In this document: in pieces, positions 1-64,000 of the stretch
Position numbering within the stretch: position 1 is the stretch's first letter
Layout: each line of letters opens with the position of its first letter
Source of the DNA: Draconibacterium mangrovi
GTDB lineage: Bacteria > Bacteroidota > Bacteroidia > Bacteroidales > Prolixibacteraceae
Assembly: GCF_010586825.1 (NCBI RefSeq)
Contig: NZ_JAAAGB010000001.1
Span: forward strand, 434,001 to 498,000
Direction: 5' to 3'
DNA length: 64,000 nucleotides
Notes under the pieces: model-generated
The model's input: only the letters and a program-made list of their open reading frames with translations
Databases searched by the model: none
What the model was told of the DNA's origin: nothing
Program-made: the position numbers and the translations under genes

Positions 1-2392
1 TCGGATCAGGATATATTCCCCCTAATCCCTTGTACAGCCACGCACCAATTTCTCCAAACATAATGTGGTTCATCGAAATATCGTTCTGTGCATGTATATC
101 CCAGTTTTCCAGCAGTGTTGTTGCACCATTCACAATCCACCATCCCCACGACGGGAAGCCTTCCTGTGCAGCAATTTTGTAGGCTACTTCGGCATATCCA
201 TTTTCACTCAACGCATTTAATATTGATTTTTGCCCCAACAAACCTACATCTAAATGAAATTGATCGGCTTCAACTCTTCTGGCAAGGTTTTCGGCTACCC
301 GTTCCTTTTCCTGTTCCGGCACCAATCCCCAATAAAGCGGTGCGCTTAATTCGGTTTGAGTTCCGCTGGCGTATATACCTGTTTCCGGGTGATAAAATTT
401 GTCGTTGAAAGCTTGTTTTATTTCTGCTGCCAAAGCTGAATATTTATTGGCATCTGCCGGTTTATTGAACAGTTTAGCGGCTTCCGACAGGATAACAGCA
501 TCGGCATAATAATAACAGGTAGAAGTCAACTCAACCGGCGACTTGGATTTAACAGGAACCCAGTCGCCCAAACCCCAGGTGGTTGTTCCCAAAGGACTAA
601 TTTGCGTAATGTGGTCGACATAACGTTTGATGTTTTCATAACCAGATTCCAACAACGATGCATCGCCGTAAAAAAGGTAAATATTCCAGGGAATAAGCGC
701 AATTGTGCTGGTCCAGTCAGGGCCGTTTCCCCACTCGTATCCCCAACCATCCGTAGGAATTATCGACGGCAAAACGCCATTTGGCTGCTGCTCGTCCCGG
801 TGATCGGCCAGCCACTTTTCGTAAACCGTTATCCCGTCAAAGCTGTATAAACCTGTTTCAATGGCAATGTGTGCATCGCCGGTCCAGCCATTTTTCTCCC
901 GCTGAGGACAATCGGTTGGGTAACCAAACAAATTCGACAAGTAGGAATTATTAGTGGCCTCCCAAATCTTATTTAATGTCGGATTAGTAGTTGCCAATTC
1001 GCCACTTTCGGGAACATCGCTATGCATGAAATAAGCCACCAGACTTTCTTTACTGATATTTATTGGTTTATTTGAAGTTACCTCAACATACTGAAATCCT
1101 TTGTAGTTAAAACGCGGCATAAAAGTTTTCTCACCTTTCCCGTTTAGTATGTATATATCCGTTTGAAAAGGATCGGAATCATCAACAGGCCGGTAATGAA
1201 CATCAATATTTGATAAGTCGACGTGTCCGTTCTCATACAAACGTTCGCCGTGTTTTAGTCGTATAATTGTTCCTTCTTGCCCGGCTAGTGTGATAGCGCT
1301 AATCCCGGCAATATTTCGGCCCAGATCGAATACAAATGTTGTATCATTTAACTGCGACATACTTTGGGGTACAATCTTTTTCACATGCCGGATGGGATGC
1401 ATCATTTGCGACACTATATTTTGAGATGGTGCTGCACGATAAATAACATCATTCCATTTTGAATCGTCAAAACCGGGTGAACACCAGCCGGGTTGCTCCA
1501 AACGGGCATCATAATGTTCGGCGGTGTAAATACTGTTAAAAACTACCGGACTAAGTGATGTTTTCCAGTCTTTGCCTGAAGTAATAATCTCTTTTGTACC
1601 GTCTTCGTATGTAATGTGCAAATCCAAACAAAAGGCAGGACGATTTCTCCACGGAGCCTTATGGAAATACCAAACAGCAGTTGACTGATGGTTATACCAG
1701 CCGTTTCCGAGCAAAATACCCAAGGCATTTTCGCCATTTTTTAGTTCATTGGTTACATCGTGTGTTACATATAAATTACGGCGATCGAAACGTGTATAAC
1801 CAGGATCCAGCACATGGTTCCCAACTTTCTCCTCATTAATAGAAAGCTCATACAAACCGGCAGCTGCAATATAAATTCTGGCGTGGCTTACTTTTTTCTC
1901 CAGTTTGAACTCTTTCCGAAAATAAGGGGCAGCCTTTTCATGAATATCCTTATCATCGCTGATCCATGATCCGGTCCAGTTCTCCATGCCCATCATTCCT
2001 GTTTCAAATGAAGCCACCGGAGAAGAGACTTTTTCATTTCGATTGTTCCATACCGATACCGACCAAAAATAACGAGTAAAAGGCCGTAGCTTCTCTCCTG
2101 CATAACGCGTAAGAATTTTGGCTGAATTTATTTCCCCGGAATCCCATACATCACCGATACCATTGGTAATGTTTATCGAATCGGTAGAAACCAGCAATTC
2201 AAATGCTACCTGCTTTGCTCCTAATTCCGTATCATTTAACATCCACGACAAGCGGGGCTGTGCAGAATCTACTCCGAGCGGATTATGCAAATACTCGCAC
2301 CTAAGATTGGAAACTGATGCCCGATGTGTTTGAGCAATCAAATAATTACTAATTGATAACAGAATGAAAAATGCCACTACCCGAATCTTCAT
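1..2392 (-). CDS. GH78 alpha-L-rhamnosidase, 3' end outside the window
   Basis: An open frame runs from an ATG at 2392 down to base 1 without a stop, about 797 codons, so the C-terminus is missing. The N-terminus (MKIRVVAFFILLSISNYLIA, then Q) is a signal peptide. The protein then follows the rhamnosidase plan: an N-terminal Ig-like domain (LRCEYLHNPLGVDSAQPRLSW), a beta-sandwich (YFRKEFKLEKKVSHARIYI, GLYELSINEEKVG) and the (alpha/alpha)6 catalytic domain with PTDCPQREKNGWTGDAHIA and PSIIPTDGWGYEWGNGPDW. Families with these motifs release terminal alpha-L-rhamnose from plant, algal or bacterial glycans, here in the periplasm or at the surface. It is divergent from the thiamine receptor gene. 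Family call is firm; substrate is unknown. Confidence 0.9.
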   Translation of the reverse strand, partial: MKIRVVAFFILLSISNYLIAQTHRASVSNLRCEYLHNPLGVDSAQPRLSWMLNDTELGAKQVAFELLVSTDSINITNGIGDVWDSGEINSAKILTRYAGEKLRPFTRYFWSVSVWNNRNEKVSSPVASFETGMMGMENWTGSWISDDKDIHEKAAPYFRKEFKLEKKVSHARIYIAAAGLYELSINEEKVGNHVLDPGYTRFDRRNLYVTHDVTNELKNGENALGILLGNGWYNHQSTAVWYFHKAPWRNRPAFCLDLHITYEDGTKEIITSGKDWKTSLSPVVFNSIYTAEHYDARLEQPGWCSPGFDDSKWNDVIYRAAPSQNIVSQMMHPIRHVKKIVPQSMSQLNDTTFVFDLGRNIAGISAITLAGQEGTIIRLKHGERLYENGHVDLSNIDVHYRPVDDSDPFQTDIYILNGKGEKTFMPRFNYKGFQYVEVTSNKPINISKESLVAYFMHSDVPESGELATTNPTLNKIWEATNNSYLSNLFGYPTDCPQREKNGWTGDAHIAIETGLYSFDGITVYEKWLADHRDEQQPNGVLPSIIPTDGWGYEWGNGPDWTSTIALIPWNIYLFYGDASLLESGYENIKRYVDHITQISPLGTTTWGLGDWVPVKSKSPVELTSTCYYYADAVILSEAAKLFNKPADANKYSALAAEIKQAFNDKFYHPETGIYASGTQTELSAPLYWGLVPEQEKERVAENLARRVEADQFHLDVGLLGQKSILNALSENGYAEVAYKIAAQEGFPSWGWWIVNGATTLLENWDIHAQNDISMNHIMFGEIGAWLYKGLGGIYPDP

Positions 2393-2610
2393 TTTCAGTT
2401 GGTTTAAGTCAAAAAAAAATCATGCAACCACAAATATTGCCAATTTATTATTGAGTTGAATACTGTATTCCAAATTAATTATGCCGATACACTTAAATAA
2501 ATCACATCGGTGAGGTGTTAAGGCATTTATTAATAAAATACGAATTCCACCTTTTCTATAAGCCTAATTTTGTTGGTTTAAAAATCCATTATAACTTTGA
2601 CCCGACATTT
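2393..2610. other. Divergent intergenic region between GH78 and thiamine receptor
   Basis: AT-rich, with no coding potential. It must hold the GH78 promoter (minus strand) and the promoter for the riboswitch transcript (plus strand). Confidence 0.6.
2565..2572 (+). promoter_or_regulatory. Candidate -7 element (TAATTTTG)
   Basis: The octamer TAATTTTG matches the Bacteroidota -7 consensus TAnnTTTG and lies about 40 bases before the TPP riboswitch, so transcription would start near 2579. No clear TTG -33 element stands at the usual spacing, so this is a tentative call. Confidence 0.4.
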
Positions 2611-2695
2611 ACGCAATGGGGTGTCCCGATTAAACTTCGGGACTGAGATTATACTCAATGAACCTGATCCGGTTAGCACCGGCGTAGGGAGAGCG
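2611..2695 (+). promoter_or_regulatory. TPP (THI-box) riboswitch
   Basis: The conserved thiamine pyrophosphate aptamer core is readable: GGGGTGTCCC, the CTGAGA box at 2643-2648, GAACCTGATCCGG from 2660, then the GCACCGGCGTAGGGA segment. A variable arm forms a perfect 7-bp hairpin (GTCCCGA at 2623-2629 with TCGGGAC at 2637-2643). The ends (CGC near 2612, GCG near 2693) can close P1. It ends about 54 bases before the receptor start codon. No obvious terminator lies between aptamer and ATG, so control of translation initiation or a less visible expression platform is likely. High TPP should repress the receptor. Confidence 0.93.
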
Positions 2696-2748
2696 AAAAG
2701 GATAAAGTCCTACCTCATTGGTTAGTTTTTAACCAATTTTTCAAAAAA

Positions 2749-5190
2749 ATGAAAAGACTTAGTTTAGTGCTGCTGTTGCAAATTATGGCAGTAATTGCTT
2801 TCGGGCAAATTAATTTAACAGGTGTTGTTAAAGGAGATGGAGAAACTTTGGCCGGTGCCAGCGTGGTAATCGAAAAATCGTTTTATGGCGTATCGACTAA
2901 GGCTAACGGAAGTTTTGAATTAAAAAACCTGAAACCCGGCGATTACACCCTGCTGGTTTCGTTTATCGGTTTTGAACCTCAAAAGATCAACCTGCAACTT
3001 TCAGCTAGTAAAACCATTGAAGTGAACCTGAAACCCAACGTTATTATGACCGATGAAGTGTTGATTTCAGCAACTCGTGCAGGCAATAAAACACCGGTAG
3101 CTTACAGCAACGTAAGCAGCGACGAAATTGCCAAACGTAACATGGGGCAAGACATTCCCTTCCTGCTGAACCTTACACCTTCGTTTGTTACAACTTCTGA
3201 CGCCGGTGCCGGAGTGGGTTACACCAATTTCCGTGTGCGTGGTACCGATTTGAACAGGATTAATGTGAGTGTGAACGGTATTCCGCTAAACGATGCAGAA
3301 TCGCACGGAACATGGTTTGTGGATCAGCCGGATATGGCGTCGTCGCTGGAGAATGTTCAGATTCAGCGTGGTGTGGGAACATCAACAAACGGAGCTGCTG
3401 CTTTTGGTGCCAGTATTAACCTGCAGACCAATTCGATGAACAAAGAAGCATACGGTTCGTATAAAACTGCTGCCGGAACATTCAATACGTTCAAAAACAC
3501 CGTTTCGGCAGGAACAGGACTGATCAACGATCATTTTACTTTCGATGTTCGTTTGTCAAAGGTTACGTCCGATGGGTTTATCGACCGCGCCAGTTCCGAT
3601 CTGAAATCGTACTTTATTTCAGGCGGTTATTACTCGGAAAACACCATACTAAAAGTGAATGTATTTTCCGGCTACGAAGAAACTTACCAGGCCTGGTACG
3701 GTGTACCTTCTGTTCGCTTGAACAACGACATGGCAGGAATGCAGCAGTATGCCGACCACTGGCTGATGACACAGGAAGAAGTAGACCACATGATGGCTTC
3801 TGACAGCCGTACCTATAATTATTATACCTACGAAAACCAGGTTGACCATTATGTGCAGGATCATTACCAGTTGCATTTCTCGCATAAATTTAATCCGCAC
3901 CTGAATTTAAATGCCTCGTTGCACTACACTTATGGTAACGGTTATTACGAGAACTACAAAGCCGATGAAGACCTGGCCGACTACCTGTTGCCTAACATTG
4001 AAATTGGTGACGAAGTGATTGAAACCACCGACCTGATCAACCGCAAGTGGCTCGACAACGATTTTTATGGATTTACCTACTCGCTGAACTATAATAATAA
4101 CAACGGCGATTTTACACTGGGCGGTGGCTACAATGTGTACGATGGCCGTCACTATGGAAATGTAATTTGGGCGCAGTACCTGGGCGAAGCCGATTTTAAC
4201 CATGAGTGGTACCGCGGCACAGGTCTGAAAAAAGACTTTAACGTTTACGCGAAATACAACTGGCAGGTGGCTGAAAAGCTGAATTTATTTGCCGACATGC
4301 AATACCGCCGGATTGATTACACCATTGAAGGAATCGACGACGATCTTCGCAATCTTGACCAGGATCACGACTTCAATTTCTTTAACCCAAAGCTTGGTAT
4401 TTTCTATCAGGTGGCCGACAACCAGGATTTATACCTGTCGTTTGCTGTGGCCAACCGCGAACCGAACCGCACTGCATTTGTCGATTACCCGGAAGGTAAC
4501 GAGCCACCGGTGCACGAAACATTGCACGACTGGGAGTTGGGATACAACTATGCTTCATCGAAATTCTCGTTGGGAGCCAATTTCTATTTTATGAACTACA
4601 AAGATCAGCTGGTGGTAACCGGACAGATTAACGATGTGGGTTCGGCAATTATGGTTAATGTTGATAAGAGTTACCGCACCGGAATCGAATTACAGGCGGG
4701 CGTACAAATTGCCACTGATTTTCAGTGGAACGGTAACACCACTTTAAGCATTAACAAGATTAAAGATTTTACTGAATACGTTGACAACTGGGACACCTGG
4801 GGACAAGATGCTTTTGATTTGGGCACTACCGATTTGGCATTCTCGCCAAATGTAATTGCTAACAGCCAGTTTGTTTACACTCCCGGAGAGCATTTTAGCA
4901 TCTCCTTTGTTTCGCAGTATGTGGGCGATCAGTACATCGATAACACATCGAGCGACGACCGTATGCTGGATGCATATTTTGTAAATCACCTGAAAGCGGA
5001 TTACACCTTTAAAACGAATCTGTTTGATGAGATTTCGCTGCATTTTATGGCTAACAACCTGTTTGATGTGCAGTACGAAACCAATGCATGGGTTTACCCT
5101 TATCTACTTGGTGGCGAACGTTATAAAATGGATGGTTATTATCCGCAAGCCGGTGTACACTTTATGTTTGGAATAGACTTTACGTTTTAA
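2749..5190 (+). CDS. TonB-dependent outer-membrane receptor, probable thiamine importer
   Basis: 813 aa. Residues 1-19 are a signal peptide, about 22-95 a carboxypeptidase-regulatory-like (CarboxypepD_reg) domain, about 105-225 the TonB plug (NFRVRGTDLNRINVSVNGIP, then the VQIQRGVGTSTNGAAAFGAS stretch), and the rest a 22-strand-type barrel ending in aromatic FTF. It moves a ligand across the outer membrane using TonB energy. The ligand assignment rests on the TPP riboswitch in its leader: receptors of this kind under THI elements in Bacteroidota are regarded as thiamine or thiamine-precursor transporters. It stands alone, with no inner-membrane PnuT-type partner and no thi genes nearby, and is closed by a strong terminator. 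The barrel family is certain; the substrate is inferred from regulation. Confidence 0.9.
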   Translation: MKRLSLVLLLQIMAVIAFGQINLTGVVKGDGETLAGASVVIEKSFYGVSTKANGSFELKNLKPGDYTLLVSFIGFEPQKINLQLSASKTIEVNLKPNVIMTDEVLISATRAGNKTPVAYSNVSSDEIAKRNMGQDIPFLLNLTPSFVTTSDAGAGVGYTNFRVRGTDLNRINVSVNGIPLNDAESHGTWFVDQPDMASSLENVQIQRGVGTSTNGAAAFGASINLQTNSMNKEAYGSYKTAAGTFNTFKNTVSAGTGLINDHFTFDVRLSKVTSDGFIDRASSDLKSYFISGGYYSENTILKVNVFSGYEETYQAWYGVPSVRLNNDMAGMQQYADHWLMTQEEVDHMMASDSRTYNYYTYENQVDHYVQDHYQLHFSHKFNPHLNLNASLHYTYGNGYYENYKADEDLADYLLPNIEIGDEVIETTDLINRKWLDNDFYGFTYSLNYNNNNGDFTLGGGYNVYDGRHYGNVIWAQYLGEADFNHEWYRGTGLKKDFNVYAKYNWQVAEKLNLFADMQYRRIDYTIEGIDDDLRNLDQDHDFNFFNPKLGIFYQVADNQDLYLSFAVANREPNRTAFVDYPEGNEPPVHETLHDWELGYNYASSKFSLGANFYFMNYKDQLVVTGQINDVGSAIMVNVDKSYRTGIELQAGVQIATDFQWNGNTTLSINKIKDFTEYVDNWDTWGQDAFDLGTTDLAFSPNVIANSQFVYTPGEHFSISFVSQYVGDQYIDNTSSDDRMLDAYFVNHLKADYTFKTNLFDEISLHFMANNLFDVQYETNAWVYPYLLGGERYKMDGYYPQAGVHFMFGIDFTF

Positions 5191-5217
5191 GACACACCAG
5201 AATAAAGATTGAAGATT

Positions 5218-5270
5218 AACGATTGCAGAATGCTGATTTAACGGTCGGTTCTGCAATCGTTATTTTTTTT
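5218..5270 (+). terminator. Rho-independent terminator of the thiamine receptor
   Basis: A perfect 13-bp stem (AACGATTGCAGAA at 5218-5230 with TTCTGCAATCGTT at 5249-5261) is followed by a run of eight T. It starts 28 bases after the receptor stop codon. Confidence 0.93.
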
Positions 5271-5878
5271 GTCCGGAAGTAACCAGACTTTTCTTTCCCT
5301 GCCGGGAGCCATCATTTTTGCCTTAATGCAAAAACGAAGCACGAGGAAGGCATTTCCGAGTTCAAGGCTCCTTTTGCTCCCTACCCTTCGTTTTCATAAA
5401 ACCTAAGTTCGGACGGGTGATCTCCTCACTCACTCGGAGCTTCCCGCTCTCACTAAGGTTCTATTTCAACTCCGGGCAACGACCAAAAGAGGCCGTTCGA
5501 CTACTGCCACCTCAGCTACATCGCAGCGTGGCCTCGTCCGGTGAGCCGGAAAACAAGAGGTGACGGCGTTAAAAAATTACTGATGTTTGAGGAGCCCCGA
5601 AGTTTCGGGGGGAGTTTCAGGAATTTTAGCTGGCATCGCGTAGCTTTTCCGAGGGAAGCGGGCGCAGCCTTGGGTTTTTTGTCTACTTTTTGGGCTAAAC
5701 CAAAAAGTAGAATCCGCCTGATAAGGCATAATATTTTAACATTGATCGTGGCTTATTTACATTTATTCGAAAATTTTCCTTCTCAGGAAATTTCACATGA
5801 TCCACACTTCTTTAAAAAAACCACAAAAGCAGCAAAACAATCACAAAACATATCGTGCAGAAATTCAACGCCCCCGTA
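5271..5878. repeat. Gene-free repeat-like intergenic block
   Basis: About 600 bases without a credible gene. It is GC-richer than neighbouring spacers at first (5271-5660), then AT-rich. From about 5530 to 5710 it reads like the mosaic junk sequence often met between Bacteroidota genes: GGCATCGCGTAGC, GAAGCGGGCGCAGCCTTGGG, then a hairpin. An open frame across 5541-6050 exists only because the following tandem repeat has a period divisible by three; I do not accept it as a gene. Confidence 0.5.
5683..5710. repeat. Perfect 11-bp hairpin (CTACTTTTTGG / CCAAAAAGTAG)
   Basis: CTACTTTTTGG at 5683-5693 pairs exactly with CCAAAAAGTAG at 5700-5710 around a 6-base loop. It has no T-run on either strand, so it is not a normal terminator. 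It appears to be the end of a dispersed repeat unit. Confidence 0.6.
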
Positions 5879-6042
5879 TTGCAGACAAAAGTGCTGCCGA
5901 AGCCCTTCGCCGGTAATAAATTGGACTCAAAAGTACTATCGTAGCTCTACGCTAGCAATAAATTGGACTCAAAAGTGCTATCGTAGCTCTTCGCAAGCAG
6001 TAAATTGGACTCAAAAGTGCTATCGTACAGGTACGAAACGAC
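5879..6042 (+). repeat. 42-bp tandem repeat with embedded short hairpins
   Basis: TAAATTGGACTCAA recurs at 5917, 5959 and 6001, an exact 42-base period. A more diverged first unit starts near 5879. Each unit holds CAAAAGTNCTATCGTA followed by a small inverted repeat such as CGTAG/CTACG. Related but unevenly spaced pieces (CGTATTGCTACG near 6109, CGTAGCCCTACG near 6150) continue to about 6165. Function unknown. Confidence 0.8.
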
Positions 6043-6292
6043 CAAATTGATTACAGCGAAACAATTGTAGCCCTGCAAAAGCACCAAAATGGGTAATTTA
6101 CTCCTTTCGTATTGCTACGAAAAGACTAAAATGGAGACTTTGCACCTTTCGTAGCCCTACGATGGTTACAAATAGGAGTCGGGGGACCTTTCTATATCAA
6201 GCAGTTAGCTATTTTAAGCAATAAGTGGGCATAACATTGAATGAGACAGGATTTTATTCCACAGTCCTCAGAGGCAAAATGAAATTGTTTTA

Positions 6293-7423
6293 TTAAGAAA
6301 GAATCACCTTGCCTTCAATTTCTACCAGTAAATCATCGCGGCAAATATCAGCAAGAATATAAACTACCGGCAAATCGCCGTAAAACTTTTTCACCACGCT
6401 ACGAATTTTAGTGAAATCTTTTCGGTTTTTAACGTAAACACGGGTGTGTCCGAATTTTGGATTAGCCACATCGTCGGGCAAGGCAGCCAGCACCTCATCG
6501 GCATACAAACGCTGCATGTTCTGTATGGTAACTTCAGTTTGTTTTGCCGCATCGCCAACACCCACGGTATTTTCGCCGATTATAGATGCGGTTCCTGAAA
6601 TAAAGATCAGCTTTTTATTGCGGTACCTGAAATAACGGGCCCGCTCAAACTTTGGTGTAGTTTTCAGGTTACACGCTTCGCCAACCAAAACCTGTTCGGT
6701 GTATTGATGTGCCGAAATCTGGTCGGGATTGTCAACCGGTTGGGTAAGCACTTCTTTTGATTTTACCGCAACATATTCGATAAGCACACCTCCGTGGCTC
6801 ATTCCTATTCCCGTTGCCGCCGGGTATCCGCTTTGCTCAAAAGTTTTCCCATAGGCATTCGAGCGCACGTTATTAAACTCCTGGTAACGCTGCTCTTCGC
6901 CATCAAAACCCAAAATATCTTCCAGGTAATTCCACTGGCGCACTATCGAATTCAACGGAAACTGCGCTTCCTCAAAGGTCTCAACAAGCTCATCAAAAGC
7001 CTTCTCGGCATTTAACTTACAATCGCTGTTTTGATTGGCATGAACGGTTCCCATCAAAATCTCGGTGGTACCATTCAGAAACAAGGCCGTGCCGTTTTCG
7101 CCTTCCGAAAGCATCTGGCAATCCCAGTTTTCAGGATCGTAATAATACGCCTCAACGATTACCTTACAACTTAATGGCGCTTGCGAAATAAAACTTATCA
7201 GAATTTCGCTTCCTATCAGTTCTCTCACCTGAATACGAAGATCCTTTAGCAGTTTATCGTACTCTGAATTTGAATTGGTATCGACAAAGAAATTTAGTTT
7301 GAAGATCCGTTTCCCTGAATTGATTTTTTCCAGCTGCTCCAGGCAATTTTGAAGTTGCAAACTTAAGCCTTTACAGCCGTTTTCAGGTTTTATATATGTT
7401 CTGTCTCCGTTTAGAAAATACAT
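6293..7423 (-). CDS. Two-domain RidA/YjgF-like protein, chorismatase-like
   Basis: 376 aa from the ATG at 7423. A GTG 33 bases further upstream would also keep the frame, but GAGAGGAGTAGG sits directly before the ATG, which decides the start. The N-terminal half is a diverged RidA-like fold; the C-terminal half has FISGTASIIGENTVGVGD, a QTEVTIQNM helix, VYVKNRKDF and LLVEIEGKV, which fit the YjgF fold. The SGTASI(I/V)G...GD..QTE pattern and overall length recall the FkbO/Hyg5/XanB2 chorismate-cleaving group, which makes hydroxybenzoates or dihydroxycyclohexadienoates from chorismate. I cannot verify the active-site residues, so the reaction stays open. It stands alone, 84 bases or more from deoC. 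Fold confidence is high; activity is inferred. Confidence 0.75.
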   Translation of the reverse strand: MYFLNGDRTYIKPENGCKGLSLQLQNCLEQLEKINSGKRIFKLNFFVDTNSNSEYDKLLKDLRIQVRELIGSEILISFISQAPLSCKVIVEAYYYDPENWDCQMLSEGENGTALFLNGTTEILMGTVHANQNSDCKLNAEKAFDELVETFEEAQFPLNSIVRQWNYLEDILGFDGEEQRYQEFNNVRSNAYGKTFEQSGYPAATGIGMSHGGVLIEYVAVKSKEVLTQPVDNPDQISAHQYTEQVLVGEACNLKTTPKFERARYFRYRNKKLIFISGTASIIGENTVGVGDAAKQTEVTIQNMQRLYADEVLAALPDDVANPKFGHTRVYVKNRKDFTKIRSVVKKFYGDLPVVYILADICRDDLLVEIEGKVILS

Positions 7424-7540
7424 CCTACTCCTCTCACTCAAAAAGAAATGAAGCACAAATATGCGCGTTTTTTACTTGAAAAAGACGATTTCAGTCAAAT
7501 TTCTTGTTACAAGTACAATGAGCTATTCTTACACTTCGCA

Positions 7541-8221
7541 TTAATAGTCACCAGATGCTGTGGCTCCGTTAAGCACTGCCTCTGTTGAACCTATCCCCAA
7601 TCGATCGGCACCCTGCTCCAAAAAAGCAACTGCCGTTTCCCAATCGCGGATACCTCCCGAAGGTTTTACCTGCATTTTATCGCCAACGGTTTTTACCATC
7701 ACCTCGATGTATTCAGGTTTGGCACCACCCGGCCCGAATCCGGTTGATGTTTTCACAAAATCGGCACCTGCTTCGTACGATAATTCGCAGGCTTTGGCAA
7801 TCTGCCCGAGTGTTAAATGGCCACTTTCCTGGATAACTTTTACCAGCACATTGTGTTGGTGAGCCACTTCAACTACGGCTTTAATATCGTCGCGAACATA
7901 ATCGTATTCGCCCGATAAAAAGCGGCCGATATTCATAACCATGTCAATTTCATCGGTACCGTCTTCAATCGCCTGTTTGGCCTGAAAAGCCTTCACCGGT
8001 GTTGCATCAGCCCCGTGCGGAAAACTAAGTACGCACGATACTTTTACCCCACTGTCTTTTAACAATTCTTTGGCGGCCTTTATATCGCAAGGTTTCACGC
8101 ACATACTAAAAACCTTATTCTTAATGCACATTTCTGCATTGGCTTTCAAATCGGCCAGTGTTTGTTCCGGCTTCAAAACCGCGTGGTCGATAGTCTGTGC
8201 TACTTGTTCTTTGGTATACAT
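7541..8221 (-). CDS. deoC: Deoxyribose-phosphate aldolase
   Basis: 226 aa, the usual size. It splits 2-deoxyribose 5-phosphate into glyceraldehyde 3-phosphate and acetaldehyde in deoxynucleoside catabolism. The Schiff-base lysine is K157 in FVKTSTGF, with a second catalytic lysine at K186 in QVKPSGGIRD; D92-E-I-D-M and LGIGS near the C-terminus also match. It is the last gene of a tight minus-strand run (S8 protease, xseA, xseB, DUF2007, deoC), starting 3 bases after the DUF2007 stop. Cytidine deaminase and a deoxynucleoside kinase elsewhere in the window belong to the same nucleoside metabolism. Confidence 0.96.
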   Translation of the reverse strand: MYTKEQVAQTIDHAVLKPEQTLADLKANAEMCIKNKVFSMCVKPCDIKAAKELLKDSGVKVSCVLSFPHGADATPVKAFQAKQAIEDGTDEIDMVMNIGRFLSGEYDYVRDDIKAVVEVAHQHNVLVKVIQESGHLTLGQIAKACELSYEAGADFVKTSTGFGPGGAKPEYIEVMVKTVGDKMQVKPSGGIRDWETAVAFLEQGADRLGIGSTEAVLNGATASGDY

Positions 8222-8224
8222 ATA

Positions 8225-8455
8225 TTACGCTCCCTGTATTGTTTTTAGGATTTCCTGCGCCCGCAACAAATCTTTTTCATTAACTAAAAGTTCAACGACT
8301 GAAGGCGTTCCGCCAACAAAACCAGCGGCATTTCCCTGGTTAAAACCATCTTTTAACATTGTTGCAATTCCGGCAGCTTCCAATTCCTGCTTTAAGTGCT
8401 GAATGGTTACTTCGTCGCCTGAGTAAAGCTCTACAATTTTACCGTGATCGTTCAT
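8225..8455 (-). CDS. DUF2007 small protein
   Basis: 76 aa. The pattern VELYSGDEVTIQHLKQELEA ... FVGGTPSVVELLVNEKDL ... AQEIL is that of DUF2007, a small PII-like or ACT-like fold sometimes called a putative signal-transducing protein. No catalytic residues are evident. It lies between xseB (28 bases upstream) and deoC (3 bases downstream) and is co-transcribed with them; nothing shows what it binds. Confidence 0.85.
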   Translation of the reverse strand: MNDHGKIVELYSGDEVTIQHLKQELEAAGIATMLKDGFNQGNAAGFVGGTPSVVELLVNEKDLLRAQEILKTIQGA

Positions 8456-8483
8456 AGTATTTAGTTTTCTATTTCGTCTATCG

Positions 8484-8684
8484 TTAGTCTTCCATTTCTT
8501 TTAAAATCTGCTCCACCTGCTCGTTTGTTTTGGTTAATTTGTCTTTGCAGGTTTTTAGCAACACCGATACGCGTTTTACTTTTTCGGCCAGTTCATCCAC
8601 ATCCAACTCTTCGTTTTCAATTTTTTCAAGAATTTCTTCTATCTCGGCCATCGCCTCGCTGTATGAAACCTTTTTAGTTGCCAT
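8484..8684 (-). CDS. xseB: Exodeoxyribonuclease VII small subunit
   Basis: 66 aa, typical length, rich in Glu/Lys helices: SYSEAMAEIEEILEKIENEE, LDVDELAEKVKRVSVLL, CKDKL. It binds in several copies to the coiled-coil region of XseA to form exonuclease VII, which degrades single-stranded DNA from both ends. It starts 4 bases after the xseA stop, which supports the pairing. Confidence 0.96.
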   Translation of the reverse strand: MATKKVSYSEAMAEIEEILEKIENEELDVDELAEKVKRVSVLLKTCKDKLTKTNEQVEQILKEMED

Positions 8685-8688
8685 TATC

Positions 8689-10119
8689 TTATTTTTTTGT
8701 GATTTTGCTCGTTACTTTTCCATCGGCAAAACGTGTTTCCAGTTCTTCTCCAACTGCCACATCTTTGCTCGATTTTATTATTTTACCTTCTTTCAAAGTT
8801 AGTGTAAATCCTCTTTTCAATACATTCTCAGGATTCAATAAACGTACTGAATTTTCGTTTATCAGAATACGATCACGCTCTTTTGCAAGCACATTTCGTA
8901 CACGGCCCGATAACAGATCCTGCTGATGATTCAGTTTTGCATCCGCTTTAAACACAGCCTCTCCAACAAGTCGCCTCAGAATCCGTTGTGTTTTGCCGAT
9001 ATTGTTCTTCGCTTCCACAAACCACACCGAAAGCCCGGAATCAAGATGATGTCTCAGTTCAGTCAACTCGTTGTGCTTTTTAAACGAAAACAGACTCACA
9101 TTTTGCTGTAGTTCGTTACCGCGTTTGCTTAACTCTCGTTGCCTGTCGTTAATAAAATCGGCTACTGAATATTTTAAACCTTCGGCTACTTGTTCCAGCT
9201 TTTCCTGCTGCGTATCCAATGTTTCGCGGGTTAGCTGCACAATGCCATTTTCCAGTTCCAGTAAACGTTCGTAGTAGCGCTCAACCCCGCTAACAAAAAA
9301 TTCGGCTACGGCAGTTGGCGTTTTCATGCGGGTATGTGCCACCAGATCGATGATGGTATCATCCTTTTCGTGGCCAATTCCGGTAATCACCGGCAACGAA
9401 AACTGGGTAATATTCATGGCCAGGTCGTAGTCATCAAAACTACTCAGATCGGCTGTGGCACCACCACCACGTATAATCGCAACCGCATCGAAAAAATCGT
9501 CGTGAGCAAAAATTCGTTCCAGCGCACGAATAATTGACGGCACGGTTTCGGCTCCCTGCATATAGGCTTCAAACAATTTGGTGTAGAATTTAAAACCGTA
9601 TTCGTTGTTTTCCAGCTGGTTCATAAAATCCTGGTACCCGGCAGCCGTTGCCGACGAAATAACAGCGATTTTTTGTGGCACCAGCGGCAACGCCAGTTCC
9701 TTGTTCATATCAAAAACACCTTCAGCCTTCAAACGATTTATAATCTCTTTTCGCTGCATGGCCATGTCGCCAACCGTGTAAGTGGGGTCGATGTCTTTAA
9801 TATTCAAACTCAAACCATACGCCGGATGATATTCAACCGTTGCCTGAACCAACACTTTTATACCCTCGGTAAAAAGCTGCCCGGTAGTGGTTTCGAAATA
9901 CGGTTTTAGCATGCGGTAAGTGTACGACCAGATTGTAGCCCGCGAACGCGCCGTTATTGTGTTTCCTTCCTTTTCAATCAACTCCAGGTAACAATGGCCG
10001 CTTCGGTTATGCTTTAACTCGCTCACTTCGGCAACTACCCACACCGTTCCCGGAAATGCATCAAGCAATGCATCTTTAATTAATCCGTTTAATTGAGAAA
10101 GGGTGAGCTGCTGGTTCAT
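8689..10119 (-). CDS. xseA: Exodeoxyribonuclease VII large subunit
   Basis: 476 aa. Residues 1-105 form the OB-fold nucleic-acid-binding domain (VWVVAEVSELKHNRSGHCYL). The catalytic domain has AVISSATAAGYQDF, IIRGGGATADLSSFDDYDLA and ITGIGHEKDDTIIDLVAHTR; about 290-400 is a long coiled coil that receives XseB; a small C-terminal beta segment follows. It acts in DNA repair and single-strand degradation. The start codon is 3 bases from the stop of the subtilase gene upstream, so the two are probably on one transcript, an odd pairing. Confidence 0.97.
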   Translation of the reverse strand: MNQQLTLSQLNGLIKDALLDAFPGTVWVVAEVSELKHNRSGHCYLELIEKEGNTITARSRATIWSYTYRMLKPYFETTTGQLFTEGIKVLVQATVEYHPAYGLSLNIKDIDPTYTVGDMAMQRKEIINRLKAEGVFDMNKELALPLVPQKIAVISSATAAGYQDFMNQLENNEYGFKFYTKLFEAYMQGAETVPSIIRALERIFAHDDFFDAVAIIRGGGATADLSSFDDYDLAMNITQFSLPVITGIGHEKDDTIIDLVAHTRMKTPTAVAEFFVSGVERYYERLLELENGIVQLTRETLDTQQEKLEQVAEGLKYSVADFINDRQRELSKRGNELQQNVSLFSFKKHNELTELRHHLDSGLSVWFVEAKNNIGKTQRILRRLVGEAVFKADAKLNHQQDLLSGRVRNVLAKERDRILINENSVRLLNPENVLKRGFTLTLKEGKIIKSSKDVAVGEELETRFADGKVTSKITKK

Positions 10120-10122
10120 TGT

Positions 10123-11760
10123 TTACCTGATTTTATTGATTTTAAAGGTTTCAATACTGTTTTTTGTTTTTAGAACAAGCAGAAAAATCCCCGGCTCTGC
10201 AGTTCCCAGATCATTCAACGTAACGGTTGGAGAAGCCGGAATTTTCCAGCTTTTTATCACCCGCCCATCCAGCGCATAAAGTTTTATATCGAGGTTGTCT
10301 GCCTGATGGTTTGTTGTAGCCTGCAGTTCAATCCGGTCTTGCACAGGATTTGGGAATACAATCCATGTTTTATTTTCTGAAGGGACTTCCACCGACAGGG
10401 GATTCAGCAAGGAAGTGGCTTCCCGCATATTGGGCACACCGTAACCCTGCAACGAATCGGGTGTTGAATACAGGTGCCCGCTTTTTTCCAGAGCATCCTT
10501 TATTTCTTCCGCCGATTTTTCAGGGTAGGCCTGCCACAGCGAGGCTGCCATACCTGCCAATACCGGCGAAGAGAATGAGGTTCCATTGGCCATTCCTACT
10601 GTTCCGTTAGATCGTTGCAAGACCGTTTGGTAGCCCATTGCCGACACATTTGGTTTTAAAGCCCCATCAACAGCCGGACCGGCAGATGAGAAATAGGCCG
10701 GTTCAAAATTCATATCCACCGCACCTACACCAATTACATTTGTTCCGTCGGATGGTGCCACAATACGAAACCAGGAATTATTCCGCTCGTTACCGGCACT
10801 TGAAAACACGAGTATACCCCGGGAAGCTGCAATATTGGCCCCGCGTGTTACACGTGTTGTTTTTCCGTCCATATCGGCATAAGTATGGTTGGTTGAGGCA
10901 TCCTGAAATTCGGTATACCCCAGCGAGGAATTAATAATATCAACACCAACGCTATCGGCAAACTCAGCTGCTGCCACCCAGTTGTCTTCTTCAACAATGT
11001 ATTCAGAATCATTGTCTTCCGAGCGCAATAACCAATACGAAGCTTTAGGTGCAGTGCCGATTAGTTCTCCGGGAATATTTCCTCCCATGCAGGAGAGTAC
11101 ACTCATACCGTGGTAATTGGTAGCATAAAAATCGACGGCGGGATTTACAAAATCCTTTGTTCCCAAAACCTGATTATTCACCCACAGGCTGTCGAAAGCC
11201 GGCAACTCATCAACTTTATAAAAGCCGGCATCCAGCACGGCAATTTGCATTCCCTGTCCGCGAAAGTTTTCATTGTGCAACAACTGTCCTTCCATTAATC
11301 CGACCTGATACACCGAACTACCATACAACGAAGTATCAATAGGTGCTGTATCAACAGAACTTTCGTCTGCAAACTTATTAAATGTACTTTTGGTACTTAT
11401 ATCGGGTTTAGTTAACTGTACTTCCCTGATAAAACTCCAGTACACAAGGCTGTCGGCCAAAGTAGCCGAATCGCAGCGCACAGTAATCCCATTCAACCAT
11501 TTTGAGGTATGCACCAACTCCACATCGAGCGTGAGCACCGAGTCGATATAATTCTGATTTACCGGAAGGTCTAATGAATCGATAGCAATATTTTGATTGA
11601 AACGGCGCTGTATAGCGCGCTCTGAAAGATACATTTCAGGATTGTCAAGCGAATACTCCGAATTATTTTTATCGGTAAAACCGATCCAGAAATAATTCTG
11701 CGCACTAACTTGTTGCAACCCCATTAACAGCGTGCCAAGGAGCAAAATTATATACCTCAT
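10123..11760 (-). CDS. Secreted subtilisin-like (S8) protease with type IX sorting domain
   Basis: 545 aa from the ATG at 11760, which gives a clean signal peptide (MRYIILLLGTLLMGLQQVSA). An ATG 66 bases upstream would bury that signal. The catalytic triad is visible as D177 (AVLDAGF), H217 (TNYHGMSV) and S395 (NGTSFSSP), with N324 (SAGNERN) as the oxyanion residue. The last about 85 residues (IVFPNPVQDRIELQA ... LYALDGRVIKSW ... GIFLLVLKT ... FKINKIR) are a T9SS type A C-terminal sorting domain. The enzyme should therefore be exported by Sec, taken across the outer membrane by the Por system, and anchored or released. It is followed 3 bases later by xseA. Confidence 0.93.
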   Translation of the reverse strand: MRYIILLLGTLLMGLQQVSAQNYFWIGFTDKNNSEYSLDNPEMYLSERAIQRRFNQNIAIDSLDLPVNQNYIDSVLTLDVELVHTSKWLNGITVRCDSATLADSLVYWSFIREVQLTKPDISTKSTFNKFADESSVDTAPIDTSLYGSSVYQVGLMEGQLLHNENFRGQGMQIAVLDAGFYKVDELPAFDSLWVNNQVLGTKDFVNPAVDFYATNYHGMSVLSCMGGNIPGELIGTAPKASYWLLRSEDNDSEYIVEEDNWVAAAEFADSVGVDIINSSLGYTEFQDASTNHTYADMDGKTTRVTRGANIAASRGILVFSSAGNERNNSWFRIVAPSDGTNVIGVGAVDMNFEPAYFSSAGPAVDGALKPNVSAMGYQTVLQRSNGTVGMANGTSFSSPVLAGMAASLWQAYPEKSAEEIKDALEKSGHLYSTPDSLQGYGVPNMREATSLLNPLSVEVPSENKTWIVFPNPVQDRIELQATTNHQADNLDIKLYALDGRVIKSWKIPASPTVTLNDLGTAEPGIFLLVLKTKNSIETFKINKIR

Positions 11761-11904
11761 TCTTATAAAATGTTCTATTCTTTGTGCAACGAGAAGTTTG
11801 CTTAGCTCCCAAAACGACGCCATCAAAAGTTTCTCTTACACCTTCCCAAATAAAAAAGCCAAGTTAATGAATAAATAGCTTTTTACCTTGAAGGGAAAAC
11901 AGTT

Positions 11905-12693
11905 TTATCGCTGCCGCTGATCGCGCATCATATATTCCGACGGGTCTTGCAAAAACTTTTCCGGATCGGGGATAGAACCTTTGTTTTTTTCCAGATCTTT
12001 CATTTTTAGGTTATCGACACTGTCGCGAACAGCCGGATTCAGAATTTGCCCGTTATCGTAATAAAGAGTGTACTGCAGGTTACCTTCTTTATCGAAGTAC
12101 TTCCATTCGCCGTGGCGGAGGTTATTACGGTATTCGGCAACCATTTCCTGACGGCCGTTTTCGTAACTCACCAGAAACAAACCATGCCGCATTCCCAGTT
12201 TCATCTTGCACTGCATGTAGGGTTCGCCACTTTTATAAAAAATCTGATAATCGCCGTCTTCCTGATTGTTTACCCACTCTTTTTCTTCCATTACTTCGCC
12301 GGTATCGTAATACTGATGCGATTTACCATATTTCAAACCAAGTTTATATTCTTCGTCGGCAGTAAGCTGTTCATTCTTGTAAATTTTCCAGACACCTTCC
12401 TTTTGCTGATTTACATAATTTCCTTCGGCTACTTTTTTGCGCCAAACATCAAATAGTTGCGTGTAGGCCGTGTCGCCTTTATACTCGATAAGTGCTTTAA
12501 CCTGCCCCCCGGGATGGTAACGTTTCCACTCTCCTACCGGTTTGTCATCCTTAAAATATCCTTCGTACAACAAACGCCCGTTATCCTGTTTTTTTTGCCA
12601 AAATCCCTGGCGCAAACCATTGGCATCAGTTTGGTTTGTTTGCGCAAAAACCAACGACGGAAGAAAGATCAATAAACCAAGTAAGTATCTCAT
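11905..12693 (-). CDS. Exported MORN/YwqK-like repeat protein
   Basis: 262 aa with a signal peptide (MRYLLGLLIFLPSLVFA). The body is a series of about 20-25-residue repeats of the type G..G.W..Y...G.......Y..G: RQGFWQKKQDNGRLLYEGYF, PVGEWKRYHPGGQVKALIEY, KEGVWKIYKNEQL, EDGDYQIFYKSGEPYMQC, RHGEWKYFDKEGNLQYTLYY. These are MORN-variant repeats, in the group annotated as YwqK antitoxin-like, but no toxin is nearby. The role is unknown; such repeats usually serve as binding platforms. The C-terminus (about 215-262) is charged and unstructured. Confidence 0.8.
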   Translation of the reverse strand: MRYLLGLLIFLPSLVFAQTNQTDANGLRQGFWQKKQDNGRLLYEGYFKDDKPVGEWKRYHPGGQVKALIEYKGDTAYTQLFDVWRKKVAEGNYVNQQKEGVWKIYKNEQLTADEEYKLGLKYGKSHQYYDTGEVMEEKEWVNNQEDGDYQIFYKSGEPYMQCKMKLGMRHGLFLVSYENGRQEMVAEYRNNLRHGEWKYFDKEGNLQYTLYYDNGQILNPAVRDSVDNLKMKDLEKNKGSIPDPEKFLQDPSEYMMRDQRQR

Positions 12694-12745
12694 AACACAC
12701 TATTTTAGGTAGAACGCGAAATTAGGGATTTATTTCAGTTGGCAT

Positions 12746-12775
12746 AAAAAAAGCTTTCCATCAATCGATGAAAAT
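12746..12775 (-). terminator. Terminator of the small Tat-signal gene
   Basis: Read on the minus strand, TTTTCATC and GATGGAAA form an 8-bp stem (one G-U) with loop GATT, followed by GC and seven T. It lies about 30 bases after the stop at 12804. Confidence 0.7.
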
Positions 12776-12803
12776 CCTGCAACTATGTAAATAAAGTGTG
12801 TCC

Positions 12804-13166
12804 TTAGTAAATTTCTTTCGTCATTCGCTCAGTAGCAGTCATGTAGTAACGCGCAAAGTTATCGTCTTTCATAAAAACGGTAAGTTGCTCGCGCCAGCCT
12901 TCTGCTTCTTCCGACAGTTCTGCAATACGTCGACCGGCTTCTTTATCGTTTGGATCTGCACGAAATGCTTTAATCACCGGGATAAATTCATCCATCCAGT
13001 CTTCGTAACGATCCATCAGTTTTTGCTGATCGCTTTCCAACGGAAATTCAGTTTTATCGTTTAATACTTTTGCTGAAAGCTTTTCTCCTGCCACAACACC
13101 GGCTCCAAGGGTTAAGCCCAATTTTGTTAGAAAGCTCCTTCTGGTTTCTTCGTATTCGTTGCTCAT
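12804..13166 (-). CDS. Small protein with twin-arginine signal, unknown function
   Basis: 120 aa from the ATG at 13166. The N-terminus ETRRSFLTKLGLTLGAGVVA is a twin-arginine (Tat) signal, so the mature protein of about 95 residues is probably exported folded. The rest is acidic and helical (MDRYEDWMDEFIPVIKAFRA, EDEEAEGWREQL-like), ending MTATERMTKEIY. I do not recognise the family. The frame could extend 33 bases upstream, but the Tat motif then sits too far inside. It is flanked by its own terminator. Confidence 0.7.
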   Translation of the reverse strand: MSNEYEETRRSFLTKLGLTLGAGVVAGEKLSAKVLNDKTEFPLESDQQKLMDRYEDWMDEFIPVIKAFRADPNDKEAGRRIAELSEEAEGWREQLTVFMKDDNFARYYMTATERMTKEIY

Positions 13167-13485
13167 TTCTGCATTTTTTATTCCACATTTCACAAACACA
13201 ATTCTGGAGGGAAAGTTTACAAAAAGAGAATAAAAAAAACTCTTTCACCATCCGATGAAAGAGCCCTTATTTATCCTTTAGTCTATACTTATTTCACCTC
13301 TTCAAAAATAACTACTCTGACTTACTGCACATTACAATCCAATGAAACAAAAATGGCACAAATAAGTACTTAAACTTTTCAACTTACACATCATTACAAT
13401 TAGCAAAACAAGTACTACTGCTTCAAAACAGCTAAAAACAACATAACATATACTGAACTGGCACTCCCGAAATATTCAAATTGAA
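13167..13485. other. Intergenic region between Tat-signal gene and DUF3472 gene
   Basis: AT-rich spacer of 319 bases with a minus-strand terminator at 13231-13263 and otherwise no coding or structured signal. It should contain the promoter for the 12804-13166 gene. Confidence 0.6.
13231..13263 (-). terminator. Terminator at the 3' end of the downstream SusCD locus
   Basis: On the minus strand CTCTTTCA and TGAAAGAG form an 8-bp stem with an 8-base loop, followed by eight T. It lies about 220 bases after the DUF3472 stop and would end that transcript. Confidence 0.75.
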
Positions 13486-14826
13486 CTACTGCTGGGGCAA
13501 AGTGCTAAAGTCGATAGTTGGAACCACTCCCAAAACCGGGCGCTCGTGGTTGGTATCAACCACAGAAGTTTCGTTGAAAAACCCGCAGTTTTTTAAATAA
13601 AAACCATTGTCGCCGCTAATGTATCCTCCGGCGTAGTCCAAGCGTGCTTCATCGCGCGCTGTAGCATCAGCAGTAAACTTTGCTTTGGTAACTTCGTGCC
13701 ATGTACCGTTTGTATCGTAAACCCACTGGTTATTGTAGTAAGCCATACGTTCAATCGGTCCGGTTTTGGTATCGAAGTTTTCTAAGAACGAATACATACC
13801 GGTTAAATAGGTACTTGTTTTCGGACGTCGCCAGCTAGCAACAAAAAGCCACTCTTCCTGCTCGGTATCATAAAACCACGCTGAATAATCGGTTTTATTA
13901 TCGCCGCCTGGTTCACCTTTCAGTAAAAAACGGTAAGTAGTTCCGGCTTTCCAGTTCACCTGCATATAACTTTGTCCACCCGAACCTTCATTTCCAAAAT
14001 CGTTGGTGGTTGTATTTGCCCCTTTGGCAAGCAGTTGTACGCGCTGATCTTCAGGAATTGTACTTGGATCATCGGTAGAATAAGGGCTCCAAACCGAAAA
14101 CAGTACTCTGCGTTCAGACACAGAATTTACCTGCATTCCGAAGTAGCCTTGTCCAAAACCATTTGCCATGTAATACGAGCCAATTACATCGTTACCTTCA
14201 GGAACAGTGATCTCGTTGTAAAACCAAACTACATCCGATACCTCAGCAGGCACTATGTAACCTAAATGCACCGACGGTCCGCGGCGTCCCCAGTAAAAAT
14301 AATCTTCGTTTGAATAATGCACGCCTGATTTGCAAGCATCGCCACCAAGCGAAACAGATTCAATTGTTGCAAACTGATCGGCAGTTTTATCTTCTCCCTG
14401 TAAATCGAGGTAATAATAGCCCGGCTCTGATACGGTGAATGTTCCAACAAATTCCATCCGGTTAGTGGTATTATCAAAAACAAGCTCTCTTGTTTCATTC
14501 AAAAAAGTGGCCTTTAGTGTAGAGCTACCGCTGCTTACTTTTCCCTTTACACCAATATGAATGCTACCTGCTGACTCCACCCGAAACCAGGTACGCAGAA
14601 TTGAAGATTTTGAACTCCAGTTGAAATTTTTAAAATCGTCAGTTTTTAACTGGTTTCCACCAACATTGGTAACAAACCAACTGTTTCCTTCGCACGGAAT
14701 TTGGTGTGACATTGTTGGTATTTCCTCTACTTGTACCTCATCTTTTTGGCATGAAATAACCGAAAGTGGAAAAACCAATAATACAAATAACAAATTCAGT
14801 CTAAATTTTTGTCTCATCTGTCTCAT
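13486..14826 (-). CDS. DUF3472 lipoprotein of the SusCD locus
   Basis: 446 aa with a lipoprotein signal (LLFVLLVFPLSVISC, lipid Cys near residue 26). Residues about 45-165 look like the DUF5077-type beta domain, the rest like DUF3472 (YFYWGRRGPSVHLGYIVP, WFYNEITVPEGNDVIGSYYM, WKAGTTYRFLLKGEP, YLTGMYSFLENF). Proteins of this type occur in glycan-utilisation loci and are thought to bind or process sugars at the surface, but no activity is established that I can name. It is last in its locus, separated from SusD by a terminator-like hairpin. An ATG at residue 4 (14817) is an equally good start. Confidence 0.8.
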   Translation of the reverse strand: MRQMRQKFRLNLLFVLLVFPLSVISCQKDEVQVEEIPTMSHQIPCEGNSWFVTNVGGNQLKTDDFKNFNWSSKSSILRTWFRVESAGSIHIGVKGKVSSGSSTLKATFLNETRELVFDNTTNRMEFVGTFTVSEPGYYYLDLQGEDKTADQFATIESVSLGGDACKSGVHYSNEDYFYWGRRGPSVHLGYIVPAEVSDVVWFYNEITVPEGNDVIGSYYMANGFGQGYFGMQVNSVSERRVLFSVWSPYSTDDPSTIPEDQRVQLLAKGANTTTNDFGNEGSGGQSYMQVNWKAGTTYRFLLKGEPGGDNKTDYSAWFYDTEQEEWLFVASWRRPKTSTYLTGMYSFLENFDTKTGPIERMAYYNNQWVYDTNGTWHEVTKAKFTADATARDEARLDYAGGYISGDNGFYLKNCGFFNETSVVDTNHERPVLGVVPTIDFSTLPQQ

Positions 14827-14837
14827 CTGTTTGCTGT

Positions 14838-14888
14838 TAAAAAAATCAGGCTTTCGCTGATGTAAATATACACCACAAAAGCCTGATT
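14838..14888 (-). terminator. Hairpin plus T-run between SusD and the DUF3472 gene
   Basis: On the minus strand AATCAGGCTTT and AAAGCCTGATT form a perfect 11-bp stem around a 23-base loop, followed by seven T. It begins about 18 bases after the SusD stop and ends only 12 bases before the DUF3472 start. It probably lets only part of the transcription continue into the last gene. Confidence 0.8.
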
Positions 14889-14906
14889 TATTATCTATAT
14901 AATTGA

Positions 14907-16568
14907 TTACGGATTTTGAATTAAATTCGGTTGTGCCAAAATCTGTGGCTCAGGAATATAATCCACTACACGTGGGCTGCTTGCAGGCACTGTTAACAGT
15001 GGGTTTGCTCCCCTGTCGTGAGTTCCGGGATATTTTCTATCCAATGTTAAACCATTTCTGAAAATATCGTAACGACGGTGAGCTTCGAAAGCCAATTCTA
15101 AACGACGCTCATCAAGAACAAGATCAAGAATTGTTTTTCCTTCAGGAACGTCATCGTAAGTAGGAATATTTGCTCTTTCTCTGATCAGGTTAACATCTGC
15201 AAGAGCACCATCGGTATCGCCTGTTTTTGCGCGGGCTTCTGCACGGTTTAGGTACATTTCGGCTAAGCGAGAAATAATTGGCGAGAACAATTGTGGCTGA
15301 CCTTCCTGGTTCGAACATTTAATTACGAAGAACTTAGGATAACCCTGACGTACCGGCATTTTTTTATCTAGGCGCACATAGGTTTTTCCGCTAATGAATT
15401 CGCCTTGGGTAATGTAATATTTTGTAACACCATCAACGTCTTCGGTCATTACAGTTTGCGTTCCGTTGTACTCGTACTCCCAGCTGTCGCCGTTGTTTGT
15501 AACATCGTACATTTTAAACATTCTCGAACCAGCAGGAGAAGATTTGTCGTACGAATAAGTAATCTCGTAAGTGTCGCCATCGATGTACTGCGGATCGATA
15601 AATTTGTGTCTTCTGTCACTTGGATTTTCATCCAGCAAGTCGCGGTAAGGTTCTGAAGCGTACATTTCGCCCCAGCCAACTCCATCGATTGTTGCATACA
15701 TTCCACCAAACGCATACCAACCGTAGTCGTCTTCGTCTTTTAAGGCGCGGCAAGCGAAAATAACTTCCGAGTTATCTTCAGGAACCATCGTTGGGAAAGT
15801 TTCGTAATCCGATCCCTGCAACAGAGCGAAATTGTTTGATTCAATAACTTCGGTAGCAAAACTTGATGCTTTTGCATTGTCTTCCATGTACAAGTACACT
15901 CTCGACAACAATGCTTTTGCAGCTTGTTCCGAAGCATAAATATTGTATTCAGAATCAACACGTTTAAAGTTGCTCATCAGTTCAGCTGCTGTTGTCAGGT
16001 CTTCGATGATCAGATCGTAAACCTCTTGTACAGTGGCACGCGGAGGCATGTTGTCTACATCAGGTTCTGCATCTAAAACGATAGGTACACCTAAGTTGTT
16101 GGCAGGATCCTGATTGTAAGGACGCCCCCAAATATTTACCAGGTTAAAGTAGAAGAAAGCACGCAGGTAATACATTTCACCAATTACGTGGTTCATACGA
16201 TCGGTTCCTTCCTGCGCTTTATCAATTACTTTATTGGCGTTAACAATACCTTTGTAACAGGTTGACCACAAGCTATTCAAGTGATAGTTTGTTGGTGTAT
16301 GCTGGTAGTTGTACATGTAGTACAAATGGTCGGTAGTTGATCCGCTAAGCGCAATGTTATCGCCACCAAATTCGCCATGAAAATGGTAAGGGCGCATAAA
16401 TTCATTGGTTTTTAATAGGGCATAGGTTCCTAATGCTGCTGCCTCAATTCCTAATTCGTCGGCAAACACCATTTCGTCTGATAAATCCTGAAACGGATCT
16501 CTTGTAATATCGCAGGCTGCGAAAGAGAGCGCAACAAGAATGGCTATAAAAGAATATATTTTTTTCAT
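14907..16568 (-). CDS. SusD/RagB-family glycan-binding lipoprotein (locus 1)
   Basis: 553 aa from the ATG at 16568, which gives the lipoprotein signal MKKIYSFIAILVALSFAAC; a start 18 bases upstream is possible. SusD features: an N-terminal TPR-like helical region (YYLRAFFYFNLVNIWGRPYN, AKALLSRVYLYMEDNAK), LAEMYLNRAEARAKTGD, and the C-terminal LDLVLDERRLELAFEAHRRY followed by DIFRNGLTLDRKYPG. It sits on the cell surface as a lid on the SusC barrel and captures the substrate. It starts about 33 bases after the SusC stop. Its C-terminus closely resembles that of the SusD at 24726-26198, so the two pairs are paralogues. Confidence 0.94.
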   Translation of the reverse strand: MKKIYSFIAILVALSFAACDITRDPFQDLSDEMVFADELGIEAAALGTYALLKTNEFMRPYHFHGEFGGDNIALSGSTTDHLYYMYNYQHTPTNYHLNSLWSTCYKGIVNANKVIDKAQEGTDRMNHVIGEMYYLRAFFYFNLVNIWGRPYNQDPANNLGVPIVLDAEPDVDNMPPRATVQEVYDLIIEDLTTAAELMSNFKRVDSEYNIYASEQAAKALLSRVYLYMEDNAKASSFATEVIESNNFALLQGSDYETFPTMVPEDNSEVIFACRALKDEDDYGWYAFGGMYATIDGVGWGEMYASEPYRDLLDENPSDRRHKFIDPQYIDGDTYEITYSYDKSSPAGSRMFKMYDVTNNGDSWEYEYNGTQTVMTEDVDGVTKYYITQGEFISGKTYVRLDKKMPVRQGYPKFFVIKCSNQEGQPQLFSPIISRLAEMYLNRAEARAKTGDTDGALADVNLIRERANIPTYDDVPEGKTILDLVLDERRLELAFEAHRRYDIFRNGLTLDRKYPGTHDRGANPLLTVPASSPRVVDYIPEPQILAQPNLIQNP

Positions 16569-16601
16569 CTTAATACTGTTATTCATGAATACTGTTTTTG
16601 C

Positions 16602-19589
16602 TTAAAAGTCGATTTTAATACCTGCCAATATCTTTTTCGACAGTGGGTAAAGCGCTCCTGTTTCAGGATCCATTCCCGACCAATCGGAAATAGTTACCAG
16701 GTTGTCGCCACTGATATAAACCGAAGCGTTTTTAACCTTGATAGCCTCAGTAGCTACTTTTGGCAAACGGTACGACAGGGTTACGTTGCGCAAACGAATA
16801 TAACTGGCATCTTCCAGGTAACGCGATGAGTTTTTGTTCGCATTAACACCACCGTTAAATGGTGCCGGATGCGTAGCAATATCGCCCGGTTTTTCCCAAC
16901 GACTCCAGCCATCAGCCAGGTTCATGTTGTTGAACGATGCATACGAACCGTCGCTGTCGAATAATTCGCGGTTACCGTTGTATTTATAAATGTCTTCAAC
17001 AAAACTGATGTTTGCAGTTAAAGTAAAGTTATCGTAAGTAAAGGTGTTCAAAACTCCACCGGTGTATGTTGGTGTAGCTTTCGAGCCGGTATACTGTAAA
17101 GTTGCATCGGCATAGTTCGATGTCAATTCAACGGTTTCAGTACCATCTTCGTTTACTACAATCTGCTCCCACAAAGGCTCACCGTTTGATGGATTTGCAC
17201 CGTACCAAATACGCTGGTAATACGAATCCATGTCGTAACCTTGCTCAATACGTACGTTACCTGATGTATAAGCTTTATCTTCAAACAATTCCTCTACCCG
17301 GTTTTTGTTATAGGCAAAGTTGATGGTCATGTCCCAGTTAAATTTCGATGTTTTTACGATCTCAGGAGTTACCGATAATTCGTAACCTTTGTTGGTAACA
17401 CGACCAACGTTCATCCAAACACCATTATAACCCGACAATGCCGGAAGTGGTACATAAGTTAACAGGTTGTCGCTGTTTTTATAATACACATCGAGGTTTA
17501 AACCAACGCGGTTAAATAAACGTGTGTTAATAGCCGTGTTGTAGCTGGTAACTTTCTCCCAGCTAATATCAGGGTTACCTTTTTGGTATGGAGTTGCTGC
17601 ACTGTTTCCGTTGTACTGAGCAACAAAAGCGTAGTAACCAAGGTACTGGAATCCGCCCGGAGCGTTACCAACCTGTCCCATACTGGCTGACCATTTCAAA
17701 ACATCAACCCATTTTACGTTGCTCATGAAATCTTCGTGGTGAAGGTTCCAACCTAAACTTGCCGACCAGAAATTACCGTATTGGTTGTTCGGACCGAAAC
17801 TACTTGAGCCCTGACGGTTGAAAGATGCAGTTGCCAGATATTTGTTATCGTAAGCATACTGTAAGTTAACCAACATACTTTGTTTGGCACTTTCCCATTT
17901 CGAACCACCAACACCAACTGCCTCGGCAGTTGCATTAAGCACAGTTAAACCAGCCGCAACACCTTTACCTGTTGCATTGGCACCATCTGAATAATAATCG
18001 CTGTATTCCCAGGCCACAAAGGCATTCAGGTTATGCTTGTCGAACGTTTTCTTAAAACGAAGCATTTGGTTGGTGAAACGTGTTCTGCTAAAGCTATATG
18101 CTTCATACAATCTTCCTCTGTCAGCCTGGCCTCCAATTGAACGTGGATCGGTGTACGATTCGTTTTGTCCGTAACCTAACGCAACGTTATTCATCGACGA
18201 GAATGTAAGCCACTCGTTAATTTTGTAATCAACGCCAACGTTGATTCGGAAATTGTTACCGCGCGATTTACCGTAATTGTATTGAAGGTCGTACAAATAG
18301 TTGTTTTCATCGCGGCCATACCATACTTTACCATTGTCAAGCAAGTATTTTTTGCCACTGTCAACTCGTGGATCTAAAACTGATCCGTCAGGTAAATAAG
18401 GCTCGTCCCATGGCATGTAAGTAAACATGTTATAAGTTGAGTGCTCCTGGTTAAATGTATTGGTATAATTACCTGAAAGATTTGCTTTGATCACCAGTCG
18501 TTTTGATGCATTAATTTCAAGATTGGCAATACCCGAAAAACGCTCGTATTCGTAGCCTTTCAATGCACCTGTTTCGTTGTAGTAAGTACCCGACAAATAA
18601 GCCAGAATAACATCGTTTCCACCCGAGTAGTTTACATTGTATTCCTGTGCTTGTCCGGTTTGTGTACCAATATCCATCCAGTCGGTATCGGTATTCAATA
18701 CATCTTCAGTAACATTCGGATTCCATGTTTTTTGGTAGTCGTATAACTCCTGAGAGTTCATCAGCGAGAAGTTTCCGGTATTAAATGTAGTAGCACCATA
18801 TGATGCGTTAACATTAACAACCGACATACCTTTTTCAGCTCGTTTGGTTTGCAACAAAATAACACCGTTTGCAGCCAGCGAACCGTATAACGATGTTGCC
18901 GATGCATCTTTTAAAACGGTAATACTTTCAATGTCATCAGGGCTAAAACCCGGATCGTCGTTACCCATAATAATACCATCAACAACCCAAAGCGGTTTGG
19001 TAGTACCCGACAACGAACCTTTACCCCGAATAGTGATTTCTGTTCCTGCACCCGGTTTACCACTGCTTGCGCTGGTATGCATACCTGCCACTTTACCTTG
19101 TAACATTGCTGCTACGTTTGGAGCAAAAACATCTTTTAGTTCTTCAGCGTCGATGGCAACTGCCGAACCTGTTAAATTCGATTTTTTGGTAGTTCCGTAT
19201 GCCACAACCATTACTTCGTCGAGGTCGGTAGTTGAGCTTACCAACGAAACATCAATTGTAGTTTTGCCTTCTGTTGCAATCTCCTGTTTTTCGTAACCTA
19301 CAAACGAAAACACCAAAGTTGCATTGACATCGGGCACTTCAAGCGAATAATTACCATCAAAATCGCTGGTAATACCCATTGTGGTGCCTTTAATAATAAT
19401 ACTAACACCCGGTAACGATTCGTTGGTTTTGCTATCGGTTACGGTACCGGAAATTGTGGTTGATTGTGCATTTGCAACTATTGCAAACAAGAACATAAAC
19501 ATAACCAGGCCGATTGCCTTGTTTATGCCCGAAAGGAAAGTGTTTTTATTGTTTTTTCGATCAGAACCGAAATTTTGTATATATCTCAT
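16602..19589 (-). CDS. SusC/RagA-family TonB-dependent transporter (locus 1, no STN domain)
   Basis: 995 aa. Signal region to about residue 42 (FMFLFAIVANA), CarboxypepD_reg domain at about 45-130 (SGTVTDSKTNESLPGVSIII), plug with TTKKSNLTGSAVAID, WVVDGIIMG and DIESITVLKDASATSLYGS, then a large beta barrel. It imports a ligand passed on by its SusD partner, using TonB. It lacks the N-terminal STN signalling domain present in the paralogue at 26219-29428, so it should not itself signal to an anti-sigma factor. Several barrel motifs are shared with that paralogue (DGWSRWEKPGDIATHP, SSRYLEDASYIRLR). Substrate unknown. Confidence 0.95.
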   Translation of the reverse strand: MRYIQNFGSDRKNNKNTFLSGINKAIGLVMFMFLFAIVANAQSTTISGTVTDSKTNESLPGVSIIIKGTTMGITSDFDGNYSLEVPDVNATLVFSFVGYEKQEIATEGKTTIDVSLVSSTTDLDEVMVVAYGTTKKSNLTGSAVAIDAEELKDVFAPNVAAMLQGKVAGMHTSASSGKPGAGTEITIRGKGSLSGTTKPLWVVDGIIMGNDDPGFSPDDIESITVLKDASATSLYGSLAANGVILLQTKRAEKGMSVVNVNASYGATTFNTGNFSLMNSQELYDYQKTWNPNVTEDVLNTDTDWMDIGTQTGQAQEYNVNYSGGNDVILAYLSGTYYNETGALKGYEYERFSGIANLEINASKRLVIKANLSGNYTNTFNQEHSTYNMFTYMPWDEPYLPDGSVLDPRVDSGKKYLLDNGKVWYGRDENNYLYDLQYNYGKSRGNNFRINVGVDYKINEWLTFSSMNNVALGYGQNESYTDPRSIGGQADRGRLYEAYSFSRTRFTNQMLRFKKTFDKHNLNAFVAWEYSDYYSDGANATGKGVAAGLTVLNATAEAVGVGGSKWESAKQSMLVNLQYAYDNKYLATASFNRQGSSSFGPNNQYGNFWSASLGWNLHHEDFMSNVKWVDVLKWSASMGQVGNAPGGFQYLGYYAFVAQYNGNSAATPYQKGNPDISWEKVTSYNTAINTRLFNRVGLNLDVYYKNSDNLLTYVPLPALSGYNGVWMNVGRVTNKGYELSVTPEIVKTSKFNWDMTINFAYNKNRVEELFEDKAYTSGNVRIEQGYDMDSYYQRIWYGANPSNGEPLWEQIVVNEDGTETVELTSNYADATLQYTGSKATPTYTGGVLNTFTYDNFTLTANISFVEDIYKYNGNRELFDSDGSYASFNNMNLADGWSRWEKPGDIATHPAPFNGGVNANKNSSRYLEDASYIRLRNVTLSYRLPKVATEAIKVKNASVYISGDNLVTISDWSGMDPETGALYPLSKKILAGIKIDF

Positions 19590-19646
19590 AATTTTTGTCT
19601 TTATTCTGTAACTTTAGAATGACTTTTTATCCGTAATTGCTTTGCC

Positions 19647-20558
19647 TTAGTAATCAAGCAAACCATCATCGAATACTTTCAACTCGCCCATTGTGGTAAA
19701 TGACTGACCGGTGGTACGGGTATCCAAAATCCGGATGCGGAAATATTTTGAAGAGTAGTTTTTGTCCAGCGACAACTCGTTATAGTCGGGGCGTACTTTT
19801 GCATCAAAACGATCTGAAGTCCACACGGTAGTATAGTTAGTACCATCTGAGCTGGTCTGAACATCGAATTGAGCCGGGTCGATACCTCTTGCAGAAGGTG
19901 AACGGGTCCAGAACTGGAATCCACCAATATATTTGGCTTCAGGGAAAGTGATTTGAATGTAGTGAGGAAGTGGTTGTACGATTGCAGTTTCCTCATCAGA
20001 CCATGCCGAATGCCAGAAAGTTGAAGGATCACCATCAACAAGATTTTCTTTCGGGCCTTCCCATATTTCCTGAGTAAAAGTCTCTAACATGCCTGCAGTA
20101 AGCGGATGGAAGGTTTTTCCAGCTTTGGTTGTAAATGCGATTGTTTCGCCATACGAAGTACCGGCTTCGTTGGCAGCGTAAGCGCGCACTTTGTAGTCCG
20201 ATTTTGCGGTTAAACCACCCAGCGTAATCGAATAGTTCCAGTATTCTTCCGGTATTCCATTCTGGGTGAATTTTCCAACAGGAACAAAATTATCCATTGT
20301 TGTTGGTTCACGGTCTTCATCAGTCCAGCAAATTCCCAATGCAAGTACATCCGATCCACCGTTGTCGGTAAGACTTCCGCTAACCACTGCATTAATGTCA
20401 GCAATTTCGGTAACCTCGCCGGTTACAGTGGTTGGCAGGGTACCAACTTCCTCGTCGTCGCAACTTGCAGTAAAGAAAACTGCCGCCAATGCAAGCATAA
20501 AAACGGAGAGTTTGGTTGCACCGTTATGCAGCATTTTTTCATAATTACTTCTTTTCAT
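19647..20558 (-). CDS. Surface lipoprotein with Fn3-like and F5/8 type C domains
   Basis: 303 aa. The lipoprotein signal ends FFTASC (Cys near residue 33). Residues about 42-147 form a beta-sandwich of fibronectin type III kind (TVTGEVTEIADINAVVSGSL, YKVRAYAANEAGTSYGE). About 150-300 is an F5/8 type C (discoidin) carbohydrate-binding domain (LVDGDPSTFWHSAWSD, HYIQITFPEAKYIGGFQFW, YFRIRILD). It is the first gene of the second SusCD locus, 57 bases before SusC, and is best read as a surface glycan-binding protein working with the pair. Which glycan it binds cannot be told from sequence. Confidence 0.88.
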   Translation of the reverse strand: MKRSNYEKMLHNGATKLSVFMLALAAVFFTASCDDEEVGTLPTTVTGEVTEIADINAVVSGSLTDNGGSDVLALGICWTDEDREPTTMDNFVPVGKFTQNGIPEEYWNYSITLGGLTAKSDYKVRAYAANEAGTSYGETIAFTTKAGKTFHPLTAGMLETFTQEIWEGPKENLVDGDPSTFWHSAWSDEETAIVQPLPHYIQITFPEAKYIGGFQFWTRSPSARGIDPAQFDVQTSSDGTNYTTVWTSDRFDAKVRPDYNELSLDKNYSSKYFRIRILDTRTTGQSFTTMGELKVFDDGLLDY

Positions 20559-20881
20559 TTTTTTGATTTTTGTAGATTAATTTGACATAAATAATTCTCT
20601 CAACTAATTATTAATTCTTGTATCCTCTCGACGTGGCTCAAGAATAAGCTCCCGCCAATTATTTATAAACTGACGAGCCTCAAACGGGGTCACCCTATGC
20701 CAAAAATTGATAAAAATGAAAGAAAGATGAATATTTGTCTAATTTGCGACAAATACTATTGCTTAATTCTTCTATTTGTGCGAATACATAGCAAATTGAC
20801 ATCAACTCAAAGTCGATTATGCTACGTTTTGTATAAGCCTCAACCTAAGAAAGTTGAAGCGCGGAAGTTGAATAAATTGGA
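20559..20881. other. Leader region of the second SusCD locus
   Basis: A 323-base gene-free stretch between the Crp/Fnr gene stop and the F5/8-C lipoprotein start, all on the minus strand. It should carry the promoter of the 20558-13486 genes. No TAnnTTTG element or regulator site stood out; a short CAAC/GTTG inverted repeat near 20840 is too weak to call. Confidence 0.5.
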
Positions 20882-21574
20882 TCAGGAATAAGCTTCTCCG
20901 TAACGGTTTAATTCCAGTATTCCTATTTTTCTGCCTTTAGTTTGTATAAGTCGTTTTTTTCGTAAATCGGATAATATTCGTATTGTATTTTCTTCGTTAG
21001 CTCCAATATGTCCGGCAATTTCCATTCGTTTTATCGAAACGTTTATCATATTGTCCTGGTCCAGGTTAAACCGTTCGCGTAAATCCAGTAACAGGTCAAT
21101 AATCCGCTGCCTGTTCGTTTTCTGCGAAAAACTAAGAATGGTATTTTGTGCGGCTCCCAACTCCCGGCAGCTTTGTTGTAAAAGCATCATCCGAACCTGC
21201 ACATTTTCGGCAAATAGTTTGTTTACAATTTGAATGGGAACAAAAATCAACCGGGCCTTTTCCATGCAGGTTGTAAACTCGGTGGCAGGTATCTGGTTTA
21301 ATGCCGAATCGAAACCCACCATATCGTTATAACAAAGTATCTGATAGATCTGCTCCTTATTTTTCGATCCGATTTTGAACTGTTTTAATACCCCGCGCTC
21401 AATAAAATAAATCCCTTTCAATTTTTGTCCCGGGCGGTAAAGCGTTTCGCCAACATTCAGCTCAACCAACTGTAAATCCTTACTCAAGCCAGCCAGCTCT
21501 TCAAGCGTTAAGTGTTTAAATAAATGAATAAACCTTACGTTTACGGTTGTACTATTTATTCTACTCTTTTTCAA
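20882..21574 (-). CDS. Crp/Fnr-family transcription regulator
   Basis: 230 aa. Residues about 15-125 form the cyclic-nucleotide-binding-like beta roll (LVELNVGETLYRPGQKLKGI, YFIERGVLKQF, YNDMVGFDSAL); about 150-225 the winged helix (QRIIDLLLDLRERF, IKRMEIAGHIGANEENTIRI, LSDLRKKRLIQTKG). It lacks the N-terminal cysteine cluster of FNR, so it probably does not carry an iron-sulfur cluster. The effector is unknown. It lies between the ECF sigma gene of the upstream SusCD locus and the second SusCD locus in the same direction, and is a good candidate to control the second locus. Confidence 0.9.
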   Translation of the reverse strand: MKKSRINSTTVNVRFIHLFKHLTLEELAGLSKDLQLVELNVGETLYRPGQKLKGIYFIERGVLKQFKIGSKNKEQIYQILCYNDMVGFDSALNQIPATEFTTCMEKARLIFVPIQIVNKLFAENVQVRMMLLQQSCRELGAAQNTILSFSQKTNRQRIIDLLLDLRERFNLDQDNMINVSIKRMEIAGHIGANEENTIRILSDLRKKRLIQTKGRKIGILELNRYGEAYS

Positions 21575-21688
21575 TTCAATCTCACTATTAATTTACTGAA
21601 TGATGCAGTTCGTCTGCCATTTGTGTATTGACGAAAGTGAGACGCATGTACCCTACTTTGAGAAATTAAAATCCGCGAAATTTTTATT

Positions 21689-21715
21689 TCACGCAGATGG
21701 CGCAGATTTGCGCAG
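21689..21715. repeat. Short 10-bp-period repeat (CGCAGAT type)
   Basis: TCACGCAGATGGCGCAGATT and the following TGCGCAG give three CGCAGA copies at 10-base spacing, between the Crp/Fnr and ECF sigma genes. I know this phrase as a common dispersed intergenic motif in Bacteroidota; its function is not known. Confidence 0.5.
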
Positions 21716-21727
21716 AAAAAGAAGAAA

Positions 21728-22336
21728 TTAAAATTGTGATATTTTGAAGAGCAGAGCCAGAAGTGGAAGATATTCTTTCAGTTCGGCGCGTAGTGTTTTT
21801 AAGGCACGGCTAATCAGTGCTTCAACAGCTTTTACCGAGATTCCCATTTTTTCAGCAATCTCGGGATAGGTAAGATTTTCAAAGCGACTGTATTCAAAAG
21901 CAATGCGGCAGCGTTCGGGTAAATTCGATAATACAACAACCAGTTTTTCCTCGAACTCGTGTGCCAAAACCAGGTTTTCGGTGGTGTTTTCAACCTCGTC
22001 GTTTGCGGCTCCCTGCTGATGCGTTTTATTCAACACATTAACCTTTCGCATATGGTCGATACACTGGTTACGCACCATCGAAGTGAGGTAGCTGGGCAGG
22101 TTTTTTATCGACTCAGCCTCTTCGCGTTTTCCCCAAAGTTTAATAAACGATTCCTGAACAATGCCCTGAGCTTCATCAATATCTTTTACATACACCGTTG
22201 CCTGGGCACACAGTGCTTTGTAGTATTTTCTGAAAATAAAGTCGAACGCTCTTTCCTGCCCCCTGGCAAGCTCAGCTAATACGAAGCTATTATTTTGGAT
22301 TTCGCTTTCCGGCATTCCTGTTTTCTCTCGGCTCAA
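21728..22336 (-). CDS. ECF RNA polymerase sigma factor (SusCD-locus type)
   Basis: 202 aa. Sigma region 2 is at about 28-95 (FDFIFRKYYKALCAQATVYV, AQGIVQESFIKLWGKRE, YLTSMVRNQCIDHMRK), region 4 at about 130-185 (LPERCRIAFEYSRFENLTYP, EIAEKMGISVKAVEALISRA). Sigma factors of this kind are held by a FecR anti-sigma factor and freed when an STN-SusC receptor binds ligand. Here the matching FecR gene (29610-30653) is at the opposite end of the same gene row, 7 kb upstream, which is unusual. Probable targets are the FecR-SusC or second SusCD promoters. Confidence 0.93.
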   Translation of the reverse strand: MSREKTGMPESEIQNNSFVLAELARGQERAFDFIFRKYYKALCAQATVYVKDIDEAQGIVQESFIKLWGKREEAESIKNLPSYLTSMVRNQCIDHMRKVNVLNKTHQQGAANDEVENTTENLVLAHEFEEKLVVVLSNLPERCRIAFEYSRFENLTYPEIAEKMGISVKAVEALISRALKTLRAELKEYLPLLALLFKISQF

Positions 22337-22424
22337 ATATAGCCATTAAAGCCTAAATTCACTGGTTAATCACATTTGTTTTCCTATTTAACAAAACTCT
22401 TGAACACTACTGATGATGCCCGTT

Positions 22425-24695
22425 TCAGCGCATCTCGCTTAACATTTTTAGTGCCGGTTGGTAATTCATTCCGGCTGCAATTTGCAAGTCGTTCCTTGCT
22501 GATGGTTTATCATTGGTTTGCATAAAAAACATTGCACGATTAAAATAAGTTTCGGGGTTATTTGTCGCCTGCGAAACGGCCTGCGAATACACCTCCAGCG
22601 CCTTGTTATTTTCCTGTATTTCCTGGTACACTTTAGCTTTACCAAAATAAGCCGACAAATCGGACGGATTTAAGCGAATTGAAGCCTCGAAGTCTGCCAG
22701 TGCCTCGTCGTATTTTTTGGTAATAGCATGAATAACTCCACGGTTGATATACGTAACATTACTTTCGGGATTCAGCTCGATCGAGCGGTTAAAATCGGCC
22801 AGTGCTTTTTCCAGGTTTCGTTTTTGGCGCCACAACATTCCGCGGTTGCTGTAAGCCATAAAATTAAACTCGTCGATGGCAATGGCGCTGTTAAAATCAT
22901 CTAACGCTTTATCCTCATTTTTTAACGTAAGATTGGCATTTCCACGGCTCAGCAAATATTCCGCTTTCCCGGGATTTAGTTCAACTGCCTTGTTAAAATG
23001 TTTCATTGCTTCAGTTGGCTGTTTCAGCATCATCAGCGCATGTGCTTTGCCATGATGTGCATCCGCGTTTTTGGAATTAAATTCAAGCGCTTTATTAAAA
23101 TATTCCAGCGCTTCCCCGTACTGATTTTCCTTTGATTTGATTTCACCCATACGCAATGCAAAAGCATCGTCTTCCAAAAATTTAGGAACGATTTCAAATT
23201 TTGCTTCGGGCGACATATTAATAAATTCAGGAATATTGGCAGCCCGGTTTCCTGAAGCAAAATACTCGAGATAAACCGGTGGCGAGTCATTTCCATCCTC
23301 GTCAATATGCGTGAGCAACAACTGGGTGTACGGCCCGTATTTTTTCGATGAAAACACCATCCAGCGGCTATTTGGCGAAATCGAGTGCCACGAGTTCATG
23401 TTATCCGAATTACAATTCATTAAACGTGTTTCGCCCCCTTCAACCGGTTGAATATACAGTTTGCTGTCGGGCATTAGCAACATAAAACTTTCGGCTTTAC
23501 AGAAGATCATGTATTTCCCGTCGGGAGTAAAACGTGGAAAATAATTACTCATGCCGTTGTTTGAAGCTCCCGGAACCGGTTCGGCTTTTCCGCCTTTGCC
23601 ATTGTTAAACGGAATGCGGTAAATATCGAACTTAAAAAGTTTTTCGCGTTCTAAAAAAGCATTCAAAAATTTGTTGTACGCCTTATAATCAACAGCTTGC
23701 GAACCTCTGAAAATTCCACTTTCTTCCAGGTGCACAGCACGCGAGCGTGTAAAATAAATGTACTCGCCATTTGGCCCCCAGCTGGGATTGCTGTGTACGT
23801 AATTGGTATCGTTGGCACCTTCCAACTCGAAGTATTTTTCTTCTACCCGATCGTAAACACTCAAAATACCTTTAAACGGAAAAAACAACTGCGAATATTC
23901 GAGGTCGTTGCGGTCGACAAAAATCTCCGAGTCTTTTAATGTACTTACCACGTACCGGCTGTCGGGCGATATTTGCGAAAGCAGACCGTAAGTAAACTCA
24001 CCGTTTACAAAGTTGCTCCAGTTCATAATCTCCTTTTCCGACATAACGGTTTCTTCGCCCACCTCAACAATTGCGTACGCTCCTTTTTCGTCGCGGGCAT
24101 CCACATCCATGGCCAAAGTTCCTCCATCGGCCGAAACCGAATGGCAGTTACCACAAACAGGAATATCGCTTAAAACAGTAGCCGGCGCATCAGATGAGCC
24201 AATGTTGCCCAGTTGCCAACGCACTTCGGTTAAATTTTCGCGGGCAAACTTAAAAGGCAGCGGCACCGAGCGGTAAAAAATGGGTGCTCCAACCGAATCA
24301 GTGGAAAACTGAAAGGAAACCGTATCCACGGGAAATGCTTTTTGTTTATCATCGATAGCTGCCAAAACAAGCGACACTGATTGCTGTTTTGCTTGTTGTT
24401 TAAGCGCTTCCCAAACTTTAGCTGATGGCGACCAGCGCATTTCGCTGCTAACTCTTGATTCGTGCAGAACTTGATTTTCAGCATCCAGCACACTTATCTT
24501 CCACAAAGAAGTTGCGTTGTCAGTAGTTTCCCAAAAACATGTTGGAGACGGAAATTCGGGTGGAAAAACAGTTCCATCGGCCGGATAACTGATTTTCGCA
24601 TCAATTGTTTTGCGAGGCTGCGTATTACACGCCAGCATTAAAACACTTACAGCGAATACGAAAATTGTTTTTACGATGATAGCTTTATTTTGCAT
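22425..24695 (-). CDS. Large lipoprotein with CXXCH motif, propeller-like region and TPR repeats
   Basis: 756 aa with lipoprotein signal MQNKAIIVKTIFVFAVSVLM then LAC (Cys 23). Residues about 35-140 form an Ig/Fn-like segment (ISYPADGTVFPPEFPSPTCF). C181-G-N-C-H185 (24141-24155) is a CXXCH motif, the covalent haem c signature, followed by SVSADGGTLAMD. About 225-480 has WD40/TolB-like (PD40) strands (ISPDSRYVVST, SNPSWGPNGEYIYFTRSR, FPRFTPDGKYMIFCK, HSISPNSRWMVFSSKKYG). About 510-756 is a run of around seven TPRs (ALEYFNKALEFNSKNADAHH, ALADFNRSIELNPESNVTYI). It sits between SusD and the sigma gene, 30 bases after SusD. The role is unknown; a periplasmic sensor or redox scaffold is possible. 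Confidence 0.82.
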   Translation of the reverse strand: MQNKAIIVKTIFVFAVSVLMLACNTQPRKTIDAKISYPADGTVFPPEFPSPTCFWETTDNATSLWKISVLDAENQVLHESRVSSEMRWSPSAKVWEALKQQAKQQSVSLVLAAIDDKQKAFPVDTVSFQFSTDSVGAPIFYRSVPLPFKFARENLTEVRWQLGNIGSSDAPATVLSDIPVCGNCHSVSADGGTLAMDVDARDEKGAYAIVEVGEETVMSEKEIMNWSNFVNGEFTYGLLSQISPDSRYVVSTLKDSEIFVDRNDLEYSQLFFPFKGILSVYDRVEEKYFELEGANDTNYVHSNPSWGPNGEYIYFTRSRAVHLEESGIFRGSQAVDYKAYNKFLNAFLEREKLFKFDIYRIPFNNGKGGKAEPVPGASNNGMSNYFPRFTPDGKYMIFCKAESFMLLMPDSKLYIQPVEGGETRLMNCNSDNMNSWHSISPNSRWMVFSSKKYGPYTQLLLTHIDEDGNDSPPVYLEYFASGNRAANIPEFINMSPEAKFEIVPKFLEDDAFALRMGEIKSKENQYGEALEYFNKALEFNSKNADAHHGKAHALMMLKQPTEAMKHFNKAVELNPGKAEYLLSRGNANLTLKNEDKALDDFNSAIAIDEFNFMAYSNRGMLWRQKRNLEKALADFNRSIELNPESNVTYINRGVIHAITKKYDEALADFEASIRLNPSDLSAYFGKAKVYQEIQENNKALEVYSQAVSQATNNPETYFNRAMFFMQTNDKPSARNDLQIAAGMNYQPALKMLSEMR

Positions 24696-24725
24696 ATAAA
24701 TTGATTGACAATGACCATTTTGGTC

Positions 24726-26198
24726 CTACGGATTTTGAACTAAGTTATCCTGCACAAGAATTTGCGATTCGGGGATGTAAAACACAACTCGTGGATGATC
24801 GGGAGGCACAAACAACAAGGCGTCACCCTGCTCGTGGGTTCCCGGGTAGTTACGATCCAAAGTCAAACCATTCCGGAAAATATCCCATTTTCGTTGTGCT
24901 TCAAAAGCCAGTTCCAGTCGGCGCTCTTCAAGCACCACTGCCAAAACACTTTCCCGGCCTTTTAAATCGTTTGGAGAATAAAGCGCATCGCCACTTAAAC
25001 CGGCACGTTCACGAATTAAATTCACATCGTTAATGGCCTCGCCGTTTAAGCCCAGTTTGGCATTGGCCTCGGCGCGGTTTAAATACATTTCGGCTAAACG
25101 CAGGTAAACCGGCGAACTTAAAGTGGGCCGCTCTTCCTGCATCGAAAACTTGTTGATGTAGTATATCGGGTAGCCATTTCGTTCTTTTAAAGTAACACCA
25201 TCGCTTTCGTATTGCGGTTCGATAAAAGCATGGCGTGCATCTTCTGGATTCTGGTCAAGCAAATCGCGGTAAGGTTCAGATGCATACATTTCGCCCCAGC
25301 CCTGACTGGCGATGTGATTATACATGGAACCAATTGATTCCCAGCCACGATCATCAACATCAACATTGTGTTTTACCGCAAATATTGTTTCGGTATTTTG
25401 CTCGGGTAATTTTCGGAAATAGGTTTTGAAATCTTCGGTTCCCAAAAGCCGGTATCGGTCGGATTCGATAACTTTACTGGCATATTCTTTTGCTTTTTGC
25501 GCATAGCTTACATTTGGATTTTCGGGTGTGCCCGACATGTACAGATACACGCGCGAGAGCATAGCCTGCGCCACTTCTTTCGACGCATAAATATTCGACC
25601 GTCCGCTTCCCATCAACGCTTCGGCCTGCAACAAATCGGTAATTACCTGGTCGTAAACTTCTTTTACGGTTCCACGATTCGGCACATTTATAACCTGGTC
25701 GTCTAATTTTATTGGAACACCCAGATTCGTCTCCGGACTTTGGTAATAGGGCCTACCAAACGTATTTACCAAGTGAAACAGCGTTTGTGCCCGTAAAAAC
25801 AGATTTTCGCCTTTTAGTTGTTTTAGTTCGGCTGAAGAATCATCGTCAACAGACAAAATCACTTTGTTACAACCCACCATTAACTGGTACGCTTTTTCCC
25901 AGAAGTGAGAGGTGGTATACATAGCCGGGAAATGCTGGTAGTTATAGCAATAAAATAAATCGTCGCTGGTTGTTCCACTCAACGAAACATTATCGCCGCC
26001 ATATTCGCCAAAAAAGTGAAAATTACGCTGGTAATAACCATCTTTCAAATAGTTGTAATTCCCAACAGTGGCACCGTTTAAACCAATAATGTCTTCTTTC
26101 AGTTCCGACTCTGGAATCCCTTCGTAAGGCTGGTAATTTAAGTTACAGCCGAAAGTACCAAATAAAATTAGCAGGTATAAAAACAATCTCCTTATCAT
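24726..26198 (-). CDS. SusD/RagB-family glycan-binding lipoprotein (locus 2)
   Basis: 490 aa from the ATG at 26198, which gives the lipoprotein signal MIRRLFLYLLILFGTFGC; a start 12 bases upstream is possible. SusD landmarks: FLRAQTLFHLVNTFGRPYYQ, MLSRVYLYMSG, RLAEMYLNRAEANAKLGL, VVLEERRLELAFEAQRKW followed by DIFRNGLTLDRNYPG, and the ending IPESQILVQDNLVQNP, almost the same as in the other SusD here. It binds substrate outside the cell for the SusC at 26219-29428, whose stop is about 20 bases upstream. Confidence 0.94.
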   Translation of the reverse strand: MIRRLFLYLLILFGTFGCNLNYQPYEGIPESELKEDIIGLNGATVGNYNYLKDGYYQRNFHFFGEYGGDNVSLSGTTSDDLFYCYNYQHFPAMYTTSHFWEKAYQLMVGCNKVILSVDDDSSAELKQLKGENLFLRAQTLFHLVNTFGRPYYQSPETNLGVPIKLDDQVINVPNRGTVKEVYDQVITDLLQAEALMGSGRSNIYASKEVAQAMLSRVYLYMSGTPENPNVSYAQKAKEYASKVIESDRYRLLGTEDFKTYFRKLPEQNTETIFAVKHNVDVDDRGWESIGSMYNHIASQGWGEMYASEPYRDLLDQNPEDARHAFIEPQYESDGVTLKERNGYPIYYINKFSMQEERPTLSSPVYLRLAEMYLNRAEANAKLGLNGEAINDVNLIRERAGLSGDALYSPNDLKGRESVLAVVLEERRLELAFEAQRKWDIFRNGLTLDRNYPGTHEQGDALLFVPPDHPRVVFYIPESQILVQDNLVQNP

Positions 26199-26218
26199 CG
26201 TGAATTCCATTTGCTGAT

Positions 26219-29200
26219 TTAAAAGTTTACTTCTACTCCAAATATATACTTGCGCGTAACCGGATACAGCGTCCCGCCATATCCTTGAATTCCCACTTCA
26301 GGATCCATTCCTGAAAAGTTGGTTAATGTCCACAGATTTTCGCCGGCAAGTTTTAGCTCGGCACGGTTTAACCCTACTTTATGAACCCAATTTACAGGTA
26401 ATGTATACGATAAACTCAGGTAATTCAGGCGCAGGTAACTACCGTCCTCTAAATAACGCGACGATGGTTTGTTCGACAGTTTATTGCCCAGCAACACCGG
26501 CCGCGGATGTGTGGCAATATCGCCCGGTTTTTCCCAACGGCTCCAACCGTCGGGTAATTTTATTGCGTTATAGGTGGGGTAAGCTCCGTCGTTATCAAGC
26601 GACTCGCGCAACAAATGATAGATTTTATTGCCATAAACAAAGTTAAAGTTGGCATCAAGCTTAAACTGTTTGTAGACGAAGGTATTCATAAAACCTCCAA
26701 AAAATTTGGGCGACGAGCTATCCATGTTTTGTAACGTTGCCTCGCTGTATTTCGATGTTTTTTCAATGATTTTCGTGCCGTCTTCAGCTGTGGTTACTTT
26801 TTCCCATAACGGATTACCATCCGATGGGTTTACACCTGCCCATTTACGCATGTACCAGGTGTTGATATCCCAGCCTTCGCGAATAATTTTGGTACCCTTC
26901 GAAATGTCTTTCCCATCGTTTAATTTCAGCACCTTGTTTTTGTTAAAACTCATATTCAGGCTGGTATTCCATAAAAATGGAGATGACTTTACAATTTCGG
27001 TTTCCAGGCTGAATTCCAGTCCGCGGTTTTGAATTGAGCCCACATTGTCGGTATACCAGTAAAAGCCGGTTACCAATGGCAGCGGAACATCCTGCAGCAG
27101 GTTGTCAGTCCTTTTATCATAGGCATCAACTGTTATGTTTACCCGGTCGAACAATCGTGTATCAATTCCGAAATTGAAGTTTTTGTTCGACTCCCAGGTA
27201 AGATCGGGATTAGGTAACCTGCGCGGAAATCCTCCGGGTTCGCCATTGTATTGCACGGTCATATTGTAAAGCCCCAGCGCTACGTAATCGGCAATATTGG
27301 CATTTCCTACCGAACCATAACTAAGGCGCAGCTTTAAATTATTTACGAAACCAACCGGCTGCATAAAATCCTCTTTTGTGACAATCCACGACGTACCTAC
27401 GGAATAAAAATCTCCGAATCGTTGGTTGGCACCAAATCTCGACGATCCGTCGCGGCGGTACGAAAGCTGCATCATATACTTGTTTTTGTACACGTATTGC
27501 ACATTCGACAAAATGGATAAAAAGGCCGATTTTGATTTACTTCCTCCAATGGATTTTGACTCTGAGGCTCCGTTTAAAATTTCGAGCGAGGGGTAAATAC
27601 CTTTCCCTTCGCCGTTCATTCCATCAATGTACGACTGCGTATACTCGTAAGCTACAATTCCGAATACCGAATGATCAGTATATTCTCTGTTAAAACGCAG
27701 CACATTACTGGTCGACAAATCACGCGTATATCCATAAGCGTTGTATAGAATTCCGGAATCAGCTTCTCCATCCGGTGTACGCGAATCAGAGAGCTGTTCA
27801 AATCGCGATGTTCTTGTTTTAATCCGGTTGTTCGAAACAAATGTAAGCCAGTCGGTGAGTTTGTATTCCACTCCTACGTCGTTCATGTACTGGGTGCTTC
27901 GGCTTTTAATGTAGTTGTATTGCATTTCGTACAAGGGATTGCCCTGATTTCGGCTATACCACTTAACACCATCGGCTTCTGTCCGGCCAACTTTTATTGT
28001 GCCGTCGCTGAAGTAAGGATTATCCCACGGAAGCAGCACATACGAGCCAAACACCAAATCGTTTTCGTTGTTGAAATTATTTTGGAAGATCCCTTCCACT
28101 TTCAGTATCAATTTTAATTTATCAGAAGCTTTATAGTCGAGGTTTACGCGGCCCGAGAACTTTTCCCATTGGTGCCCGCGCGCAGCTCCATCTTCGTTAA
28201 AGTAGCCCAAACTAGTGTACAACATTGTTTTTTCATTTCCGCCGCTGTACGATAAATTATAATCGTGCACAATGCCGTTTTGAAAGGCAATATCCTGCCA
28301 ATCGACTCCATTTATTACATTTTCAGAATTGGCCGGAGGAAACTGCCCCGGTAACTTATCGCCATCCATCGACATCACGTAATCGTACAACTCCTGCCCG
28401 TTCATCAGGGTTAAATTACCGTGATTCACCTGCGTAATTCCGGTACTGGTTTTTAAGTTAAAACTTGATGAGTTAATTTTTCCGGTTTTGGTTCTAACCA
28501 TGATGACACCATTTGAAGCCCGCGAACCGTACAAGGCAGCAGCTGCAGCATCCTTAAGTACCGAAACCGACTCAATATCATTAGGATTTATATCGGGCGA
28601 AGTGGTGCCGAAAATTACCCCGTCAACCACCCAAAGGGGTTCGTTTGTGTAGTTGATCGATCCTTCGCCGCGAATGCGCAGACTGGGTTTTTCGCCGGGT
28701 GTTCCTGACGAACTGGAAACCAGGACTCCTGTTGCTTCACCCTGCAACTGATTCAGCAAGTGTGGGCTGGTTACATTCGCCAACTGTCGCTGGTTAAATG
28801 CCTGAACAGAACCGGTAAGCGAAGATGCCGACTGCGTGCCGTAAGCCACAACGATTACCTCATCAATATTGCGGCTCAACTGGTTCATGGTTACAATTAA
28901 AAATTGCTTATCGGTATAAGTCACCGTCTGGCTTTCCATACCAACAAACGAGAATTCGAGAATTGCCGGTGTTTTAATTACGTTAAGACTAAAATTTCCT
29001 TCAGCATCTGTTACGGCACCCAATATTGTTCCGCGAACGATTACTGTAACTCCCGGTAGTGCTTGCCCCGCCTTGTCAACGACTTTCCCTTCAACAATAA
29101 TTTTATCGCTATCGATTTCATCCACATCAACAGGAAACAGAATTACGAGCCGGTCTTTTATAGTAAAATCCACATTCTGCCCCTCGAAAAGAAGTTCTAC

Positions 29201-29428
29201 AACTTCAATTATGCTCTTGTTTTGGATATTCAAATCAACTTTTCGTTCAACATCCATTAAATTGTTGTTGTATAGAAAATAATATTGATTTTGATTTTCA
29301 ATTTCCAGCAAAACTTCTTTAATGCTTACATCAACCAGATTTAGGCTAATGCGCGAATCCTGCGAATTAGCCTTTATTGAGATAAATGAGAGGGCTAGTA
29401 ATGTTGCTACAAAAATTACCAGTTTCAT
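26219..29428 (-). CDS. SusC-family transporter with N-terminal STN signalling domain
   Basis: 1069 aa. Signal peptide to about residue 22 (VATLLALSFISIKANS); STN (secretin/TonB short N-terminal) domain at about 25-100 (SRISLNLVDVSIKEVLLEIE, FEGQNVDFTIKDRLVILF); CarboxypepD_reg domain at about 113-195 (EGKVVDKAGQALPGVTVIV); plug (SASSLTGSVQAFNQRQL, WVVDGVIFGT, DIESVSVLKDAAAAALYGSR); then the barrel. The STN domain contacts a FecR-type anti-sigma factor, and a FecR gene lies directly upstream (29610-30653). So it is both importer and ligand sensor. It is a clear paralogue of the SusC at 16602-19589. Ligand unknown. Confidence 0.95.
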   Translation of the reverse strand: MKLVIFVATLLALSFISIKANSQDSRISLNLVDVSIKEVLLEIENQNQYYFLYNNNLMDVERKVDLNIQNKSIIEVVELLFEGQNVDFTIKDRLVILFPVDVDEIDSDKIIVEGKVVDKAGQALPGVTVIVRGTILGAVTDAEGNFSLNVIKTPAILEFSFVGMESQTVTYTDKQFLIVTMNQLSRNIDEVIVVAYGTQSASSLTGSVQAFNQRQLANVTSPHLLNQLQGEATGVLVSSSSGTPGEKPSLRIRGEGSINYTNEPLWVVDGVIFGTTSPDINPNDIESVSVLKDAAAAALYGSRASNGVIMVRTKTGKINSSSFNLKTSTGITQVNHGNLTLMNGQELYDYVMSMDGDKLPGQFPPANSENVINGVDWQDIAFQNGIVHDYNLSYSGGNEKTMLYTSLGYFNEDGAARGHQWEKFSGRVNLDYKASDKLKLILKVEGIFQNNFNNENDLVFGSYVLLPWDNPYFSDGTIKVGRTEADGVKWYSRNQGNPLYEMQYNYIKSRSTQYMNDVGVEYKLTDWLTFVSNNRIKTRTSRFEQLSDSRTPDGEADSGILYNAYGYTRDLSTSNVLRFNREYTDHSVFGIVAYEYTQSYIDGMNGEGKGIYPSLEILNGASESKSIGGSKSKSAFLSILSNVQYVYKNKYMMQLSYRRDGSSRFGANQRFGDFYSVGTSWIVTKEDFMQPVGFVNNLKLRLSYGSVGNANIADYVALGLYNMTVQYNGEPGGFPRRLPNPDLTWESNKNFNFGIDTRLFDRVNITVDAYDKRTDNLLQDVPLPLVTGFYWYTDNVGSIQNRGLEFSLETEIVKSSPFLWNTSLNMSFNKNKVLKLNDGKDISKGTKIIREGWDINTWYMRKWAGVNPSDGNPLWEKVTTAEDGTKIIEKTSKYSEATLQNMDSSSPKFFGGFMNTFVYKQFKLDANFNFVYGNKIYHLLRESLDNDGAYPTYNAIKLPDGWSRWEKPGDIATHPRPVLLGNKLSNKPSSRYLEDGSYLRLNYLSLSYTLPVNWVHKVGLNRAELKLAGENLWTLTNFSGMDPEVGIQGYGGTLYPVTRKYIFGVEVNF

Positions 29429-29525
29429 AATCTAATACACTTAAAATAAAATGGTACCGACAGAATACACCTGCCGATCTTCTTTTTTTATTATTTTTGG
29501 CGTGAATTAGATTCAATCAAATTTA

Positions 29526-29582
29526 TTACCTGAGGGCAAATCAGGTAAGTTACACAGGGAAGAGTTCCAATCCTCCCTGTGT
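29526..29582 (-). promoter_or_regulatory. Two adjacent hairpins in the FecR-SusC spacer
   Basis: ACACAGGGA at 29552-29560 pairs with TCCCTGTGT at 29574-29582; TTACCTGA at 29526-29533 pairs with TCAGGTAA at 29541-29548. On the minus-strand mRNA they stand one after the other between FecR and SusC, without a T-run in that direction, so they may act in mRNA processing or stability. Plus-strand reading of the first would end in six T, but no plus-strand gene is nearby. Confidence 0.5.
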
Positions 29583-29609
29583 TTTTTCCTTAAAACTTAA
29601 AAACTACTT

Positions 29610-30653
29610 CTATTTACTGCGCTCCTTTAATATGATTTTTCTTTTCGAATAAGTACCGTCCTGATCTTTCGATGCCGGATTTATGGAGTATTCAATAGGC
29701 GATGAGATACTGAGGTAATCAAGCACCTGATCGATCGATCCGTTAATGAATGTTGCTGTAAATATCAACTCATTCAAACCGTCGTCAGCAAGTTCAATAT
29801 CCACATTGTACCAATTTTCCAGTTTTTGTACTACCGTTTCAATTCCATCCTCAAAAAATACAATCTTTCCATCTTTCCAGGCATTGTACTTATTCAAACT
29901 CTTTTCTTTTTGAATTACGATATTATGTTTCTCGTTATTGTAAATAGCCACTTCGTTTGGTGTTAACGAAACCAAAGCATCCTCATCGTCGGAATTTGCT
30001 TTAAGAAGACTTACTTTTCCTTCTTTTAGTGCAACCGTTAACTCAGGTGCATTCTCGTAGGCCGAAACATTAAACGCCGTTCCCAGCACTTTAACATCAA
30101 GCGCCGATGTTTGCACAATAAATGGTTTTGCTGCATTTTTTGTCACCTCGAAAAAGGCTTCACCAACCAATTCAATACGTCTTTCTTCCAAATTATCGAA
30201 AGAGTTTGGATAGTGCAGGCGGCTTCCCGAGTTTAACCAAACTTTGGTACCATCAGCCAATTCAAGCTGTGTTTGTGTGCCAAAGGCAGTTGATATATCC
30301 TGGTACACAACATGCTCTTTCTCGTATGACGAAATATGATTATATAGCGAAGAGATGGCAACAGACACCAATAAAACAGCAGCTACCTGCCTTGCAATTA
30401 CCAACCACCGTTTCTTTGAATCGGAAAATGAAATTCGCTCTTTAGTTTTTAGCAAAGAAGCTTCCACATCAATAGCGCCACCAACAACCAAATCTTCCGA
30501 TTTTTTCCATAACTGTTGGTAAGCCTCGTATTCCCGGGCATTCTCTTCCGATTCTGAAATCCACGTGTTGAGCTGCGATTTCTCCTCATCACTCAAACCG
30601 CCAAAAACGGATTTCGAGAGCAGGTGTTCGATATTTTTATTCGTATTGGACAT
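29610..30653 (-). CDS. FecR-family anti-sigma factor
   Basis: 347 aa. The N-terminal cytoplasmic part (about 1-80) binds the sigma factor (LSKSVFGGLSDEEKSQLNTW); a single membrane segment is at about 84-103 (WLVIARQVAAVLLVSVAISS); the periplasmic FecR domain at about 120-260 has FGTQTQLELADGTKVWLNSG, RRIELVGEAFFEVTKNAAKP and VKVLGTAFNVSAYE; a DUF4974-like segment closes it (FFEDGIETVVQKLENWYNVD). It should relay the STN signal of the SusC encoded next to it. Normally the sigma gene precedes FecR; here the only candidate sigma gene in the row is 7 kb downstream at 21728-22336. Confidence 0.95.
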   Translation of the reverse strand: MSNTNKNIEHLLSKSVFGGLSDEEKSQLNTWISESEENAREYEAYQQLWKKSEDLVVGGAIDVEASLLKTKERISFSDSKKRWLVIARQVAAVLLVSVAISSLYNHISSYEKEHVVYQDISTAFGTQTQLELADGTKVWLNSGSRLHYPNSFDNLEERRIELVGEAFFEVTKNAAKPFIVQTSALDVKVLGTAFNVSAYENAPELTVALKEGKVSLLKANSDDEDALVSLTPNEVAIYNNEKHNIVIQKEKSLNKYNAWKDGKIVFFEDGIETVVQKLENWYNVDIELADDGLNELIFTATFINGSIDQVLDYLSISSPIEYSINPASKDQDGTYSKRKIILKERSK

Positions 30654-30831
30654 TAATTACAATTGATTCCTTTTTATAAGACGTATCCCGCTTGTGCACC
30701 CCCTGCATCAAATTTTAAATTTATTTGAGAATAAGGCACAAGTTCTAATCTTTCAGGCCATTAATAATGGCTCAAAATTATAATTCTTAGGCAGAATACT
30801 TCAGTCAGCACAGGTATTTTTACCGGGCTGC

Positions 30832-32319
30832 CTATTTTACGTTTAACTGTCCTTCCGAGTTCGCTTTACCAAGGTTGTGCACTTTAGTTGTACCGCCACC
30901 TTTTAACGTTAATTCAACCGGTTTGTTTGTTTTCCAGGCACCGCGGGTAAAATCAGGAACGTCAATCGGTTTCGAACCATTTGCAATTGACCATTCACTT
31001 AATGGAGTAATACACGACCATGTAGCTGCATCATAAACATCCATATCCATGGGTAATCCGTTGCGTAAACAGTCGATTAAACGCCAGTCCATAAGGAAGT
31101 CCATTCCTCCGTGACCTCCAACTTGTTTTGCCATGGTACCAATTCGTTTTACAATCTCAGGCGTGTATTTTTCTTCCAACTCCTTCATTTTTGCCTCGTC
31201 GGCCACCTCGTGCCCGAATGCAATGTGTTGCAGTGGCCATTTCTGTGCGAAACACTTTGTACCGCTCAACATGTGAATGCGTGAGTACGGGCGCGGAGAT
31301 GAAATATCATGCTGAATCATTATTGTACGCCCCTTAACGGTACGAATCATTTGCATATCCATATTTCCACGCATTTCCACACCTACAAACTGCTGTAAAT
31401 CCGAACGGTCGGGTGCTAGTTCTTTTATGCGGTTTTTTAACGTAAAGTCGTCCGATATCATTGCAGTAAGGTAATCCAAACGGTCGCCCCTGTTAATATC
31501 CATTGCCTGGCAAATCGGGCCTAAACCATGGGTTGGGTATACATTTGCTTTACGTGTGTTTTCGTGCAAACGCCATAATTTATCGTAAGCACCATCGCCA
31601 CGTGGTTTATCGTCTTGAGGTTTATTAAAGTGCCAGTAATCCAGATCATGAATGTAAGCACCTTCACCATGCACCAGGTCTCCAAATACGCCCTGGCGAG
31701 CCATGTTTAAGGTTAACAGTTCAAAGAAATCGTAACAACAGTTTTCAAGAATTACACAGTGTTTTTTGGTTTGTTCCGAAACCTCAACCATTTCCCAACA
31801 TTCGTCCATGGTTTTTGCAGTTGAAACTTCAACAGCTGCATGACTTCCTCCACGCATTGCTGCTAAAGCAACAGGTACGTGCCACTCCCAGGGGGTAGCA
31901 ATGTAAACCAGGTCTACCAGTCCGCTCTCGCACAATGCTTTAAACGCGGTATCGCTTCCTGTAAATTCTTTTGCTTTAGGCAAGCCGGATTTTGCCAAAG
32001 AAGCCTGTGCACCATCAATGGCCGCCTGACGTGTATCGCAAAGGGCGGTAACTTCAACACCATCAATAAAACCCATGCGATCTACTGCACCAATACCCCT
32101 GTCACCAATTCCTACAAAACCAATTCGTACTTTATCCAGTTTTGGTGCGGCGTAACCACACATGTTAAAGTTCATTGCAGGAACTCGATCAGCCGATTTG
32201 CGGATAAATTTAACCTGTTCTTTTTCACTAACACTACCCGATGCCATTAGTGGTGTACTGGCAACCACACCAGCTCCAAGTCCAATATTTTTTAAAAATG
32301 TTCTACGATTTGTACTCAT
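30832..32319 (-). CDS. GH109-type NAD-dependent glycosidase / Gfo-Idh-MocA protein
   Basis: 495 aa with a Tat signal (NRRTFLKNIGLGAGVVAS). The Rossmann domain starts at about 65 (RIGFVGIGDRGIGAVDRM, ALCDT, VYIATPWEWHVPVALAAM). The catalytic part has NCCYDFFELLTLNMARQGVF, HGEGAYIHDLDYWH, YPTHGLGPICQAMDINRGDR and KGRTIMIQHDISSPRPYSRI, which match my memory of GH109 enzymes. That family cleaves alpha-N-acetylgalactosamine with NAD by an oxidation-elimination mechanism; other Gfo/Idh/MocA roles cannot be excluded. It lies between the FecR locus and the N-acetylhexosamine operon on the same strand, with its own spacer on each side. Confidence 0.85.
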   Translation of the reverse strand: MSTNRRTFLKNIGLGAGVVASTPLMASGSVSEKEQVKFIRKSADRVPAMNFNMCGYAAPKLDKVRIGFVGIGDRGIGAVDRMGFIDGVEVTALCDTRQAAIDGAQASLAKSGLPKAKEFTGSDTAFKALCESGLVDLVYIATPWEWHVPVALAAMRGGSHAAVEVSTAKTMDECWEMVEVSEQTKKHCVILENCCYDFFELLTLNMARQGVFGDLVHGEGAYIHDLDYWHFNKPQDDKPRGDGAYDKLWRLHENTRKANVYPTHGLGPICQAMDINRGDRLDYLTAMISDDFTLKNRIKELAPDRSDLQQFVGVEMRGNMDMQMIRTVKGRTIMIQHDISSPRPYSRIHMLSGTKCFAQKWPLQHIAFGHEVADEAKMKELEEKYTPEIVKRIGTMAKQVGGHGGMDFLMDWRLIDCLRNGLPMDMDVYDAATWSCITPLSEWSIANGSKPIDVPDFTRGAWKTNKPVELTLKGGGTTKVHNLGKANSEGQLNVK

Positions 32320-32502
32320 CTTATTCGTTAATTTTAGTTTTCGTGTAACTGTTTTGAATTATTGACGAATATTTAGTGGCTCTACCCTACACTGAAATGC
32401 AGTATATCTTCATTTTAAAATATTGATCTGAGTCAGAATTTCAGCCACCAAATTATCTACATTGCTCCTATGAAATAGCTATGTGAAAGCCATCAGCATC
32501 AA

Positions 32503-33876
32503 CTATTCGGGCTTAACAATATTGCTTATGTTTACTATAAGAATTTGAGCTTCATGCTCTGTTTCCGCTTCGGCATAAATCCTGATAATAGGTTCAGTAT
32601 TCGACTTGCGCAAGTGAACCCAACCCGTAGGAAAATTAATTTTTACCCCATCGATACAGTTACATGGATATTTCGCATATTTTTTGCGAACTCCATCAAG
32701 AATTATATCCAGATCAATATTATCTTCCAACTCTAATTTATGCTTTACCATCTTGTAATCGGCATATTGCGCCCTTAATTCTGACGACGATTTTTTTGAG
32801 TTTGCGAGGTGAGTTAAAAACAAGGCAACGCCAGCCAAGGCATCCCTCCCATAATGAAGTTCGGGATAAATTATCCCACCATTACCTTCTCCACCAATGG
32901 CTGCTTTTTGCTCTTTCATCTCTTTTACAACATTTACTTCGCCTACTGCAGACTCGAAATACCCGACACCGTGTTTTTGGGCAATGTCTTTTAATGCCAT
33001 AGTTGATGACAAGTTCGCCACTAAAGAACCTTTAGAATTTTCAAGAATATAGTCGGCAACAGAAACCAGGGTGTATTCTTCTCCAAATGGTTCGCCGTTT
33101 TCGCAAACTAAAGCCAGTCGATCTACATCAGGGTCTACTATAATTCCAAGATCAAGCTGTGTGTTCTTTACCAGCGAGCATATTTCATTTATGTTTTCAG
33201 GCAAAGGTTCCGGGTTATGTGCAAACTCTCCATCGGGTGTGCAATTAATTTCTTTTATGGTTTTAACTCCTAAAGCCTTTAATAGCTTTGGAATTGCAAT
33301 GCCTCCAACAGAGTTTACGGCATCAACCGCTACAGAAAAACCGGCTTGTTCAATTTGTTTTACATTAACGAGTGGAAGATTTAAGATATGCTCGATGTGC
33401 TTATCCAAATAATCTTCTTTTGAATAAGTGCCTAAATCATCCACTTCGTTAAAAGTATATTCCTGGCTTTCCACCATATTTAGTAAATCCTTACCATCTT
33501 GGTCAGAAATAAATTCACCCTGCCTATTCAATAGTTTTAAGGCATTCCAGTTTTTAGGATTGTGACTCGCAGTTATTATAATTCCTCCTCCTGCATTGTA
33601 ATCGGTTACGGCCATCTCAACAGAGGGTGTTGTTGCCAAACCCAGGTCGATCACATCTATTCCTACAGAAAGTAAAGCACCTACAACAAGCTGATTTACC
33701 ATTTCACCGCTTATTCGTGCATCGCGGCCTATTATTATCTTTTTATTACCACCACTTTTCTTTAACCAAACACCAAAAGCACTTGAAATACTTACGATAT
33801 CCATTGGTGTTAATGCCTCTCCTGGCTTTCCGCCAATTGTTCCTCTTATTCCGGAAATTGATTTTATGAGTGTCAT
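32503..33876 (-). CDS. glmM: Phosphohexomutase of GlmM type
   Basis: 457 aa. Alpha-D-phosphohexomutase fold with the phosphoserine loop TASHNP (S104), metal loop DPDVDR (248-253, Val in place of the common Ala), sugar loop GEGNGG (329-334) and phosphate loop RKSNTEP near the C-terminus. GlmM interconverts glucosamine 6- and 1-phosphates, while relatives use N-acetylhexosamine or mannose phosphates. As last gene of the operon it starts 3 bases after the nucleotidyltransferase stop, so it may work on the N-acetylhexosamine 1-phosphate made by the kinase rather than only in cell-wall synthesis. A second copy elsewhere in the genome would support that. Confidence 0.88.
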   Translation of the reverse strand: MTLIKSISGIRGTIGGKPGEALTPMDIVSISSAFGVWLKKSGGNKKIIIGRDARISGEMVNQLVVGALLSVGIDVIDLGLATTPSVEMAVTDYNAGGGIIITASHNPKNWNALKLLNRQGEFISDQDGKDLLNMVESQEYTFNEVDDLGTYSKEDYLDKHIEHILNLPLVNVKQIEQAGFSVAVDAVNSVGGIAIPKLLKALGVKTIKEINCTPDGEFAHNPEPLPENINEICSLVKNTQLDLGIIVDPDVDRLALVCENGEPFGEEYTLVSVADYILENSKGSLVANLSSTMALKDIAQKHGVGYFESAVGEVNVVKEMKEQKAAIGGEGNGGIIYPELHYGRDALAGVALFLTHLANSKKSSSELRAQYADYKMVKHKLELEDNIDLDIILDGVRKKYAKYPCNCIDGVKINFPTGWVHLRKSNTEPIIRIYAEAETEHEAQILIVNISNIVKPE

Positions 33877-33879
33877 CTA

Positions 33880-34800
33880 TCAGATCTTATTAAATAATAT
33901 ATTATCCCACAATTTTGATGGGTAGATGCCTTTTTCTACCAGTGCATCTATACATGCCACTGCCTTTTCCTTATCCTCTTTATAGGTAACGCCAAACCAC
34001 TGTGCATCAGATCTTATCATTTTCACTCTTGTTTCACCTTCACTAATAATTTTACTTACAACAGATGGAATAAAAAACTCTGATTTTAATTCCTGGCCGT
34101 ACTCTTTAATGAAAGCGGAAAATTGAGAGTCCAAATAACGAAACAAAGCAGGAGTAAAACCCCAAAAATTCATAGAAACAATTGTTTGGGTGTCCATAAA
34201 AATCCACTTTTGGAGCTCGCGATAGGCAATTCCGTCATTCTTCTTTTCGATATGCGTTCTTTCGATAACCGACAACAAATGATCGTTCTCATCCGTACTA
34301 CAAACACCTCTGGAAACAAATCCATTCTCAGATATTGTATTTTGTAACTGATAACCAATCATTCCAAACTTACTATCAGCACATTCATGCTTTAAAAATT
34401 CGGCCATTGTAAAAAAGGCCTCCCTCCCGTAATAATCGTCTGCATTAATTACCGCAAATGGCTCGTTTATACAATCTTTTGCCATTAAAATAGCATGTCC
34501 GGTGCCCCAGGGTTTCGATCTTTCCGGCGTATATTTGCATCCCACAGGAACTTTTTCTATTTCCTGCGTTACAAATTCTGCCTCAATTTTGCCCTCCAGC
34601 TTTTTATTAAAAAGATTTATGAACTCTTCTTTAAAACTTTCGCGGATAACAAAAACTATCTTACCAAATCCGGCATCAATAGCATCATTAATCGAGTAAT
34701 CAATAATTGTCTCACCGGAAGGGCCAATGGGATCTATTTGTTTTAAACCTCCGTAACGGCTTCCCATTCCTGCAGCTAATACTAATAATGTTGGTTTCAT
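33880..34800 (-). CDS. Sugar-1-phosphate nucleotidyltransferase
   Basis: 306 aa. It has the nucleotidyltransferase signature LAAGMGSRYGGLKQ (8-21), a GPSGETIIDYSINDA acceptor-site segment, SKPWGTGHAILMAKD and the metal loop NADDYYG (119-125). It transfers a nucleotidyl group, probably UMP, to a sugar 1-phosphate. Position between a NahK-like kinase and a GlmM-like mutase points to an N-acetylhexosamine 1-phosphate as substrate, giving UDP-GlcNAc or UDP-GalNAc. The nucleotide and sugar choices are inference; the enzyme class is clear. Confidence 0.85.
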   Translation of the reverse strand: MKPTLLVLAAGMGSRYGGLKQIDPIGPSGETIIDYSINDAIDAGFGKIVFVIRESFKEEFINLFNKKLEGKIEAEFVTQEIEKVPVGCKYTPERSKPWGTGHAILMAKDCINEPFAVINADDYYGREAFFTMAEFLKHECADSKFGMIGYQLQNTISENGFVSRGVCSTDENDHLLSVIERTHIEKKNDGIAYRELQKWIFMDTQTIVSMNFWGFTPALFRYLDSQFSAFIKEYGQELKSEFFIPSVVSKIISEGETRVKMIRSDAQWFGVTYKEDKEKAVACIDALVEKGIYPSKLWDNILFNKI

Positions 34801-34828
34801 TTTATTATTTTTTGATAGCTGTTTGTTA

Positions 34829-35917
34829 TTAAAGAATTGACTTGACCACTATTTTCATCTCATCATATTGCTTTTCAATACTTTGCAATAATTTGTATTG
34901 AGCATGTGTACGCACCAGGTTATGCCCGGCATACTTTATTTTATAGTAATTATCGCCATCGATATAATCCATTAAAAACCTCAACACCTGTTCGTATGTA
35001 ATGTATTTGGCCGAGAATGCCAGGTGATCTAACTCCACTGGGGTTAAAAATGATTTCGCTTCTGAAAGATACCCCCGGGTATACGCCTCAAAAATTTTCA
35101 CATCCATTGTAACCTTATCCAGATCTTTATCATCCTCTGATCCGGTATTTGCATAAGACCTAATGGCATCTCCGAAGTCGTTTAAAGCGGTGCTGCTTAA
35201 CACGGTATCCAAATCAATTACACAAAGCACCTCTCCTTTATCGTCGAATAGGATATTGTTAATTTTGGTATCATTATGAGTAACTCTTGTTGGTATAACG
35301 CCAGCTTCAACTTTCTTCCAGAATTCAAGCATCTCCTCCCTTCTTTCTTCAATCCAGGCGATCTCCTTGCCCAGAACCTTTTTACGATTAACCGGATCTT
35401 TAGCCAACACTTCGTCCCACTGCTTAAATCGAAAACGTATATCGTGAAAACCAGGTAGGATATCGGATAGTTTTCCTGTAAAGTCCGAGGTCATTCGCTG
35501 AAATTTACCAATCCCCTTGCCACCGGAATAGGCTAATTCAGGAGTATCGGCAGCTTCGTATGTTACACTGCCTGCAATAAACAAACAAACCGCCCAGTAT
35601 TCTTCCTCTTGATCGATATAATAAAGTGCTCCTTCTTTTGTTTTAATTACAGTTAGTGCCTCACGCATTACATCACCTCCCTGGGCGCTAATCTTTTTCT
35701 TCAGATGTGAGGTAATCCTTTCAATATTGTCCATCATTGCAGGTACATCCGTGAAGATATTCTTATTCTTTCGCTGCATCAGGTAATTGGGAGAATCATC
35801 CGCTTCCGTTTCAATGATATATGTGTCATTGATAAAACCTTCTCCCAGAGGAGTTATTTTTTTCACTTCGCCTTCCAGTTGAAAGTACTTAGCTATTTCG
35901 TACAAATTCGCTTCCAT
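34829..35917 (-). CDS. APH-fold sugar kinase, NahK-like N-acetylhexosamine 1-kinase
   Basis: 362 aa. Aminoglycoside-phosphotransferase fold: nucleotide loop PLGEGFINDTYII (23-35), catalytic loop THNDTKINN (213-221, Asp216) and metal motif CVIDLDTVL (232-240, Asp235). The HNDTKxNN form is characteristic of N-acetylhexosamine 1-kinases (NahK/LnpB group), which phosphorylate the anomeric hydroxyl of GlcNAc or GalNAc. No antibiotic-resistance context is present; it follows the sugar permease by 20 bases and precedes the nucleotidyltransferase by 28. NahK assignment is by motif and context. Confidence 0.82.
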   Translation of the reverse strand: MEANLYEIAKYFQLEGEVKKITPLGEGFINDTYIIETEADDSPNYLMQRKNKNIFTDVPAMMDNIERITSHLKKKISAQGGDVMREALTVIKTKEGALYYIDQEEEYWAVCLFIAGSVTYEAADTPELAYSGGKGIGKFQRMTSDFTGKLSDILPGFHDIRFRFKQWDEVLAKDPVNRKKVLGKEIAWIEERREEMLEFWKKVEAGVIPTRVTHNDTKINNILFDDKGEVLCVIDLDTVLSSTALNDFGDAIRSYANTGSEDDKDLDKVTMDVKIFEAYTRGYLSEAKSFLTPVELDHLAFSAKYITYEQVLRFLMDYIDGDNYYKIKYAGHNLVRTHAQYKLLQSIEKQYDEMKIVVKSIL

Positions 35918-35937
35918 ATTTATTTATTTTCTGATTG

Positions 35938-37185
35938 TTATTTTCTGATTTTATATCCTTTTACTGCAAAAAACAGAATGTAGAGGTATGATGGAATGTA
36001 AATCCAAAAAGCACTTTTATAATTGGCTACTGTAATCAATTCAGTTGTTTTTACCATATCGATAATAAATCCAAATATGAATGGAATGATGGCACCTCCC
36101 ACTATACCCATTACAAGTAACGAAGCACCGGTTTTGGTAAATTTGCCCAAATCAGCTATTGCCAATGGCCAAATGGCAGGCCACATTAATGAGTTTGCAA
36201 AACCAATTAATGCCATTGCATAAATCCCTAATTCACCTGGTAACAAAATTAGCATCAAAGCTGCCCCAATACCAATAAAACTAAAAGCTTTTAGTGCGGT
36301 TGACTGCGACATATATTTGGGTATCATAAACACACCAAATAAGTAACCAATAACCAAGCCTAATGGAACATAAACGGAGAAGCTATCCAGGTTTCTGGCC
36401 GTATCACCAAACACAGCTTTGGCATAACCAATTATCGAAACCATTGGAAGTGTTTCAACTCCTACGTACACAAATAAAGCGGCTACTCCCAGCAATAGAT
36501 GCGGAAACTGAAAAATACTTGACTTAGATGAAGCATCTCCGGTAGATCCATCTGTGTTGTCGTCTTCCTCTCCTTCTGCTTTTACTTCCGGTAATGGAGC
36601 CCAAATCATAAAAACACCTAACGCCAATAATATACCGGTTACGATATAAAAAGGCAGTGTGACATCTTCCAGTTTTACATTTTTCAGGTCAAGGAAGATT
36701 CCCAAAAATAATGAAGATAGCCACCATGCTGATTTGTTCATTATTCCCATCAAACTCATCCTCATTGCTGCGCTTTCTTTTGGGCCAATTATAGTTACAT
36801 AAGGATTTACTGAAGCCTGTAATACTGTATTACCAATACCTCCAATAAACAAGGCCAGTAAAAACAACGGAAAACTTAAATATTTTGAAGAAGGAATAAA
36901 CAAAAACATACCCAATGCCATAATAAAAAAGGCAATTACCATCCCGTTTTTATAGCCTACCTTTTTAATAATGGCTCCGGCCGGGGCTCCAAATATTACA
37001 AAGGCAGAAAAAATGGCGACTGTAACCAGATAGGATTGAGAGGTTGACAAATGGAAAGCATCTTGTAAAAATGGTGTTAAGAAACCACTAATTCCGATTC
37101 CAAAGCCTATTACAAAAAACAGTATACTAACAATTGCCAATGGCAACAAATAATTACTCCGATTCACTTGTATCGATTTTTTCAT
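35938..37185 (-). CDS. Sugar MFS permease (FucP/NagP group)
   Basis: 415 aa, 12 predicted membrane segments split by an acidic loop at about residues 202-220 (KAEGEEDDNTDGSTGDASSK). The N-terminal motif FFVIGFGIGISGFLTPFLQ, PNPYV-like SVNPYVTIIGP and FANSLMWPAIWPLAIADLGK are typical of the FucP/NagP/GluP family of sugar:proton symporters in the inner membrane. As first gene of the operon after the LacI regulator, it most likely imports the sugar that the NahK-like kinase phosphorylates, so N-acetylglucosamine or N-acetylgalactosamine. Operator candidates and a -7 element lie upstream. Confidence 0.88.
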   Translation of the reverse strand: MKKSIQVNRSNYLLPLAIVSILFFVIGFGIGISGFLTPFLQDAFHLSTSQSYLVTVAIFSAFVIFGAPAGAIIKKVGYKNGMVIAFFIMALGMFLFIPSSKYLSFPLFLLALFIGGIGNTVLQASVNPYVTIIGPKESAAMRMSLMGIMNKSAWWLSSLFLGIFLDLKNVKLEDVTLPFYIVTGILLALGVFMIWAPLPEVKAEGEEDDNTDGSTGDASSKSSIFQFPHLLLGVAALFVYVGVETLPMVSIIGYAKAVFGDTARNLDSFSVYVPLGLVIGYLFGVFMIPKYMSQSTALKAFSFIGIGAALMLILLPGELGIYAMALIGFANSLMWPAIWPLAIADLGKFTKTGASLLVMGIVGGAIIPFIFGFIIDMVKTTELITVANYKSAFWIYIPSYLYILFFAVKGYKIRK

Positions 37186-37346
37186 GTTTTTATTTTTTAA
37201 TGTCGGTTATGCTTTAAATTATATTTTGCTGACAAATACATACAACTGATATTCAGGAAGATTAGCACTGGCTCAATTCTGTAACGACAATTGTTTGCCA
37301 ATTAAATTTCTTCCGTCATTTTCATTCATTAATAAAAATTACGCTG

Positions 37347-37354
37347 CAAACATA
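37347..37354 (-). promoter_or_regulatory. -7 promoter element of the sugar operon (TATGTTTG)
   Basis: On the minus strand this reads TATGTTTG, a full match to TAnnTTTG, about 162 bases before the permease start codon. The proximal operator candidate begins 16 bases upstream of it, over the place of the -33 element. Confidence 0.55.
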
Positions 37355-37370
37355 TAGATATTTTTTAAAT

Positions 37371-37384
37371 TGTTCACGTGATCA
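37371..37384. promoter_or_regulatory. LacI-family operator candidate, proximal
   Basis: TGTTCACGTGATCA is a palindrome centred on CACGTG with one mismatched pair. LacI-family sites are usually palindromes of this size with a central CG. It overlaps the expected -33 region of the sugar operon promoter, so a bound repressor would block RNA polymerase. Confidence 0.65.
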
Positions 37385-37493
37385 TTTTAATTTTATTTAA
37401 ATGTTTGACTCTCTATCAGACCAACACATCATTATAATATCAGCAACAACAGGCCACTTAAGGCTATTTCACCTGAATTCAAACAACATCAAT

Positions 37494-37507
37494 TGTTCTC
37501 GTGATCA
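37494..37507. promoter_or_regulatory. LacI-family operator candidate, distal
   Basis: TGTTCTCGTGATCA differs from the proximal site at one of 14 bases and has the same orientation. Start-to-start distance is 123 bp. A pair of sites would allow DNA looping or joint control of lacI-downstream transcripts. Confidence 0.6.
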
Positions 37508-37671
37508 CATTAATAAATATTATTCTTACGCAAGTACACTCGGAATCGTACAAGTAGTGATATGTTTACAAGGTGATTTTGGAGTTTTGTGTTGGGATAA
37601 AACGCTTTCAAAAGCTTCTACCGAATGAAGCTTAACTATTACAGGTTATCATGTAAAAAAAAGGACATGAA

Positions 37672-38721
37672 TTATTCCAGAAAATATGAATAATTTTCTT
37701 TCACTATAATTTCTATCGGGAGTAGTTTTTGTTTCGGAACATTTTTGTTAAATGCAAGGTGATCAACCAGCAGGTTGATAGCGCTACTTGCCTGTAACCC
37801 CGGATTTTGAAAAATAAGAAATTCAATGTTGCCTTTTTGCAAATGATCTAAGTTGTCCTTTACCAAATCATAGCCAACAAGAACCAAATCAAGCTTATAT
37901 GCTTCAATTACATCGGCCACGTAGTGTACTTTTGATGTGGTTACAATTACTCCTTTTATTTTAGGAAATTTATCCAGTAATGCCAACAACTGCTTTTCGA
38001 TAGATCTGCGGTTTGCAACTTTGATAATTTTGATATTATTCAGCTCTATATTATTTGTTGTTAAATAACGCAGGATACCTTTTTCCTTTTCCTGCATGTG
38101 TTTTGCATTGGAAATATCCTCATCAATATGAACGATCAGGTATTCATCTTCTTTTTTTAACAGCCTTTTTAGCAAGCTTGCTGCAATCTCACCACTATTC
38201 AATAAATCCTGACCTACATGACATAGCGTATTGATTTCTCCAATGTCGGTATTAAAAGTGGCATAAGGAATATTTTTGGCTTTACACTCTTTAAAAAAAT
38301 CGAGAGCTTCGTTGTAAAATACCGGAGCCACCAAAACTCCATCGCATCCCTCTTTTAAAACCTGCTTTGCATTAAATGTAAAACTTACTTCTTTGAAAGG
38401 ATTAAATAAATAAACATCAATATTGATACCCAGCGAGGAAATTTCATCAATTGTCTTTTCAACACCCTCAATAGCCCTTTTCCAATACATATCCTGAGAT
38501 CCGTCAGGCACCAGTACCGCAATTTTAAACAACTCTCCTTTTCGTAGCGATCGGGCAACCAAATTGGGCTGATATTCAATTTTATCCAGAATCAACTTAA
38601 TTTTATTATACGTTTCTGTAGACACAACACCGCGGCCATGAATAACTCTGCCTACTGTTGCTCTCGAAACTCCTGCCATTTCGGCGATATCTTTTAAAGT
38701 ATAATTGGATTTTGATTTCAT
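37672..38721 (-). CDS. LacI-family transcription regulator of the sugar operon
   Basis: 349 aa. The N-terminal helix-turn-helix is YTLKDIAEMAGVSRATVGRV followed by the hinge YQPNLVARSLRKGE; residues about 65-345 form a periplasmic-binding-protein-like sugar domain of peripla_BP_4 type (FKIAVLVPDGSQDMYWKRAI, GCDGVLVAPVFYNEAL, YEVLVGYD-like LVLVGYDLV). It should bind operators and release or bind on sugar. It directly precedes the permease-kinase-nucleotidyltransferase-mutase genes, with two palindromic sites between. The effector is unknown, probably the imported N-acetylhexosamine or its phosphate. Confidence 0.92.
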   Translation of the reverse strand: MKSKSNYTLKDIAEMAGVSRATVGRVIHGRGVVSTETYNKIKLILDKIEYQPNLVARSLRKGELFKIAVLVPDGSQDMYWKRAIEGVEKTIDEISSLGINIDVYLFNPFKEVSFTFNAKQVLKEGCDGVLVAPVFYNEALDFFKECKAKNIPYATFNTDIGEINTLCHVGQDLLNSGEIAASLLKRLLKKEDEYLIVHIDEDISNAKHMQEKEKGILRYLTTNNIELNNIKIIKVANRRSIEKQLLALLDKFPKIKGVIVTTSKVHYVADVIEAYKLDLVLVGYDLVKDNLDHLQKGNIEFLIFQNPGLQASSAINLLVDHLAFNKNVPKQKLLPIEIIVKENYSYFLE

Positions 38722-38929
38722 TACTTATTCCGTTGGATGCAAAATTATTTCAACAAATCTCTAGAAAAAATTCAAGGATTGTCCTTTTGGAATTGCAACA
38801 AATTTAGTTTAAGATCTAAATACTGCAAATAAAGTCTAAAAGTGAATAAGGAAATAATTATTGTACTTCAAGACTCTTCTCACAGAAATAAAGACAGTTT
38901 AGAAGTTCTAAATAGGACAATAATAAGCA

Positions 38930-39244
38930 TCAAAGACTTATCCCCCGATCTCTATTCTTAGCCCTATATTTCACATTTGCTTCCTTTTTAGGTCGTTTCC
39001 TTTTCTCGACCAATCGATTCAGATCTCTCGCCCATTGTGCTAACTGAAATTCGTCAATCATAGGCGAAGATATTTGCAGTTCCTGTTCTGCGCTTTGTGT
39101 AAGATAAAATCTCGGCCGCTCCTCAAACGCTGAAAGCCGGATAGGATATCGAACCGGATTCCCTATTTCATCTGTGATTAAAACAACGTGCCCCCTTCCC
39201 GATCTCCGCACCTCCACTTCAACACTACTTAAGTTCCGGTACAA
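38930..39244 (-). CDS. Possible small hypothetical protein
   Basis: 104 codons opening with TTG (YRNLSSVEVEVRRSGRGHVV ... EFQLAQWARDLNRLVEKRKR ... KNRDRGISL). The composition is protein-like, with an ordered N-terminal beta-rich half and a basic C-terminus, but there is no ATG start, no family that I recognise, and it lies alone between lacI and the dnaK terminator. It may be real, a remnant, or chance. Confidence 0.4.
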   Translation of the reverse strand: MYRNLSSVEVEVRRSGRGHVVLITDEIGNPVRYPIRLSAFEERPRFYLTQSAEQELQISSPMIDEFQLAQWARDLNRLVEKRKRPKKEANVKYRAKNRDRGISL

Positions 39245-39309
39245 ATTTGATACAAAAACGTTCTAAAAATATACGAAAAACCAATTGCCACAATCAATCA
39301 TATACAAAC

Positions 39310-39343
39310 AAAAAGCGCAGCAAGTTGGAACTTACTGCGCTTT
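39310..39343 (-). terminator. dnaK terminator
   Basis: On the minus strand AAAGCGCAGTAAG pairs with CTTGCTGCGCTTT (13 bp, one G-U) around TTCCAA, ending in five T. It starts about 30 bases after the dnaK stop. Confidence 0.9.
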
Positions 39344-39373
39344 AATCTATTGATTATTTTACTAATTGAAAAC

Positions 39374-41287
39374 TTATTTCACTTCTTCAAAGTCAACGTC
39401 GGTTACTTCTCCGTCGTCTTTTGGTTGGTCTTGTGTACCGGCTTGCTGACCGGCATCAGGACCTGGCTGAGCACCACCCTGCGCTTGCGAAGCGTTGTAC
39501 ATCTCCTGCGAAGCAGCCTGGAATACAGTGTTCAACTCGTTCATTGCAGCATCAATTGCAGCCAAATCTTTTGAAGCGTGTGCTTCTTTCAGCTTTTTCA
39601 ATGCATCTTCAATCGGACCTTTTTTGTCAGCAGGCAATTTATCACCATATTCTTTCAACTGCTTCTCAGTCTGGAAGATCAAACTGTCAGCCTGGTTGAT
39701 TTTGTCAGCAGTTTCTTTTGCTTTTTTATCGGCTTCAGCATTTGCTTCTGCTTCCGATTTCATGCGGTTGATCTCGTCATCCGAAAGACCTGAAGAAGCC
39801 TCGATACGGATTGACTGCGATTTACCTGTCGCTTTATCTTTAGCGTGTACGTGCAGAATACCGTTTGCATCGATATCGAAAGTTACCTCAATTTGCGGGA
39901 TACCACGTGGTGATGGTGGAATTCCGTCTAAATGGAAACGACCGATTGTTTTGTTACCCGATGCAATTGGACGCTCACCTTGTAGCACATGAATCTCTAC
40001 TGAAGGCTGATTGTCGGCAGCGGTTGTAAATGTTTCCGATTTTTTAGTCGGAATAGTTGTATTCGACTCGATCAGCTTGGTCATTACACCACCCATGGTT
40101 TCAATACCTAACGAAAGCGGAGTTACGTCAAGCAGAAGAACGTCTTTTACTTCACCGGTTAAAACACCTCCCTGAATAGCTGCTCCAATTGCAACCACCT
40201 CGTCAGGGTTTACACCTTTTGAAGCTTCTTTACCAAAGAACTCTTTTACTTTATCCTGGATAGCAGGAATACGTGTTGAACCTCCTACAAGGATTACTTC
40301 GTCGATATCGCTTGCTGTCATACCTGCATTTTTCAATGCCTTACGACAAGGTTCGATTGTAGCGTTGATCAACGAATCGGCCAACTGCTCGAATTTTGCA
40401 CGCGACAATGTTTTCACCAGGTGTTTTGGAATACCGTTAACCGGCATAATGTATGGCAGGTTGATCTCGGTTTGAGAAGAGCTCGACAATTCGATTTTTG
40501 CTTTCTCAGCGGCTTCTTTCAAACGTTGCAGTGCCATTGGATCTTTGCGCAGGTCGATGCCTTCTTCGCTGTTAAACTCGTCGGCCAACCAGTCGATAAT
40601 TACCTGGTCGAAATCGTCACCACCAAGGTGTGTATCACCGTCGGTTGATTTTACTTCGAAAACGCCGTCACCCAACTCCAAAATAGAAATATCGAAAGTA
40701 CCACCACCAAGGTCGAATACTGCGATTTTCATATCTCTGTCCATCTTATCCAAACCGTAAGCCAACGATGCAGCAGTAGGTTCGTTAATGATACGACGCA
40801 CTTTTAAACCGGCAATCTCACCGGCTTCTTTTGTTGCCTGACGTTGCGAATCGCTAAAGTATGCAGGAACAGTTACTACTGCTTCAGTTACTTCCTGTCC
40901 AAGGTAATCTTCAGCTGTCTTCTTCATTTTCTGAAGTGTCATTGCCGAGATTTCCTGTGGTGAATATTTACGGTCGTCAATTTCAACACGTGGTGTGTTG
41001 TTGTCGCCTCTCACAACTTTATAAGGTACACGGTTTACTTCTTTTGATACCTGGTCAAAAGTTTCTCCCATGAATCGTTTAATCGAGAAGATAGTTTTTG
41101 TAGGGTTAGTGATAGCCTGACGTTTTGCAGGATCACCAACTTTGCGTTCTCCGTTTTCTACGAAAGCAACGATAGAAGGTGTTGTACGTTTTCCCTCGCT
41201 GTTAGGGATAACTACAGGTTCGTTACCTTCCATTACAGAAACACAAGAGTTTGTGGTTCCTAAGTCAATTCCGATAATTTTTCCCAT
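39374..41287 (-). CDS. dnaK: Chaperone DnaK (Hsp70)
   Basis: 637 aa, full length. ATPase domain to about 385 with [55 protein letters not shown] and [14 protein letters not shown]; linker [10 protein letters not shown]; substrate-binding domain with [20 protein letters not shown]; helical lid; a Gln/Gly/Pro-rich tail ([18 protein letters not shown]) and the end TDVDFEEVK. It folds and protects proteins with DnaJ and GrpE. It is monocistronic here: neither dnaJ nor grpE is adjacent. Confidence 0.99.
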
Positions 41288-41533
41288 TGTTATATTTTTT
41301 AAGTTTTTATTGTTTCAAAAATTTACGTCATGAAATAATCAATGATTGTGCCATGGAAAAATCAGTGGAATGAATGTAAAATCTGACATAGTATTGCCCC
41401 GCCACGGTAAAAAACATGTCAGTTGTGGTGACAAAACGACAGAAACGAAGGAAGTGTAACACTCAAATAAATATCTCGTCAGTTTCATCAATCAGAATGT
41501 TTACTATTTTTAGAAGCATAAACAATATCCACT

Positions 41534-42643
41534 ATGGCAACTAAATCATTAAGAACTGAACCACAAAAAAGACTTGAATCATTAGACGTACTTCGCGGAT
41601 TTGATATGTTTTGGATAACCGGAGGCGGTGTTTTGGCAACAGCTATTTCGCAAATTACCGGTGCCGACTGGCTTGGCGAACAAATGCACCATGTTAAGTG
41701 GGCCGGCTTTCATTTCGAAGACCTGATCTTCCCGCTTTTTATGTTTATCGCCGGAGTTGCGACACCATTTTCGATAAAAGCAAAAATTGAAAAAAACGTA
41801 CCTAAAAAACGACTGGCATTAAAAGCCCTAAAACGGATGGTTATTTTAATCATCCTCGGAATTCTTTACAATGGTGTTTTCCAAAACGGATTCGCCAATG
41901 GCCGCATAGCCAGTGTGCTGGGGCAAATTGGTATCGGGTACTTTTTCGCTTCGCTTATTGTTATTTATTTCCATTCGTTTAAAAGCCGGATCTACTGGCT
42001 GGCGGGTATTCTTGCAGGTTTCGGAATCATCCAGTTGCTTATTCCGGTGCCGGGAGTTGGTGCCGGAGTACTTACTCCCGAAGGTTGTATAAACGGCTAC
42101 ATCGACCAATTGTTTTTACCCGGACGATTATATGGCGGGACCTTCGATCCGGAAGGAATAATGTGCAGTCTATCAGCTACAGGAATTACCCTGATGGGCA
42201 CCATTGCCGGCAACATCCTTCGAAACCGTAAAACCACCGACTGGCAAAAGATTGGCTACATGGCTGCCACCGGAATTGGGTTGATCGTTCTGGCACTTGC
42301 CTTTTCTACCTTCTACCCTATTATAAAAAGCTGTTGGACTTCAACTTTTAATCTGCTTGCCGGTGGAATTAGTTTTCTGCTGATGGCCTTGTTTTTCCTT
42401 ATTATCGACCATTGGAAAATACGTGGTTGGGCATTCTATTTCAGGGTAATTGGTATGAACTCCATTTTCGTTTACCTTTTTGTGCGCATCATTGATATGC
42501 AATTTGTTACCGAATTCTTTTTCGGATGGATTACCAAACCGATGGGCGACGCAGGCCAATTCCTTATGCTACTGTTTGGTCTTGCACTAATTTGGGGCTT
42601 ACTTTATTATATGTACAAAAAGAAGATTTTCCTGCGGGTTTAA
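41534..42643 (+). CDS. DUF5009 / HGSNAT-like membrane acyltransferase homologue
   Basis: 369 aa with about ten hydrophobic segments. RLESLDVLRGFDMFWITGGG at the start, FHFEDLIFPLFMFIAGVATP and the late FRVIGMNSIFVYLF segment are the pattern of DUF5009 proteins related to YeiB and to lysosomal heparan-alpha-glucosaminide N-acetyltransferase. The animal enzyme moves acetyl groups across a membrane to glucosamine; bacterial members are often found with glycan loci but are hardly characterised. It converges with the barrel protein gene at 42647, leaving 3 bases between stops. Confidence 0.83.
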   Translation: MATKSLRTEPQKRLESLDVLRGFDMFWITGGGVLATAISQITGADWLGEQMHHVKWAGFHFEDLIFPLFMFIAGVATPFSIKAKIEKNVPKKRLALKALKRMVILIILGILYNGVFQNGFANGRIASVLGQIGIGYFFASLIVIYFHSFKSRIYWLAGILAGFGIIQLLIPVPGVGAGVLTPEGCINGYIDQLFLPGRLYGGTFDPEGIMCSLSATGITLMGTIAGNILRNRKTTDWQKIGYMAATGIGLIVLALAFSTFYPIIKSCWTSTFNLLAGGISFLLMALFFLIIDHWKIRGWAFYFRVIGMNSIFVYLFVRIIDMQFVTEFFFGWITKPMGDAGQFLMLLFGLALIWGLLYYMYKKKIFLRV

Positions 42644-42646
42644 GTT

Positions 42647-43993
42647 CTAATATTTACTGCGGTAAATCGACAAGGAAAATTCCGGTCCCGGTACAACAAA
42701 CTGTTCGCCATCGGCAATGCGCCATGCAAAGTTTAGTTTTACCCTCGACTTGCTGTTCAATTGCGTGAAGTAGGCAACATAAGGAATAAAATTATTGCTT
42801 AAAGAACCAACTTCATCAAAATTGTTTAGCTGAATACCGGGCACATAGCGCATTCCAAAATCGAACTGTGTTTTTAGGTTGGGGTAATAACTCCATCCCA
42901 GGTTAATATCTGCCATTGCCCAGTCGCGGCTCACATTTGAGTTCACAAGGTGCTCATCAATGTATTCCATATTCGTTTTGGTGTAGCGGTTATACACCAA
43001 CCCGGCCGAGAGATTACGGTTCCATTTTACGTTCACATATTTGGCATTGTCGTATTGAATATATCCGCCAAACAGAAAATCGGGCTCCTGGTTGTAATAC
43101 TTAAAATGCGGACCAATCTCGAAACGATTTCCCTGGTAACGCGGGTCAAATTCGCTGAAATGCCATTCGGCAGCCATTGATTCAGGAGAAGCCAGCACAA
43201 AAGTACTGCGGATAAAATCGACCACTTCCTCCATTTCTTTTTCAGGAACGTGTCCTCCTTTAAAATTGCGGTTGTGTTTAATATTGGCAATAACCTGGGC
43301 AAACTGTGCAATTTCATAATCCGAGAACAAACGCCCCGGGTAATATTTTTCGAGCAGATAGTGTGCGGTCATTAAATGGTTCATCGGGCTTAAACGTCCC
43401 GCCCCCCAACCTACTTTGGCATTTAAACCATAACGCAGGCGGTCTTTGGTATCACTTACGTCAACCGGCGTAGTTACACCCAGCGAGTCGGTGCTGGTTC
43501 CATCCAGGTTTTGTTTATACACTTCGTAACGCCCCCAGGCGCTTACGTCAATTACGGTATAACTTTTTGTATCGTAATAAAAACGGTAACTGTAATCGAT
43601 ATTCGCCGAAGTTCTTACGCCATAAAAATCCTGATCGGCAATAATGTATTCCACTTTCGAGCTGTCGATCCAATCGCCATAACCGCCATACGGACCAACT
43701 TCGAATCGCATATTCAAACGTTCCTGTTTGTAATCCAATAAATTCCAATAGGTATTTTCAATTCTGAATTTGCCATTCAGCAAAGTACGATCTTCATCAA
43801 AACGGCTTTCGTCGCTTAACAATTCTTCCGTTTCTTTGCTCACTCCCAAAATCAATCCCCAGTTCAGTTCGTGCTTTTTAAACGAAACCACCTCGTTATT
43901 GATCTGCTGCTGCTGCGCCCCGGCAATAGACACGGTAAAAACAAAAATAAGGAGCAAACAAATGTGAGGGAATACGCTATTTAGTTTTCTCAT
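42647..43993 (-). CDS. Outer-membrane beta-barrel-like protein, unknown function
   Basis: 448 aa with a signal peptide (ICLLLIFVFTVSIAGA). The body is rich in alternating aromatic and polar strands (RFRIENTYWNLLDYK-like, FEVGPYGGYGDWID, VIDVSAWGRYEVYKQN, RFEIGPHFKYYNQEPDFLFG, VKLNFAWRIADGEQFVVPG) and ends in SLSIYRSKY, in line with a barrel in the outer membrane. A helical insert at about 210-275 (LMTAHYLLEKYYPGRLFSDY) interrupts the barrel strands. I do not recognise a named family. Confidence 0.7.
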   Translation of the reverse strand: MRKLNSVFPHICLLLIFVFTVSIAGAQQQQINNEVVSFKKHELNWGLILGVSKETEELLSDESRFDEDRTLLNGKFRIENTYWNLLDYKQERLNMRFEVGPYGGYGDWIDSSKVEYIIADQDFYGVRTSANIDYSYRFYYDTKSYTVIDVSAWGRYEVYKQNLDGTSTDSLGVTTPVDVSDTKDRLRYGLNAKVGWGAGRLSPMNHLMTAHYLLEKYYPGRLFSDYEIAQFAQVIANIKHNRNFKGGHVPEKEMEEVVDFIRSTFVLASPESMAAEWHFSEFDPRYQGNRFEIGPHFKYYNQEPDFLFGGYIQYDNAKYVNVKWNRNLSAGLVYNRYTKTNMEYIDEHLVNSNVSRDWAMADINLGWSYYPNLKTQFDFGMRYVPGIQLNNFDEVGSLSNNFIPYVAYFTQLNSKSRVKLNFAWRIADGEQFVVPGPEFSLSIYRSKY

Positions 43994-44103
43994 TTTCCGA
44001 CTTTGAAATTAGCCACAAAGAAAATAAACCTTCTGAAAACTACGCGCATAAACCGGTTAATAAAAGTTAAGCACCTACCATTGGCGAGCGAAAAAATGGC
44101 TGC

Positions 44104-44137
44104 TTTTGGGTTAAAATGAAAGGATTGGTTAATTTTG
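44104..44137 (+). promoter_or_regulatory. panB promoter (TTTTG, 21 bases, TAATTTTG)
   Basis: A -33 TTTTG ending at 44108 and a -7 TAATTTTG at 44130-44137 stand 21 bases apart, the textbook Bacteroidota arrangement. Transcription would start near 44143, 20 bases before the panB ATG. Confidence 0.65.
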
Positions 44138-44162
44138 CTGTCTAATTTGAATACAAACAGAC

Positions 44163-44978
44163 ATGTCAGTACATAGCGAAGTTCGAAAAGTTACCACGCA
44201 CCGTTTATCAGAAATGAAACTGCGCGGTGAAAAAATATCGATGTTAACAGCCTACGATTACAGTATGGCACAGTTGGTTGATGAAGCCGGAATAGATGTT
44301 ATTCTGGTTGGCGATTCGGCCTCGAACGTAATGGCGGGCCATGAAACCACCCTGCCCATTACCCTTAATGAAATGATCTTTCTGGGGGCGTCGGTGGTGC
44401 GTGCCGTAAACCGTGCACTTGTGGTGGTAGACCTTCCTTTCGGAACCTACCAGGGCAATTCGCGCGAAGCATTAAATTCAGCCATTCGCATTATGAAAGA
44501 AACAGCTGCCGATGCGGTAAAACTGGAAGGTGGCGAAGAAGTAATAGAATCGGTAAAACGTATTCTTTCGGCCGGAATTCCGGTGATGGGACACCTGGGA
44601 TTAATGCCACAGTCGATTCATAAATTCGGGACTTATACGGTGCGTGCCAAGCAGGAAGCCGAAGCTGAAAAGCTGATCAACGATGCCAAACTGCTGGAAG
44701 AAGCCGGTTGTTTTGCAATTGTGCTGGAGAAAATTCCTGCATCACTTGGCGAACAGGTTGCCAAAGAGCTGAAGATTCCGGTAATTGGAATTGGTGCCGG
44801 TGGCGGTGTTGACGGTCAGGTACTGGTAATCCACGATATGCTGGGAATTACACAACAGTTCTCGCCACGTTTTTTACGTAGATACCACAACCTGGCAGCC
44901 GAAATTAAAGGTGCCGTAGGAAATTATATAAACGATGTGAAATCGCAGGATTTCCCGAGCGATAAGGAACAGTATTAA
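44163..44978 (+). CDS. panB: 3-methyl-2-oxobutanoate hydroxymethyltransferase
   Basis: 271 aa. It makes ketopantoate from 2-oxoisovalerate and methylene-tetrahydrofolate, the first step to pantothenate and coenzyme A. Motifs: [68 protein letters not shown] and [20 protein letters not shown]. No panC or panD is adjacent. It has its own promoter, and the next gene (RluA-type) is 96 bases on. Confidence 0.98.
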
Positions 44979-45074
44979 AAAAACGGAAGACAGAAGTTGC
45001 AAGACCGAAGAACAAAATTTGAAGTTCGGTAGAATTTTTCTTACTTGTAGCTTGAAGCTAATAGCTAGCAGCTA

Positions 45075-45785
45075 ATGATGGAAGTAATATACGAAGACAA
45101 CCATATTATTGCAATAAACAAGGCATGCGGTGATGTTGTGCAGGGCGATAAAACCGGCGACGAAACCGTTTTGGACAAGGTGAAAGATTACCTGAAAGTG
45201 AAATACAACAAACCGGGAAATGTTTACCTTGGCCTGCCTCACCGCCTCGACCGCCCAACAAGCGGTATTCTTATTTTGGCGAAAACCAGCAAAGTACTGC
45301 CACGGTTAAACAAACTTTTCCAGACTAAAGACGGCATGCGAAAAGTATACTGGGCAGTGGTTGATAAACGTCCGCCAAAATACACCGACACGCTGGAACA
45401 CTACCTGCGCAAAGACGAAGAGAAAAACCGAAGTTACGCCTATACCGAACCGCGTTCTGATTGTAAATTTGCCAGCCTCACCTACCGTCATGTGGCCAGT
45501 ATCGACCGCTACCATTTGCTGGAGGTGGAAATTCATACCGGACGTCATCACCAGATAAGGGTGCAGCTGCGCCAGCTAAAAATGCATATTAAAGGTGATT
45601 TAAAATACGGTGCACCACGGTCGAATAAAAACAAAGGCATTCACTTGCATGCACGCAAAGTAGAATTGATGCACCCCGTGCGCAAAGAACCGCTTACTAT
45701 TGTTGCCGACCCGCCAAAAGATCCGGTGTGGGACGAGTTTATGAAAATCTTTAAGGCAGGGAAATTTAGTCCGGTGGAAGTTTAA
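45075..45785 (+). CDS. RluA-family RNA pseudouridine synthase
   Basis: 236 aa. Catalytic motif HRLDRPTSGILILAKTSKVL (Asp in HRLD), IYEDNHIIAINKACGDVVQG at the start, EIHTGRHHQIRVQLRQL and LHARKVELMHPVRKEPLTI. There is no S4 domain, so it is a short RluA type. It converts uridine to pseudouridine in rRNA or tRNA; the target site cannot be read from sequence. The spacer before it carries low-complexity AGCTA repeats that run into the start codon; a second ATG follows immediately. Confidence 0.93.
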   Translation: MMEVIYEDNHIIAINKACGDVVQGDKTGDETVLDKVKDYLKVKYNKPGNVYLGLPHRLDRPTSGILILAKTSKVLPRLNKLFQTKDGMRKVYWAVVDKRPPKYTDTLEHYLRKDEEKNRSYAYTEPRSDCKFASLTYRHVASIDRYHLLEVEIHTGRHHQIRVQLRQLKMHIKGDLKYGAPRSNKNKGIHLHARKVELMHPVRKEPLTIVADPPKDPVWDEFMKIFKAGKFSPVEV

Positions 45786-46003
45786 AGGATTGATGAAGAT
45801 TGATATTTAGATTGATGGAGATTGAATTAGATTGGTGGGAATGCGTAAATGCTGCAATGCTTTAATCGCTAATTCAATCTTGTTTTCAGCTTTGTGTAAC
45901 TTTGTGGTTAAAGCGCTTCAATGCAGAAATGCGTCAATACCCTACCATTATTTCTGCTATAACATAAAACTCGCCACTCGTAGCTAGCAGCTCGTAGCTT
46001 CTT
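45786..46003. repeat. Composite dispersed intergenic repeat, copy 1
   Basis: After the RluA stop comes a GATTGA-rich stretch, then ATGCGTAAATGC, then TTTGTGTAACTTTGTGG (45891-45907) and ATGCAGAAATGCGTCAAT (45921-45938), ending in TCGTAGCTAGCAGCTCGTAG near 45975. The same order appears after the glucosaminidase gene at 49779-49960. Confidence 0.65.
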
Positions 46004-46486
46004 TTACTCCAAATCACCAGGTTTAAATGCAAAGGGCAGAAGATTATCGGCACCTTCAAAAACCTGAATATATTTACGGCCATCCATAATTATACGAATG
46101 GGCTGATTGTAGCGCACCTCAGTTTCAACCATTACCTGGCGGCACGAGCCACAGGGTTGCGCCGGAAGTTCCAGAAATCCATGCGAATTTTGTGCCGTAA
46201 CGGCAATGGCTTTTACAGCCTGGTTGGGGTATGTAGAGTTAGCATAAAACAAGGCTACCCGCTCGGCACACAGTCCATCGGTAAAGTCGGCGTTCTCCTG
46301 GTTGCTGCCGGTAATTACTTCGCCGTTTTCGAGCAAAAGTGCAGATCCCACACAAAATTTCGAATAAGGTGCGTACGCATTTTTACTGGCTTCGCGGGCT
46401 GCCTGCAACAATTTCTGATCGCTCTCAGGTAATTCCTCTACCGCATCGTATTCGCAAACCTTTATTGTGAGTTCCTTCTTTCGCAT
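46004..46486 (-). CDS. cdd: Cytidine deaminase
   Basis: 160 aa. Zinc motifs CAERVALFYA (Cys-Ala-Glu) and PCGSCRQVMVE, and the substrate region YAPYSKFCVGSALLLENGEV. It deaminates cytidine and deoxycytidine to uridines in pyrimidine salvage; Cys replaces His as the first zinc ligand, as in tetrameric enzymes. A single gene, transcribed towards the RluA-type gene. Confidence 0.97.
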   Translation of the reverse strand: MRKKELTIKVCEYDAVEELPESDQKLLQAAREASKNAYAPYSKFCVGSALLLENGEVITGSNQENADFTDGLCAERVALFYANSTYPNQAVKAIAVTAQNSHGFLELPAQPCGSCRQVMVETEVRYNQPIRIIMDGRKYIQVFEGADNLLPFAFKPGDLE

Positions 46487-46871
46487 AAACGGGTATTTTT
46501 CTCAAATGTACAATTTTATATTAAATGGAAGTATGTTCTTCACTATGGTCGCTTTTTATACTTACAGAAAGAATACGTGAGAGCAGGACACTACCTGATA
46601 CAAAAAGATTTCATGGCATAGGCAGCCTTTTGTTGTTCTTCTTTTTCTCAATTAAAATCCACATGGCAATGAAAACCGCGTTTCCCAATTCCCCCCACAA
46701 TAATCCAATTGGTTTAACCAAGTTTAAATCAGCGATTAAACCATTTTACATTTCGGAGTCAAAGCATATTACAATACCAGATCAGAACGCACCACTATCT
46801 GGTTAACAAACAATAAAATGAGATTTCAGCAGTGTATTGAATAAGATTTAAACCTAAGTAAATTTAAAAGT
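46487..46871. other. Divergent intergenic region, cdd and esterase
   Basis: 385 AT-rich bases with promoters for both flanking genes expected. The small plus-strand frame at 46525-46806 lacks protein-like composition. I see no strong hairpin or repeat. Confidence 0.5.
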
Positions 46872-48434
46872 ATGAAACGAATAGTTAAGGTTATTTTCTT
46901 TTTTGCCCTAACAGCCGGATTTTGCTTAACGGCTTGTACGCCAAATCCAAACATCAATCAGCAACCGGTTATAAAAACCACCGCTGGTGATATTTCGGGC
47001 AGTATTAACGACAGTGTATACGCTTTTAAGGGAATTCCCTACGCCAAAGCCGAACGGTTTATGCCTCCGCAGGATCCGGATTCCTGGGAAGGAGTTCGCG
47101 AATGTACCGAGTTTGGGCCGGTAGCCCGACAAGTGGTACCCTGGTATCCCGATTCTGTTCAAAACGAAAAAGAACTGTTTAGTGCAAATGTTTGGACACA
47201 GGGAATACTGGATGGTAAAAAGCGCCCGGTGATGCTTTGGTTGCATGGTGGCGGATTCCACACCGGCGCCAGCAACGATCCGATGACCTATGGCGAAGCA
47301 ATGGCAAAAAAAGGTGACGTAGTGTTTGTATCCATAAATCACCGTTTAAACATTCTTGGTTTTCTCGACCTCTCGGCATGTGGCGATAAGTATGCAAAAT
47401 CGGCCAATGTGGGTGTGCTCGACATTGTAAAAGCCCTGGAATGGATTCATAAAAATATTGAGCAGTTTGGAGGTAATCCGTCTGATGTAACCATTTTAGG
47501 TGAATCTGGAGGCGGCGGGAAAGTGGGTACCATTATGTGTATGCCGGCTGCAAAAGGTTTGTTTCACAAGGCCATTATCCAAAGTGGAACACTGATAAAC
47601 ACAATGACTAAAGAGAAATCGCAAGCTTTGGGATTAGCCGTACTTGAAAACCTGGGACTTATACCGGATGAGGTTGAAAAACTGGAAACAATTCCTTATA
47701 AAGACCTGGTTAAAGCAGGAAACGATGCCATTGCCAAAACATCGGGTCCGAGAATACCGGGCTCGCCAACCATGTTTGGATTTGCACCATCGGCCGATGG
47801 CGATGTTTTACTTCAGCAGCCTTTCAGCCCGGGATTTGCAGACATTTCAAAGGATATTCCGCTGATGATAGGTACCACACTAAATGAACTGATGCGTACC
47901 GCTTATGGCGAAAAAGACCTGACTTTGGAAGAGGCTAAAGAACGCCTGGCAAAAGAATATGGCGACAAAACCGATGAATACATTTCGCTGTTTGCAGAGG
48001 CTTATCCCGATTATACACCTCAGGATCTGCTCTCGGTTGACAAGACTTTCAGGCCTTTTACCATTCGAACTGCCGACGCGCGGGCAAAGGAAACAGATGC
48101 CCCGCTGTATGTTTACTTTTTGGCATGGAAAAGCGCTGTTGACAATGCCTCGAAAGGTTCATTTCATGGCCTCGACATTCCATTGGCATTCAATACGGTT
48201 GACCTGAGAGCAGACTGGACCGGCAATACGGAAGAAGCCTGGAACTTAGCTGACAAAATGAGCTCGGCATGGATAAACTTTGTGAAAACAGGTAATCCAA
48301 ATGTTGATGGTGTGCTTCCAACCTGGGAGCAATACACTCCGGAAAACGGAGCTACTATGTATTTTGATAACGAAAGCAGAATTGTAAATAACCACGACAG
48401 AGAATTGATGCATTTCATTAAACCTCTTGACTAG
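46872..48434 (+). CDS. Type B carboxylesterase lipoprotein
   Basis: 520 aa with a lipoprotein signal (FFFALTAGFCLTAC). Alpha/beta-hydrolase of the carboxylesterase type: oxyanion loop HGGGF at 125-129, nucleophile elbow GESGGGGK with Ser212, and probable catalytic His in FHGLDIPLAF near 436. Most relatives have GESAGG; the Gly replacement of Ala and the extra Gly are unusual. It should hydrolyse esters outside the cytoplasm, perhaps acyl groups on glycans, but no neighbour shows the substrate. Monocistronic by spacing. Confidence 0.9.
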   Translation: MKRIVKVIFFFALTAGFCLTACTPNPNINQQPVIKTTAGDISGSINDSVYAFKGIPYAKAERFMPPQDPDSWEGVRECTEFGPVARQVVPWYPDSVQNEKELFSANVWTQGILDGKKRPVMLWLHGGGFHTGASNDPMTYGEAMAKKGDVVFVSINHRLNILGFLDLSACGDKYAKSANVGVLDIVKALEWIHKNIEQFGGNPSDVTILGESGGGGKVGTIMCMPAAKGLFHKAIIQSGTLINTMTKEKSQALGLAVLENLGLIPDEVEKLETIPYKDLVKAGNDAIAKTSGPRIPGSPTMFGFAPSADGDVLLQQPFSPGFADISKDIPLMIGTTLNELMRTAYGEKDLTLEEAKERLAKEYGDKTDEYISLFAEAYPDYTPQDLLSVDKTFRPFTIRTADARAKETDAPLYVYFLAWKSAVDNASKGSFHGLDIPLAFNTVDLRADWTGNTEEAWNLADKMSSAWINFVKTGNPNVDGVLPTWEQYTPENGATMYFDNESRIVNNHDRELMHFIKPLD

Positions 48435-48839
48435 TTGGCTCCCTTGTTTATAACCGAATCTTGTTATGGCTCCAAGCTGTATAAATAAAAACAGTTGTCG
48501 GAGATTACATAAAAACATAGCGGTACTAATTCGGTTATAAAACACTGAAATTTGAAGATCTTATTCGGATCTTGGTTCTCCATCGAAGTTATTACACCTT
48601 AGATGGAGAACCGGCTCCGAATTCCAAATGTTTACAAATTCGACTTCAGACCAAGTAGTAAAACTGCCAATACAGCCATTTACTGACATAATATTGTGCT
48701 TCCCTCACCAATTTCTTTTCATCAATAGCCAATAAACCCATCTTACTCACGTTTCATTGTTTATAAAATGCTCTGCATTTGGTAGGCAAATGCCCCAGGG
48801 TATTTTATTTTTGGCATCAGCAAACGTTGTAACAGAAAC
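48435..48839. other. Intergenic region with an 11-bp inverted repeat
   Basis: 405 bases without a gene. GGTTCTCCATC at 48574-48584 and GATGGAGAACC at 48602-48612 pair perfectly around 17 bases, with CGGA/TCCG outside. There is no T-run. A TATTTTTG at 48806-48813 may be the -7 element of the glucosaminidase gene. Confidence 0.55.
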
Positions 48840-49778
48840 ATGAGACACATAATTTCCTTTATCCTTTTTATTTTACTGGCCACAAGCGCAATTTCTCAAA
48901 ACATTACCCGCGATGAGTACATCAGGCAGTGGCAGCTGGTGGCAATTGAAGAGATGAACCGCAGCGGAATACCGGCCAGTATTACCATGGCGCAGGGTTG
49001 TCTGGAGTCGGGCAACGGCAACAGCGAGTTGTCGCGAAAATCGAACAACCACTTTGGTATTAAATGTAAAAGTAGCTGGAAAGGCAAAAAAGTGTATTAC
49101 GACGACGACCGCCGTAACGAGTGTTTCAGAAGTTACCGCTCGGTAAAAGATTCGTATGAAGATCATACCGACTTCCTCATGAACAATCCGCGCTATGCTT
49201 CACTTTTTTTGTTAGATCATACGGATTATAAAGGCTGGGCAAAAGGATTGAAGAAAGCGGGTTATGCAACTGCACACGATTACGACAAACGTCTGATTCG
49301 AATAATTGAAGAGAACAAACTGCACCGCCTCGACAAGAAAATGACTTTTAGCCCCATGGATGTTCAAGCGGCACACAATGTGCTTGACACCGATAAAACA
49401 GGAGCGCTTACTATCAGGCCATTCTACACACACAAGGTTACCAAAATTAATGGTGTAAAGGCTGTGGTGTCACAAAAAGGCGACACCTACGAAATACTGG
49501 CCCAGGAACTTGGATTAAAAGACTGGGAGTTGTATAAATTTAACGACCAACCACCGGCACACCGCCCAGTTCCTAACGAGGTGGTTTACGTTCAGTACAA
49601 AAAGAACAAAACAAGCAAAAACCAACTTACACACCGAGCGCAGGAAGGCGAAACCATGCATTATATTTCGCAACTGTATGGTATTAAACTAAAACCGCTT
49701 TATCGCCGCAACAACATGAAAAAAGGTGAGCAGCCCCGGGTGGGCCAGGTGGTTTACCTGCGGAAGAAGAAGGATTGA
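48840..49778 (+). CDS. Secreted N-acetylglucosaminidase with LysM repeats
   Basis: 312 aa. Signal peptide (HIISFILFILLATSAIS); glucosaminidase (FlgJ/LytB-like, GH73-type) domain at about 25-160 with ASITMAQGCLESGNGNSELS, NNHFGIKCKSSWKGKKV, AHDYDKRLIRIIEENKL; two LysM-like modules at about 205-255 and 262-311 (LTHRAQEGETMHYISQLYGI). It probably cuts the glycan strand of peptidoglycan in cell-wall turnover, held by LysM. The likely catalytic Glu is in CLESGNG. Single gene. Confidence 0.92.
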   Translation: MRHIISFILFILLATSAISQNITRDEYIRQWQLVAIEEMNRSGIPASITMAQGCLESGNGNSELSRKSNNHFGIKCKSSWKGKKVYYDDDRRNECFRSYRSVKDSYEDHTDFLMNNPRYASLFLLDHTDYKGWAKGLKKAGYATAHDYDKRLIRIIEENKLHRLDKKMTFSPMDVQAAHNVLDTDKTGALTIRPFYTHKVTKINGVKAVVSQKGDTYEILAQELGLKDWELYKFNDQPPAHRPVPNEVVYVQYKKNKTSKNQLTHRAQEGETMHYISQLYGIKLKPLYRRNNMKKGEQPRVGQVVYLRKKKD

Positions 49779-50093
49779 GGGACTGAAGGATTGAAAGTTT
49801 GAAGGTTTGATTGGTGAATGGGTAATTGTGTTAATTTGGAAATGCATAGATCCATGAATCATCCTCATTTTCTCCGTGAAACTCTGTTGCTTCTCTGTGT
49901 AACTCTGTGGTAAAAATGCGGAAATGCGTTAATGATTAAATGCGTTAATAAATCATCACAGATTTTTCTATTTATCTCCAACTTGTGGCATGCAACTCTA
50001 TTTCCACAACCATTTCAACCTGCTTCTCGTAAACAGCGATAGATAACCAAAAATCGCTGCTTCAGCGTTCTTTAACCGAAAGGAGGAACCACT
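49779..50093. repeat. Composite dispersed intergenic repeat, copy 2
   Basis: Begins with GATTGA/GAAGG-type low complexity, then TCTGTGTAACTCTGTGG (49894-49910) and ATGCGGAAATGCGTTAAT (49916-49933), followed by another ATGCGTTAAT. It matches the order seen at 45786-46003. A second CTCTGT phrase precedes it. No gene lies in this 315-base gap. Confidence 0.65.
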
Positions 50094-50483
50094 ATGAGAA
50101 CATTAAAATTTTACAAAACAGTTTTTCTTATTGCTGCCGCCTACGATTTTATTCTGGGCGTTTCTTTTTTTCTGCTGTATCCAAATGTGTACGCCATGTT
50201 TAACATTCCGCTGCCCGAAACAGAAGCTTACCTGCAACTTAATGCCGCTTTTGTTTTTGCACAGGGAATACTGTACTGGTTTGTTTACCGCAACATTAAA
50301 CGAAATGTCGACATTGTAAAAGTAGCGGTAGCCTACAAATTGGCCTATGCCTGGGTAGCGTTGTACAACTGGGGAATTGGCGAATTGCCACATGTTGTTT
50401 TTGCCGTATTTGGCCTGATCGATATTGCTTTTATCGCACTTTTTCTTCTTTTCCTTACCGATTACAGGAAGGTAACCGAGTAA
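50094..50483 (+). CDS. Small four-helix membrane protein, unknown function
   Basis: 129 aa with four hydrophobic segments (TVFLIAAAYDFILGVSFFLL, LNAAFVFAQGILYWFVY, VAVAYKLAYAWVALYNWGIG, VFAVFGLIDIAFIALFLLFL). No family recognised. The start is decided by a strong AAAGGAGG 8 bases before the ATG, rare in this phylum. Confidence 0.75.
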   Translation: MRTLKFYKTVFLIAAAYDFILGVSFFLLYPNVYAMFNIPLPETEAYLQLNAAFVFAQGILYWFVYRNIKRNVDIVKVAVAYKLAYAWVALYNWGIGELPHVVFAVFGLIDIAFIALFLLFLTDYRKVTE

Positions 50484-50530
50484 AAGGCGCTTATTTTCCT
50501 AAGCACTATTACAAATTGAAAATCGAGGTA

Positions 50531-50890
50531 TTATTCTGTAGATGCCTTGTACATGAAATACCTTAACAGCACCCGATCGGCAAACAAAACGAACACCAGC
50601 AAAAGGTTTATGCCAACCACCAGCGAAGCATTTTTTGTAACGAACTCCATCCAGCCCGAAACGGTAACATCGTACCAAACAAAGGCCAGTACTGCAGCAA
50701 CCAACATAATTCCGAGTATAACGGCCAGGTAAATAGCAAATTCCCTGAGGTATTGTTTCCAGGCAAAACGCCGCTCCACCTGCTTAACAAGGGCATCGGT
50801 AAAATTCTCCGACAGCATGAACTCAGGCTCCGAAGTGAATGCCTCTTTCAGCAGTTTGTCTGTGTCAAAATTCCGATCTTCGTTATACAT
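50531..50890 (-). CDS. Membrane protein, putative partner of the ECF sigma factor
   Basis: 119 aa from the ATG at 50890. The cytoplasmic N-terminal half (DTDKLLKEAFTSEPEFMLSE, ALVKQVERRFAWKQYLREFA) is followed by two membrane segments (AIYLAVILGIMLVAAVLAFV, ASLVVGINLLLVFVLFADRV). It overlaps the ECF sigma stop by 8 bases, so the two are translationally coupled. By that position and topology it may be an anti-sigma factor, but it lacks a recognisable zinc anti-sigma or FecR domain. Confidence 0.72.
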   Translation of the reverse strand: MYNEDRNFDTDKLLKEAFTSEPEFMLSENFTDALVKQVERRFAWKQYLREFAIYLAVILGIMLVAAVLAFVWYDVTVSGWMEFVTKNASLVVGINLLLVFVLFADRVLLRYFMYKASTE

Positions 50891-51464
50891 AGTCAACAAA
50901 TATATTAGTTTGTTCCAAACGGGCAACTTTTTCAATCTTGCCTTTTAATAATTTTCGTGCCCGGCTCAGGTAACTTTTAATGGTTCCTTCGGGCATTCCT
51001 GTAATCTCTTCTATCTCTTTGTACGAGAACTCCTCCAGATGAAATAACGTAATCACCGTTCGGTAGTTCACCGGCAACGACTCGATCAGTTGCATGAGAT
51101 ATTTTTTAGCTTCTTCCTTTTCAATACTTTTCTGGTTCAGCCCCGGGTCTTTTTCAGCAAGAATAAGGTTTGGCTCTTCGCTGTATGACAGTTCACCTCT
51201 TCGTTTTAGTTTTCGGTAATGCGTAATTGCCGTATTGTAAGCAATGGTTGCAATCCATGTCGACAGCTTCGAATCGCCCCGAAAACGTTTCAGTGTTTTA
51301 AACACTTTTATAAAAACCTCCTGGCAAATGTCCTCCAACTCATCTTCCTGCTGAATAATGCGTCCAACCACGTGCGTTACAAGCCGTTGGTACTTCGATA
51401 CCAAAAACCTGAACGCATGGTTGTTTCCGTTTAAAACCTGTTGAACCAGTTGCGCATCATTCAT
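50883..51464 (-). CDS. ECF (RpoE-type) RNA polymerase sigma factor
   Basis: 193 aa. Region 2 at about 20-90 (AFRFLVSKYQRLVTHVVGRI, EDICQEVFIKVFKTLKRFRG, LSTWIATIAYNTAITHYRKL) and region 4 at about 125-180 (LPVNYRTVITLFHLEEFSYK, EIEEITGMPEGTIKSYLSRA). It directs RNA polymerase to stress or envelope genes. It is unlike the SusCD-locus sigma: it has no FecR next to it and is coupled to a two-helix membrane protein. Confidence 0.93.
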   Translation of the reverse strand: MNDAQLVQQVLNGNNHAFRFLVSKYQRLVTHVVGRIIQQEDELEDICQEVFIKVFKTLKRFRGDSKLSTWIATIAYNTAITHYRKLKRRGELSYSEEPNLILAEKDPGLNQKSIEKEEAKKYLMQLIESLPVNYRTVITLFHLEEFSYKEIEEITGMPEGTIKSYLSRARKLLKGKIEKVARLEQTNIFVDYV

Positions 51465-51653
51465 AATTATCTCATCAGACTAAGCAAGGTAGGCAAATGT
51501 TACAATAATTTTTGAAAAGTTTGAAGAATGAAGTCGGAAGACCAAAGCCGGGAGTCGGAAGCGGAAGAAGATGGTGGTTTGCAAATCGTTAATTTCCTTT
51601 GCAGGATTTGATTTTGAACGGAAAGCCAACGAATAACACTCAGCATTTTATAC
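51465..51653. other. Low-complexity spacer upstream of the tyrS palindrome
   Basis: AT-rich, with GAAGTCGGAAGACC and GGAGTCGGAAGCGGAAGAAG phrases, the same purine-rich kind as GGAAGACAGAAG after panB. No gene. Confidence 0.5.
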
Positions 51654-51814
51654 ATACTCAAAACAAACAGCTTTTCGGGTTTTTCATTTGTTCTTTTTCC
51701 CTTTTTCTACACCAAAATTTTAAACCGTAGCTACGGCTATGCTTGAAAATTTTGACTTGAAAAAGAAAAAAATAACTTCGTCAAAATTCCCGAAAAGCTG
51801 TCCGCATTGAGTAT
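51654..51814. repeat. 161-bp imperfect palindromic element before tyrS
   Basis: Nested inverted arms: ATACTCAA at 51654 with TTGAGTAT at 51807; CAGCTTTTCGGG at 51668 with CCCGAAAAGCTG at 51789 (12 bp, perfect); CAAAATTTT at 51713 with AAAATTTTG at 51746; and the centre CCGTAGCTACGG at 51725-51736, itself a perfect palindrome. Shape and complementary ends suggest a small non-autonomous mobile or extragenic palindromic element. The last TATATTTG at 51812 could serve as the tyrS -7 element. Confidence 0.7.
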
Positions 51815-51875
51815 ATTTGCGCAGATTTTTAAGAAACGATTGATTCGATCACGATCATAAATAAATTTTACACTG

Positions 51876-53168
51876 ATGAGTTTTGTACAAGAGCTGAAAT
51901 GGAGAGGCATGTTGCACGATATAATGCCGGGAACTGAGGAACAACTGGAAAAAGAATTAACTGCGGCTTATGTGGGTATCGATCCAACTGCCGATTCGTT
52001 GCACATTGGCCACCTGGTAAGTGTCATGATGTTGAAACATCTTCAGATTGCAGGTCACCAGCCTATTGCATTGGTTGGTGGTGCTACCGGAATGATTGGC
52101 GACCCATCAGGAAAATCACAGGAGCGTAACCTGCTCGACGAACCAACACTGCGCCACAATCAGGAATGTATTAAAGCTCAGCTGGCGAAATTCCTCGATT
52201 TTGAAAGTAAGGAAGACAACGTAGCACTTTTGGTAAACAACTACGACTGGATGAAGGAATTTTCATTCCTTGATTTTATCCGCGACGTGGGTAAACGTAT
52301 TACCGTAAACTACATGATGGCAAAAGATTCGGTAAAAAAACGGTTGGGTGAAGAGTCAAAATCGGGTATGTCGTTTACTGAATTTACTTACCAGTTGGTG
52401 CAGGGCTACGACTTTTACCACTTGTACAAAAACAACAACTGCCGTCTGCAAATGGGTGGATCAGACCAGTGGGGAAACATCACAACAGGAACTGAGTTGA
52501 TCCGCCGTATGGACGGAGGTGAAGCTTTTGCTCTAACCTGTCCGCTAATCACCAAAGCCGACGGTACCAAGTTTGGAAAAACAGAATCGGGCAACGTTTG
52601 GCTCGATCCGGAACGCACTTCGCCTTATGCATTCTTCCAGTTTTGGCTGAACACTTCGGATGACGATGCCGAACGTTACATAAAAATATTTACGTTGCTG
52701 TCGAAAGAAGAGATCGACACATTGGTAGCAGCGCACAAAGAAGCACCACATGCCCGTGCGTTGCAGAAAAAACTGGCTGAGGAAGTAACCATTATGGTTC
52801 ACTCGCGCGAAGAATATGAAATGGCTGTGGAAGCATCGCAGATCTTGTTTGGAAAAGGTACTGCCGAACAGTTGCGCAAACTAAACGAAAGTACTTTCCT
52901 TGCTGTGTTTGAAGGCGTTCCTCAATTCAATATCTCAAAAGACGAATTGGCTACCGGTATTAACGTTATCGATTTGCTGGCTGAAAAAACAGAGGTTTTT
53001 CCATCGAAAGGTGAATTGCGCCGTACTATACAAGGTAACGGACTGAGCATTAACAAAGATAAAATCAACGATCCTGAGCTGATTGTAAACAACGACTATT
53101 TAATTGGCGGTAAATACATTCTGGCACAAAAAGGAAAGAAAAACTACTTCCTTATTATTGCTGAATAA
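51876..53168 (+). CDS. tyrS: Tyrosyl-tRNA synthetase
   Basis: 430 aa, usual size. Class I catalytic domain with [20 protein letters not shown] (HIGH at 43-46), [35 protein letters not shown] and the KMSKS-equivalent [11 protein letters not shown]-terminal S4 RNA-binding domain ([20 protein letters not shown]). It attaches tyrosine to its tRNA. The palindromic element upstream is not a T-box. Confidence 0.98.
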
Positions 53169-53237
53169 TCAGGTGTTTAGATACTAAAAACAGTTCGGGT
53201 GCGTTGAAATTACACGATCAAATTGAAACCACACTTT

Positions 53238-54188
53238 ATGGATAACTTTTTTGACAACCAACGTATCCTGCAACTTATATGGAAACGCAAATTTCATTTT
53301 GTACTAATTGGTGCAATTGCTGTTGTTTTATCGGCCATTTTTTCGGGCCCGGCGTTTATTACGCCCAAATTTAAATCAACGGCGCGCCTTTACCCTACAA
53401 ACATCTGGACGATGAGTGATGAGTCGGAGACCGAACAGATGCTTGAGATACTGAATTCGAACGACATCAAGTTCAGAATGTTCGATTCGTTTGATCTCGC
53501 CAAGGTGTACGACATTAAAAAAGACGATCCGCAGTACACTACGTATATGCTTGGCGAATACAACACCAATGTGAGCACCGGCAAAACCGAATACGAAACT
53601 GCTGAGATAAGAGTGTTGGATGAAGACCCGCAACGTGCTTCAGATATGTGCGATTCGATCATTTCGTTTTTCAACCAAAAAGTGCAGGAATTGCATAAAA
53701 CCAAAGAAAAGGAAATGGTTGACATAACCGGCAGACAGCTCGACAGGAAATATAATGAGCTGAAAGCTTACGAACACCAACTGGATAGCATCCGTGATAA
53801 ATATGGCATTATCAGTTATAACAACCAGGTGAATGAAATTACCCGTGGTTATATGAATGCCCTGGCAGCAGGACGTGGATCGGCAGGCGATACAAAGAAA
53901 ATTGAACAGCTTTACGACAACTTTTCTAAAGAAGGCTCACGTGCTTACATGCTTGAAAACAAATACAATAAAACTATTCAGGTTATTGATTCACTCTCGA
54001 TCGTTTACGACACCTACTTAACCGAATACGAAAAAGAAATTACTTACAGCCATGTGGTGGAATACCCGTTTCCGGCTGATAAAAAAGCATACCCTGTTCG
54101 CTGGCTGATCGTTGCTTTTACAACGCTGTCGGCAGTATTTTTTGCACTATTAGTTTTCCTGGTTCTCGAGTACAGAAAAAAAGACTAA
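53238..54188 (+). CDS. Wzz-like polysaccharide chain-length/co-polymerase protein
   Basis: 316 aa from the ATG at 53238; the frame runs back to a TTG at 53223. Two membrane segments (FVLIGAIAVVLSAIFSGPAF near 22-42 and WLIVAFTTLSAVFFALLVFL near the C-terminus) enclose a periplasmic domain with a long coiled coil (MVDITGRQLDRKYNELKAYE, HQLDSIRDKYGIISYN). No Walker motifs, so it is not a tyrosine kinase. It probably sets chain length of an exopolysaccharide or O-antigen. The next gene starts one base after its stop. Confidence 0.82.
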   Translation: MDNFFDNQRILQLIWKRKFHFVLIGAIAVVLSAIFSGPAFITPKFKSTARLYPTNIWTMSDESETEQMLEILNSNDIKFRMFDSFDLAKVYDIKKDDPQYTTYMLGEYNTNVSTGKTEYETAEIRVLDEDPQRASDMCDSIISFFNQKVQELHKTKEKEMVDITGRQLDRKYNELKAYEHQLDSIRDKYGIISYNNQVNEITRGYMNALAAGRGSAGDTKKIEQLYDNFSKEGSRAYMLENKYNKTIQVIDSLSIVYDTYLTEYEKEITYSHVVEYPFPADKKAYPVRWLIVAFTTLSAVFFALLVFLVLEYRKKD

Positions 54189-54189
54189 A

Positions 54190-55650
54190 GTGCCACAAAA
54201 AGCGGTCATACGAATTGCACTTTTTTATCTCATTTCCATTGGATTTATTGCATTGAATCTTTGGTTTATGGTAGAAAAACATATGCTGTATGCCAATGTG
54301 CTTCCGCTTGTTTTTGCTGTTGTTTTACTGGCCGTTTATTCGTTTGACAAAGTTATTTACCTCATCGCTTTTCTGGCGCCCTTATCCATTCCTCTTCGGG
54401 AATATTTACCTGGGATAGGATTCGATATGTACATTCCCACTGAACCGATGTTGTTTGGGCTGCTGCTGCTTTTTATTCTGAAAGTTTTACAGGAACGTCA
54501 ATTCGATCGTAAAATATTACTTCACCCGGTATCACTGGCCGTTTACCTGAACCTCTTCTGGATTCTGATTACCAGTGTCACCAGCACCATGCCCATGGTT
54601 TCGTTTAAGTTTTTGCTGATGCGCATTTGGTTTGTAGTAGGTCTTTACCTGCTTACCGCCAAAATATTTAAAGACGGCAAAAACATGGAAAAATACGTGT
54701 GGCTGTACGTTATTCCTCTGATGCTGGTAATTTTCTATTCTACGTACCGGCATCTCGGTTATGGTTTGTGGGACAAACAAGCTGCGCACTTTGTGGTTTC
54801 GCCGTTTTACCGCGACCACACTTCGTATGGTGCTGCCTCTGCCATTTACATCCCGTTTTTGGTTATGTTTATTCTGAGTAAAACCTATTCGAAAAACGTC
54901 CGCTTACTGGCAGCCGGAGCGCTTGCCGTTGTAACGCTGGGATTTTTGTTATCGTATAGTCGGGCAGCGTGGTTGAGTATAATCGTTGCTTTTGGCGTTT
55001 GGACCATCATAAAATTACGAATACGCTTTAAGCCTCTTTTTATAACCGTGGTTTCTGTAATTGTTTTGTTCTTCACCTTTCAATCTCAAATTGTTATGAA
55101 ACTGGAACAAAACTCGGAAGAGTCGTCGGCAAATATAATGACACACATTTCCTCGATGTCGAACATCAGCTCCGATGCCTCGAACATGGAGCGTATTAAC
55201 CGCTGGAGTTGTGCCGTGCGCATGTTTGCCGACAAACCTGTAGTAGGCTTCGGCCCGGGAACCTACATGTTTAAATATGCCAAATACCAGTTGAGCAAAG
55301 ACCGCACAATTATCAGTACCAACTCTGCCGACGGTGGAAATGCACACAGCGAATACCTTGGCCCCATGGCCGAATCGGGAGTGCTTGGTTTGGCCACATA
55401 CTTGTTAATTATAATCCTGGTGATTTATACTGCGGTTAACACTTACACGCGCTTAAGCGATTACAGGCTGCGGTCGATAGTTTTAGCGGCGCTTATTGGG
55501 CTGGTTACTTATCACATCCACGGATTTCTGAATAACTTTTTAGATACCGACAAAATTTCGGTGCCGTTTTGGGGGTTCACTGCCATGATCGTTGCCATTG
55601 ATATTCTTTCACGAAAGCAGGAAATGGATACTGAACTGAAACAAGATTAA
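54190..55650 (+). CDS. O-antigen ligase/polymerase-like membrane protein
   Basis: 486 aa from a GTG one base after the Wzz-like stop. About twelve membrane segments, with a periplasmic loop near 330-400 that contains MERINRWSCAVRMFADKPVV and GFGPGTYMFKYAKYQ followed later by NAHSEYLGPMAESGVLGL, the Wzy_C signature. Such proteins ligate or polymerise glycans on the outer face of the inner membrane. Coupled with the Wzz-like gene, it could form part of an exopolysaccharide system whose other genes are elsewhere. Stop overlaps that of the convergent 55647-56042 gene by 4 bases. Confidence 0.87.
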   Translation: MPQKAVIRIALFYLISIGFIALNLWFMVEKHMLYANVLPLVFAVVLLAVYSFDKVIYLIAFLAPLSIPLREYLPGIGFDMYIPTEPMLFGLLLLFILKVLQERQFDRKILLHPVSLAVYLNLFWILITSVTSTMPMVSFKFLLMRIWFVVGLYLLTAKIFKDGKNMEKYVWLYVIPLMLVIFYSTYRHLGYGLWDKQAAHFVVSPFYRDHTSYGAASAIYIPFLVMFILSKTYSKNVRLLAAGALAVVTLGFLLSYSRAAWLSIIVAFGVWTIIKLRIRFKPLFITVVSVIVLFFTFQSQIVMKLEQNSEESSANIMTHISSMSNISSDASNMERINRWSCAVRMFADKPVVGFGPGTYMFKYAKYQLSKDRTIISTNSADGGNAHSEYLGPMAESGVLGLATYLLIIILVIYTAVNTYTRLSDYRLRSIVLAALIGLVTYHIHGFLNNFLDTDKISVPFWGFTAMIVAIDILSRKQEMDTELKQD

Positions 55651-56042
55651 TTCAGGTAAGCACTCAGTTCTGCTATTTTCATTTGGCGGTCCATTGAAAA
55701 GGAAATGCTTTCGCGTTCCACCTTTTGTAGAATGAAATATGACTTTCTGAAAAAATCCAAACGTTTATCATCCGAGGCGGCCAGTTCTCCCTGTTCTTTT
55801 AGCACAAAAGCCACCATCTCCAATTGTTCGTTTACCAGGTTTTTATCTTTCTCCAATAAATCGATCAAAGCTTCAACCGAAAGTTTCTCCACATCTTCAT
55901 CAATTTTCAGGTACTCGTAAAAAAACTGAATTTGCTTTTCAGCCTCTTCATCTTCGCCTTTTCTGCGGTGACGTAAAATTTTCTGGATGACTTCAAAAAG
56001 CATCATCAGCTGACGCATTAAATAATCTTTCTCAACTCCCAT
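55647..56042 (-). CDS. Small helical protein, unknown function
   Basis: 131 aa, all alpha and charged (YLMRQLMMLFEVIQKILRHR, EEAEKQIQFFYEYLKIDEDV, LEMVAFVLKEQGELAASDDK). It recalls the DUF6483 type, but I am not certain. No membrane segment or signal. Convergent with the Wzy-like gene and divergent from the DUF5522 gene. Confidence 0.72.
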   Translation of the reverse strand: MGVEKDYLMRQLMMLFEVIQKILRHRRKGEDEEAEKQIQFFYEYLKIDEDVEKLSVEALIDLLEKDKNLVNEQLEMVAFVLKEQGELAASDDKRLDFFRKSYFILQKVERESISFSMDRQMKIAELSAYLN

Positions 56043-56108
56043 GGTAAAAACTGTGATTCGTGTTCTGAAAGATAAGTCAATTTGGCTACTTTTGAAAAAA
56101 ATTTGAGA

Positions 56109-56309
56109 ATGGGATATTTCGACGACCTTTTTCCTGACCGATACGAGGAAGAATTAAAGGAAGGGAAAGATTTTTACATGGAAAATGGTTACCGGGTGAT
56201 GACCGAATCATACCTGACAAACCGCGGCTACTGTTGTGCCAACGGATGCCGCCATTGCCCGTACTGGCCAAAAGCGCAAAAAGGAAATACCAATCTCAGA
56301 AAAAAATAG
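56109..56309 (+). CDS. DUF5522 small cysteine-rich protein
   Basis: 66 aa from the ATG at 56109. The C-terminal motif GYCCANGCRHCPYWP gives four Cys and a His in a compact cluster that may hold zinc or an iron-sulfur group, as in DUF5522 proteins. Function unknown. Its stop lies just before the fmt start (ATG at 56312), so the two are co-transcribed. Confidence 0.82.
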   Translation: MGYFDDLFPDRYEEELKEGKDFYMENGYRVMTESYLTNRGYCCANGCRHCPYWPKAQKGNTNLRKK

Positions 56310-56311
56310 TT

Positions 56312-57286
56312 ATGCAAGGAAAAGACCTGAGAATCGTTTTTATGGGAACGCCCGATTTTGCCGTGGCCAGTTTACAGGCCCTGGTTGAAGGCGGTTACAC
56401 TATTGTTGGTGTAATTACAGCGCCCGACAAACCGGCAGGACGTGGAAAAAAACTCCACGAATCGGCAGTAAAACAATATGCTGTTGAACAAGGACTAAAT
56501 GTTCTGCAACCCGAAAAACTTAAAAACCCGGATTTCCTGGATGAACTAAGAGCTTTGGAAGCCGACTTGCAGGTGGTTGTTGCCTTCAGAATGTTACCCG
56601 AAGTGGTTTGGGATATGCCGCGTTTGGGAACTTTTAATTTGCATGGATCTTTACTACCACAGTATCGTGGTGCGGCCCCGCTAAACTGGGCCGTAATAAA
56701 CGGCGAAACAAAAACCGGGGTAACTACTTTTTTGTTGGCACATGAAATTGATACCGGTAAAATACTTTTCCGCAAAGAAATTGACATTTGGGAAAACGAC
56801 ACCGTTGGAACCATTCACGATGCATTAATGGGCATTGGCGCCAAACTGGTTGTTGAAACTGTTGATGCACTGGCTTCCGGCGATTACAAAGCCATTCCGC
56901 AGGAAGAGCTGGTTGCCGAAGGTGAAGAAATAAAACATGCTCCGAAAATTTTCAAGGAAGATTGTAAAATAGATTGGTCGGCCGATGCTGATGCGGTTCG
57001 TAACCTTATTCGCGGACTATCGCCTTACCCTGCTGCCTGGAGTACCTTAAAACACAAAGAAACGGGGCAAGAAACTGCCACCAAAATATTTATGGCCATG
57101 CGTGTTGAAGACAATAAAAACACGCCTCCGGGAACATTGGAAAGCGATGGCAAACACTTTTTAAAAGTGGCCTGCGCCAATGGCTGGCTGCAAATTACCG
57201 ATCTGCAAATTGCAGGTAAAAAAAGAATGAAAGTTCAGGATTTTCTTCGGGGATTTCAGCAAATAGGAGATTATACATTTCAATAA
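56312..57286 (+). CDS. fmt: Methionyl-tRNA formyltransferase
   Basis: 324 aa from the ATG at 56312; upstream ATGs at 56234 would overlap the DUF5522 gene and disturb the N-terminus RIVFMGTPDFAVASLQAL. Catalytic residues N109, H111 and D147 lie in LGTFNLHGSLLPQYRGAAP and AHEIDTGKI. It formylates initiator Met-tRNA. The C-terminal tRNA-binding domain starts at about 210. A strong hairpin follows the stop. Confidence 0.97.
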   Translation: MQGKDLRIVFMGTPDFAVASLQALVEGGYTIVGVITAPDKPAGRGKKLHESAVKQYAVEQGLNVLQPEKLKNPDFLDELRALEADLQVVVAFRMLPEVVWDMPRLGTFNLHGSLLPQYRGAAPLNWAVINGETKTGVTTFLLAHEIDTGKILFRKEIDIWENDTVGTIHDALMGIGAKLVVETVDALASGDYKAIPQEELVAEGEEIKHAPKIFKEDCKIDWSADADAVRNLIRGLSPYPAAWSTLKHKETGQETATKIFMAMRVEDNKNTPPGTLESDGKHFLKVACANGWLQITDLQIAGKKRMKVQDFLRGFQQIGDYTFQ

Positions 57287-57293
57287 GCAAAAA

Positions 57294-57330
57294 TTAGTGA
57301 TAGTATCACTTCCGGTGATACTATCACTAA
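57294..57330. terminator. 16-bp perfect hairpin between convergent genes
   Basis: TTAGTGATAGTATCAC (57294-57309) pairs perfectly with GTGATACTATCACTAA (57315-57330) around TTCCG. It lies 8 bases after the fmt stop and 8 before the 57339 gene stop on the other strand, so it can serve both. It lacks the T-run of a strict terminator. Confidence 0.65.
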
Positions 57331-57338
57331 CTAATAAG

Positions 57339-57698
57339 CTACTTCTTAACGGCTTTCCCGTTCATAATAAAGAAATAGATCAGGAAACCCAATGAAATAC
57401 AAACCATCAAAATTCCCAGTGGTAAAACGGCATCACGACCTCTAACCATGTCACGGTTAAATAATCCCATCACTTCAATGATTATAAATCCCAAACCTGT
57501 CATTAAGGCAACCAAGCCCCATTTCAACGAAGGATAACGGTTCGATTCATCATTTTCAACTTTTGGCTCTTCCAGAATACCAACTCTGTCGTACTGTTCG
57601 GCTTTAATCAGTTTTCGTTTTAATAAGTGAGTAGAAAATAGTTTGATAATGTGATATGCTCCAAAAAATACTACGCCTACTGCAATTAATTCTTCCAT
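57339..57698 (-). CDS. Small membrane protein (DUF6249-like)
   Basis: 119 aa with an N-terminal segment (AVGVVFFGAYHIIKLFS), a charged middle and two further hydrophobic segments (LVALMTGLGFIIIEVMGLF, LGILMVCISLGFLIYFFIM). It looks like DUF6249, a poorly known family. No clear role. Confidence 0.7.
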   Translation of the reverse strand: MEELIAVGVVFFGAYHIIKLFSTHLLKRKLIKAEQYDRVGILEEPKVENDESNRYPSLKWGLVALMTGLGFIIIEVMGLFNRDMVRGRDAVLPLGILMVCISLGFLIYFFIMNGKAVKK

Positions 57699-57777
57699 AA
57701 TTATTGTTTTAAAATTTATTTTCTGACCGTTTGACTACACGGAAGAATGAAATGTTGCAACTTTTTTAAAATAATTT

Positions 57778-58869
57778 TCAGAGCACATTAATTGCATCCA
57801 GCGAGGCCAGAAGAATAACCGTAAAAAAAACCATGTTATAGATAAACGAGAGGGTGAAGAATTTTAGCACCACCTTACCGATTGATTGCCCGTAAAATTT
57901 CTTTAAAGCTATTATAATATAAATGGGAACCGACAAGAACAAAATACCTGACACAGTAGCAAAGTCTTTGTCAAATAACAAATACAGGCCAATTATAGTA
58001 GTCATTACCAAAAAAATAAACGAATGGATGTGAATGGAAAAAACCAGGTGTCGCATGTAATTATGGCGCCGGCGAATATAAATAAGCTTTAAAATAAGTG
58101 CAAAAAGCGGCAGCAACAGGAAAAATGCATACGAAATGTATTTGAGTATTTTAGCCATGGTAGCTTCGGGCGAGCGCAACATTCGAATATTTTCCTTCAA
58201 TTCAGCGCGTTTCCCCGGATCTGTTTCCTCTGCCAGTTCCTTTTCCATATCGTCGGCATAATTATTCAGTGCCAGTCTTATATTTCGTGCACCACCCCAA
58301 CTTCCCAAATCTAATTCATTGGCTGATTTGGCCACATCGATACTATCCAGCTGAATATTTCCTTTACTCAGAACTTTGTCCAGAGCCTGCTTTTCCTGCG
58401 GAGAAAGCTCTTGGTTTACCTCGGTTAAAATCGAATCGGCAGCAACTATCGATGTAGAATCAAGTCCAATTTTTGCATCTTCTAAATCCGAGTCCAGTAC
58501 GGTTGACAAACCACGATTAGTAACAATTTGTAACAACAAAAACAGTATAAAACTCACAAAAATAAAAATGCGCAATGGAGGGGTATAGCGAACTCTGCGA
58601 CCGGCAAAATATTCTTTGGTAAGAAAGCCGGGGCGCGCAATTAATGCAAAAAGTGTTTGAAAAAATCGGGTGTCGAAGGCAAAAAAATCGCCCAAAAAAT
58701 TGTAAAAGATAAAACCAAAAGGTCTGTCGTATTCTTTTACCGCCTGGCCGCAATTCGGACAATAATGCCCCGAAAAATTTGTTCCACAGTTTAAACAATC
58801 AACATCGATTTGCCAGTTGGAATTGTCTTTCCCCTTAAAACGCTCTGTAAGTTTAGACCACATCTTCAT
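57778..58869 (-). CDS. DUF3667 membrane protein with zinc ribbon
   Basis: 363 aa. N-terminal CLNCGTNFSGHYCPNCGQ is a four-Cys zinc ribbon; FYNFLGDFFAFDTRFFQTLF, LIARPGFLTKEYFAGRRVRY and TPPLRIFIFVSFILFLLLQ define DUF3667; the C-terminal half has four membrane segments. Function unknown. It overlaps the end of the CvpA gene by 17 bases. Confidence 0.9.
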   Translation of the reverse strand: MKMWSKLTERFKGKDNSNWQIDVDCLNCGTNFSGHYCPNCGQAVKEYDRPFGFIFYNFLGDFFAFDTRFFQTLFALIARPGFLTKEYFAGRRVRYTPPLRIFIFVSFILFLLLQIVTNRGLSTVLDSDLEDAKIGLDSTSIVAADSILTEVNQELSPQEKQALDKVLSKGNIQLDSIDVAKSANELDLGSWGGARNIRLALNNYADDMEKELAEETDPGKRAELKENIRMLRSPEATMAKILKYISYAFFLLLPLFALILKLIYIRRRHNYMRHLVFSIHIHSFIFLVMTTIIGLYLLFDKDFATVSGILFLSVPIYIIIALKKFYGQSIGKVVLKFFTLSFIYNMVFFTVILLASLDAINVL

Positions 58870-59377
58870 ATTCGCGATTCTCTTTCATATCAATTTCCCA
58901 TCCTTCAATAAACGGGAAGATCGATGGTGCAAACGATCGGATCGGTTCATACATCCGCGAATTTTCTTTGGCTTCGCGCGAAAGAATATGAACGTCCTCA
59001 TCGATCTTGTCAAAAATAACCAATATTATGCTTAATATCAAGGCCGATTTTAAAACTCCAAAAACCAAACCGGCCAGTTTATTGGCAAATCCCAGCAAAA
59101 CGGTTTCGGCCATTTTACTTACCGCGCTGCCAACAATGTGCACCAGAATAACAATAACTACAAAAGTGATGACAAACGAAATAATATTCATGTGTTTCGA
59201 ATGCATGTTGAAATTCTCAATCAGAAATTCGGTGGTCACATATGAAAATTTGATAGCTCCCCAAATTCCTAAAATGAGCGCTGCAATTGATGCTACCTCA
59301 GAAATAAGGCCTTTACTAAAACCATTTATTGCTGACAGTATCAACAAAATGCCTAAAATAATATCGATGTAGTTCAT
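58853..59377 (-). CDS. CvpA-family membrane protein
   Basis: 174 aa with four membrane segments: IDIILGILLILSAINGFSKG, EVASIAALILGIWGAIKF, IISFVITFVVIVILVHIVGS and VFGVLKSALILSIILVIFDK. CvpA proteins are tied to colicin V production and envelope homeostasis. It is coupled to the DUF3667 gene by overlapping ends. Confidence 0.9.
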   Translation of the reverse strand: MNYIDIILGILLILSAINGFSKGLISEVASIAALILGIWGAIKFSYVTTEFLIENFNMHSKHMNIISFVITFVVIVILVHIVGSAVSKMAETVLLGFANKLAGLVFGVLKSALILSIILVIFDKIDEDVHILSREAKENSRMYEPIRSFAPSIFPFIEGWEIDMKENREYEDVV

Positions 59378-59558
59378 ACTAAAATTTCTATGGATGTTAG
59401 GTTTCCCGAAACAATTTGACGCGGTAAATATAAAAATTCGCGATCAGTTAAAAAACCGGCCAATCGGCCAGCGAACAGATTTTATGGTTAAACGAACTTT
59501 TTCCTTAATTTATTTTTCCGGGCGGCGCAATTATTGCCCCTTGCAAGATGATTTTTGA

Positions 59559-59590
59559 TTGTTTATTTGATACAATTATTCATAAATTTG
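59559..59590 (+). promoter_or_regulatory. Promoter of the GH3-like amidosynthetase gene
   Basis: TTG at 59559-59561 and TAAATTTG at 59583-59590 stand 21 bases apart, matching the -33/-7 rule. Start of transcription near 59597; ATG at 59616. Confidence 0.6.
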
Positions 59591-59615
59591 GACTTCATAA
59601 AAATAAACGTAACAG

Positions 59616-61136
59616 ATGCCTCTAATAAATTCAGTTATCAAGTGGGTAAATATAAAACGTAACTACCAAATACAGTATTACCGCGAATATCCACATGAAA
59701 TCCAAAACGAAACCTTATTTGAACTGTTGCAAAGTGCAAAAGACACGCAATGGGGCAAAGCACACAATTTTGATGATGTAACATCGTACCGCGAATTCCA
59801 AAAAGCAATGCCTTTGCAAACCTACGAAGATGTAAAACCATACATCGACCGCTTGCGCCAGGGCGAAAAAAACCTGCTTTGGCCGGGCGAGGTAAAGTGG
59901 TTTGCCAAATCGAGCGGAACCACCAGCGACAAAAGCAAATTTATTCCGGTTACCAACGAAGCTTTGGAAGAATGTCATTTGCGCGGCCCAAAAGATATTT
60001 TTGCCCAGTATATTACCTCTAATCCTGAATCGAAAGTTTTAAAAGGAAAAATTCTGACTTTGGGAGGAAGCCACCGTGTTAGCACTTTAAACAATAATTC
60101 GTTTCATGGCGATCTGTCGGCAATTATGATCGAGAATGAGCCTTTTTGGTCAGATCTGTTCCGGACACCGGCTGCGGAGATTGCCCTTATCGAAGAATTT
60201 GAAGAGAAAGTTGAAAAGATAATAGATACCACCCTCGACCAGAATGTCACTGCTTTTGCAGGTGTTCCGTCGTGGTACCTGGTACTTTTTAAACGCGTGC
60301 TGGAAAAAACCGGCAAATCGAACCTGCTGGAAGTGTGGCCCAACCTGGAAGTTTTTGCTCATGGAGGTGTAAATTTTGAGCCCTACCGCGAGCAATACCG
60401 TAAAATTATTCCATCGCCACAAATGCATTACGTGGAAACCTACAATGCTTCGGAAGGTTTTTTTGGCATTCAGGATAACGAGCACCAGGATGACATGCTA
60501 TTAATGCTCGACTATGGCATTTACTACGAGTTTATACCGATGTCGGAATTTGGCAGCGAAAATCCTACCGTTGTTAATCTTAAAGACGTGGAACTGGACG
60601 AAAATTATGCCATGGTAATTTCGACCAACGCCGGATTGTGGCGTTATATAATTGGCGACACCATAAAATTTACCTGCAAATACCCGTTCAAGATAAAAGT
60701 TACTGGGCGCACCAAACATTTTATCAATGCTTTTGGCGAAGAGGTGATTATCGAGAACGCCGAACAAGCGCTGAAAGTTGCCTGCCACCATACCGGGGCA
60801 ATCGTAAATGAATACACCGCCGGCCCGGTATTTATGAGCGACAACAACAAAGGAGCACACCAGTGGATTATTGAATTTGCAAAGGAACCAAAAGACGTTG
60901 ATCACTTTAAAACTATACTGGATAATTCGCTAAAAACGTTAAACTCGGATTACGAAGCCAAGCGCCATAAAAATATGACCCTTGAAATGCTGCATCTTAC
61001 GGTGGCGCCAAAAGGAACTTTCTACAATTGGATGAAACAACGCGGCAAAGTTGGCGGGCAAAATAAAATTCCGCGACTGGCCAATAACCGAAAATATCTC
61101 GACGAACTTATGAACATTCTGGGGGCCGACAGGTAA
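59616..61136 (+). CDS. GH3 auxin-responsive-family acyl-acid amidosynthetase homologue
   Basis: 506 aa. It follows plant GH3 proteins of the ANL adenylating superfamily: PLQTYEDVKPYIDRLRQGEK, FAKSSGTTSDKSKFIPVTNE (ATP-binding loop), HYVETYNASEGFFGIQDNEH, LWRYIIGDTIKFTCKYPFKI and GRTKHFINAFGEEV. These enzymes activate a carboxylic acid with ATP and join it to an amino acid. The bacterial family is common in Bacteroidota but its substrate is unknown to me. The following kinase gene is 39 bases on, perhaps in one transcript. Confidence 0.92.
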   Translation: MPLINSVIKWVNIKRNYQIQYYREYPHEIQNETLFELLQSAKDTQWGKAHNFDDVTSYREFQKAMPLQTYEDVKPYIDRLRQGEKNLLWPGEVKWFAKSSGTTSDKSKFIPVTNEALEECHLRGPKDIFAQYITSNPESKVLKGKILTLGGSHRVSTLNNNSFHGDLSAIMIENEPFWSDLFRTPAAEIALIEEFEEKVEKIIDTTLDQNVTAFAGVPSWYLVLFKRVLEKTGKSNLLEVWPNLEVFAHGGVNFEPYREQYRKIIPSPQMHYVETYNASEGFFGIQDNEHQDDMLLMLDYGIYYEFIPMSEFGSENPTVVNLKDVELDENYAMVISTNAGLWRYIIGDTIKFTCKYPFKIKVTGRTKHFINAFGEEVIIENAEQALKVACHHTGAIVNEYTAGPVFMSDNNKGAHQWIIEFAKEPKDVDHFKTILDNSLKTLNSDYEAKRHKNMTLEMLHLTVAPKGTFYNWMKQRGKVGGQNKIPRLANNRKYLDELMNILGADR

Positions 61137-61175
61137 TTTTTTTATACTTTAGAATTTCAAAAAAAATAATTGAAT

Positions 61176-61793
61176 ATGCACATTGCTATAGCGGGTAACA
61201 TTGGTGCCGGAAAGACTACACTGAGCGAGCTTCTGGCTAAACATTATAAATGGACCCCACATTACGAAGACGTAGACGAAAACCCTTATCTGAATGACTT
61301 TTACAACGACATGCAACGCTGGTCGTTTAACCTGCAGATATACTTCCTGAATTCGCGTTTTAAACAGATCATCGATATCCGCAAGTCTGGAAAAACGATT
61401 ATACAAGACCGTACAATTTATGAGGATGCCGAAATTTTTGCTCCCAACCTGCACGCCATGGGATTGATGAGCACCCGCGATTTTGGCAACTACAAATCGT
61501 TGTTCGACCTGATGGCCAGCCTGATTCAGCCACCTGATTTGCTGATTTATTTACGCGCTTCGATTCCAACCTTGGTAAACCAGATTCAGAAACGGGGTCG
61601 TGAATACGAAAACTCCATTCGCCTGGATTATTTAAAACAACTTAACGACCGTTACGAGAACTGGATTAGTGGTTACAAAATGGGGAAATTACTGGTGATT
61701 AATGTGGATGACCTTGATTTTACAGCTAATCCTGAAGACTTGAGTTTTGTTATCGATAGGATCGATGCTCAGATTCACGGTTTATTCCAGTAA
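61176..61793 (+). CDS. Deoxynucleoside kinase
   Basis: 205 aa from the ATG at 61176 (a TTG at 61170 also keeps the frame). P-loop GNIGAGKTTLSELLAKHYKW, WSFNLQIYFLNSRFKQI, DRTIYEDAEIFA (ERS/DRT-type motif) and the LID region RGREYENSIRLDYLKQLNDR identify the dNK/dGK family. It phosphorylates deoxynucleosides in salvage. The exact base specificity is not readable. Confidence 0.93.
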   Translation: MHIAIAGNIGAGKTTLSELLAKHYKWTPHYEDVDENPYLNDFYNDMQRWSFNLQIYFLNSRFKQIIDIRKSGKTIIQDRTIYEDAEIFAPNLHAMGLMSTRDFGNYKSLFDLMASLIQPPDLLIYLRASIPTLVNQIQKRGREYENSIRLDYLKQLNDRYENWISGYKMGKLLVINVDDLDFTANPEDLSFVIDRIDAQIHGLFQ

Positions 61794-61804
61794 TAGATTA
61801 TTAT

Positions 61805-61916
61805 AAAAAAAACTGTCATTTCGAAGAAAGAATGACTGAGAATTGAAAATCAGCGGAGCTAAATCCGTTACAGATTTTTCTCCGTCAGCCGACTGATCGA
61901 AATGACAGTTTTTTTT
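61805..61916. repeat. 112-bp element with 20-bp perfect inverted ends
   Basis: AAAAAAAACTGTCATTTCGA at 61805-61824 is the exact inverse of TCGAAATGACAGTTTTTTTT at 61897-61916. Inside are CGGAG/CTCCG and AAATC..GATTT segments. TCATTTCGA...GGAG..AAATC is a phrase I know from dispersed repeats in several phyla. Because of the A- and T-runs at the ends, it can also act as a terminator for both the kinase (+) and the PfkB gene (-). Confidence 0.8.
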
Positions 61917-61927
61917 ATGCTTTAATT

Positions 61928-62923
61928 TTAACCAACAATCTTTGCAATTTCAGCTTTTACTTCCGGCCATTGTTCGTCGGCCAGGTTTGGCCCCATAACT
62001 TCAACAACTTTACCTGAAACCAGTGCAGCTATTTTACCACATTTTTCCAGGTCGTAGCCATTTGTAAGGCCATAAAAGAAACCGGCGGCATACGCATCGC
62101 CCGCTCCGGTGGTATCCAATGCTTTGGCAGGAATCACTCCAACACGGGATACAGCGTCTCCTTGTTTTATCATAGAGCCGTCTTTACCCACTTTTACAAC
62201 GGCAATTTTATCGCCTTTTGCAATTTCATGAAGTGCGGCTTCCGGATCCAGCCCGGTGTATGATTTGGCTTCCTCTTCGTTGGCAAAAACAATATCTACA
62301 TAATCACGGATCAGCTCTTTCAGGAAATCGAGGTTGGCTTCCACTACGTTAAAGCTCGACAGGTCGACAGCAATCTTTACACCGGCTTTTTTGGCAGCTA
62401 CGGCACAGGCTTTAATCAGGTCGTGATTAAAAACCAGGTAGCCTTCGATGTAAACATATTCATATCCGGCAAACAGCTCTTCGGTCACCTCTTCCGGTAG
62501 CATTTCGGCAGCAGCACCCAGATAAGTTGCCATGGTTCTTTCCGAATCAGGACTAACCAGCCCCATCACTCTTCCGGTAGCATTTTCGCTGTGGAACAAG
62601 TGTGTTCTCACACCACGTTTTTCAAAGTCGTTACGAAAAAGATCACCCAGTTCATCGCGACCGATTTTCCCCATATATCCGGCATTACCGCCAAGGTTGG
62701 CCAAAGCACGAATCGAATTGGCGACGGATCCTCCGGTAGCCACTTCACTCTTTTCGGAGTAAGTAGCATCGTAAATTGTTTTCGACTGATCGGCATCAAC
62801 CAGCGTCATACTGCCGCGTGGTAATCCAAACTGTTCAAGCAAAGCATCGCTCTCTAAAACAGAGATTACATCAACCAAAGCGTTACCCATACCCAGCACA
62901 GCAGGAATATTTTGTTTTGTCAT
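61928..62923 (-). CDS. PfkB-family carbohydrate/nucleoside kinase
   Basis: 331 aa from the ATG at 62923; an extension to 63031 is not protein-like. PfkB motifs: VLGMGNALVDVISVLESDAL, ATGGSVANSIRALANLGGNA, GYMGKIGRDELGDLFRNDFE, and the catalytic ALDTTGAGDAYAAGFFYGLT with the base Asp. It is closest in my reading to the adenosine kinase-like branch that acts on ribose-containing or other sugars. The substrate is unproven. Single gene, facing the deoxynucleoside kinase. Confidence 0.9.
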   Translation of the reverse strand: MTKQNIPAVLGMGNALVDVISVLESDALLEQFGLPRGSMTLVDADQSKTIYDATYSEKSEVATGGSVANSIRALANLGGNAGYMGKIGRDELGDLFRNDFEKRGVRTHLFHSENATGRVMGLVSPDSERTMATYLGAAAEMLPEEVTEELFAGYEYVYIEGYLVFNHDLIKACAVAAKKAGVKIAVDLSSFNVVEANLDFLKELIRDYVDIVFANEEEAKSYTGLDPEAALHEIAKGDKIAVVKVGKDGSMIKQGDAVSRVGVIPAKALDTTGAGDAYAAGFFYGLTNGYDLEKCGKIAALVSGKVVEVMGPNLADEQWPEVKAEIAKIVG

Positions 62924-63164
62924 TTTTATTAAATTTTGTGTGCCGCAAATATCAGCATTTTTATCGAAGCGAAAAAAACAATGACTCAGATAAATAGCTC
63001 TCCCATTTCCCTTCAACTTTTCCGGGTTCAATAAAATAATCCTGAAAATTTACATCTTTTTGTTATTTTTACAATATCAAATAAAAATATTCATGTTTTA
63101 AAAGAAAGGAGTGGTATCTTGCGCCGCTACATAAGCCGAAAGTATCATTAAACCGAAATATATT

Positions 63165-64000
63165 ATGAATTACAAAATCACATTTGTAATGCTTCTTGCA
63201 GTACTGCTAGGAGCGTGTACACAGAAATCTCCACAATCAAAAACTTTTACCTCATCGTTGCTGCAGTACGATGAACAAATTGACGGTATCATTTCGCAAA
63301 TGACACTGGACGAAAAAGTAAACATGCTTCACGGGAAATACATGTTCGTATCGGCCGGAGTTGAGCGCCTTGGTATTGCCGATATGGTTTATGCCGATGG
63401 GCCATTTGGTATTCGTGAGGAAATGGAGCCCAAAAGCTGGGCACCGCTTGGCTGGGAGAACGACAAAGCCACTTTCTTCCCTACCGGATCGGCGCTGGCA
63501 GCTACCTGGAGTCCGGAGCTGGCTTATGCTTACGGTACAGGAATGGCAAAAGAAGCCCGTTTACGCGGAAAAGACGTCATCCTTGGGCCGGCCATTAATA
63601 TTCAGCGAATTCCTACCGGGGGACGTACTTACGAGTACATGAGCGAAGATCCGTTCCTAAGCTCGCAACTGGCAGTTCAGTACACAAAAGGTGCGCAAGA
63701 TAATGGTGCTGCAGCCTGTTTAAAACACTATGCACTGAACAACCAGGAGAACAACCGCGGAACGGTAAACGTAATTATTGGTGAGCGTGCAATGCGCGAG
63801 ATTTACCTGCCACCATTTAAAGCGGCTGTGCAGGAAGCAGATGCTTACAGTGTTATGTCGGCCTACAATAAAGTAAACGGCTGGTGGTGCGCCGAAAATG
63901 ACGTACTGCTAAACCAGATCCTTCGTGATGAATGGGGATTTGGTGGATTTGTGGTGTCGGACTGGAACGGCACACACTCTTCTGTTGAATCGGTAAAACA
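63165..64000 (+). CDS. Family-3 glycoside hydrolase (beta-glucosidase type), 3' end outside the window
   Basis: About 278 codons from the ATG at 63165 to the window edge, without a stop. A lipoprotein signal (ITFVMLLAVLLGAC) is followed by the family-3 N-terminal barrel: MTLDEKVNMLHGKYMF, MVYADGPFGIREEM, FFPTGSALAATWSPELAYAY, DVILGPAINIQRIPTGGRTY, CLKHYALNNQENNRG and VVSDWNG, where Asp266 (63960-63962) is the expected nucleophile. It probably releases beta-linked glucose or xylose at the outer membrane. Confidence 0.93.
   Translation, partial: MNYKITFVMLLAVLLGACTQKSPQSKTFTSSLLQYDEQIDGIISQMTLDEKVNMLHGKYMFVSAGVERLGIADMVYADGPFGIREEMEPKSWAPLGWENDKATFFPTGSALAATWSPELAYAYGTGMAKEARLRGKDVILGPAINIQRIPTGGRTYEYMSEDPFLSSQLAVQYTKGAQDNGAAACLKHYALNNQENNRGTVNVIIGERAMREIYLPPFKAAVQEADAYSVMSAYNKVNGWWCAENDVLLNQILRDEWGFGGFVVSDWNGTHSSVESVK

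Follow-up and report, generated by a model that had tools for sequence, protein, structure and literature searches.

What is a lipoprotein with a CXXCH motif doing in a SusCD locus of Draconibacterium mangrovi: is it a component of the sugar importer, a sensor that reports on it, or a redox protein in its own right? The gene that raises this question lies in the window (the whole 64,000-nt stretch of DNA analyzed here), and its position, its relatives and their gene neighborhoods were used to answer it.

A CXXCH-bearing lipoprotein within a SusCD locus

The gene is an intact ORF on the minus strand (Table 1); the plus strand of the same interval contains stops throughout. It is separated by 30 nt from a SusD gene upstream and by 88 nt from an ECF sigma factor gene downstream, so the sequence-only reading rightly placed it inside a SusCD locus. 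Further upstream follow an STN-bearing SusC, a FecR anti-sigma factor and a GH109-like oxidoreductase, and further downstream a CRP/FNR-type regulator, an F5/8-type C protein, a second SusC/SusD and a DUF3472 protein. A promoter and terminator scan returned counts at chance level (24 vs. 22.5; 7 vs. 11.8). The regulator gene, located between the sigma factor gene and the second SusCD (20882–21574, minus strand), is retained in D. orientale and D. sediminis. The oxidoreductase gene adjoins a row of consecutive minus-strand genes (32503–37185) for an MFS transporter, an APH-type kinase, a nucleotidyl transferase and a phosphohexomutase, which resembles a sugar salvage pathway.

The protein itself opens with a hydrophobic stretch that ends in a lipobox. 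Its PD40 region scored 49.1 bits against a PF07676 cut-off of 20.9; the seven 34-residue TPR units were laid out by eye, with a home-made HMM scoring six of them. Among the 46 non-overlapping window ORFs of at least 120 aa, this is the only one to contain a CXXCH; by chance, a protein of this size would hold ~0.0006 such motifs at the composition of the window. The lipobox, C181-G-N-C-H185 and the Pfam scores thus confirmed the initial description of a lipidated protein with a CXXCH, PD40-like strands and seven TPRs.

Table 1. Coordinates of the lipoprotein gene, its parts and its neighbors in the window
Feature	Position	Strand	Basis
CXNCH-propeller-TPR lipoprotein	22425..24695	minus	intact 756-aa ORF, ATG at 24695
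Signal peptide and lipobox M-L-A-C23 (residues 1–23)	24627..24695	minus	sequence
N-terminal beta domain (residues about 35–165)	24201..24593	minus	conservation; strands in low-confidence models only
C181-G-N-C184-H185, presumed covalent haem-c attachment site	24141..24155	minus	motif in 120/120
PD40/TolB-like propeller region (residues about 190–490)	23226..24128	minus	PF07676, generic PDB propeller matches
His437 (S-W-H-S, last PD40-like repeat), candidate distal axial ligand	23385..23387	minus	kept in 117/119; proposed role
Seven TPR units (residues 510–747)	22455..23168	minus	PF00515 and other TPR families above Pfam cut-offs
SusD-like lipoprotein, upstream neighbor	24726..26210	minus	PF07980, PF14322
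SusC/RagA with STN domain	26219..29428	minus	TIGR04056, PF07660
FecR anti-sigma factor	29610..30653	minus	PF04773, PF16344
ECF sigma factor, downstream neighbor	21728..22336	minus	TIGR02985

The motif is invariant across the family

Loss of the cysteines or the histidine among homologues would have refuted the sequence-only reading. In a first sample of 40 loci, the motif was present in 38 proteins, and the other two were cut by a contig end. A larger sample took in nearly all matches of a family survey as well as distant and gut relatives; 123 of its ORFs scored above 40 bits, and three of these were left out: two lacking the motif region (L006 and L084, both cut off) and L148, which at 40.4 bits and with neither CXNCH nor H437 is another PD40 protein rather than a family member. 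The remaining 120 sequences span the motif, and C-x-N-C-H is kept in all of them in the alignment; no such loss was found. Its C, N, C and H are the only residues invariant across all 120 alignment rows. Of five additional, more distant long forms, four have CGNCH and one is cut by its contig.

Where the respective column is present, R142 and W445 are kept in 119/119 sequences and P38 and P45 in 118/118; P38, P45 and R142 fall within the N-terminal beta domain. The last PD40-like repeat contains S-[WY]-H-S, whose His437 is found in 117 of 119 sequences and replaced by serine in two short forms (L113 and L138), both of which keep CXNCH. Among close relatives, the D. orientale and D. sediminis proteins match the first 510 residues at 95% and 98% identity, and gene order is the same. 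Compared with D. orientale, residues 181–300 show zero amino-acid changes at a dS of 0.437 and residues 166–490 a dN of 0.0078 at a dS of 0.554; the N-terminal domain differs at 20 residues and the TPRs at 23. AlphaFold models had mean pLDDT values of 35.0 and 30.6, from an input of only three sequences, 93–98% identical to the first.

Two clades, one of them paired with DUF6057

Assigned by profile scores, the family consists of 28 long forms, like the Draconibacterium protein, and 94 short forms of about 500 aa. Homology between the two extends over 401 columns, with 21% identity, and both have CXNCH; the long clade is monophyletic in a tree of 119 sequences (support 1.0). TPR units of their own are carried by 24 of the 28 long forms and are absent from the short sister clade. 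Short forms are instead adjoined by a co-directional gene for a DUF6057 protein (PF19529) in 93 of 94 cases, and long forms in none of 28; DUF6057 calls were Pfam-confirmed for five and otherwise made by a home-made HMM. The sole short form without such a neighbor is a fragment of 174 aa, located where its contig ends. Three genomes (G303, G344 and G380) contain DUF6057 without a propeller at the threshold used, so the pairing has exceptions.

By hydropathy alone, about seven membrane helices are predicted for the first half of DUF6057; the soluble half of the protein may be TPR-like, as weakly suggested by an hhalign probability of 58%. Up to three DUF6057-propeller pairs occur in tandem per locus (L077, L081, L086, L084 and L115), and such tandems often follow SusCD, a 277-aa protein without Pfam match and a DUF4369 protein. 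In another arrangement, two adjacent, divergent long-form propellers of 953 and 607 aa lie on one contig (L155 and L159, G541 contig 39).

Across the phylum the family is uncommon: 5 of 296 genomes match it in long or short form, and in the order the long form occurs in 6 of 295. Within Prolixibacteraceae, 46 of 100 genomes match. DUF6057-propeller pairs are also present in gut Parabacteroides, Bacteroides fragilis and Phocaeicola records. The gut Parabacteroides "PD40 domain-containing protein" that sits beside a "DUF6057 family protein" belongs to the short-form clade, differing from the long form by the missing TPR tail and the pairing with DUF6057; CxNCH is kept in 7/7 gut members. Viral contigs scanned with the family profiles contained no relative, and neither did PHROGs. 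Searching the titles and abstract openings of the literature yielded no paper for DUF6057 by name and nothing in print on the CXNCH propellers, which are most likely an undescribed family.

Haem, zinc or disulfide

The marks of a c-type cytochrome include, besides covalently attached haem and a distal axial ligand close to it, a CXXCH that is kept among homologues of an exported protein and maturation machinery in the same cell. The motif was found in 120/120 sequences; as to the machinery, the host genome encodes two fused CcsA-ResB haem-c synthetases of the CcsBA type (1026 and 1057 aa). In a CcsBA-bearing cell, an exported protein with a CXXCH is a normal substrate for haem attachment. CcsA was detected in 45 of 46 propeller-bearing Prolixibacteraceae genomes, the exception being 86% complete (G320), and in 7/7 propeller genomes of other families at 90% completeness or more, with an eighth (G549, 83% complete) lacking it. 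This co-occurrence is weakly consistent with a haem-c protein but carries little weight, because CcsA is near-universal (94 of 100 genomes of the family). A motif unchanged between clades that are only 21% identical is the stronger argument for haem.

Alternatively, structural zinc bound by C181, C184, H185 and H437, or a disulfide between the two cysteines, could staple the N-terminal domain to the propeller without any haem. Conservation of H437 alongside CXNCH would offer a ready Cys2His2 set, and neither Pfam nor NCBIfam returned a match to a curated cytochrome c family. Against zinc speak the adjacency of C184 and H185, which makes their joint binding to one ion unfavorable, and the two members that retain CXNCH without H437; a disulfide would require neither the histidine nor the asparagine. 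As haem attachment is also the usual fate of such an exported motif where CcsBA is present, we regard zinc or a disulfide as unlikely. The haem-attachment motif never changes, and the protein is therefore most likely a single-haem c-type cytochrome of a new kind rather than a component of the sugar importer.

No redox enzyme was a constant neighbor of family members. At one locus, a 588-aa protein with two CXXCH motifs and a MauG-type di-haem domain is encoded two genes after a long-form propeller (L051:12207-13970).

Membrane face and relation to SusCD

A lipobox or a hydrophobic N-terminus was present in 115 of 119 members examined; of the other four, three have a lipobox-like cysteine missed by the pattern and one is cut. 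Most members carry a lipobox and others a hydrophobic anchor without one. In Bacteroidota, acidic residues following the lipobox cysteine mark lipoproteins for surface export. Across positions +2 to +6, the mean number of acidic residues is 0.62 for 93 family members, compared with 1.97 for 35 SusD proteins from the same loci; the Draconibacterium protein reads N-T-Q-P-R there, devoid of the acidic export signature. From these acid-poor positions, the lipoproteins probably face the periplasm, with SusD facing outward, and so are probably not at the surface beside SusCD.

This bears on a further proposal of the sequence-only reading, namely that the protein senses haem or redox state and either gates SusCD or signals to the sigma factor. 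The order SusC-SusD-propeller-sigma is indeed retained in D. orientale, D. sediminis and genome G378 (L004, L005 and L047), as such a sensor would suggest. In the family at large, though, a minority of members have SusC or SusD within three same-strand genes (long forms, 10 of 28; short forms, 13 of 94); linkage is not constant, association with SusCD or a sigma factor is not a family trait, and its infrequency argues against gating between receptor and sigma factor. Signaling in the locus is, moreover, already served by the FecR anti-sigma factor and the STN-bearing SusC, and the residues after the lipobox are unlike those of a surface lipoprotein. A sensor of this type therefore appears very improbable. 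Of the earlier proposal, the redox part is supported, by the invariant CXNCH and the CcsBA synthetases, while the signaling part is not.

Relation to known propellers and haem proteins

Profile searches against the PDB retrieved only generic propellers (2ojh, TolB and acyl-peptide hydrolase) plus weak chance matches. TolB-type propellers have PD40 repeats in common with the family, and TolB-like scores were obtained for 16/16 short forms scanned; the Draconibacterium protein reaches 28.1 bits, far below the TolB cut-off of 343. We know of no TolB with a CXXCH. Hydrazine synthase alpha and HzsA-related proteins (PF18582), found in Bacteroidota as well, likewise have a CXXCH along with a PD40-like region in a single polypeptide, but their motif is C-terminal, after the PD40-like region, whereas that of the CXNCH family precedes the propeller. 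Kinship with hydrazine synthase was rejected given the reversed order, an hhalign probability of 0.4% and the lack of an HZS_alpha match in genome G000.

Cytochrome cd1, MauG-type and similar proteins combine a haem-c site and a propeller within one polypeptide or complex, and carry a separate cytochrome c or di-haem domain. The CXNCH family differs in that its motif is located on a short linker only. Haem-c proteins with propellers are hence a kind already known, within which this family would be new and its haem putative. A further point of comparison comes from Cellvibrio, a genus outside the Bacteroidota. In the literature searched, the sole paper found to join a c-type cytochrome, a polysaccharide utilization locus and SusD deals with Cbp2D and Cbp2E of Cellvibrio japonicus (PMC12542752).

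Proposed mechanism

In the mechanism that we propose, C181 and C184 would receive their haem from CcsBA, and H185 would act as proximal ligand. The haem site would lie between the N-terminal beta domain and the PD40 propeller. For the distal ligand, the best candidate is H437, which belongs to the last PD40-like repeat and is nearly invariant. The TPR tail may dock a partner protein, and in the sister clade this tail would be replaced by a separate membrane protein, DUF6057. Docked in either way, the module would most likely exchange electrons with a substrate or partner on the periplasmic side of the membrane. In Draconibacterium, it may have been recruited into a SusCD operon to process what SusCD imports. 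We put at roughly 60% the probability that the protein is anchored in the membrane, faces the periplasm, represents an undescribed family of mono-haem c-type propellers and works in this manner.

If true, haem-c in a propeller without a classical cytochrome domain would represent a new cytochrome architecture, DUF6057 would gain a testable partner and function, and redox chemistry would enter loci usually interpreted as sugar import alone.

A chorismatase-like gene near some propellers

A gene resembling chorismatases (PF21168) was matched 52 times in 47 of the 100 Prolixibacteraceae genomes, usually as a single copy. By manual comparison of positions, at most 6 kb separate it from a propeller in seven of these 47 genomes, and it is also near one in three more distant genomes (G160, G078 and G039; L060, L069 and L070). 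A crude binomial estimate puts the chance of this proximity at 6e-9, uncorrected for relatedness. The family might accordingly comprise haem enzymes of a chorismate-derived aromatic pathway, with the propeller face binding a hydroxybenzoate-type compound that the haem oxidizes or reduces. Yet the gene is located elsewhere in 40 of the 47 genomes and is 16 kb from the propeller in the window, and several of the seven cases are similar tandem short-form loci, leaving a dedicated enzyme of that pathway highly doubtful.

The preferred reading of a periplasmic electron carrier can be extended to the family as a whole. At somewhat less than even odds, CxNCH propellers would constitute an unrecognized class of periplasmic mono-haem redox proteins in Bacteroidota, gut commensals included, that act in complex with DUF6057 or on a TPR scaffold of their own and make up a redox system linked with SusCD-type import and, in certain lineages, with aromatics derived from chorismate.

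In the window, the chorismatase-like gene (PF21168 plus PF01042) and a DeoC-like aldolase gene upstream of it occupy 6293–7456 and 7541–8221 on the minus strand.
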